The notes under the pieces are model-generated. The model was not told where the DNA came from. It did not search any database and worked only from the letters and a program-made list of their open reading frames with translations. Of a DNA stretch of 37,592 bases, positions 1 to 37,592 are shown one piece after another; the first letter of the stretch is position 1, and each line of letters opens with the position of its first letter. The DNA comes from Candidatus Parcubacteria bacterium (GTDB taxonomy: Bacteria > Patescibacteriota > Minisyncoccia > Phycocordibacterales > Phycocordibacteraceae): NCBI GenBank assembly GCA_024654305.1, contig JANLIU010000043.1, positions 1 through 37,592 of the forward strand, written 5' to 3'. Made by a program: the position numbers and the translations under genes.

Positions 1-120
1 GTGAGCTGATATGTCGACCCGTTCATCCTTCAACAATGTTCAGGACAAACGTTTCTGAATGTAATTATCGCGCGTAAAAAAGATTTGTGTAAGAAAAAAA
101 TGTGAAGTGTGGATAACTTT

Positions 121-154
121 CGCGAAATAATTTTTCGCGAAAAATTATTTCGCG
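121..154. terminator. 34-bp perfect palindrome overlapping murB stop; candidate terminator or protein-binding site
   Basis: CGCGAAATAATTTTTCGCGAAAAATTATTTCGCG is its own reverse complement; contains the murB TAA stop (145-147 on minus strand). Confidence 0.6.
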
Positions 155-1242
155 TTTTCTACATTACCGACGTACTCCACTTCGCGTTCAAGACGGATGC
201 CGAATAATTTTTCAACCGCCTTCTGCATGTCGGAGGCAAGCCGTGCAATATCTTCCGCTCGTGCATTGCCGACATTGATGATGGAGAGCGTGTGTTGCGG
301 AGAAATGCCCGCCTCCCCGCGCACGTATCCTTTATGGAATTCAGTGTACTCGAGGAGAAATCCGGGAGCTATTTTATATGAGCCATCTGGCTGTTCCCAT
401 GCCCACGGACGCAGTGTTTCCGCCTTTTTCGCATCAAGCGCGCGGGCGCACATCTCGACCTGTGCATACTGCTCGGGCGAAACGAACGGCATATGGAAAA
501 AAGAACCCGCGCTCTTGAAAGAACGGCGACCCTCCATAATGAGTGAACCTTTTTCTTCGCGCATCGTGAGTACCGCATCCCGGACATCGGTCTGTGTCGG
601 CGCATGACCGAGTTTTTCTGCGAGCATGGTCATATCAAAACGGTTATCCCGATACGAGAGTTGCGCCGAAGGATCGCGCGAGAGCGCGAAGGTGGCGCTC
701 ACGACGACGTATCGTCCGCCTGTGTGGCCGAACATGCTGTCGTGGTAGGAAAAATCACACTGTTCTTTTTCAATCATCTTCAATCCGCCGGTTCGGTCAT
801 GCGTGTCCACTACTTCCGCATGCACGAACGTGTCACTCGTCTGCGCGCCATACGCGCCGAGATTTGCGACCACCGCTCCACCGACCGTGCCCGGCACGCC
901 GGAAAGACATTCGAGACCGCTGAAGCCGTGCTCGATGGAATACACGACGAAGTCGTCCCACATGACGCCGGAACCGACCGTCACCCATATTCGGTCGCCG
1001 TGTTCCGTGCAGGTGATGCCCCTGATGCGCATGGCGAGCACTACTCCGTCAAAGCCATCATCGGCAATGACGATGTTTGAACCGCCGCCGAGGACAAACA
1101 CGGGAAGAGCATGTTTATGTGCAAAGTTGAGTGCTTCCCTCACTTCCTCTACCGATTGTGGGGCAACAAAAAAACGCGCCTTCCCTCCCACGCCGAGAGT
1201 GGTGAATGGCGCGAGCAGGACGTTCTCTTGTACAATCATCAT
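145..1242 (-). CDS. murB: UDP-N-acetylenolpyruvoylglucosamine reductase
   Basis: 365-aa ORF with FAD-binding N-terminus (TTLGVGGKARFF, VFVLGGGSNIVIAD, GLECLSGVPGTVGGAVVANLGAYG) and C-terminal SAGSFFHMP-type segment typical of MurB. Confidence 0.95.
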   Translation of the reverse strand: MMIVQENVLLAPFTTLGVGGKARFFVAPQSVEEVREALNFAHKHALPVFVLGGGSNIVIADDGFDGVVLAMRIRGITCTEHGDRIWVTVGSGVMWDDFVVYSIEHGFSGLECLSGVPGTVGGAVVANLGAYGAQTSDTFVHAEVVDTHDRTGGLKMIEKEQCDFSYHDSMFGHTGGRYVVVSATFALSRDPSAQLSYRDNRFDMTMLAEKLGHAPTQTDVRDAVLTMREEKGSLIMEGRRSFKSAGSFFHMPFVSPEQYAQVEMCARALDAKKAETLRPWAWEQPDGSYKIAPGFLLEYTEFHKGYVRGEAGISPQHTLSIINVGNARAEDIARLASDMQKAVEKLFGIRLEREVEYVGNVENAK

Positions 1243-3407
1243 TTCCCTTGCAGTATCTGCTTTATCGCGGAGGCACCGGCGGATGCCGCATCGGGGAAGA
1301 GTTTTACCGCGGTGTTGATTGTGGCAATGGCATTTGCTCTATCGCCCGATGCGTAGTAGGCGGCTGCGAGGGAGAACCATGATTCGACGGTGGCATCGGG
1401 TTTGTTCGCGCGCATCTTCCATATGCGTATGAGATGCGGCCAATCTTTCGCGCGATAATACGCGGCCGCGAGAATGTCGCTATTCACATTCGTCGTACCG
1501 AAGGCCGCCATCAATACTTTGTCGGCCGCGGCCGAATCGCCGGCGGCAATGTCGCCGGCGGCGGCATAGAGGGCGAGGTCGGTAAACTGAGGGCCGAGCT
1601 GGTACGCCGTATTGAAATCCGCCTGCGCCGCTTTCGTGTTGCCCGCATCCCATTCGGTCACACCCGCCTCAATCCACATCCCTTCTTTCGAAGGCGAGAG
1701 AGCGATGGCCGCCTGAATCTCCGTAAGCGCATTCGCACTGTCTCCTGCAGCGCGATACACGTAAAAAAGTTCCAGATGCCCGCGCGCATCAAGCGGATAG
1801 CTCGCAATCTGCTTTTTCATTTCGCTCACCGCAAACGAGAACGCCTGCTGTTTTTCCGTATCGGTCGCTTGTGAACTCTGCACGACCGACATGGCAAAAG
1901 AGACCAGCTGTTCACGCATCTCCTGTGCCGCAAAGGCCGGATGCGCCGCGAGCTCTTGGAATGTGGCGAGATTCCCCGAGATGCCGACGGGAGAGGGCGA
2001 GAGCGCGGTAATGAGCTTGGTCGCCACCTGCATCCCGGGGACATTGACGAACCAGATGAGAACGCCAGCAACGGCCACTGCAATCGGAAGCGCGTAGGTC
2101 ACACCGTCGGTAGACGTAATTTCAGGCGCATTCTCAAGCTGCGTGAGAGGCCGCGCGACTTGCGAGTCGATAAGCGCGAGGAGCGCAAAGAAATATACGT
2201 ACGAGTAGAGATTATCAAAGACAAAAAGATTGTGGACGGCGTAGCCGACGAGCGCGGCGGTGAGCGCGATGCGTTCGGGGCGCGAAAGCTCGGAACTCCT
2301 CCAGAGTAGAACGATTGCAGAACCGAAGAGCGAGAGATACAAGAGAAACGCCGGCACGCCTCCCGCGGAAAGCCAGTCAATGAAGGCGTTGTGCGCCCTA
2401 TCAAACCACTGCTCCTGATGGTAGAGCGACGGGTCATAGTATGTATTGAAGACATAATTGAAACCCTCTTGTCCCCAACCGACGATAGGCCGCTCAAGAG
2501 CCCCCTGAAACGCCATGTGCCAAATCGTGCGGCGTACCTGGAGGTCAGCCCATGAAATGGAAGCAACACGCTGGAGCACATGATTTCCTTGTACAAAAGA
2601 GGAGTTGCGCGCGAGATAGAAGCTGCCTGCGAGGATGACGATAAGTGCGAGTGCGAGTGCCGCTCCCTGCCGAGCGCGTTTCCCCGCGGTGACCGCGGTG
2701 AGAAGTGCCGCAAGCGCGAGCGCGAGAACGAGTCCTACGATGGTACCGCGCGTCTCGGTGAAGAAAATAAGTATCGCTTCCAGAACAGCGAGCGCGATTA
2801 AGGACCATTTGAGCCACGAGTATTTCTCGGTCAGCGCGAGCCAGAGCGCGATGAATACATTGAAGAGGAAATAAATGGCGAGATAGGCGGAATTGCCGAG
2901 CGATGCATCGATGCGTGTCGACCCTTGATGAATCGGAGCCCAACCTGCAAGTTGGAAAAGTGCATGCCCACTGATGTAGAGCGAGACGATGAGCGACCAT
3001 AGGAACCATGCGCGCCACTTCTTTCCCACTCGCAATACGGCACCAGCGGCAAAGAAGAACCCAAGCAGATGAATGAGCATCACCCATCCCTCCATGCGCT
3101 CAAAATTGCTCCAGAAGGCTTTTGCGGCATTCAGCGCGAACGCGTCCGCGATGAACATCCACACGACAAAGGCGACGACCGCCGCACCGACCCACGAGAA
3201 GCGCGGACGGTATTCTTTATCGAGAAGCGCGAGCACCGCCCATGCGGCGACCGCTATCTCAACAAGAATGCGGAAATAGAATGCCTTGCCGGTGATAAAG
3301 GGGAAGAAATACCCGTTCGCGACAATGAGCGGCATAATCGGGACGAGGAAAAGCGCCCCGAGCGCTATCCATTTGGCAATCTGTTTCGCCATACCGTCAC
3401 TCTGCAT
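1239..3407 (-). CDS. O-antigen ligase/Wzy_C-family polytopic membrane protein with C-terminal TPR-like repeats
   Basis: 722 aa; many TM helices; VGWGQEGFNYVF...WFDRAHNAFIDWLSAGGVPAF motif typical of O-antigen ligase/Wzy_C; C-terminal TPR-like repeats; overlaps murB start by 4 nt (1239-1242). Confidence 0.85.
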   Translation of the reverse strand: MQSDGMAKQIAKWIALGALFLVPIMPLIVANGYFFPFITGKAFYFRILVEIAVAAWAVLALLDKEYRPRFSWVGAAVVAFVVWMFIADAFALNAAKAFWSNFERMEGWVMLIHLLGFFFAAGAVLRVGKKWRAWFLWSLIVSLYISGHALFQLAGWAPIHQGSTRIDASLGNSAYLAIYFLFNVFIALWLALTEKYSWLKWSLIALAVLEAILIFFTETRGTIVGLVLALALAALLTAVTAGKRARQGAALALALIVILAGSFYLARNSSFVQGNHVLQRVASISWADLQVRRTIWHMAFQGALERPIVGWGQEGFNYVFNTYYDPSLYHQEQWFDRAHNAFIDWLSAGGVPAFLLYLSLFGSAIVLLWRSSELSRPERIALTAALVGYAVHNLFVFDNLYSYVYFFALLALIDSQVARPLTQLENAPEITSTDGVTYALPIAVAVAGVLIWFVNVPGMQVATKLITALSPSPVGISGNLATFQELAAHPAFAAQEMREQLVSFAMSVVQSSQATDTEKQQAFSFAVSEMKKQIASYPLDARGHLELFYVYRAAGDSANALTEIQAAIALSPSKEGMWIEAGVTEWDAGNTKAAQADFNTAYQLGPQFTDLALYAAAGDIAAGDSAAADKVLMAAFGTTNVNSDILAAAYYRAKDWPHLIRIWKMRANKPDATVESWFSLAAAYYASGDRANAIATINTAVKLFPDAASAGASAIKQILQGK

Positions 3408-3427
3408 GATGTGGGCTATGATACCAC

Positions 3428-3463
3428 AAAGCGCGGACGCCCCCGGAGGGGCGTTCGCGCTTT
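3428..3463 (-). terminator. Long GC-rich hairpin, probable terminator for the 3492-4298 gene
   Basis: AAAGCGCGGACGCCCC-CGGA-GGGGCGTTCGCGCTTT, 16-bp arms with one G/T-type mismatch. Confidence 0.6.
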
Positions 3464-3489
3464 CTACATTCTATCTTCTATATTCTTCT
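3462..3489. repeat. Degenerate heptanucleotide tandem repeat (TTCTAYM)
   Basis: TTCTACA TTCTATC TTCTATA TTCTTCT in the intergenic gap next to the hairpin. Confidence 0.5.
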
Positions 3490-3491
3490 GC

Positions 3492-4298
3492 TCAGAACCG
3501 CCAGCTGAAGAGTCCCCACATCTTCTGCTCTTTCTGGGCGAGGTCTTGGAGCCGCGCCTGGGCAGTCTGGAGCGCCGTTATCTGCGCCTTAAGTACTATT
3601 TGAATATCTGCCGAGACATTGGCTCCCTCGAGAAGCTTAGTGAGGTCGTCGATACGCTGCTGATTCTGCGCGACTGCTTGCGAAATCACGTCTGCGGCCG
3701 CGCTATCACCACCGAAGAAGAGGCGCGCAAGGAGACTGCGCGACTGTATCTTTGCCTCAGCGTTCGTCGTGGTTGCGACCGAGTCATTCATCTGCTTCGC
3801 AATTTCTGATACCTGCGAACCGATACCGCCAAGAAGGTCTTTAGAGGCGAGGAGACTATGCACCGCGAGGCGAACCGGGTTCGCGTTCTTCATGAGACCC
3901 TGGTTCTCAGGCGTCGTACTCGCCTCTTCATCATCGAGCTCGAGTCTGCGATTTTCAATCTTTTGCTTCAGGTCATCAAGCGAGAACGCTCGGTCCCCAT
4001 CATCCTCAAGTTCGAGTTCGAGTTCGTCCTGATCTTCGCCCACTGCTTCATCATCATCTTGACCCACGTTCGCCACCATTGGTCGATCTTTCTGTTCTTC
4101 AACTTTATTCTCTTCGTCTCCGGATTCGCCGACACGAACAGTCCCGGTCGCCGAAGCATCCGTCCCGCGTGCCTGGATGCCCACCTGCGCCTGAATGCCG
4201 TCCTCGCCGCCGCCGTTCTCGGCGAGCGCCATAGCCGGCACAGCAAGCATTGCGAGCGCCAGCGCGGAAACCCCTGCTCTATATATATGTTTATTCAT
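3492..4298 (-). CDS. Exported hypothetical protein with acidic central region and C-terminal coiled coil
   Basis: 268 aa; N-terminal signal peptide MNKHIYRAGVSALALAMLAVPAMALA; acidic run DQDELELELEDDGD. Confidence 0.7.
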   Translation of the reverse strand: MNKHIYRAGVSALALAMLAVPAMALAENGGGEDGIQAQVGIQARGTDASATGTVRVGESGDEENKVEEQKDRPMVANVGQDDDEAVGEDQDELELELEDDGDRAFSLDDLKQKIENRRLELDDEEASTTPENQGLMKNANPVRLAVHSLLASKDLLGGIGSQVSEIAKQMNDSVATTTNAEAKIQSRSLLARLFFGGDSAAADVISQAVAQNQQRIDDLTKLLEGANVSADIQIVLKAQITALQTAQARLQDLAQKEQKMWGLFSWRF

Positions 4299-4385
4299 GT
4301 AGTTAATGACGTTACTCTGGGATAATGATTACCTCCCTAGTATACACCCCCTTATCGCATGCGTTATCGGTCCTGGAGCGCCCGG

Positions 4386-5423
4386 TTAATGACCCGCATG
4401 TAGCTTTGCACTGACAGCGGAGAGAATCATCTCATCTGAAATATCGTATACGCAGCGACGGTACGACTTGCCCTCTTCCCAAGCTGCACACACTTCCCCC
4501 GGTACACCACATACACAATTCTTCTTCTCGGAGAGGAGTGTCGCATTCGGGTTGTAGGTCGGTAACCACATCGGATCTTTCTGTTGGGCGAGGACGACGC
4601 TCGGCGCGTGGAGCACGCCCGCGATATGTGTGGGTCCGGTATCGACACCGATGTAGAGTCTCGCATGTTCAATAAGGCCGGCGACCTCCAAAAGAGGACG
4701 ATTTATAGCGCAGAAGACACCTTCATCAACCGAGAATGCGATCTTATGCGCTTGCTCACGATCGACTCCAGCGCCAGTAATCACAATCCCGTAGGCAGGA
4801 TATTTTCGGCGCAATTCCTGCACGAGATGTATCCACCGCCGTAGCGGCATCGTCTTGCTGGTCGCCATGTGCGGGAACGGATGCAACACGATATACGGCT
4901 TCGCCACGAAAGGAAAGTCAGATGGAAGTGACGAGAGGAGCCGCAGGTGCGGCGGAGAGCCAATCGGATCGGTCGACAGAGAAGCGAGCGCGGCGGCGGC
5001 ACGGAGGTTATCAATGTACCGTTTATTCTGGTCATGAGCGATGACGGCGCTGTACGGCTGCCACATTCCTCCATCGGCAAATGCAATCACGCGATCGCCG
5101 CGCAAGATAAAGAGGAAGGAAAGTATTTTCAAAATGAACGGCCGCGCCCCCCACGGCGGCGGAGCGATAACGATGGATTGGGTTGCAAAAAGAGGAAGAA
5201 TGGCCTTGAACGCTCCGAGAGGAGATGAAGAAACCGGAATGACCGTAATTGCCGGATATGCTTTGACCAGTTCAGCGATAAACGGCGCATTGCGCCGCAC
5301 CAGATACGCAATCTTCACATGCGGCATCTCGCGAGTAATCTCCGCAAAAAGTGATGCGACCATGACGGCGTCCCCGATGTGCCCACCGGTCGGTAGCCAG
5401 ATGAGTTGTGTCGGTCGTTCCAT
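4386..5423 (-). CDS. Glycosyltransferase family 9 (heptosyltransferase-like)
   Basis: 345 aa; GGHIGDAVMVASLFAEI N-terminus and ARLYIGVDTGPTHIAGVLHAPSVVL motif of GT9. Confidence 0.85.
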   Translation of the reverse strand: MERPTQLIWLPTGGHIGDAVMVASLFAEITREMPHVKIAYLVRRNAPFIAELVKAYPAITVIPVSSSPLGAFKAILPLFATQSIVIAPPPWGARPFILKILSFLFILRGDRVIAFADGGMWQPYSAVIAHDQNKRYIDNLRAAAALASLSTDPIGSPPHLRLLSSLPSDFPFVAKPYIVLHPFPHMATSKTMPLRRWIHLVQELRRKYPAYGIVITGAGVDREQAHKIAFSVDEGVFCAINRPLLEVAGLIEHARLYIGVDTGPTHIAGVLHAPSVVLAQQKDPMWLPTYNPNATLLSEKKNCVCGVPGEVCAAWEEGKSYRRCVYDISDEMILSAVSAKLHAGH

Positions 5424-5509
5424 GTCGTTTAGGGAAGTGACACTTCGAGAGACTGCTTCAGGTTATATATTTCGGGCGCCAGCGACTTATGCATGGCGCC
5501 TAGTATACT

Positions 5510-6787
5510 ATGAGCGATATGCCAGAACGAATACGCCGTGTCACCGTGCGCGCTCTGCGCTGGAGCGAGAAGTATACCAAGACCGATATGGTGTATCTCG
5601 CGAGCGTCGGGCTGTGGACCAATTTGAACTTCGTTATTACGACGGTTCTCGCCCTCCTGCTCTCGGTCGCTTTCGCCAATCTCCTGCCGCGCGAGGTGTA
5701 CGGTAACTATCAGTACCTCCTATCGCTTTCTGCGCTCCTCGGCGCTATTTGCCTCACGGGAATGGGCGGCGCCGTGGCACAATCAGTCGCACGCGGGTAT
5801 GAGGGCGACTTGCGGGCGGGCGTCGCCGCACAGCTCTGGTGGAATCTTGTTCCAACAACTATCGGACTCGCGGGAGCCGCGTACTACGCGCTCCACGGCA
5901 ATGGGATGCTCGCGATCGGTCTCGTCATCATTGCGCTCCTTGCACCGAATATCAATGCATTCGGGACCTATAGCACTTTTCTCGCTGGGAAAAGAGAATT
6001 CAAACGCTCCTTCGTCTACGGCATCCTCATTAACATGGCTTACTACGCCGCCATATTTCTCTCTATCTATTTTTTCAAGGATGCGACGGTGCTTATCTTC
6101 GTCAATCTCGCAGTAAATCTCGCGGTGACAATATTCGCGTATGTCCGAACGCTCCGCATCTACGCTCCGAACGATCGCACCGACCCAGAGACCATCCCGT
6201 ACGGCGCGCATCTCTCGGTCATGAATGCATTCAGTACCATCATCTCCCAACTCGACAGCGTCCTCGTCTTCCATTTCCTCGGGCCGGTACAGCTTGCTGT
6301 GTACAGCTTCGCGACGATGATCCCCGAACGCTTCGGAGCGGCGCTCAACTTCATTGGCACCGCCGCATACCCCAAGTTCGCAACTCGCACGCTCGTTGAG
6401 TTGCGCGATACCATCATCTCCAAGACATTCCGCGCCGCCCTTGCCGGCGCGGCGGGCGCGCTGGTCTACATCCTTGCGGCGCCGTTCTTGTTCGGGCTCC
6501 TGTTTCCGAAGTATCTCGATGTCATTCCCTATACGCAGTTGTATGCGGTCATCATCATTCTCTTACCAGCCAATCTCGTCTCCATCGCCTTGCAGGCCCA
6601 GCGGCTCAAGACTGAACTGTATGTGACGAGTTTCGTGAGCCCCATCCTGCTCATAACGCTCCAGATCCCGCTCTTGCTTGCCTACGGCATCCTGGGCATG
6701 CTCGTCGCACGCATCATCACGGACGCCGCTAATGTCGTTATCGGAATCGTACTCCTCTTCCGGGCGACGCGCCGGAATGCTCTCTAA
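5510..6787 (+). CDS. Polysaccharide flippase (Wzx/MATE-like, oligosaccharide exporter)
   Basis: 425 aa, ~12 TM segments, FANLLPREVYGNYQYLLSLSALLGAICLTGMG N-terminal pattern; a second in-frame ATG at 5519 may be the true start. Confidence 0.85.
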   Translation: MSDMPERIRRVTVRALRWSEKYTKTDMVYLASVGLWTNLNFVITTVLALLLSVAFANLLPREVYGNYQYLLSLSALLGAICLTGMGGAVAQSVARGYEGDLRAGVAAQLWWNLVPTTIGLAGAAYYALHGNGMLAIGLVIIALLAPNINAFGTYSTFLAGKREFKRSFVYGILINMAYYAAIFLSIYFFKDATVLIFVNLAVNLAVTIFAYVRTLRIYAPNDRTDPETIPYGAHLSVMNAFSTIISQLDSVLVFHFLGPVQLAVYSFATMIPERFGAALNFIGTAAYPKFATRTLVELRDTIISKTFRAALAGAAGALVYILAAPFLFGLLFPKYLDVIPYTQLYAVIIILLPANLVSIALQAQRLKTELYVTSFVSPILLITLQIPLLLAYGILGMLVARIITDAANVVIGIVLLFRATRRNAL

Positions 6788-7566
6788 GAGAAAAGGGAGC
6801 TCGACGCAACGAATGCAGCTCCATGTTCGCGCGCTTTCTCTATCAAACGAAGCAGGCGTTCCTTCTTCTCATTCGTGTAGAAATGCAAGTGCGTAACGAC
6901 GACGAAGATGCCGTCCTTCTGCTTCGCATACGCGAGCCCGTCGAACACATCAGTATCTTCAAGCCGGTAGGAACATGCCTCTTTGTGCTTACCGAAATCG
7001 AGTACGGAGGGATACGCGGGAAATGATGTCTGGAATGCGTGCACGAGCCGAAACAAAAGCATCATGAAAAAAATCCGCAGGTAGGCAAAGCGCGGTATCC
7101 AGTTGCGGAGCCCTGCCCCGCGGCCGCGGATGATATTCATGTGCGTCGCCTCTACGGCGCGCACGCCATGGCTCCCTATCCAATCATGCGGAGGAACAAA
7201 AATATTCTTGAACTGCGCGCCGAATGTTTTTTGCAATTCTTCTTTCCCGCGCCGCGTATCATCCACGAGACCGCTCGTCTTCGAGTATTCGTAGCCGTTG
7301 TTTGTCTCGTGCGTCGTGCCGTGCTGGAGTATCTCAATGAGCGGGTTGCTTCTCACGTACGAGACGAGTTCCGTGTTCCCATGTATCGGATACTCTTTGT
7401 TTTCTGCTTGAACCCCCGCTGTATACACATCGCTCACCGGCTTCACAAACGGGATTGCCGAGAAGCCGACCGGAATGCCCTGCGCAAAAATATCGGCATA
7501 CCACCGCTCGATATCGGCAGACTTCGAGAAATAGTTAAGGTCGTCGTCCCGGATAACGAATCGCAT
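6784..7566 (-). CDS. DUF2334-type / polysaccharide-deacetylase-like protein
   Basis: MRFVIRDDDLNYFSK start, EILQHGTTHETN and FVPPHDWIG motifs typical of DUF2334; ORF extends to 7578 but second Met at 7566 fits better. Confidence 0.75.
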   Translation of the reverse strand: MRFVIRDDDLNYFSKSADIERWYADIFAQGIPVGFSAIPFVKPVSDVYTAGVQAENKEYPIHGNTELVSYVRSNPLIEILQHGTTHETNNGYEYSKTSGLVDDTRRGKEELQKTFGAQFKNIFVPPHDWIGSHGVRAVEATHMNIIRGRGAGLRNWIPRFAYLRIFFMMLLFRLVHAFQTSFPAYPSVLDFGKHKEACSYRLEDTDVFDGLAYAKQKDGIFVVVTHLHFYTNEKKERLLRLIEKAREHGAAFVASSSLFS

Positions 7567-7612
7567 TCTGTTCAGCATACTCCTATAACTGATGATGATA
7601 CAATCTCGTTAC

Positions 7613-9310
7613 ATGGCGCTCCCAACCCGATTCCGGTATGCCCTGCTCGCTGGGCTTCTCCTATTCATCACGGTTGCCACACTCAATCCGGACCCTTTCG
7701 GGAATAATCCCAACATCATCGGCGACGAGAGCTACTTCTTGACGAGCTCTCTCAATGCGATACAAAAAGGCACGCTTCCCGGGTGGGAGTTCTCCAAGTC
7801 CGGCAATTATTACGGTGGAGTGCAGACCTATATCGACACGACCGTGCTCGTCCCCGCCATCGGCGTTATGCTCGCCGCGAATCATTTCTCGCTCGTGGAC
7901 ACGAAGATGCAAATCGCGCTCCACACCGGCGACCTGCTCGCCGTCCTGCGCTTCGTAAATGGATTGTTGTTCGTCGCCTTCTGCGGATTCTTTCTCTTCT
8001 ACTTCGCGCGACGGAAGATCCCTTCGCCTCTCGGGCAGAGTCTGCTTTTCCTCCTTTTCCTGCTCCTCGGCAATTCACTCGTTATCGGCTTCGTCCATAC
8101 AATGAAGGTGTGGGTGCTCTATATGATCCTCGATGTTGCGGTTGGTGTTCTGTTTATCGCACAAGAGTATTACCTCTCGCGCGGATTGGATCCTCTCATC
8201 AAAAAGAATGTGTATATCGCGCTCATGGTCTGGGCCGCCACTGCCGCGTTCTTTCAGAATTATGTCGGGGTGTTCCCTATCCTGCTGTGGATTCTCTACG
8301 CAATCCTCTTGAAACATGTCCGGCTGCGCGAGGTATGGGAGTACTCCATTCGGCACTGGTATCTATTCATAGCGCTCTTCGTACTCAATATCTCTTTCCT
8401 CTATCGCGCTGCTTTCGTGAAGGGTCATGCCGTTTGGTGGGATCCGGGAGTCGTCGCTGTTATGACGCCTAGCGACGGAATTGACTGGTTTCATCGCCTC
8501 TATGACCCCATCGCGTACGCGGTCGGCAGCCAGCCACTCGTGCTCCTCTACATCATAGGGCTCATTACAGCACTCTTCTTCTGGCGAAGGGCCGACCATC
8601 GTAAACGGCTCTACCTTGCTATCGCGTGCTTGCACCCAGTCCTCATATACTTGATCTTCCATGCCCTCCTCGGATTCAGTCTCTTCCCGCGCTACTCGCT
8701 CCCGCTCACTATCGCTGTCTCCTTCGCCATCATCATGCTGCTCGGTGAAATACGGGCTCTGCGTATCGCCGGCCTCGCCATAAGCGGCGTGCTCGCCCTC
8801 GTCGTGATGACCCACGCCATAGGGCTCTATTGGAAACCATCTTCCGAGACTATCCTCACGAATCAACTCGAGACGCAGTTCAATTCACCGCACAATGTGT
8901 TCATCTTCGAACCGGTCTGGCCGCAAGCAACCCGTTTGAGCCTGCCACTCAACAGCACCTCGCTCCCTTTGTTGAACGAACGCCAACAGAACATGAGCCG
9001 CAATCAATTTCAGCTCCAGCATCTTGACGCCGTTGACCGATTCGTCTCTTTCAAGCCGGTGGTTGTTATCCCCGACACAGCAGAAGAAGAAGCCGCGTAT
9101 CTCTTGCATTTCCCAGCGCCCACCTACACCGCATGGACCATCTCCTCAAATTGCAAAGCCCTCTGCAGCGAAGCGGAGATGCGAGCAGGAACCTGTATCG
9201 AAATAAACGCCGTCATTTGCGGCGCGTACCCGCAAGACATTCATACGCTCAAAGATTTCCTCTCATATACCCAACTCGGGAGTGCGTATATCGTGCGACG
9301 AGCTAACTGA
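7613..9310 (+). CDS. Large polytopic membrane protein, probable ArnT/PMT-like (GT-C) glycosyltransferase
   Basis: Many TM helices with a luminal-like C-terminal domain; NIIGDESYFL acidic motif after TM1 resembles GT-C first-loop acidic motif; ORF extends from 7592, Met at 7613 preferred. Confidence 0.65.
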   Translation: MALPTRFRYALLAGLLLFITVATLNPDPFGNNPNIIGDESYFLTSSLNAIQKGTLPGWEFSKSGNYYGGVQTYIDTTVLVPAIGVMLAANHFSLVDTKMQIALHTGDLLAVLRFVNGLLFVAFCGFFLFYFARRKIPSPLGQSLLFLLFLLLGNSLVIGFVHTMKVWVLYMILDVAVGVLFIAQEYYLSRGLDPLIKKNVYIALMVWAATAAFFQNYVGVFPILLWILYAILLKHVRLREVWEYSIRHWYLFIALFVLNISFLYRAAFVKGHAVWWDPGVVAVMTPSDGIDWFHRLYDPIAYAVGSQPLVLLYIIGLITALFFWRRADHRKRLYLAIACLHPVLIYLIFHALLGFSLFPRYSLPLTIAVSFAIIMLLGEIRALRIAGLAISGVLALVVMTHAIGLYWKPSSETILTNQLETQFNSPHNVFIFEPVWPQATRLSLPLNSTSLPLLNERQQNMSRNQFQLQHLDAVDRFVSFKPVVVIPDTAEEEAAYLLHFPAPTYTAWTISSNCKALCSEAEMRAGTCIEINAVICGAYPQDIHTLKDFLSYTQLGSAYIVRRAN

Positions 9311-10162
9311 TCACGCGTTCACGCTGCGATTCTTTAAGGAAACAACCACGAGCCCGAAGGTAAACATACTCATGCTGAAAGCAACGGAGAGGAAGAGAAA
9401 GAGTGCAACCCATGGGTACCAGAGGGCAAGCGCACTCGCCGCAAGGCCGGCAACGAACACGACCGCAGCGATGAGGAGGAATATCTTGAGCGGGTTATAG
9501 GTCGCAATGGCCTCGACGATAATCTGTGCCGAACGCAGTGTATCGCGGACATAGCGGACCTTGGAATTGCCTTTGCGCTTATGATACTCGATAGGGATGT
9601 AGGTGACGGAATACGCATTCAGCATGAATGCCAGCGTGATAGTGGTCGTAAAAGAGAATCCGCTCGAGAGCGTGTGGAAGAAGAGGATCGCAACGTCTTT
9701 GCGGAATATCCGCAAGCCGGAATTGATGTCTGGTATCGTGCGTCCGGTCGCGAACTCAGAGATAATGCGGAAGCAGACCCGCGCGACACGCTTCAAAAAC
9801 GAACCTTTATAAAATGCGCCCTGACGGGCGCCGACCGCCATGTCGAATCCTTTTTCATATTCGTGCATGAGCGTGCGGATAGCGGCAACCGGATAGGAGC
9901 CGTCCGCATCGAGGATGATGATATGCTCGCCCTTCGCTTCGCCTATGCCGCGCTTGAGCGAATAGCCATAACCGAAGTTCTGTACATTGGTAAGGAGAGT
10001 AACAGAGTGCTTCGCCACTGCTTCGGCGGTACCGTCCGTCGATGCATCATTGACGACGATAATCTCTGCCGCCGGAAACGCAGTACGGAGCTCAGCGAGC
10101 ACAGGACCGACTGCGTCGGCTTCATTGTAGGCAGGAACGATGATGGAATAATTATATTTCAT
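9311..10162 (-). CDS. GT2 polyprenyl-phosphate sugar transferase (DPM1/GtrB-like) with C-terminal TM
   Basis: YSIIVPAYNEADAVGPVL, IIILDADGSYP, NSGLRIFRKD motifs; two C-terminal TM helices; ORF open to 10180. Confidence 0.9.
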   Translation of the reverse strand: MKYNYSIIVPAYNEADAVGPVLAELRTAFPAAEIIVVNDASTDGTAEAVAKHSVTLLTNVQNFGYGYSLKRGIGEAKGEHIIILDADGSYPVAAIRTLMHEYEKGFDMAVGARQGAFYKGSFLKRVARVCFRIISEFATGRTIPDINSGLRIFRKDVAILFFHTLSSGFSFTTTITLAFMLNAYSVTYIPIEYHKRKGNSKVRYVRDTLRSAQIIVEAIATYNPLKIFLLIAAVVFVAGLAASALALWYPWVALFLFLSVAFSMSMFTFGLVVVSLKNRSVNA

Positions 10163-12035
10163 GGGATGCACGAAAAACAAAGCGCGAGAGACTCATGAGC
10201 GCCCAGAGCTTCTTCGCATGGTCCTCTCGGCCCGCAAGATGCTGTTCGACAAGTTCTGCTACGGGAGCGTACTGCAGAAATCCAACCTTGGCAATGGCGT
10301 CTTCCGAAAGGAGTTCGCACATGAGCGGCTTCAATTCCTTCATGAGCCAATGGGCCAAGGGCGGGACGAAACCGCGTTTCGGTGCTCGTGCTATAGAACG
10401 CGGAAGAGCACGAGCGAGCGACTGCCGAAGCACTTTCTTGGTATGGAACGGTGAAGCCTTCATCTCTCCCGGCAGGTTCCAGGCGAAGTCGATGAGTGCT
10501 TTATTCAGGAATGGTACGCGCAGTTCGACGCCGTGCTGCATCGAGGCGATATCACTCTTCACGAGACAATCAGAGGTGAGGAAGGTCAGGAAATCGACTT
10601 TTGAGACGAGATCTGCAGCGTCAGAACTCGCCTCACGGACCATATCGAAAAAAGCGGCAAAATCTGGTGCTCCTCTATTAGTAAGCGTATCTGGCACAAG
10701 GATCTCTGCGAGTTCGTTCTCGGTGAAGACGCTCTTCCAGCGTGCATGCGCCGCTTCAACCGGATGGCGAGCGCCCTCAAGAAATCGCGTCAGCTTCTCG
10801 CGGTTCCCCAGTTTCGAAAAATCGCGCGGGAGGGCGCGCCGAAACATATCGAGGATCGCGTCCGCTGCGCGAGGCATCTTCTGATACCATGCTGCAAGTT
10901 TCGGGAGATAATGCGTCGGGTATCCGCCGAAGAGCTCGTCGGCACCGTCGCCGGTGAGCGCCACCGTGCACCCCTGTTCGCGCGCAAAACGGCTCAAGTG
11001 ATCAGTAACCAGTGCGGACATATCGGCAAACGGTTGTCCGAATGAGTCGAGGACTCGGAGCGCCTCGGGTACAATATCGCTCCCCCGCACGATCACCGTC
11101 TCGAGCGGAAAGCCGAAATGCTCTGCGATACGAGCGGCATCTCTCGATTCATCAAACCCTTGTTCATCAAAACCAATCGTGAATGCTTTCATCTGTGCCC
11201 CCGCTTGCTTCACTTGATAGCCGACAAGACTGCTGTCAATGCCGCCCGAAAGAAAGAGTCCGACCGGAACATCCGCCTGCAAGGTCGCCTGAACCGAATC
11301 TGCAAAAATCTTTTCGAATTCATCAACTGCCTCTCTGAGCGTCTTCGGCGGAGTGTGCCGTTCCGGGATGAAATGGGTCTCGCTTGTAGTGGAAAGGTCT
11401 GGTAGCGAGATTGTCAGAGTTGTCGCCGGCGGAACTGATGTAATTTCTCGATACATGGTATCTGTACCGTAGATATAACCGTGGGTGAGATATGCGCGCA
11501 TCGCCATTTCGTTCATCGCTAATGAACCCTGCGGGGGCACGCGAGCAAGCGCTCCTATCTCAGACGAAAAAGCGAGTGTTGTGCCTTTCTTATAGAGATA
11601 GAGCGGTTTGATGCCAGCCGGATCACGACTAAGGAACAACTTCCCCGCGCGCTTATCATAGAGCGCGACCGCCCACATTCCGTCTATTTTTTTGAAAACA
11701 TCACTGCCCCACGCACGGTATCCGTGTACGAGTACCTCGGTATCGCTTGTAGAACGAAAGGTAAAGCCCTGCTGGCGTAATTCTCCCGTCAGCTGTTTAT
11801 AGTTGTAGATTTCGCCATTGAAGACGACGACAACCGAACCGTCCTCGCTCGCCATCGGCTGATGCCCCGCTTGAGAAAGGTCAATAATTGAAAGCCGCCG
11901 ATGCCCGAGCGCGACTCCCCGATTAGCGTCATAATATTCGCCCTCATCGTCTGGCCCGCGATGTTGTAAGGCTCCGAGCATCTCCGTAAGAGCTCGATTG
12001 TTTCTAATTCCAATAGTGCCCGCGACTCCACACAT
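10152..12035 (-). CDS. asnB: Asparagine synthase (glutamine-hydrolysing)-like amidotransferase
   Basis: 627 aa; MCGVAGTIG with Cys2 nucleophile, LQHRGPDDEG, and synthetase domain LFLSGGIDSSLV, ALTGDGADELFGGY. Confidence 0.92.
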   Translation of the reverse strand: MCGVAGTIGIRNNRALTEMLGALQHRGPDDEGEYYDANRGVALGHRRLSIIDLSQAGHQPMASEDGSVVVVFNGEIYNYKQLTGELRQQGFTFRSTSDTEVLVHGYRAWGSDVFKKIDGMWAVALYDKRAGKLFLSRDPAGIKPLYLYKKGTTLAFSSEIGALARVPPQGSLAMNEMAMRAYLTHGYIYGTDTMYREITSVPPATTLTISLPDLSTTSETHFIPERHTPPKTLREAVDEFEKIFADSVQATLQADVPVGLFLSGGIDSSLVGYQVKQAGAQMKAFTIGFDEQGFDESRDAARIAEHFGFPLETVIVRGSDIVPEALRVLDSFGQPFADMSALVTDHLSRFAREQGCTVALTGDGADELFGGYPTHYLPKLAAWYQKMPRAADAILDMFRRALPRDFSKLGNREKLTRFLEGARHPVEAAHARWKSVFTENELAEILVPDTLTNRGAPDFAAFFDMVREASSDAADLVSKVDFLTFLTSDCLVKSDIASMQHGVELRVPFLNKALIDFAWNLPGEMKASPFHTKKVLRQSLARALPRSIARAPKRGFVPPLAHWLMKELKPLMCELLSEDAIAKVGFLQYAPVAELVEQHLAGREDHAKKLWALMSLSRFVFRASHEI

Positions 12036-12037
12036 AC

Positions 12038-12442
12038 TTATGTCGCATCATTCACCTGGCGAACGAAGATAAAGCGTCGCGAGATGATGAAGGTCACTAT
12101 AGCGAGGCCAAGCGCGATGGTGAGTTCCGCGAGAATGTACCACACGCCCAGATACTCGACGAGCACGTAGAGAAGAGCGGCATTCACGCACACATAGGCG
12201 AGTTGAAGCGAGAGGTAGCGCGCCATCTGCGATGCGACACGACCGGTCGATACGTCACTAAAGGTGAAGAACTTCTGGAGGAAGAAACTAACGAGGAATG
12301 CAACACAGAACGCAAATACAGCCGAAATGAGATAGTAGATATGGAAAAACTCAGTGAACGAATACAACAGGCTTACGTTGATCATGACGACCATACTTCC
12401 TACACACACATACTTGAGTATCTGGTAGTGCGTCTCGCTCAT
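12038..12442 (-). CDS. GtrA-family membrane protein
   Basis: 134 aa, four TM helices, KYVCVGSMVVMINVSLLYSFTEFF and FFLQKFFTFSD motifs. Confidence 0.85.
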   Translation of the reverse strand: MSETHYQILKYVCVGSMVVMINVSLLYSFTEFFHIYYLISAVFAFCVAFLVSFFLQKFFTFSDVSTGRVASQMARYLSLQLAYVCVNAALLYVLVEYLGVWYILAELTIALGLAIVTFIISRRFIFVRQVNDAT

Positions 12443-12464
12443 GTATACCGATCAGTATATACCG

Positions 12465-13634
12465 TTAGGGACTATTTCGTCCTTCTCGTTGCATGATGTC
12501 TCGGTAGATTTCTAGCATCTCTTCACCGAAGGGTTTCTTCTGTTCTACTGCTTTGCGCGCTTCCCTTCCCATCTCTTCGGCAATATTGCGGTGGTGATAC
12601 AAGTATTCTATTTTCTCTTTTATCGCCTGCGCATCCCGCACCGGCACGACGAAGCCCGTCTTCCCATTTTCTACGATACCGGGGGCGTGATCGGTCGTGA
12701 TGACGGGCAGTCCGCACGCCATCGCCTCGATCGTAACGCGCCCGAATCCTTCGGTGAGTGACGGGAAGACGAGCACTGATGCGTCGTGATAGTACTGCTC
12801 CGGCGTGTGCGTACCGGCGGTCCACTTGATGCGCGGATTACTCTGGATGCGATTGATGTAGCGCTGTTTCAACTCCTCCGGCATCTCTCCAAATCCTCCG
12901 ATAATGACGAGTTCGGCGCCAGGTAGGTCGAGCGATTCCCATGCGTCAAGCAGATAATGCAACCCTTTGAGGGGCTGCGTATGCGCGAGATAGAGCACAC
13001 GGAAGGGCGCACCATTTGCGCGCGCCTGCGGGGCAAACCGTGCGGTGTCGATATCGAGATGCGCCATGTATATATGATCTGCAGGGTATCCTGCCGCAAT
13101 GTGCGTCTGCCGAGTGAAATCAGACATCACAATCAAATAATCAAAAAAATTGAGATGTGTTGCCTCGCGCGCAAGCCGAGTGTATGTCCCTTCGTATTCG
13201 GGGAATCCGAGGTACGGCAATTCTTCTTTTTCAAGCGCTACATTCGTCGCGAGGTCAGCCGATACGGAAATATCGACCGCGAGCGAGCCGAGCACATGTG
13301 CGCGCCGCACCGTTGTCGGCATCGTGAAGCCGCCGTGCATAAGGGTGACATCGGTGCGCACGAGCCGGTGCGCGGTGAAGAAGTCGAAGAGCCGCTCTAT
13401 CATCGGCCGCGGGAACGCTTTGCCGGATACTTTCTCGAGCGCGCGCATCGGATAGCGCAGCCATGTGGGAATCGCCGAGTAGGTATGTTTGAAAGGGAAT
13501 CCTGCATTGATCTGACATATGATCTGCCGGAGCTCTCCCGACGCCGCAAATGCCTCGATAAGCGGCAGCATATCGGTCGTTCGGAGATTCTGTTTCCTTC
13601 CGAGATTTGCAAAAGTTATGATTGACGCGGACAT
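12465..13634 (-). CDS. GT4 family glycosyltransferase
   Basis: FRVLYLAHTQPLKGLHYLLDAW and VFPSLTEGFGRVTIEAMACGLPVITTDHAPG motifs. Confidence 0.9.
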   Translation of the reverse strand: MSASIITFANLGRKQNLRTTDMLPLIEAFAASGELRQIICQINAGFPFKHTYSAIPTWLRYPMRALEKVSGKAFPRPMIERLFDFFTAHRLVRTDVTLMHGGFTMPTTVRRAHVLGSLAVDISVSADLATNVALEKEELPYLGFPEYEGTYTRLAREATHLNFFDYLIVMSDFTRQTHIAAGYPADHIYMAHLDIDTARFAPQARANGAPFRVLYLAHTQPLKGLHYLLDAWESLDLPGAELVIIGGFGEMPEELKQRYINRIQSNPRIKWTAGTHTPEQYYHDASVLVFPSLTEGFGRVTIEAMACGLPVITTDHAPGIVENGKTGFVVPVRDAQAIKEKIEYLYHHRNIAEEMGREARKAVEQKKPFGEEMLEIYRDIMQREGRNSP

Positions 13635-13646
13635 GCTAGAGGGCAG

Positions 13647-14711
13647 TCATTTCTTCTTGAAGGTGGCAAGTTCGGCGCGGACTTCAGACAGGGAGAGTAG
13701 GAGCTTCTTCACTTCTCCCTTCGAGAGCCGCTCAGTATTCGTCGAAGTGTATCCTTCCTCGCAAATATCAGCCCTCTTTGCACCTTCAACTTCAAAATAC
13801 GCGCTCGGATAATCGTGCCCGAGCTTCTCGGGCGAGATGCTGTAATAGTCGCCGTGATCGACAGCGCGGAGTCGTTCTTCGCACGATATGAGATATTCAT
13901 CAACGCTTTCCCCGGGACGAGCACCGATTCTCTCGATCGGCTTTGTGTGCGAAAAAATCTCCGCCACTGTGGACACGAGGTCGGCCACGGTCGTCGCAGG
14001 CGCTTTGCGTACATATATTTCGCCTGGCTTCCCCATCGTGAGTGCAAAGAGGACAAGATCGAGCGCCTCTTGAATCGTCATGACAAAACGCGTCATCAGC
14101 GGGTCGGTAATGGTCACCGTCTTCCCCCGCTTGATGCGCTCAATGAGATACGGTACCACCGACCCTCGTGAACAGAGGAGATTCCCGTAGCGCGTGGCGC
14201 ACACGATCGTTTTCTCGCCTCCCCGATGAGCGGTTGCAACCATTTCGCGCTCCATCAAGGCCTTCGTCATCCCCATGACCGAAATGGGGTTACTCGCTTT
14301 GTCGGTCGAAAGGAGGACGACGCGTTTGACCCCGTGGTCGATTGCGCTATGGATAACATTGTGGCTCCCGAGCACATTCGTCTTCACGAGCTCGAGCGGG
14401 AAGTATTCCCCGGTCAGAATCTGCTTCAATGCCGCCGCGTGGAACACATAATCGACGCCTTCCATCGCGTAGTCGACCGCCTCGCGGTCGCGAACATCTC
14501 CGATGATGAAAGAGAGCCGTGGATCGTCAAAATAGTTCGCGAGGTCAAACTGTTTCTTTTCATCACGGCTGAAAACGATGATCTTTTTCGGCGCAAGTTT
14601 AAGGAGAACCCCGGTGACTGCCATACCGAATGAACCGGTGCCGCCGGTTACCAAAATGGTCTTGCCTTTTATCTTCGGGGCGTAGCGGGCATACCGATCC
14701 TTTTCTGCCAT
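13647..14711 (-). CDS. UDP-GlcNAc 4,6-dehydratase-like polysaccharide SDR (CapE/FnlA/CapD_N family)
   Basis: KTILVTGGTGSFGMAVTGVLL, HAAALKQILTGEYFPLELVKTNVLGSHNVI, LSTDKASNPISVMGMTKALMER. Confidence 0.9.
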   Translation of the reverse strand: MAEKDRYARYAPKIKGKTILVTGGTGSFGMAVTGVLLKLAPKKIIVFSRDEKKQFDLANYFDDPRLSFIIGDVRDREAVDYAMEGVDYVFHAAALKQILTGEYFPLELVKTNVLGSHNVIHSAIDHGVKRVVLLSTDKASNPISVMGMTKALMEREMVATAHRGGEKTIVCATRYGNLLCSRGSVVPYLIERIKRGKTVTITDPLMTRFVMTIQEALDLVLFALTMGKPGEIYVRKAPATTVADLVSTVAEIFSHTKPIERIGARPGESVDEYLISCEERLRAVDHGDYYSISPEKLGHDYPSAYFEVEGAKRADICEEGYTSTNTERLSKGEVKKLLLSLSEVRAELATFKKK

Positions 14712-14738
14712 ATATAGAGGTAACCTAGCAAGAAAGAC

Positions 14739-15530
14739 CTAAGGTTTCAAGCCGATTGCGGTCCACGACATTTCGTTGACCCAGATAAGCGTAACATTGG
14801 CGAATCCTGCTTTAAGCATCAGCGATTCAACCTCAGCTCTGGACCAGTAATTGGCGATGCGCGGCAACATCTGATCGAAAACGATTGATCGCAGATGTGC
14901 GAAAGAAAACCGGCGAATCAAACGAAAATACTCAATCTGGTTGAGGCCGAGGCGCAGAGCGACCCAGAGGGTTGCTGTCGGGAAGATCGATAAGAAATGA
15001 ACGAGACCTATCGGCATTCGGCTGAAAAACACCTTGCGGAGTGGATTGAGTAGATACACGACCCAGCCATTGTTCTCGCGTCCGTACACCCAGATCAGGC
15101 CGATGCCGCCGAGCTTCGTCGCACGGAACATCTTCGACAGGGCAAGATCAGGATGCTCCAGATGGTGAATAACGCCGATCGAAAATACGATGTCGAATTC
15201 GTCAGAGAACGCGATATTATAGGCACTCATATGCTCTACCGAGACGCTAGGGAAGTCTTGTAGGTTGCGGCGGGCGTGCGCGAGCGTGCGGTCGTCTAGA
15301 TCGATCGCAACACCTCCAGATGCTCCGCTCCGCATCGCCCAATAGCTATTGCGCCCCATGCCGCATCCGACATCAAGGAATCTCGCACCCTTCCATTTCC
15401 CTTCCTCCAGACCGACCGTCCAGCGTCGGAACTGCTCCTGATAGTTATCGAGCATTTCGCCATAGGTGTCCCATTCGTAACCGAACCGTTCTGAAGAACC
15501 GGAATGTTTTGGAGAAGCAGTAGTAATCAT
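14739..15530 (-). CDS. Class I SAM-dependent methyltransferase
   Basis: ARFLDVGCGMGRNSYWAMRSGASGGVAIDLDDRTLAHARRN motif. Confidence 0.85.
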   Translation of the reverse strand: MITTASPKHSGSSERFGYEWDTYGEMLDNYQEQFRRWTVGLEEGKWKGARFLDVGCGMGRNSYWAMRSGASGGVAIDLDDRTLAHARRNLQDFPSVSVEHMSAYNIAFSDEFDIVFSIGVIHHLEHPDLALSKMFRATKLGGIGLIWVYGRENNGWVVYLLNPLRKVFFSRMPIGLVHFLSIFPTATLWVALRLGLNQIEYFRLIRRFSFAHLRSIVFDQMLPRIANYWSRAEVESLMLKAGFANVTLIWVNEMSWTAIGLKP

Positions 15531-15601
15531 TTTTTTCTTTGATGAACTAGCGGGTACATTGATGTGCTGTATGATAGCCTATACAGATACAGGATTCTAA
15601 C

Positions 15602-16390
15602 ATGACTCTTTCGTATATCATCGTCACTTATAATAAGTTGCCGTATCTAAAAACGGTCATTGCAGATCTGCTCGCCCATAAAAAAGAGGATGAGGAAATT
15701 ATTGTTGTCGATGGAGGCAGTTCGGACGGCACACCGGCATACCTTGAAGAGAGGTTACGGTGTGGAGATATCGAGCGGTATGTTTCTGAACGAGACCTCG
15801 GACAAAGCCACGCGATCAACAAGGGCATGCTCATGGCACGCGGGACACTTTTTAAGATTCTGAATGACGATGATACATATTATTTCGACAAGATCGAAGT
15901 GTGCAAGGAATTCATGCTCAAGCATCCAGAGATAGACGCGCTTGGAACAAACGGGATAAGCCACGATGGGAAAGAGTATCACCGAGAAGAAGATTTCCTT
16001 ATGTGGAAGACATTGTCATACCACCCCTTCCAAATCGCCGAACAGGGGCTACTCCTGCGCCGCGATTCAATACCGGTGTTCGGGCTTGCAGACACCGCTA
16101 GCAGATTCTGGGAAGGTGATTTTACTCTCCGTCTCACTTCTGGCAAGGCCCGTCTCGCATGGTACACCGGTATCACCTGGAAACATGTCTTCAACCAAGA
16201 CAGCGTAAGTGTCAATGCCGGGAACGGTTGGGTACTAGAGTCGGCGGCGTTGCGGCGACGACACCCGGGTCTCTACAGCAAATGGAAGCATCTCGTCCCA
16301 AAACCCATTCGCGATCTCATACGATTTTTTATTCCAAAAAAGCGTTTAGTGGCGGCTGAAAAAGTAACCGAACCGACCTTTCTATTCTAA
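15602..16390 (+). CDS. GT2 family glycosyltransferase
   Basis: SYIIVTYNKLPYLKTVIADLL, EEIIVVDGGSSDGT, LFKILNDDDTY motifs. Confidence 0.88.
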   Translation: MTLSYIIVTYNKLPYLKTVIADLLAHKKEDEEIIVVDGGSSDGTPAYLEERLRCGDIERYVSERDLGQSHAINKGMLMARGTLFKILNDDDTYYFDKIEVCKEFMLKHPEIDALGTNGISHDGKEYHREEDFLMWKTLSYHPFQIAEQGLLLRRDSIPVFGLADTASRFWEGDFTLRLTSGKARLAWYTGITWKHVFNQDSVSVNAGNGWVLESAALRRRHPGLYSKWKHLVPKPIRDLIRFFIPKKRLVAAEKVTEPTFLF

Positions 16391-16783
16391 TCAGCGTTGT
16401 GCGGAGAAAGGCTCTTTATCATCGATGAAGGGACCGTTCTTAACCTCAATAACTTCAGAATCCTCCAAGAACTCAACACCGTGAGCGCCCGAGAGCGTCA
16501 GACAGGCTTCGCCTGCCGCGATGTCGACATGGGTGAATGCTTCCTCGTCGTTCTCAAAGAAAGAAATGCGGAGCTTGCCGCTGATTACGACCAAGCACTC
16601 CTGAAGAACATTTGTTTCTCGCCGATGCGGCACATGTCGGTGCGGGGTGACATGTCGCCCTTTCGGGTGTTTGAGCGTCATCACCTGAAGCGCTTCTTCG
16701 GGAGAGGTCATCGGTATTGAACCGTCTGCGAATGCATTAATTTTTAGCGCGACGAGTTTTCCGTTGTGAAGAATTTTTTCCAT
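16391..16783 (-). CDS. Cupin-domain protein (possibly sugar-nucleotide related)
   Basis: [30 protein letters not shown] cupin-like motif; ORF open to 16795, overlaps gmd 3' end. Confidence 0.6.
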
Positions 16784-17876
16784 TTTGGAGACCATAGCTC
16801 ATAAATTTCCTTTGGTTGGCGATAGTGTTGTGCAAGATCGCTTCACGCTCTGCATAGGCGAAATCCTCTTCCGTCATAAGGGCGGCGAGCTTCTTGAATG
16901 TCACCTTCGGCTTCCACTTGAGGACTTTGCGCGCCTTTGAGGAGTCTCCGAGCAGCATATCAACCTCGTTCGGCCTAAAGTACCGCGGGTCAACTTCTAT
17001 AATAGTCTTCCCGGTCTTTGTATCGATACCTCGTTCTTCCATACCCTTTCCTTTCCATGTGAGCGACATGTCAAGATTGTGCGCGACCTCCTCGACGAAT
17101 TCTCGTACCGTATGCGTCTCGCCGGTCGCAATGACGAAATCACCCGGCTCTTTGTGCTGTAGGATGCGCCAAATCGCCTCCACATAATCCTTGGAGAATC
17201 CCCAGTCGCGTTTGGCGTCCAAATTCCCTAGGCGGAGAAGAGGTTGGAGCCCGAGCTTGACCCGCGAGAGCCCGAGGGTAATCTTGCGTGTAACAAAATT
17301 GACTCCGCGGCGCGGCGATTCATGATTGAAGAGGATGCCGTTCGAGGCAAACAGTCCGTACCCCGTGCGGTACTGCTTAGTAACATTGAACGCGAACACT
17401 TTTGATGCGCCGTAGGGCGATTGTGGATTGAACGGGGTCGTCTCTTTTTGCGGCGTCTCGAGGACTTTGCCGAACATTTCAGACGAGCACGCCTGATAAA
17501 AGCGAATCGGAAAATCGACATTGCGAATAATCTCGAGGAGTCGCAGGGGGCCGAGCGCGTCAATGTTGGCGGTGTACTCGGCCTTGTCGAAGCTTATACC
17601 GACATGACTTTGTGCGCCGAGATTATAGATCTCATGCGGCTTCACTTTGTTGATGATGCGGAACAAGTTTGAGCTATCAGCAAGGTCGCCATAGAGCATG
17701 ACAAAATCTGGATTTTCTGTGTCCTCGTAGAGATGATCAATGCGTGCGGTATTCGGCAGGCTTGCCCGGCGCTGAAGACCGAATACCTGATACCCTTTTT
17801 CGAGAAGCAATTCGCAGAGGTAGGAGCCGTCCTGGCCCGTGGCTCCGGTGATAAACGCCCTCTTTTTTTCTACCAT
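16737..17876 (-). CDS. gmd: GDP-mannose 4,6-dehydratase
   Basis: [94 protein letters not shown]. Confidence 0.96.
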
Positions 17877-17911
17877 ATACGAGCCAATACTATACTAGTT
17901 CACGCGCACGC

Positions 17912-18703
17912 TCAAGCAGAGCGCAATCGCTCGATATCTTGTGGCGATAGTTCCCAACCGAGTGCATCGGCATTTTCTTTGATATGTGCTTCGCTACTGG
18001 ATTTTGGAATGGCGACGATGTCTTGCGAGATAATCCAATTGAGTGCGATCTGATTGGGTGTCTTATCGTATTTCTTTGCAAGTTCCTCGAGCAGTACATT
18101 TGTATGCTGTGTGAGTGCGCCTTTCGCGAACGGTCGATAGGCAATGAGGTCGATATCGTGCGCGCGACAATACGGGATGACCTCGTGCTCGGCCTCGCGC
18201 GTGAGCAGATTGTATTCGAATTCATGCGCGATAATCGCCGTATGCTTCAGATAGCTTTGTGCCTCTTCCATGAGCTGTGGCGAGAAATTGCTGACACCGA
18301 TCGCTCGCACAAGATTTTCATCCACCAGGTGCTCCATAGCGCGCATAGTCTCAGAGAGCGGCATCTCCTCACTCGGCCAGTGGACTAGATAGAGGTCGAG
18401 ATAGTCGGTATTGAGCCGTTTGAGGCTCCCGTGGGCCGCGCGAAGCACATCGTCATAGCGAAGGTTGGTCTTCCACACTTTGCTGATAAGGTACGCCTCT
18501 TCGCGCCGCCCCGCGATCGCGCGGCCGACAATCTCTTCACTCAGTCCGCCTCCGTATAATTCAGCCACATCGATGATTTTGAGTCCGAGAGAAAGACCGA
18601 AACGCAACGCCTCGATTGAGACATCGATGTTATCGGGATTGCGCTCCCATGTGCCACCCATCCCCCAGGTACCCATTCCTAGATATGGCTGCGGGAGGTG
18701 CAT
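17912..18703 (-). CDS. Aldo/keto reductase
   Basis: GLSLGLKIIDVAELYGGGLSEEIVGRAI, LDLYLVHWPS, RAIGVSNFS motifs. Confidence 0.92.
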   Translation of the reverse strand: MHLPQPYLGMGTWGMGGTWERNPDNIDVSIEALRFGLSLGLKIIDVAELYGGGLSEEIVGRAIAGRREEAYLISKVWKTNLRYDDVLRAAHGSLKRLNTDYLDLYLVHWPSEEMPLSETMRAMEHLVDENLVRAIGVSNFSPQLMEEAQSYLKHTAIIAHEFEYNLLTREAEHEVIPYCRAHDIDLIAYRPFAKGALTQHTNVLLEELAKKYDKTPNQIALNWIISQDIVAIPKSSSEAHIKENADALGWELSPQDIERLRSA

Positions 18704-18704
18704 A

Positions 18705-19919
18705 TTACTCTATACATTTCGGAACCGGATTTGGAATGATGAAAACGCCCTTATACCCTTTTTGGCGTATCTTCGGCACGAGTTCATCGGCCAAGTTCCA
18801 AGAAAGAAGGAGCGCCGCTTCGGGCTGTTCTTCGAACAGGTATGCCTCGTCGATGACCGGAATATGCATACCAGGGGAATAGAGGCCAATCTTCAGCGCG
18901 CTTTTCTCCGTCAGGCATTCAATAAAGGTGCCGTCGAGCTTGCAATAGTTCAGCAGGGTATTGCCCTTAGCGGGCGCTCCGATGCCCGCGATACGCGCAC
19001 CTTTTTTCTTGAAGGTATAGATGATGTCGAGCAGAGCGATCTTCGTAACGACGACCTCGTTCGCGAATGTCTGATACCGCGCAAGCGAAGTGAAACCGTG
19101 CTCTTTCTCAAGCTCACAGAGTGTTGCTACATTCTCTGAGACCGGGAGCGCGCCTTTGTGTGCGGCGTACACCCGAATCGATCCTCCATGGCTCGGGATG
19201 CGCTCGACCGAGACGACCTCCATCTCGTACCGCGCGAAGAGTGCACAGAGCGCTGTCACGCTGTAGTAGCGCAAGTGTTCGTGGTAGATGGCGTCATACT
19301 GCATACCCTCAATCATATCGACCACATAGCCGTTCTCTGAAATGAAGACGCCCTTCTCGTCGAGCAGACCCTTGATACCGCGCATGAACGAATCAAGTGC
19401 CTTCACATGCGCAAAGACATTCGTCGCAGTGATGATCTTCGCCTTGCCGTGTTCTTTGCAGACCTTTGCCGCTGTTTCGACATTGAAGTAATCAACCAGC
19501 GTCGGGACGCCCTTTTCAAGCGCGAGAGAGGTCGCACTCGACGGATCGATACCGAGCACCTTAATCTGGTACGGGAGGTAATTCTCAAGCAGCGTGCCGT
19601 CATTTGAACCGATGTCAATGACAAAATCCCCTGCAACCAACTGATACTCGCTGATAATTTTATCGACCAGTGCTTTGAAATTCGCCTTAAGACTGTTGTT
19701 GGTGCTCGTGTTGTAGACATAATCGCGGAAAAGGATATCGGGGTCAACGGCGTATCCGAGCTGTACGAGCGTGCAGCTACTACAAAAGAAAAGATCAAGC
19801 GGGTAGGTAATCTCTGGCTTCTCCAAATCTTCTTTCTTGAGGAAGGCGTCACTTGGCGGCTGGTGTCCAAGGGAGAGGAACTGTGTCATTCCCTCCTTCC
19901 CGCATAATGCACACATCAT
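18705..19919 (-). CDS. Sugar C-methyltransferase-like class I SAM methyltransferase with N-terminal zinc-binding domain (Methyltransf_13/11/14 architecture)
   Basis: CALCG...FFCSSCTLVQLGYAVDPDILFRDYVYNTSTN zinc-binding start, VIDIGSNDGTLLENY, GIGAPAKGNTLLNYCKL C-terminal motif; ORF open to 19925, start at 19919 or 19916 preferred. Confidence 0.85.
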   Translation of the reverse strand: MMCALCGKEGMTQFLSLGHQPPSDAFLKKEDLEKPEITYPLDLFFCSSCTLVQLGYAVDPDILFRDYVYNTSTNNSLKANFKALVDKIISEYQLVAGDFVIDIGSNDGTLLENYLPYQIKVLGIDPSSATSLALEKGVPTLVDYFNVETAAKVCKEHGKAKIITATNVFAHVKALDSFMRGIKGLLDEKGVFISENGYVVDMIEGMQYDAIYHEHLRYYSVTALCALFARYEMEVVSVERIPSHGGSIRVYAAHKGALPVSENVATLCELEKEHGFTSLARYQTFANEVVVTKIALLDIIYTFKKKGARIAGIGAPAKGNTLLNYCKLDGTFIECLTEKSALKIGLYSPGMHIPVIDEAYLFEEQPEAALLLSWNLADELVPKIRQKGYKGVFIIPNPVPKCIE

Positions 19920-19999
19920 TCGCATATCTTAGAATGTTCTTGGTCATGAGGCAAACCGCTCCCTTACTGGCATCAGTCGCATTTGTTATACTGACCCGC

Positions 20000-20953
20000 A
20001 TGCAAGAAGATAAGCGGGCGCTGATGTTGGAAGCGCTTGGGAGCGACCGTTACCGACAACGCCTCGATAAGGTTCATCGATTTGAAGAGATCAGCGGAGG
20101 CGGTGTGCTTAAAATGGTTCAACGGCTTTTTACCGCGCCCAGTATTTACCTTCCCTATGTGTTCTACGCAAAAACTGGGTTGGCCCACAGATACTCAACT
20201 TCTGCCACCCTCTTTTGGGACAAAACCATACGCATATCCTTGAAGGACTATGATGCCTTGATACTCTCCATGTACGGAGGCCTCTATGGAGCTGAATTGA
20301 ACTTGACGAAGTTTCTCATAAAAAATCTGGAATCGAACGATGTCTTCTATGATATCGGGGCAAATCGAGGCTATTACACTTTCGTGGCGTCGGAATTATG
20401 CAAAGAAACGCACGCCTTCGAGCCGCTATCCGAGCTTGTTGATGTCATACGAGAGAGCGTACAGGGAGATGCGTCGGTCACCGTCAATTCTGTCGCACTC
20501 TCGGATATTGACGGTGCTATAGATTTCTATGTCATGGACTCTACGATGGTTAATACGATCAATGCCTCGGTTGCCAAACTCCTTTCATCCCAAGACTATA
20601 CTTTATCCAAAAGAGTCACCGTACCGAGCATGACCATTGATGCATATATCAAAACGCATACTAAACCGACATTCTTAAAGATAGATGCAGAAGGAGCAGA
20701 GGAGCAGATTATCAAGGGAGGCAAGCATTTCTTTTCTTCAAACGCACCCGTCATCGCAATGGAGATTTGGGGCAAAGAAAATAAATGGGAGCTTTCAATG
20801 AGCGCCGCAGAAAGACTACGAGCGATGGGTTATCAGTCCTACCGTCTTGATAGTGAGGGCACGCCACAGAAAGTCGATGGCGATCTGTCAGTGGGGGTCT
20901 CTCCGGCCGGCGGAGAAGATTTTATATTCAAAAAAGGAGACTCATCACTATGA
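20000..20953 (+). CDS. FkbM family methyltransferase (copy 1)
   Basis: DVFYDIGANRGYYTFVASEL, TFLKIDAEGAEEQIIKGG motifs; track ORF starts at 19853 but homology with copy 2 and a -10 box favour ATG at 20000. Confidence 0.87.
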   Translation: MQEDKRALMLEALGSDRYRQRLDKVHRFEEISGGGVLKMVQRLFTAPSIYLPYVFYAKTGLAHRYSTSATLFWDKTIRISLKDYDALILSMYGGLYGAELNLTKFLIKNLESNDVFYDIGANRGYYTFVASELCKETHAFEPLSELVDVIRESVQGDASVTVNSVALSDIDGAIDFYVMDSTMVNTINASVAKLLSSQDYTLSKRVTVPSMTIDAYIKTHTKPTFLKIDAEGAEEQIIKGGKHFFSSNAPVIAMEIWGKENKWELSMSAAERLRAMGYQSYRLDSEGTPQKVDGDLSVGVSPAGGEDFIFKKGDSSL

Positions 20954-21921
20954 ATACAAGAAAAGATAAACGGACACTTTTAATAGAAGCTCTCGGGAGT
21001 AAGGATCACCAGAAGCGGATCCGTAGGGCACGTCGTTTTGAACAGCTTGGCGGCGGCGGCGTATTAAAAAAAATTGAAAGAGTCATTCTCACTCCGGGCA
21101 TTTATCTTCCGTATGTGTTCTATGCGAAAAGCGGGCTGGGAGGCGATCGGCTCTTCACCACGACCCTTTTCTGGGGCCGCGCCATACAGATTCCTCTTCG
21201 GGACTATGATTCTCTCGGGCTCCATATGTTCGGCTTCGCGGGCGGGAACGAAGCTGAATTGAAACTCACGAAATATTTCTCCAAACACCTAGGGCCGGAC
21301 GACATCTTTTATGATATCGGGGCAAATTGCGGTTTTTATACCTATCTCGCGTCGGAATTATGCAGGGAAGTACATACATTCGAACCCATATCGATCCTTG
21401 CTCGCGCTATCGAAATGAATTCTCGCGGTTATGCGGGCGTCACCGTGAACTGCGCCGCCATCTCCAACGCAACCGGCAAGATGGATTTCTATATCGGAGA
21501 ATTTTCCGGCCTCAGCACGCTGAATGCCGCCGTGGTTAAAGGCCGTTCTCCTGCAAGCGGTACATTCAAGAAAACGGCCGTGCCGACTATAACGCTTGAC
21601 GACTACACGGCGACTCATACAAAGCCGACCGTCCTGAAGATCGATGCAGAGGGCGCGGAAAGAGACATCATTGAGGGAGGCCGCCATTTCTTTACCGAGA
21701 ACGCGCCGACTGTCGCTATGGAAGTATGGGGAGAAAAAGGCGGTGGCCGTATATCGATGGAGGCCGTAGAAGAATTGCGGAAACTGGGCTACCAATCCTA
21801 CCGTCTTGATAGTGAGGGCGCGCCGCAGAAAGTTGACGGCGATCTTTCAGATGGGATGACCCCGACTGGCGGCGAGAACTTTATATTCAAAAAGGATGGA
21901 GAGAATATCTATGAGTTCTGA
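20950..21921 (+). CDS. FkbM family methyltransferase (copy 2, tandem paralog)
   Basis: DIFYDIGANCGFYTYLASEL, TVLKIDAEGAERDIIEGG; 4-nt ATGA overlap with copy 1. Confidence 0.88.
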   Translation: MNTRKDKRTLLIEALGSKDHQKRIRRARRFEQLGGGGVLKKIERVILTPGIYLPYVFYAKSGLGGDRLFTTTLFWGRAIQIPLRDYDSLGLHMFGFAGGNEAELKLTKYFSKHLGPDDIFYDIGANCGFYTYLASELCREVHTFEPISILARAIEMNSRGYAGVTVNCAAISNATGKMDFYIGEFSGLSTLNAAVVKGRSPASGTFKKTAVPTITLDDYTATHTKPTVLKIDAEGAERDIIEGGRHFFTENAPTVAMEVWGEKGGGRISMEAVEELRKLGYQSYRLDSEGAPQKVDGDLSDGMTPTGGENFIFKKDGENIYEF

Positions 21922-21948
21922 ATCAGGAACTATTTGCTACGAAGGAAT

Positions 21949-22461
21949 ATGATTTTAATTACGGGAAGCAATGGATTTGTTGGTAGACACCTGAAACTAG
22001 AAAATTCTAAACCCTTGCATGGCGATGTTCTAGATGTAGAAACAATGCGCCCTCAGTTCAAGGGAATTAGTGTTGTAGTTCACCTAGCAGCAAAAGAAGA
22101 AAATTGTTTTGAGACAAATGTTATGGGTACGTTCAATGTAATCAAATTGTGCATAGAAAACGGATGTAAACTTATTTATATCGGTTCAATACAAACTGTA
22201 TATGAATATGGTATATCCAAACAAATCGCCGAGAACCTTGTAAAACTATACTCAAAAGAAGGACTCAAAGCGGTAACGATAAAAGCATGTTCTTTGAGAG
22301 ACGGAACACTTGGTTTCTATCAACTCAATAAAGTATTGAAAGAAATAGAGAACGTAATCAAAAAAGATCGGTGGGATTATAGAGTGATAACCCACTATTC
22401 GTTGGAAGATAGTTTGTTATTAAGACTATACAGAGCACTTAAACGAAGGAATCTCATTTGA
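21949..22461 (+). CDS. Minimal NAD-dependent epimerase/dehydratase-like SDR
   Basis: MILITGSNGFVGRHL, VVHLAAKEENCFETNVMGTFNVIKLC, YEYGISKQIAE (YxxxK); only ~170 aa; distinctly A+T-rich. Confidence 0.75.
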   Translation: MILITGSNGFVGRHLKLENSKPLHGDVLDVETMRPQFKGISVVVHLAAKEENCFETNVMGTFNVIKLCIENGCKLIYIGSIQTVYEYGISKQIAENLVKLYSKEGLKAVTIKACSLRDGTLGFYQLNKVLKEIENVIKKDRWDYRVITHYSLEDSLLLRLYRALKRRNLI

Positions 22462-22479
22462 ACGAAATATGAAGAAGGA

Positions 22480-23460
22480 TTAAGAATCCCTCCACTCCAT
22501 ATAGGCCGCATGACTTGCGAGATACCAGTTATTATCGAGGTACCACTGCACGCATTTCTTGAGACCTTCGTCGAAGGAATGCTGCGGCTTCCATCCGAGC
22601 GCTGAGATCTTTGTGCAATCAACTGAATAGCGTAAATCATGGCCTGCACGATCTTTCATAAAGGCAATCTCCGGTCTTTTTCCGAGCTCCTTTCCAATGC
22701 GCTCAACCATCTCGAGATTCTCAAGCTCAAAACCAGAGCCGATATTGTAGGTCTCGCCGATAATCCCTTTTTCCATAAGGAGCTGAAGCGCGGAGCAGTT
22801 GTCATCGACATAGAGCCACTCGCGCATGTTCTTACCATTGCCATGTATCGGGACCGGTTTCCCGCCAAGCGTGTTCGCGATTATTCTCGGTACTAGATTA
22901 CGCGGGGGCTGGCTGGGACCATAATTGTTGCATGCACGAGTGATGATATATGGTAGGCAGTGCGTCTCTCCTGCTGCGCGGACGATGAGCTCTCCTGCCG
23001 CTTTTGATGCCGAATAGGGATTGCGAGGATTCATCGGCGTTTCTTCCGTCCATGCGGGTGCTCCATGCGTCGACTGCCCGTACACCTCGTCGGTGCTGAT
23101 GTAGATGAATTTCTCGACATTATATTTGAGTGCCATATCAACCATTATCTGCGTCCCGACGACATTCGAGTGGATGAACGGGCCCGCACTCTTTATCGAA
23201 TCGTCAACGAAACTTTCGGCGGCTCCGTGGATGACAATATCCGGCTTCTCGAGCATGAACACATTATTAATAAACACTTCGTCGGCGATGTCGCCCATGT
23301 AAAAAGTGTGGTCGCGGTTTAGCGCGACATTATATTGATTGTACGGAGCAATTACTTTATCGACACTAATGAATGTGTAGGGAGCCCCTTCGCGCATAAC
23401 TTTGCGCATAAAATTGCTGAAGATGAAGCCGCAACTGCCCGTGACCAGTACTCGTTTCAT
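22480..23460 (-). CDS. rfbB: dTDP-glucose 4,6-dehydratase-like extended SDR
   Basis: RVLVTGSCGFIFSNFMRKVM, FIYISTDEVYGQ, NPYSASKAAGELIVRA, TRACNNYGPSQPPRNLVPRII, EWLYVDDNCSAL. Confidence 0.88.
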   Translation of the reverse strand: MKRVLVTGSCGFIFSNFMRKVMREGAPYTFISVDKVIAPYNQYNVALNRDHTFYMGDIADEVFINNVFMLEKPDIVIHGAAESFVDDSIKSAGPFIHSNVVGTQIMVDMALKYNVEKFIYISTDEVYGQSTHGAPAWTEETPMNPRNPYSASKAAGELIVRAAGETHCLPYIITRACNNYGPSQPPRNLVPRIIANTLGGKPVPIHGNGKNMREWLYVDDNCSALQLLMEKGIIGETYNIGSGFELENLEMVERIGKELGKRPEIAFMKDRAGHDLRYSVDCTKISALGWKPQHSFDEGLKKCVQWYLDNNWYLASHAAYMEWRDS

Positions 23461-24602
23461 ACAGCAGTGTGTGTAGAAGTTGATAGCATGTCTCGGTACG
23501 CCTGTATATACCTCTCCAAGCTATAGGCCCTTGCGGTTTCCATCCCGCTCACTGCGAATGAATGAATCTGTTCCTCTGAAAAGTCAGCTACCTTGTTCAT
23601 CTTTTCAGCGATATCTGCAGGATCAGAATCGACAAAGAATCCATTCTCTCCGTCTTTCAAATATTCGCTCACGCCGGCAACACGCGTCGAGAGTAGCGGC
23701 ATGCCGAACGCAAGACCTTCCATAGCGGTAATGCAAAACCCCTCGTGTCTTGATGTCAGCAAGAAGAAATCGCTTATACAATAAAACGTTTCGACATCTT
23801 TTCGTTTTCGCTCGCCCACAAGAAGGACTTGTTCGTCCAATCCCAAGCTCCTGATTTGTTCTCTCATAGGTTCCCTGTTGTCTCCATCTCCAACAATAAT
23901 CAGGCGGCAATCGTTTCGTAATTGGTTCAAACGAGCGAATGCATTGATCATCAATTCGTGATTTTTCTGCCAACTCAATCGTGCGACGTTCAGAAATACT
24001 TTGTCACTGGAGCGAAGTCCGAATTCTCTGCGTATGGATTCTCTATGCGGCCCATACTGCAACTTCGCTCTCGCGATCGTGTCAATATCAATGCCATTAT
24101 AAATAACCGTGTATCTTCCCCGATCAATGTGCTCTGTCTGTGATAAGTAGTCAGCTACCATGTTCGAATCAACTACCATCGTCTCTGCGATATGCATCAG
24201 TATTCGGTTCAGGAATATTTGCGGCTTTGTTTTCCGCACAAATGTATTGTGTTCGGCGACGATCAATCGATATCCGAAGAATGGCTGTAGGCATCCGAAT
24301 ATGATATTACTGAAAAACAAGCTGGATTTGACGATATCAGGTCTCACCTTTCTTATGACCCGTACCAACGCCATCCACGAACGTACGTCCCAAAAGTTTT
24401 TAAAGTTCAATCTCCATACATCCACCCCGGGTGGAACGAGCTCATAGAAGTCCCCCTGGTTGGGGAACTGGAATAAGGTGACGAGCGAAAAATCGAACGA
24501 TTCACGATCGAGGCGCTGTAGCTGGTCGATAATCAACTTCTGCACGCCTCCTACCAATAAATCGTTCGCCCCTATGAGCACCTTTTTCCGTTTTTGAGTC
24601 AT
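23457..24602 (-). CDS. GT4 family glycosyltransferase
   Basis: GGVQKLIIDQL, FLNVARLSWQKNHELMINAFARL, LLTSRHEGFCITAMEGLAFGMPLLSTRVAG. Confidence 0.9.
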   Translation of the reverse strand: MTQKRKKVLIGANDLLVGGVQKLIIDQLQRLDRESFDFSLVTLFQFPNQGDFYELVPPGVDVWRLNFKNFWDVRSWMALVRVIRKVRPDIVKSSLFFSNIIFGCLQPFFGYRLIVAEHNTFVRKTKPQIFLNRILMHIAETMVVDSNMVADYLSQTEHIDRGRYTVIYNGIDIDTIARAKLQYGPHRESIRREFGLRSSDKVFLNVARLSWQKNHELMINAFARLNQLRNDCRLIIVGDGDNREPMREQIRSLGLDEQVLLVGERKRKDVETFYCISDFFLLTSRHEGFCITAMEGLAFGMPLLSTRVAGVSEYLKDGENGFFVDSDPADIAEKMNKVADFSEEQIHSFAVSGMETARAYSLERYIQAYRDMLSTSTHTAV

Positions 24603-25237
24603 AGAGGAGGTTTGCGCATACTAAAGATAAACCCGAGCGGATAGCGAGTGGTTGCAGATGGTCGCAGGGCGAGAAAGAGCCGGTCGAGCCCTGCATATAT
24701 GGGATATAGGAGCACGCGCATAACGCGCGGCACCGAAAGGATCAGGTTGTTGAAGTTTGCTACAAACGGACCGCCACCGATCTCTCTGACTTCGATATCA
24801 GTAAAACCAGCATCGGCAAATAGGCGCAGAAGTGCCTCTTTCGTATACCGGAAATAATCATGTGGGTCGGGATGATATTGGATAAGGAACGGTACGAACC
24901 CGACTAGCATTCCATCCCTCTTCAGAATCCGCTTCATTTCCCCAATGAGAAAGCGATGATTGTAAACATGTTCAAGCACATTCGCGCACACGACTGTGTC
25001 GACGCTCTCATTCCTAAACGGGAGCGCATCTTTCTCAAAATCAATGCCGGAGAGGGAGCTATCCACCGGCGTGACGGATGTCGCCTGCGTCATATTGAAA
25101 TAGTCAAAGTAGTCGGGCTCGCGGCCGCCACCGATATCAGCAACCGCCCCCGACAATCTATATTTCTTGAAACCGAGATTCATCAGAATCCGTAGCAAGG
25201 TCTGTCCGGCATATATTTTTTTGAGTTTGAAAAACAT
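24599..25237 (-). CDS. Class I SAM-dependent methyltransferase (Methyltransf_11-like)
   Basis: ADIGGGREPDYFDYF, LPFRNESVDTVVCANVLEHVYNHRFLIGEMKRILKRDGMLVG. Confidence 0.85.
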   Translation of the reverse strand: MFFKLKKIYAGQTLLRILMNLGFKKYRLSGAVADIGGGREPDYFDYFNMTQATSVTPVDSSLSGIDFEKDALPFRNESVDTVVCANVLEHVYNHRFLIGEMKRILKRDGMLVGFVPFLIQYHPDPHDYFRYTKEALLRLFADAGFTDIEVREIGGGPFVANFNNLILSVPRVMRVLLYPIYAGLDRLFLALRPSATTRYPLGFIFSMRKPPL

Positions 25238-25239
25238 AG

Positions 25240-26037
25240 CTAGGCGGGCGACTGGCGAGAGATAGCGACGATTGAATGGTCAGACCCTCTCTCCTTCCAG
25301 GTGAATGAGCATCCCGGGAAGAGGGTCCCAAATTGCTCTCGCGTCTTGCCGATGAGCTTGTGATGGACCTCGCCGATAGAGAGTCCGACGATCATCGTCG
25401 CGGCGGCGAACATCTCGTTTTCTGCGCCCTCGATATCGAATTTGATCATATCGATTCCTCGGCTGATGACATCATCGAGGAGTATAGACGAAACCTGGAT
25501 TTCTCCGCGCGAATCTTTCATAGGTATAATCGACGCCCGAGTTGAACCTCCGGCATTCGGATAGAACGAAATTGTCCCGGCTCTGCCAGCTACGGCGGCA
25601 TTCACACACTCGACCTTGGGCAGAGCACCGACATTCTTGGCGAGCAATTGAAAATTCTCCGGGTCAGGCTCATACGCGGTGATGACCGCATCCGGATATC
25701 TGGAACGGAGAAAGAGCACGGAGGTGCCGATGTGCGCACCGATATCGGCGATGTGCCGCGGAGAGACTCGCGACAGCTCGTCAAAAAGGTATTCCCCGTC
25801 GGCGAATATCTCCCGCAGTGCGGAAATATCGGTCCCGTCACGAACGAAAAAAGGGACTGTCTGACCGTCTATGGAGAGCAGTAGTTTCCTCGGATGCCGC
25901 CCCGAAATATGTTTGAGGACCGGTATCGACAGTAGAGCAAAAAAAAGACGGGCCGCCCCGAGAGAGGATGACGACAAAGCCCGCGCAGTCGGCCAGTACC
26001 CTCTCAGAGAATTCCGATAATAGCGAAGCGAATTCAT
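25240..26037 (-). CDS. FkbM family methyltransferase (divergent third copy)
   Basis: RHIADIGAHIGTSVLFLRSRYPDAVITAYEPDPENFQLL, IDMIKFDIEGAENEMF. Confidence 0.82.
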   Translation of the reverse strand: MNSLRYYRNSLRGYWPTARALSSSSLGAARLFFALLSIPVLKHISGRHPRKLLLSIDGQTVPFFVRDGTDISALREIFADGEYLFDELSRVSPRHIADIGAHIGTSVLFLRSRYPDAVITAYEPDPENFQLLAKNVGALPKVECVNAAVAGRAGTISFYPNAGGSTRASIIPMKDSRGEIQVSSILLDDVISRGIDMIKFDIEGAENEMFAAATMIVGLSIGEVHHKLIGKTREQFGTLFPGCSFTWKERGSDHSIVAISRQSPA

Positions 26038-26048
26038 GTCGTATGGGC

Positions 26049-27077
26049 TCAGTGTATCGCTTGTGCAAGCTTCTCCGCAAGCGCGGCAAGGCTGTGCTCC
26101 GCGACGAACGGCGCCTGGTGCGAAGCGGGGTTACCGAGTACGAGCGCAAGCCGTGCGGCTAATGTTTCAGCAGAATCGAACCAGGTATCCTGGCCGGCGA
26201 GCAAAGCGAAATCAACACTCGACGCGACGACGAGCGCGCCGCAGGCCGCTGCCTCGAAGAGCGTCTTATCAAACATCCCGGACGGCGAGCAGTTCACGAA
26301 GATTTCGTGTGCGCGAAAGATATCGGGTGTCTGATAATTCGGCGGCCCGGGATAGAATGTGACGCTACTTGCAAGACCGAGCGCGCGTACTTTTTCTTTG
26401 AGCTTTTCGTAATAATCTCTCGTCTCGGGGAGCGGCGAACCGTAAAAATCGGCGGTGAAGGTCTGACCTTCACGCGCGAGGATAGCGAGCGCGTCGACCA
26501 ATACCTCCGGGCGTTTCGAAGGCCACATCCCCGAGAGGAAAAGTATGGAGCGCGGGATGCGCGGGATGCGCGCATCGGGAAAGAACCGCTCGGTATCAAC
26601 ACCGACCGGCATAAGTTCTGTCTTCTTGTTTTTCGCCGTGTATGAATATCGTGAGGTGCAAAACACCTTCGTACAAAAAGCCATTGCGATGTCGGTAAGA
26701 AAATTCCCCCCGTGATAATTACGCCACATATAGACGCGCTTGCCGAGCAGTTTCCAAAGCCAACCGGCGATGACAATATATTCCTGATTCATGTGTACAA
26801 ACACCGCGTCGTACTCTTTCCGCAGTTTCCACGCAAGCGAAAGAAATCGAAAGGTATAACGAATTCTACTGCCTACTGCTTTCTGCCTACTGCTTTCTTT
26901 CTTTCCTAACGAATGTACACGTACGTTTACCGGGAGCGCATGCTTTCCTTCTTTGAGGCATATAACTTCGACTGACTCGACGCGCTTCGCAAACTCCTCC
27001 ACCCAACGGCAAAAGAACCCCAGCACCGGGTCCTCGGTATCGACTGTCTGCGTCACAATAAGTAATTTCAATTTCAT
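26049..27077 (-). CDS. GT4 family glycosyltransferase carrying a heptamer repeat in its N-terminal domain
   Basis: LFLSGMWPSKRPEVLVDALAIL, EIFVNCSPSGMFDKTLFEAAACGALVVAS; ORF open to 27086. Confidence 0.88.
   Translation of the reverse strand: MKLKLLIVTQTVDTEDPVLGFFCRWVEEFAKRVESVEVICLKEGKHALPVNVRVHSLGKKESSRQKAVGSRIRYTFRFLSLAWKLRKEYDAVFVHMNQEYIVIAGWLWKLLGKRVYMWRNYHGGNFLTDIAMAFCTKVFCTSRYSYTAKNKKTELMPVGVDTERFFPDARIPRIPRSILFLSGMWPSKRPEVLVDALAILAREGQTFTADFYGSPLPETRDYYEKLKEKVRALGLASSVTFYPGPPNYQTPDIFRAHEIFVNCSPSGMFDKTLFEAAACGALVVASSVDFALLAGQDTWFDSAETLAARLALVLGNPASHQAPFVAEHSLAALAEKLAQAIH
26866..26893. repeat. Heptanucleotide tandem repeat CTACTGC/TTTCTGC inside a GT4 CDS
   Basis: CTACTGC CTACTGC TTTCTGC CTACTGC followed by TTTCTTT. 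Confidence 0.8.
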
Positions 27078-27078
27078 A

Positions 27079-27351
27079 TTATTCAAAAAGATCGCTATGA
27101 GTTCCTGTGCGGGCGAGTATCACCTTTGTATCGCTCATTTTATATATAAGGAGCCAATCGTGTTCAAGGTGACATTCCCATAAACCTTCATACATCCCAG
27201 AGAGCTTGTGCGGATAGAATGCCGAGGTCAGCTTTCCATCTCTTGCCAGAAGAAAAGATACGATGTCGACCTTGTCTAAATCTTTGCCTCTACGTTTCTG
27301 TCGTACTATATCCTTTTCAAATCGCCGTTCGAAACTAAGTTCTCTCTGCAT
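27079..27351 (-). CDS. YafQ/RelE-family mRNA interferase toxin
   Basis: 90 aa; FERRFEKDIVRQKRRGKDLDKVDIVSFLLARDGKL...PHKLSGMYEGLWECHLEHDWLLIYKM...LARTGTHSDLF typical of YafQ. Confidence 0.92.
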   Translation of the reverse strand: MQRELSFERRFEKDIVRQKRRGKDLDKVDIVSFLLARDGKLTSAFYPHKLSGMYEGLWECHLEHDWLLIYKMSDTKVILARTGTHSDLFE

Positions 27352-27354
27352 GGT

Positions 27355-27621
27355 TTAAATTGATCTCAGGTAAGCAGAAAATTCCTTATGCGTCTTAAAT
27401 GTCTTTAGATTCTTTCCTAACCTAATATTCTCAATCACCCTGCGTGTTTCTGCATTCGGGACGTTGAGAGAAAATGGCATTCCTTTGTCATTGGCAATGC
27501 GTCGATAAAATACATTGATCGCTTCTGACGGGGACATACCGATCTGAGACAGTACCCTTTCGGCCTTCTTTTTTATCGAAGGCTCCATACGGGCGCGCAC
27601 GAAAGCTGTTTTTGTACTCAT
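27355..27621 (-). CDS. RelB/DinJ-family antitoxin
   Basis: KTAFVRARMEPSIKKKAERVLSQIGMSPSEAINVFYRRIANDKGMPFSL is a RelB/DinJ signature; ORF open to 27648, ATG 27621 preferred. Confidence 0.92.
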   Translation of the reverse strand: MSTKTAFVRARMEPSIKKKAERVLSQIGMSPSEAINVFYRRIANDKGMPFSLNVPNAETRRVIENIRLGKNLKTFKTHKEFSAYLRSI

Positions 27622-27655
27622 ACGGGCATTGTAGCACGTGTGTGCCACATTACAA
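27622..27655 (-). promoter_or_regulatory. TA promoter with embedded palindromic operator
   Basis: Minus strand TTGTAA (27655-27650) N16 TACAAT (27633-27628), 6 nt before ATG 27621; operator TGTAGCAC-GTGT-GTGCCACA at 27630-27649 (7/8 symmetrical arms). Confidence 0.65.
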
Positions 27656-27667
27656 AATACCCTCTAT

Positions 27668-28708
27668 TCATAGGGACACAAGCTTCTCGAGGTCCGCGGC
27701 GATGCGAGCCGGGATGTCGCCGACGGAGGCGAGATGCGCACGCGCCGCGGCTTCAGCGTGGATAGGAAGTTCAAGCCGTACGCGCGTATCTTCGATGAAT
27801 CCAACGATATTGAGAGAGAGTGCCGTTGGGTCGGCGACCGGTGCGGCAAGCACGTCTTCGTATCCTTTGAACACTTCACCCACAATGCCAACATCGGTCG
27901 TAATAATCGGCACTTTGGCGAGTGCCGCCTCGATAAGCGTGCGGCTATATCCTTCATACGCGCTCGCCTGAATGTATGCTTGCGCGCTTGGCATCAGTGC
28001 TCGCGCATCGGTGCGTTGCCCTAGAAAAACAACACTGTCGGCAAGCCCGAACGAACGCGCCATGCGTTCGAGCTTTCTACGCTCACTGCCTTCACCCACA
28101 ATAAAGAGCCCGACCATAGAGTAATGCACCGCCACGAGTTTGAGCGCCGCAAGAATATCTTCAATGCGCTTTTCTGGCTCCAATCGTCCGACGGTAATAA
28201 GCGCAAAATTGAACGGGTGGCTTGGTAAGCGCATGGGCGGCGGCACCGCGGGGTCAACTGCCACCGGAATCACGACGGGTTCAGGGATACGAGAACCATA
28301 GTGTGCCACGAGTGATGCTTTCACGCGCTCCGAAACAGTCCGGATGCCGGATGATGCCGGCAATACGCGATCGGCAATGCGGCGGCGCCAGCGATTCAAG
28401 AGCGGCATGCGCACGGAAGGCGAACGCCAGTTGCCGCTCCGCACAAACCACGGGGAAAGAAAATCGGTGTGCACCTGGATATGCAGTTTCGCCCGTGTGC
28501 CGCGTACGGCGCGGAGCGCCGTGAGACCCGCCTCGAACGGATCCTGCGCCGAGACGACCTCGATGCCGTACTTGAGAATAAGCTCATGTGCACGCCTTGC
28601 GACCGCATGCATGCGGAAGATATTCCATACAGGCGCTGCCTGAAGGTACAGGTTCCCGCTGCGCTCATCGTGCGTATCAGGATCATTAGAAATGAAAAGT
28701 ACTTTCAT
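27668..28708 (-). CDS. GT4 family glycosyltransferase with shortened N-terminal domain
   Basis: MKVLFISNDPDTHDERSGN..., FALITVGRLEPEKRIEDILAALKL, VYIQASAYEGYSRTLIEAALAKVPIITTDVGIVGEV-type motif; ORF open to 28753. Confidence 0.87.
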   Translation of the reverse strand: MKVLFISNDPDTHDERSGNLYLQAAPVWNIFRMHAVARRAHELILKYGIEVVSAQDPFEAGLTALRAVRGTRAKLHIQVHTDFLSPWFVRSGNWRSPSVRMPLLNRWRRRIADRVLPASSGIRTVSERVKASLVAHYGSRIPEPVVIPVAVDPAVPPPMRLPSHPFNFALITVGRLEPEKRIEDILAALKLVAVHYSMVGLFIVGEGSERRKLERMARSFGLADSVVFLGQRTDARALMPSAQAYIQASAYEGYSRTLIEAALAKVPIITTDVGIVGEVFKGYEDVLAAPVADPTALSLNIVGFIEDTRVRLELPIHAEAAARAHLASVGDIPARIAADLEKLVSL

Positions 28709-29775
28709 AATGAGGAGTTTGGTCGACTGTGTCTCACTATCATCGCATAACAATCGCGGACGGCAGTGAGATATACCTCTTCGCTCACGTACGATTTCAG
28801 CGTGAGGACGCCCGGCGCCCGCGGGCCCTGGAGCCAGTCTTGAAGTGCCGCTGCGTAATCGCCATGGGCGATGACCGCGCCCGCGCCACGTGCGATGCCT
28901 ACATCAGTCGAGAGTACTGGTACGCCCGCGGCGAGTGCTTCGACCAGCGCCATCCCGTAGCCCTCATAGGCCGAGGTGACGAGCATGAGGTCGGCGCGAG
29001 CGAAATACGGCGCAACATCTTTCCACCCCGGGAATGATACCTGTTCGGCCACCCCGAGCGTTGTTGCGAGCGACTTGAGCGATGGCTCCAGCAGGCCCAC
29101 CCCGAGCATCGTGAGCCGAGCATCGATGCCCGCCCGCCGCGCGGCGGCGAATGCTTGAAGTGCGAGCACCGGATCCTTCTCCGCTTCGAAACGGCCGACC
29201 CAAAGCAAATTGTTTCTTTCCGGCGCGCGGACGAGCGCGCGGAATCGGGCGAGGTCGACGAATATCGGTACGACCGCAAGCGGCACCGCCGGATGATATC
29301 GGCGATTGAGTGCTTCAGCGACACGCGCCGAAACGGCATACCCGCCGTCTGCGTGAGAAAGAACGAACCGCGCGATAACGACGCGAATGCGATTCAATAG
29401 CGAATGCCGGGTGAATGCCGGCGAGAGGAAGTCGGTGTGCACCTCGACGGCGAGCGGAATGCCGAAATGATGCGCGATGAAGAGCCCTGCGAGACCCGTC
29501 TCAAAAGGGTCTTGTGCCGAGACGATGTCCGGTCGCGGCAAACGACGCGCAATGCGGAGCGCATCCCACATATACAAGAAACGAGAAAAAGAATTCGTCG
29601 GATGGGCATGGATATGCGGAGCGATCTCTGCAACCACCCTGATGCCGTGTGTGCGCGTCGAGAAGACGATGCTATCAAGCGCCTCAAACTCTTTCCCGAG
29701 TCTCGTGAGGCGCGTTCGCACCGCGCTCTCCGGAGCGAACAGGGTTCGATCGGTGCCGACGAGCATTACGCGCAT
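28705..29775 (-). CDS. GT4 family glycosyltransferase
   Basis: NNLLWVGRFEAEKDPVLALQAFAAA, LMLVTSAYEGYGMALVEALAAGVPVLSTDVGIA. Confidence 0.9.
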   Translation of the reverse strand: MRVMLVGTDRTLFAPESAVRTRLTRLGKEFEALDSIVFSTRTHGIRVVAEIAPHIHAHPTNSFSRFLYMWDALRIARRLPRPDIVSAQDPFETGLAGLFIAHHFGIPLAVEVHTDFLSPAFTRHSLLNRIRVVIARFVLSHADGGYAVSARVAEALNRRYHPAVPLAVVPIFVDLARFRALVRAPERNNLLWVGRFEAEKDPVLALQAFAAARRAGIDARLTMLGVGLLEPSLKSLATTLGVAEQVSFPGWKDVAPYFARADLMLVTSAYEGYGMALVEALAAGVPVLSTDVGIARGAGAVIAHGDYAAALQDWLQGPRAPGVLTLKSYVSEEVYLTAVRDCYAMIVRHSRPNSSL

Positions 29776-30851
29776 ATTTTTTTCAGCGCCTCTGCAAACA
29801 GTTCGGCCGTGCGCTCGGCGGTGAAAGTATGCGCTCTATGCATCGCCGCTTCGGTCAGCTTCTTCCATGACTCCGGTTCGCGCTCAATACTCATGAGTGC
29901 ATTCTTGAATGCAAGCGCACCGTCCGGTGCGCACAGAGCACCCTCGCTACCATCCGTAATGAGCTCGGGGATACTCCCGACCGGCGTCGTGATTATCGGT
30001 GTGCCGCTCGCCATCGCCTCAAGCAATTGATAGGAAAAGCTCTCAAACGAGGTGTTGAAAGCGAATGCGTCAGCCCTCTGGAGCCAGCCGAGCACCTGTG
30101 CACGCGGGAGCGCGCCGAGAAATGTCACGCGGTCGCTCACCGCAAGCGCACGCGCTTGTTCGAGAAGCACCCCGCGCAGAGGACCGTCGCCTGCGATGAC
30201 CAGATGCCACCCCGCCAGTTCCGGCATTATGCGTATCAGCGTCATAAACCCTTTCCACGGCACGAGCCGACCGACTGAGAAAACGATCTTCCCTTCTGGC
30301 ACATTCTGCGGCGCTTCAGCATAGTCGTCGAAATCGAGTCCAAGATAAATGCGCGTGAGCCGCTCCGGCGCCACGCCCCATGTGGCGACGATGCTTTTCA
30401 AAAAGTCGCTACAGGCAACCACGAGATCCGCCTGTTGCACCGCAAAGCGCTGGAGCGTGCGCAATGTCTCTACTCTGAAGCCGTACCGCTTTTGTTGAAA
30501 TACCTCGATGGTATCAGTCACGCCGAAGCGCTGTACTGCCTGTTCCCATACGAAATCGCCAGGAACACGGACGACGAAACATTTCCTGGTGACACGAGCA
30601 ACCAGTGCTGCTGGCAGGCACACCGAGAATGTATCCATGGCGACGATGACATCAGCTCCCCGCGCACGTCTCCAGAGACCATACGCGTAACGCACGTGGC
30701 GGATGCCGCGCGGGAGATGCCGTACGAGCCCAAACGAATACACTTCGACTTCGATGCCGTGTGCCGGAAGATGTTTCGCGAGGAGCGCAGCATCGGTCGC
30801 CGGGCCGCCTATGTCTGGCGGGTACAGGGGCGTCGCAATAACGAGTCGCAT
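29766..30851 (-). CDS. GT4 family glycosyltransferase
   Basis: TPLYPPDIGGPATDAALLAKHLPAHGIEVEVYSFG, VFSVGRLVPWKGFMTLI, AFNTSFESFSYQLLEAMASGTPIITTPVGSIPELI. Confidence 0.92.
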   Translation of the reverse strand: MRLVIATPLYPPDIGGPATDAALLAKHLPAHGIEVEVYSFGLVRHLPRGIRHVRYAYGLWRRARGADVIVAMDTFSVCLPAALVARVTRKCFVVRVPGDFVWEQAVQRFGVTDTIEVFQQKRYGFRVETLRTLQRFAVQQADLVVACSDFLKSIVATWGVAPERLTRIYLGLDFDDYAEAPQNVPEGKIVFSVGRLVPWKGFMTLIRIMPELAGWHLVIAGDGPLRGVLLEQARALAVSDRVTFLGALPRAQVLGWLQRADAFAFNTSFESFSYQLLEAMASGTPIITTPVGSIPELITDGSEGALCAPDGALAFKNALMSIEREPESWKKLTEAAMHRAHTFTAERTAELFAEALKKICA

Positions 30852-30860
30852 ACGTATATT

Positions 30861-32069
30861 CTAGCGCTTCGCGAGCGCGCGATCGAAAGCCGTTCGCATC
30901 TCGCGCGCGATGAGGTTCCAATCGTATTTCTCGAAGGCCATTTTCTTCGCCGCCGCTTTTACGCGCGCAACCTGCTCAGGGTGCGCGAGAATATCCTGGA
31001 CCGCTGCCGCGATCTGCTCGGGCGAATTTTTGTCCACGGCCCAGCCGGTCGTCTCCTTGTTTGGGTTCCGCTTTGTGTCAAAAAGGAAGTCCGCAATGCC
31101 TCCCTCCTGCGTCGCGATGACCGGCAGGTCGGCTACCATTGCTTCGATGAACGAAATACCGAACCCTTCCGAGCGCGACGGGCGGATGAATATGTCAGAC
31201 ACCTTCAGGTACTTCGGCATCTCGGCATGACTCACTTGTCCGAGGAAGAACACGCGACCGTCCACTCGCTTCTCGCGCGCGAGTGTGCGGAGCATTTTTT
31301 CGTCCGGACCGATGCCGAGTATGAGGAACTTCACTTGCTCAGGAAGGAGCGTGAGCGCGCGTATAACGTCGTCCACTGCGTTTTTCTTCACAAGCCGCGA
31401 GGTCGTGATGAGATAGACATCGCCTTCTTTCTTCCCGAGCTTTTGTTTGAGCGCATCAAGTTCTTCGAGCGGGTACTGCTTTGAGAAGTGTGCAGCGTTC
31501 ACGCCGTTCGGCACGATAGCGAGCGGACCGTGGTATCCCATGGAGCGTACGAAATTCTTGAGATAGGACGATGTCGTGATGGCAAAATCAGCCTTTGTGA
31601 ATACGCGCACGAACAGCGGATACACCATGCCGGCGCGCTTTTTCAGATAGTCTATCGGGTCGCCGTCGTCAGAACGGACGATGTACGGCACCTTCGGGAA
31701 CAGCATTTTGAAAAAGAGCGGCGCGAAGGAAGCGTAGCCCGTCATCACCGAACAGACGGCGTCATAGCGCTTCCGGCGATGGAGCACGACTGCCACGGCG
31801 AGCGCGAAGAACGGATACAGATATTTGTTCAGCACGAGCGGGAATTTGTTGAAGTCTTGTATCTTTGCACCCGGACGCGTGAATCCGAAGCGGAACACGT
31901 CGATGTTGCCCACGCGCTCGAATTTCGGCAGTGCGCTATCGAACCGAAGCGTGATCATGTCGAACGAATAGTCCTGTTGAGATATCCGGTCAGTCGTCTC
32001 CTTGATGGCGACCTCTGCACCGCCGATGAAAGGGTGGTACGTGAGCGAAAAGAAAAGAATGCGCTTCAT
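30861..32069 (-). CDS. GT4 family glycosyltransferase
   Basis: FFSLTYHPFIGGAEVAIKETTDRI, LITTSRLVKKNAVDDVIRAL, IFIRPSRSEGFGISFIEAMVADLPVIATQEGGI. Confidence 0.92.
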   Translation of the reverse strand: MKRILFFSLTYHPFIGGAEVAIKETTDRISQQDYSFDMITLRFDSALPKFERVGNIDVFRFGFTRPGAKIQDFNKFPLVLNKYLYPFFALAVAVVLHRRKRYDAVCSVMTGYASFAPLFFKMLFPKVPYIVRSDDGDPIDYLKKRAGMVYPLFVRVFTKADFAITTSSYLKNFVRSMGYHGPLAIVPNGVNAAHFSKQYPLEELDALKQKLGKKEGDVYLITTSRLVKKNAVDDVIRALTLLPEQVKFLILGIGPDEKMLRTLAREKRVDGRVFFLGQVSHAEMPKYLKVSDIFIRPSRSEGFGISFIEAMVADLPVIATQEGGIADFLFDTKRNPNKETTGWAVDKNSPEQIAAAVQDILAHPEQVARVKAAAKKMAFEKYDWNLIAREMRTAFDRALAKR

Positions 32070-32073
32070 ACGG

Positions 32074-32577
32074 CTAGCGTCTCCAGTCAGGCTTGAATTC
32101 GGCCGCAGACTCCTTAGCAGATATCGTTCCTATAAGAAGCGCATAGGCACCAGAAAGATTTGCGACCGTATGGCGTTTGTCCGAAGAACTCACGACGGCG
32201 TCTCCGGAACGAAGAAGTGTTCCTTGTTCTCGGATTGATCCAACATCTTGTTCAGTAAGCGTCTCGCTTTCTATGAAATACACTTCACCGGCGCTGATGA
32301 GATTTATCTCGTCGACGTTCGTGTGGCTATGAAATGGCTGCACATGCCCCGGAGGCACTTCGGTGATGACATATTTGAGGGGAATGACGCCGCCATCCTC
32401 CGCTACAATATTCTCCACATACCGGCGGATTTCCATATTGTCCGCGCGCGCCTGCGTGAGTATCCGTTCGAGATTAGGATAATCCCCGCGATACCGTATA
32501 TACTGCCCCTCTTCGTCAACCCTCTTCTGAGGGTCAATGACCGCGGCTTCAAGCGCCTCTTTTCGGAAAATATGCAT
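32074..32577 (-). CDS. Cupin-domain protein
   Basis: VPPGHVQPFHSHTNVDEINLISAGEVYFIE cupin motif 1; SGDAVVSSSDKRHTVANLSG. Confidence 0.75.
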   Translation of the reverse strand: MHIFRKEALEAAVIDPQKRVDEEGQYIRYRGDYPNLERILTQARADNMEIRRYVENIVAEDGGVIPLKYVITEVPPGHVQPFHSHTNVDEINLISAGEVYFIESETLTEQDVGSIREQGTLLRSGDAVVSSSDKRHTVANLSGAYALLIGTISAKESAAEFKPDWRR

Positions 32578-32645
32578 ACAAAAATATGGCCTGAGCCTTC
32601 GTAGTTTCTACAGTATCAAAATCCCTGGTAATTACTATCTATAAC

Positions 32646-32675
32646 CAAAGAAAAAGGCCAGCGGTTACGCTGGCC
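32646..32675 (-). terminator. Rho-independent terminator downstream of the 67-aa ORF
   Basis: Minus strand GGCCAGCG-TAAC-CGCTGGCC followed by TTTTTCTTT. Confidence 0.85.
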
Positions 32676-32696
32676 TGTGGTTGCCCGGGAGGGCGC

Positions 32697-32900
32697 TTAA
32701 TCGGTCCCAACGGGTGTGCCCAAGGTAATGCCGTGCTTCTCGGCGTACGCCGCCGAGTGTTCGGCGTCGGTACGGTACGTTGCCTTGACTGCCTGCTCAA
32801 AGAGCCACCGCTCTTCAGAACCACCACGGAACCGGAGGGTAATCTCTCCCCCGGCTTTCGAGACAATCTCCGGCTTACAGCCGAGTATCACTATCGTCAT
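32697..32900 (-). CDS. Small hypothetical protein (67 aa)
   Basis: MTIVILGCKPEIVSKAGGEITLRFRGG...; GGAGG Shine-Dalgarno 5 nt upstream of ATG at 32900; own terminator. Confidence 0.65.
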   Translation of the reverse strand: MTIVILGCKPEIVSKAGGEITLRFRGGSEERWLFEQAVKATYRTDAEHSAAYAEKHGITLGTPVGTD

Positions 32901-32961
32901 GACGTCCTCCAGAATGAACTTAGGGATGCTTCGAATACCAATATACCACACGCACTAGGGA

Positions 32962-33795
32962 TTACAAGCCGACCAGTTTTGCCGAAATGTCCCAGAGCTT
33001 GTCGGCGAGCGCAGTATCATCAGCGAGAGGCGATGCGGCCGCGATTTTCTTCTTGTCGAAATATTCGCCGGTCACGCCCGCAACGTCCGGCGAAGTGGCG
33101 AGGTACACACTTGTCTTTGCACCCTGTGCCGGAGTAATCAAGGTGCGTTTGAAGAAAAAGGCGGCGATGGGATTCATCGTACGCACATTTCGCATCGTCA
33201 TCTCAGTGCCGATAACACCGGGATGAAGCGCATTCACGGTCACACCGGTTCCCTGCAATTCTTTCGCCAATTTCTTCGTGAACAAGAGCAATGCGAGTTT
33301 CGACTGCGCATAGGCTTTATATTTATCGAAAGCTTTCTTGCTTTCCAAATCATCGAAATTGATATTCCCTTCCGCATGCATAGAGGAAGACACATTGATG
33401 ATGCGCGCCGGTGCGCTCTGCTTCAGTAGCGGCAGAAGCAGATTGGTAAGGAGAAATGGCGCAAGGAAATTGACCGCGAAGTTCAGCTCGATACCATCCC
33501 TTGATTCTTGCCGTTCCTGCGGCAGAACGCCCGCATTGTTGATCAAGATATCAAGCCTGTCCCATCGTTCGGCAAATTCTCTTGCACAGGCGCGGACGGA
33601 GGAGAGCGATGCAAGGTCGCACACCAGATAGTCGACGTTGTTGTTATTCGTCTCTTTTATTATTTCTCTTTTAACCTCTTCTCCTTTCTCTCTGTCGCGC
33701 GCGGTGAAAACGACCGTTGCGTCGGTTATAGCAAGGCCTTTTACCGTTTCCTTACCGATGCCGGACGTGCCGCCCGTCAGTAAAATAATGTTCAT
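32962..33795 (-). CDS. Short-chain dehydrogenase/reductase (retinol-dehydrogenase-like)
   Basis: ILLTGGTSGIGKETVKGLA, DILINNAGVLPQ, INVSSSMH, YAQSKLALLLF. Confidence 0.92.
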   Translation of the reverse strand: MNIILLTGGTSGIGKETVKGLAITDATVVFTARDREKGEEVKREIIKETNNNNVDYLVCDLASLSSVRACAREFAERWDRLDILINNAGVLPQERQESRDGIELNFAVNFLAPFLLTNLLLPLLKQSAPARIINVSSSMHAEGNINFDDLESKKAFDKYKAYAQSKLALLLFTKKLAKELQGTGVTVNALHPGVIGTEMTMRNVRTMNPIAAFFFKRTLITPAQGAKTSVYLATSPDVAGVTGEYFDKKKIAAASPLADDTALADKLWDISAKLVGL

Positions 33796-34958
33796 TAGAG
33801 AAAAATGAAAGCGCTACCCGCAAGAACGACAACGCCGAGGAAACTGAGTGCCCACGGGGACTTAAAAATCCCAGAAAAACGCGAGGTGGATGCCGGCGAT
33901 TCATAAGTCAATGCCGCCCCCGCGGCGGCGAGCTCTGTCGTCGCTACGGGGGCGCTTACTGCTTCTGCATGTACTTGAATGTTCGTCTTCGGGTTAATAA
34001 TCGTCGGCTCGACCGTCTGCACTTCATTAAAACCAGTCACGGGTCCGGAAAGTTGCACGACTGCCTCCACCGGAGACACTGGTGCTGTATAGCGAGCCGC
34101 GATGCCGCCGCCTGGATACGCAAGCGTCACCTCAGGTGCCGTCGGCAACTTAGTTATGGTTGAAGAAAAGAGAACATTCGCCTTCGGCAACAGGACCGTT
34201 CCATTCGGAACGCGAAAAGAACTTTTGTCCGCAAAAAGTGCCCAACTCGAGAGATCAAGACGTTCATTCGTGTCATTGGTAACTACAATTCCCGTATCGG
34301 GAATCTCAAGAATACGCACCTGCGCAGGCCGTACCGTGACAATGAATTCATCGCGCCCGGTCGCCTGACCATCGGTCGCGGTGACCACGACGAGATAGGA
34401 ACCGGCATAGCGATAGGTCTTCTCGACCGCGCTGCCTTCTGCTGAAGAAGCATCACCGAAACCCCACACGATTTGTGCAGATGGATCAACCGCACCGCCC
34501 TTGACCGTCGCACGCGCGAAGAGATGCAACGGCACTTCCATAACGGCATCTTGATTATTTCCTGCATCCAAAGTAAGCGCCGAAGGCGACGGCGGGCTTG
34601 TCGTCCTACTCCCTGAAGAACTCGAGCTCGTCTGCTCCTGTGTCGATGAGTCGGTCGTCGACGCGATCGGGGTGTCGGTAGTGTCTGATGCGCTCGTATC
34701 ACCAACTGTGATGAAATCTTTGAGACCGGCGTAGGTGCTCGGGCCGATACCGGTCACTTTCTGGATGTCCTCGATAGACGCAAATGAACCATGCTGAGCG
34801 CGGTAGTCGATAACTGCTTGTGCTTTTACTCCAGTTCCGCCCAGCCCGGTCAATGACATCAACGTCGCCTTATCAGCCGTATTGATGTTCACGAGCGCAG
34901 TTGCCCAAACGAATGCAGGGAAGAAAATGGCCAGTGCGAGCAATCCGGCAGTGCGCAT
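33795..34958 (-). CDS. Exported ComEA-like helix-hairpin-helix protein with PKD-like and lamin-tail-like domains and C-terminal TM
   Basis: Signal peptide; ALVNINTADKATLMSLTGLGGTGVKAQAVIDYRAQHGSFASIEDIQKVTGIG (HhH); Ser/Thr linker; WGFGDASSAEGSAVEKTYRYAGSYLVVVTATD (PKD-like); LEIPDTGIVVTNDTNERLDLSSWALF (LTD-like); C-terminal TM helix. Confidence 0.82.
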   Translation of the reverse strand: MRTAGLLALAIFFPAFVWATALVNINTADKATLMSLTGLGGTGVKAQAVIDYRAQHGSFASIEDIQKVTGIGPSTYAGLKDFITVGDTSASDTTDTPIASTTDSSTQEQTSSSSSGSRTTSPPSPSALTLDAGNNQDAVMEVPLHLFARATVKGGAVDPSAQIVWGFGDASSAEGSAVEKTYRYAGSYLVVVTATDGQATGRDEFIVTVRPAQVRILEIPDTGIVVTNDTNERLDLSSWALFADKSSFRVPNGTVLLPKANVLFSSTITKLPTAPEVTLAYPGGGIAARYTAPVSPVEAVVQLSGPVTGFNEVQTVEPTIINPKTNIQVHAEAVSAPVATTELAAAGAALTYESPASTSRFSGIFKSPWALSFLGVVVLAGSAFIFL

Positions 34959-34966
34959 AGAAATAA

Positions 34967-36739
34967 TTATGATTCGCCTTTGAGAACTTTCCGAAGCGCG
35001 TCCTCGGGAACTTCAAACGGAGCCGATGCTCTGGTCGGCTCCCCGACCGCTTCGCGTCGGGGCTGTGCCTCCTGCTTACTCTTCTCTAACACTTCTGCGA
35101 GCGTGCCTTTAAGCGACTGCTGATTCTGCGACTGTTTCTGTTCCCTTTCCGCTCCGCTTTTTTCCGTCATCTTACGAAGAATTGCCTTCAGGTCTTCGGC
35201 GCTCTTGCTTGGCGGGGCCGGGCGTTCCATCGGAGGGCGTTGAATGAATGGTTGGGCGGGACGCTCATCCGCCGGGCGTTTCGAAAAGGTCCTCGGTTCT
35301 CCCCGTCCGGGCTCCGCCTGGCGGGGCCAGACCATTTTCTCCTCGCCCGCCGGCTTTGCATCCCTACTTTGCGAGACGCTCGGCGGCATCGCGCCTACAG
35401 GTTTGGGTTTCTTCTTCATACGCGCGTCAAAGGGTGCGGGAGCTGCGGCGCTCGCCATAAGCTCGTCCACGATGGATTTCTCAATACCCGCGCGCGGCGT
35501 AGAAAATTGTGCGCGCGATGCGGCGATGACCTCATTTCGGTGCGATACCGGCGGCGCCTCTATTGGCGGTATCGTGACTGCGGAGAATGGCGCGGAGCCT
35601 ACCCCGTCGATCATGAGTGTCATATACACCTGTGCAAAGCCTAGGCTCATAATATCTTCCTTGAGAAAGCGCGGGAAGAAAATCGGTTCGAGCACCTCGG
35701 CATCAAAGGGTCCCATGCGGAAGACGACCGTCGTACCCACGTTGCCGAAGACCGCATCACGAACCTCTTCCTCCATCTGCTCGATATACTGATTTGTGAT
35801 GATCAGATTCAATTTATATTTACGCGATTCAGAGAGGATCTCTGCAAATGTTTGGTTTGCAAAGTTCTGAAATTCGTCAACGTAGAAATAAAAATGCGGA
35901 AGCTTCTTGAGTTCTGGCGCGGGGAGATTGGCGCGACTCATGGCACCAAGGAAGAGGCGCGTCGTGAGCATCGAACCCAAGAGACGCATATTGGTCTCTC
36001 CCACAAGCCCCTTCGAAAGATTCATGATAAGGATCTTCTTCTCATCCATCATCGTGCGGATATCAAACGAAGACTTCGCCTGACCGATGATATTTCGGAT
36101 AAGCGGGTTGCCGGTGAATTGGCCAATTTTGTTCTGGATGGCCGGCGTCGCTTCCTGCGTATAACGGTCGCCATAATTAGCGAATTCCTTCGTCCAGAAA
36201 TCTTTCACAACCGGGTCCTTCACGTTATCCACCACCTTCTGCCGATATTCTTTATCGGTATACATGCGGTTCACGCCAAGCAGGGTCGCGTCCGGATATT
36301 CGAGCAGGGCAAGAAGTGTGTTCGTAAGAATGTATTCCATGCGCGCGCTCCACGCGTCTTCCCAAATCTTCTTGAAGGTCGCCATGAGCCCGCTCACTAC
36401 AAGGTGGCGCTTGTCGTACCCCACGTCTTCCATCACGTTAAAGGCGATGGGGTGCTCTAAATCGAAAGGGGCGAAGTAGACAACATCTTTGATTCGATCT
36501 TCTGGAATATAGTCGAGAAGCCGATCGACCGTTGCACCATGCGGGTCGAGGAACGCAATCCCCTCACCGTTCCTGAGGTCTTGTATCGCCAAGTTCTCCA
36601 GTAGGGTGGACTTGCCCATGCCGGTCTTCCCGATGACATACATGTGGCGATCGCGGTCCTTTGATTTGATACCGAAAGGAATGTATTTCCCGCGCGCATC
36701 GGTGGCGGCGAAATAGGTCACGCGCTCTGGATTTTCCAT
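34967..36739 (-). CDS. Type IV secretion/conjugative coupling-type ATPase (TraD/VirD4-like, DUF87/TraM-recognition)
   Basis: HMYVIGKTGMGKSTLLENLAIQDLRNGEGIAFLDPHG Walker A, FYFYVDEFQNFANQTFAEILSESRKYKLNLIITNQYIEQM Walker B; Pro/Arg-rich C-terminal tail. Confidence 0.9.
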   Translation of the reverse strand: MENPERVTYFAATDARGKYIPFGIKSKDRDRHMYVIGKTGMGKSTLLENLAIQDLRNGEGIAFLDPHGATVDRLLDYIPEDRIKDVVYFAPFDLEHPIAFNVMEDVGYDKRHLVVSGLMATFKKIWEDAWSARMEYILTNTLLALLEYPDATLLGVNRMYTDKEYRQKVVDNVKDPVVKDFWTKEFANYGDRYTQEATPAIQNKIGQFTGNPLIRNIIGQAKSSFDIRTMMDEKKILIMNLSKGLVGETNMRLLGSMLTTRLFLGAMSRANLPAPELKKLPHFYFYVDEFQNFANQTFAEILSESRKYKLNLIITNQYIEQMEEEVRDAVFGNVGTTVVFRMGPFDAEVLEPIFFPRFLKEDIMSLGFAQVYMTLMIDGVGSAPFSAVTIPPIEAPPVSHRNEVIAASRAQFSTPRAGIEKSIVDELMASAAAPAPFDARMKKKPKPVGAMPPSVSQSRDAKPAGEEKMVWPRQAEPGRGEPRTFSKRPADERPAQPFIQRPPMERPAPPSKSAEDLKAILRKMTEKSGAEREQKQSQNQQSLKGTLAEVLEKSKQEAQPRREAVGEPTRASAPFEVPEDALRKVLKGES

Positions 36740-36856
36740 CCCGTTAGAAATAGGACGCGGACGAATCTTTCGATTGTCCGAACCCTATCCGACTATGGCA
36801 AATAATATCGATCGCTCGAGTACACGAGTCGTGGCGTCCGCGATTTCTAACGGGAT
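36738..36856. repeat. Large imperfect inverted repeat (IR1), 22-bp stem with 4-nt bulge and 71-nt loop
   Basis: ATCCCGTTAGAAAT(AGGA)CGCGGACG at 36738-36763 pairs with CGTCCGCGATTTCTAACGGGAT at 36835-36856. Confidence 0.85.
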
Positions 36857-36870
36857 CCATCACTGTGAAG

Positions 36871-37014
36871 TATACCCGAACACTAAGAATGCCGTAAATC
36901 AGTTATTGCGTCTGGAGGCTCGTAAGTCCTACACAGCACCTCTTGATTCGAAACACTCATTCAGATATCGAGGCTGATTTAAGGACGCAACGGCATTCTT
37001 AGTGTTCGGGTATA
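36871..37014. repeat. Large perfect inverted repeat (IR2), 25-bp arms
   Basis: TATACCCGAACACTAAGAATGCCGT at 36871-36895 and its exact reverse complement at 36990-37014. Confidence 0.9.
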
Positions 37015-37016
37015 GC

Positions 37017-37040
37017 AAAATCCCGCTTATGCGGGATTTT
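37017..37040 (-). terminator. Terminator hairpin downstream of small membrane protein gene
   Basis: AAAATCCCGC-TTAT-GCGGGATTTT perfect hairpin with A/T flanks. Confidence 0.8.
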
Positions 37041-37057
37041 AAAGTGGTACCAACGAG

Positions 37058-37237
37058 TTAGATTTGCGGTGGCGGCTGAATGTTCCGCACTTCACGCGCG
37101 CGCATCGAAAGGCCGATACCGAGTACGCATGCGCCGAAGATGACCGCGAGGAGGTCGCGGAATGTTATCGGGAGCCCCGAGAAGGGCGCGAGGATGACCA
37201 GAATGCCGAGAAGAATGAGGGTGCTTGCGCGGGACAT
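37058..37237 (-). CDS. Small membrane protein, 59 aa (absent from the supplied ORF track)
   Basis: Reverse-strand translation MSRASTLILLGILVILAPFSGLPITFRDLLAVIFGACVLGIGLSMRAREVRNIQPPPQI*; two hydrophobic segments; followed by terminator. Confidence 0.7.
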   Translation of the reverse strand: MSRASTLILLGILVILAPFSGLPITFRDLLAVIFGACVLGIGLSMRAREVRNIQPPPQI

Positions 37238-37250
37238 TGGGTGAAGTGTA

Positions 37251-37517
37251 TCACACTGAACCCAACCCTGTTAAATACGATTTGAGGCGATTACGAAGGA
37301 ATAGTTTGCCGTGGTGGGTCTTTAAATATCGCTCACGATGCCGGGCGTCTCGTTCATCTAGACATGCTTCGTAATAAACGAGACTTAGCGGCAAACGGTC
37401 TTTCGTTGACTTAACCTTTCCTTTGGAATGTTCCTCAAATCGTCCTTTCAAATCCGAACTATACCCTGTGTAGAATTTCCCATCTTTCTTCGAGAAAAGA
37501 ATGTAAGTGTAAAACAT
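37251..37517 (-). CDS. GIY-YIG nuclease superfamily protein
   Basis: FYTYILFSKKDGKFYTGYSSDLKGRFEEHSKGK...LVYYEACLDERDARHRERYLKT signature. Confidence 0.92.
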   Translation of the reverse strand: MFYTYILFSKKDGKFYTGYSSDLKGRFEEHSKGKVKSTKDRLPLSLVYYEACLDERDARHRERYLKTHHGKLFLRNRLKSYLTGLGSV

Positions 37518-37543
37518 ACGGTTATTTGAAAGGATTTAACAGG

Positions 37544-37580
37544 GTGGTTACTATTTTCGCTTCGCTTCAATAATAACCAC
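37544..37580. repeat. Hairpin upstream of the GIY-YIG gene
   Basis: GTGGTTACTATT-TTCGCTTCGCTTC-AATAATAACCAC, 12-bp arms with one mismatch. Confidence 0.7.
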
Positions 37581-37592
37581 AAATTCTCCCCG

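Follow-up and report, generated by a model that had tools for sequence, protein, structure and literature searches.

A non-autonomous mobile element of 136 bp, defined by its fold (class B1) and inserted with a 4-bp duplication into the TATA of a -10 box, is very probably what lies upstream of an ATPase gene near the end of the window, the whole stretch of 37,592 nucleotides analyzed here. Insertion, 4-bp duplication, the existence of a family and its conserved fold are well supported by the sequence comparisons. The family is apparently undescribed. What unites its members is less a sequence than a fold (a 21-bp stem, joined in long members by a pseudoknot), and we infer that this fold is what the mobilizing enzyme recognizes, probably as folded single-stranded DNA or as a cruciform.

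The element and its insertion site

Perfect inverted repeats of 25 bp (36871-36895 and 36990-37014), separated by 94 nt devoid of an open reading frame, were found as the original prediction had described them. In 60 windows generated by a first-order Markov model with the same composition, the longest inverted repeat averaged 11.9 bp and never exceeded 17 bp. The element proper is 36875-37010, 136 bp with 21-bp arms, the outer TATA of each arm being a target-site duplication; the arms appear to span 25 bp because 21 bp are extended by a self-complementary TATA, and the predicted arm length is corrected in this sense. The gene-proximal arm (36875-36895, minus strand), whose length is fixed across copies, lies immediately upstream of the duplicated -10 TATA, and the gene-distal arm (36990-37010, minus strand) pairs with it across copies to form stem P1. 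The gene-proximal TATA (36871-36874), within the -10 box TATACT, and the gene-distal TATA (37011-37014) were assigned from the empty site described below and the 4-bp duplications of the family, and the distal copy also from the inverted repeat. Folding of the 144-bp strand as DNA is far above that of shuffles (z = -8.6), as is RNA folding on the two strands (z = -8.6 and -7.5).

The host gene (34967-36739, minus strand), in a genome of 668 kb and 78 contigs, encodes a conserved TrwB/TraG-like ATPase matched in 92 of 93 genus genomes, about 82 of them at orthologue level. Read on the minus strand, the order is a small upstream gene, a hairpin (AAAATCCCGC-ATAA-GCGGGATTTT), TATA, the element, TATA, CTTCACAGTG, ATG, a second element and the ATPase gene. 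A TATACT or TATAAT box a few bases 5' of the ATG is usual in the approximately 80 orthologous upstream regions, and the site is uninterrupted in the sister genome G367 (TTTTGG-TATA-CTTCTAGGG-ATG; support 100/96) and empty in G349 (...GCGGGATTTTGT-TATA-CTGAACATA-ATG). These empty sites therefore identify the 144 bp as an insertion that duplicated TATA. The hairpin at the far junction (37017-37040, AAAATCCCGC-TTAT-GCGGGATTTT), found by direct reading and unlisted in the terminator scan, is a probable terminator of the upstream minus-strand gene and abuts the TATA promoter in empty sites, e.g., that of G349. A divergent promoter pair sharing a strong consensus, without any insertion, would fit the GGGTATA read outward at both ends and the start codons found on both sides of 11 of the 64 B elements (classes B1 and B2) of the genus. 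However, the far end of the target reads TATAGC and runs directly into the terminator-like hairpin, and non-promoter copies carry 4-bp duplications; contradicted by these duplications and by the empty sites, such a pair is highly improbable.

A TATA-ended inverted repeat occupies the same -10 box in five genomes (G000, G027, G327, G366, and G021), and these carriers are dispersed over the ATPase gene tree (5 changes, of which 3 or more are forced), which indicates that the same box was hit repeatedly. Upstream-region comparison revealed that the repeat is missing from almost all ATPase orthologues of the genus, which argues against an invertible promoter, in which a recombinase would flip the 94-bp interior, swapping the -35 (TTTACG versus GCAACG) and switching the ATPase gene, with repeated inversion and conversion keeping the arms identical. 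The perfect arms do end inside the -35/-10 region, so that inversion would alter the -35, and Correia elements are reported to invert (PMC10969869); nevertheless, relatives at tRNA 5' ends and in 23S rRNA lack a switchable promoter, and no recombinase gene was present among the neighbouring proteins checked, which leaves this explanation very unlikely. The origin-of-transfer-like site originally suggested beside the coupling ATPase is not supported and is extremely improbable: it has adjacency in its favour, but the ATPase is present in nearly all genus genomes and the element in few, relatives stand beside many unrelated genes, and no relaxase was found among the neighbouring proteins checked.

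According to the preferred reading, a mobile insertion, a staggered 4-bp event struck a minus-strand promoter at the TATA within its -10 box (TATACT). One copy of the duplicated TATA still completes a TATACT box, which lies about 14 nt ahead of the original start codon, and a -35-like TTTACG is supplied 18 nt upstream by the gene-proximal end of the element. Such a post-insertion promoter was predicted at 36869-36898 (minus strand), its sequence is identical in G027 and also before proS in G031, and it probably still works after the insertion. Elsewhere in the window, a RelB-YafQ type toxin-antitoxin pair was noted at 27079-27648.

Copies and fold of the B1 class

Since a plain nucleotide search of 297 genomes of the order with the 144 bp returned only the query itself, the family was searched by its ends and by a covariance model. 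The B1 (ends CCCGNACAC...) and B2 (ends CCCCGTGAGATA) sets were gathered either through their end sequences or with a model that was derived from seven long B1 elements and yielded about 20 more copies. With the model, 11 of 91 genus genomes were found to contain related elements, the interiors of which are as a rule unrelated, and the host genome itself carries relatives on contigs C5, C32, C44, and C74, recognizable by ends and fold and not by plain sequence. Thus, the sequence is single-copy but the family is not, and the lack of copies and conservation that would have spoken against the original prediction was not what was found. Exact 4-bp direct repeats, none of them palindromic, flank 11 of 19 independent copies (shuffled maximum 7), a count in which not all events are independent, as some copies share their site between genomes (TATATGGTCAAG in four); the draft assemblies are mostly fragmented, copies are not independent draws and the shuffles do not model phylogeny. 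The repeats seen (CAAG, CATC, CAGG, CGGG, CTAT, TTAT, and CAAA) set the duplication length at 4 bp, whereas the target's own TATA, being palindromic, is not independent proof.

Among the 64 B elements, 45 have TATA/TATA flanks, and the flanks are unlike at some ends; an open reading frame starting with ATG lies 10-17 nt beyond an end in 40 elements, as compared with 4.5% of random or other TATA positions. Long B1 copies also occur away from promoters. The locations comprise -10 boxes, tRNA-gene 5' ends, at which L426 and L427 end exactly, DnaA-box-like sites (TTATCCACA), where the CTCG-ended elements L438 (=L190) and L441 duplicated TTAT, and a helix tip of 23S rRNA, where the stem of L434 (G376:C36:2816-2951) and L442 (G375:C2:52267-52403) prolongs the natural rRNA helix. 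One B1 copy lies upstream of a gene starting KLLIVESPTKARTIG, which we take to be topoisomerase I-like. A 253-bp B1 element, L125 (G001:C15:43-295), contains a nested palindrome (GGAACTCATTTCAAAACC/GGTTTTGAAATGAGTTCC).

In 13 copies, arm pairing extends over exactly 21 positions, with 91% of cells paired, and breaks off at position 22. The outer part of the arm (CCCGNACAC) is conserved in sequence, and inner columns show up to four Watson-Crick pair types, the covariation score of P1 being 0.53 versus 0.17 in shuffled and 0.05-0.13 in slid alignments. No sequence similarity was detectable between the interiors of B1 copies at different loci, the 94-nt interior of the target (36896-36989) included, and copies within one genome also differ in interiors and inner arms. 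The short words noticed in swapped order in the original prediction are real and correspond to a crossing (pseudoknot) helix pair, in which AAATCAG (36896-36902) pairs with CTGATTT (36974-36980) and TGCGTC (36907-36912) with GACGCA (36984-36989). The same layout, built from other sequences, was found in the majority of the seven long B1 elements first collected (summed helices 61, shuffled maximum 32) and recurred in 20 independent copies, where summed crossing helices reached 138 versus a shuffled maximum of 33 and 23 for nested ones; each crossing helix has at least 5 pairs in 11 of these 20 new copies and at least 4 pairs in 17. No pseudoknot was found in family A (see below) and B2, which served as controls, or in short B1 elements. 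The element is defined by a perfect 21-bp stem, in which the outer part is conserved and the inner part varies freely while remaining paired; this stem closes an interior with a crossing helix pair formed between its two ends.

Recognition and mobilization

Beside 547 Watson-Crick cells, GT wobbles (12) are not above AC mismatches (10), and the constraint is therefore read as acting at the DNA level; on sequence grounds, it looks to bear on DNA rather than RNA. A structured cis-regulatory RNA or small RNA gene would be in keeping with the strong fold and with copies in transcribed RNA such as 23S rRNA. In addition to the wobble count, the lack of any Rfam covariance-model match over the gathering score within the target, its position upstream of the predicted transcription start and the many unrelated host genes all weigh against it; this alternative is very unlikely. 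Rfam matches of the other copies were all far below cut-off, mostly to microRNA hairpins. Of the structured non-coding RNA with a closing stem that had originally been proposed, the structure was retained, as a covarying 21-bp stem with a pseudoknot, and the RNA was not.

The MITE-like, non-autonomous element that had also been proposed fared better, with its inverted ends, 4-bp duplication, empty sister site and dispersed relatives. Like a MITE, the target is short (136 bp) and non-coding, has perfect 21-bp arms and a target-site duplication (empty site; 11 of 19 copies) and belongs to copies dispersed by ends and fold; however, these copies are not alike along their length, as descendants of an autonomous insertion sequence with the same ends would be. 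Their unrelated interiors and differing inner arms, unlike what ordinary MITE copies of a single recent source would show, count against the preferred reading. The target can thus be described as MITE-like without similarity between copies. An ordinary MITE without structural recognition, whose arms would seem to covary through quasi-palindrome template switching, is improbable but is the most serious competitor: Watson-Crick-only pairing without an excess of wobbles fits templated correction, and the outer arm is conserved in sequence like a transposase site. Nevertheless, it leaves unexplained the fixed 21-bp arm with its abrupt end and the crossing helices of differing sequence in independent copies. 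The pseudoknot argues for recognition, of folded single strands or cruciforms, rather than templated arm correction as the origin of the constraint.

Neither an autonomous copy nor a transposase was found, and a long-range search never paired family A ends. IS1380-like elements have CC ends and 4-5 bp repeats. Across 16 carrier genomes, their transposases (PF13701) were either missing or scored under the cut-off, and they were rejected as mobilizer. A single-domain GIY-YIG nuclease gene (37251-37517) in the window is bracketed by an inverted repeat, ACCCTGTTAAAT (37265-37276/37534-37545), resembling family A ends. GIY-YIG genes lie within about 240 bp of three long B1 copies (the target, L428, and L438); as a partner of the element the gene was rejected, as the 12-bp bracket (37265/37545) is not general and GIY-YIG genes are not clearly denser near elements than at control loci.

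Family A and comparison with known systems

A second mobile element, of family A, occupies the ATPase start codon (36740-36854, minus strand; 115 bp) between copies of TGGA at 36735-36738 and 36856-36859 (TCCA on the plus strand). A reading frame runs on the minus strand from the old start codon through this element (36744-36860) to a TAA four bases before the recreated ATG. Family A is spread across many patescibacterial groups. Of 129 copies, 127 have T-A or C-G as their outer base pair, 83 carry an exact 4-bp duplication (shuffled maximum 38), and 107 create an ATG or GTG start codon with their gene-side end; -10-like boxes are most frequent 6-8 nt ahead of the old ATG. Of 77 lengths, 54 equal 1 modulo 3, and the old-ATG frame is open as far as a stop in TAACGGG in 38 of 55, compared with 10 expected from shuffled interiors and with 5 and 0 in the other frames. 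From this open frame and its stop, translation of family A seems to begin at the old start and to end just before the recreated one; the frame is apparently under selection, and reinitiation at the recreated start seems probable. Stacked insertions, with a B element in the -10 and an A element at the ATG, were seen repeatedly (L036, L156, and L236). Two long family A elements (L249 and L260; 272-275 bp), partly alike in sequence, lie at GIY-YIG gene starts in two genomes, and L349 (3024-3280) comprises three family A ends in tandem with 120 bp spacing, an arrangement to be expected were each insertion to restore its own target.

Several known systems resemble these elements in part. Correia elements (NEMIS), MITEs of Neisseria, are, like the target, approximately 100-155 bp long and gene-adjacent, have TA-terminated inverted repeats about 24 bp long, duplicate their target and carry promoter sequences. 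However, they form a sequence family with TA duplication, whereas here interiors are unrelated and inner arms vary yet remain paired; by description, B1 is further set apart by its 4-bp duplication, its CCCGNACAC ends and its insertion exactly in the -10 box. Integron attC sites have conserved ends and a variable loop. They are described as little conserved in sequence and as being recognized in the form of folded single-stranded DNA (PMC2727003), and B1 shares with them a folded hairpin with varying but complementary inner arms, but differs in its 4-bp target duplication, perfect 21-bp stem, pseudoknot and single insertions, no cassette array having been seen. rRNA insertions are described as common in Patescibacteria (PMC11270868); the stem-closed B1 insert in 23S rRNA resembles ribosomal intervening sequences, although B1 elements with 4-bp duplications are also present in promoters and at the ends of tRNAs. 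Family A, in turn, is comparable to Rickettsia palindromic elements and enterobacterial RU repeats, which are short mobile palindromes carrying reading frames and lying in genes, but it targets and recreates the start codon, and its frame stops just before the new start.

Both insertion points, the TATA at about -12 to -9 and, at leaderless start codons, the position after the first base (+1), coincide with the edges of the open promoter complex and would fit insertion into melted DNA, as would DnaA-box and tRNA-start insertions. A class of mobile DNA defined by fold and not by sequence, its stem and pseudoknot moved as folded single-stranded DNA, with 4-bp duplication, into functionally melted DNA, is put forward as a tentative and rather doubtful extension.

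Among the papers searched, none dealt with MITEs and Patescibacteria together. In the tiny, streamlined genomes of Patescibacteria, mobile DNA would be expected to be costly. The elements appear to be tolerated: they land on and copy the exact bases that define the start of transcription or translation, so the host gene keeps its signal. From a fold that is conserved without sequence, one could work directly towards the enzyme and towards the question of whether what moves is single-stranded DNA.
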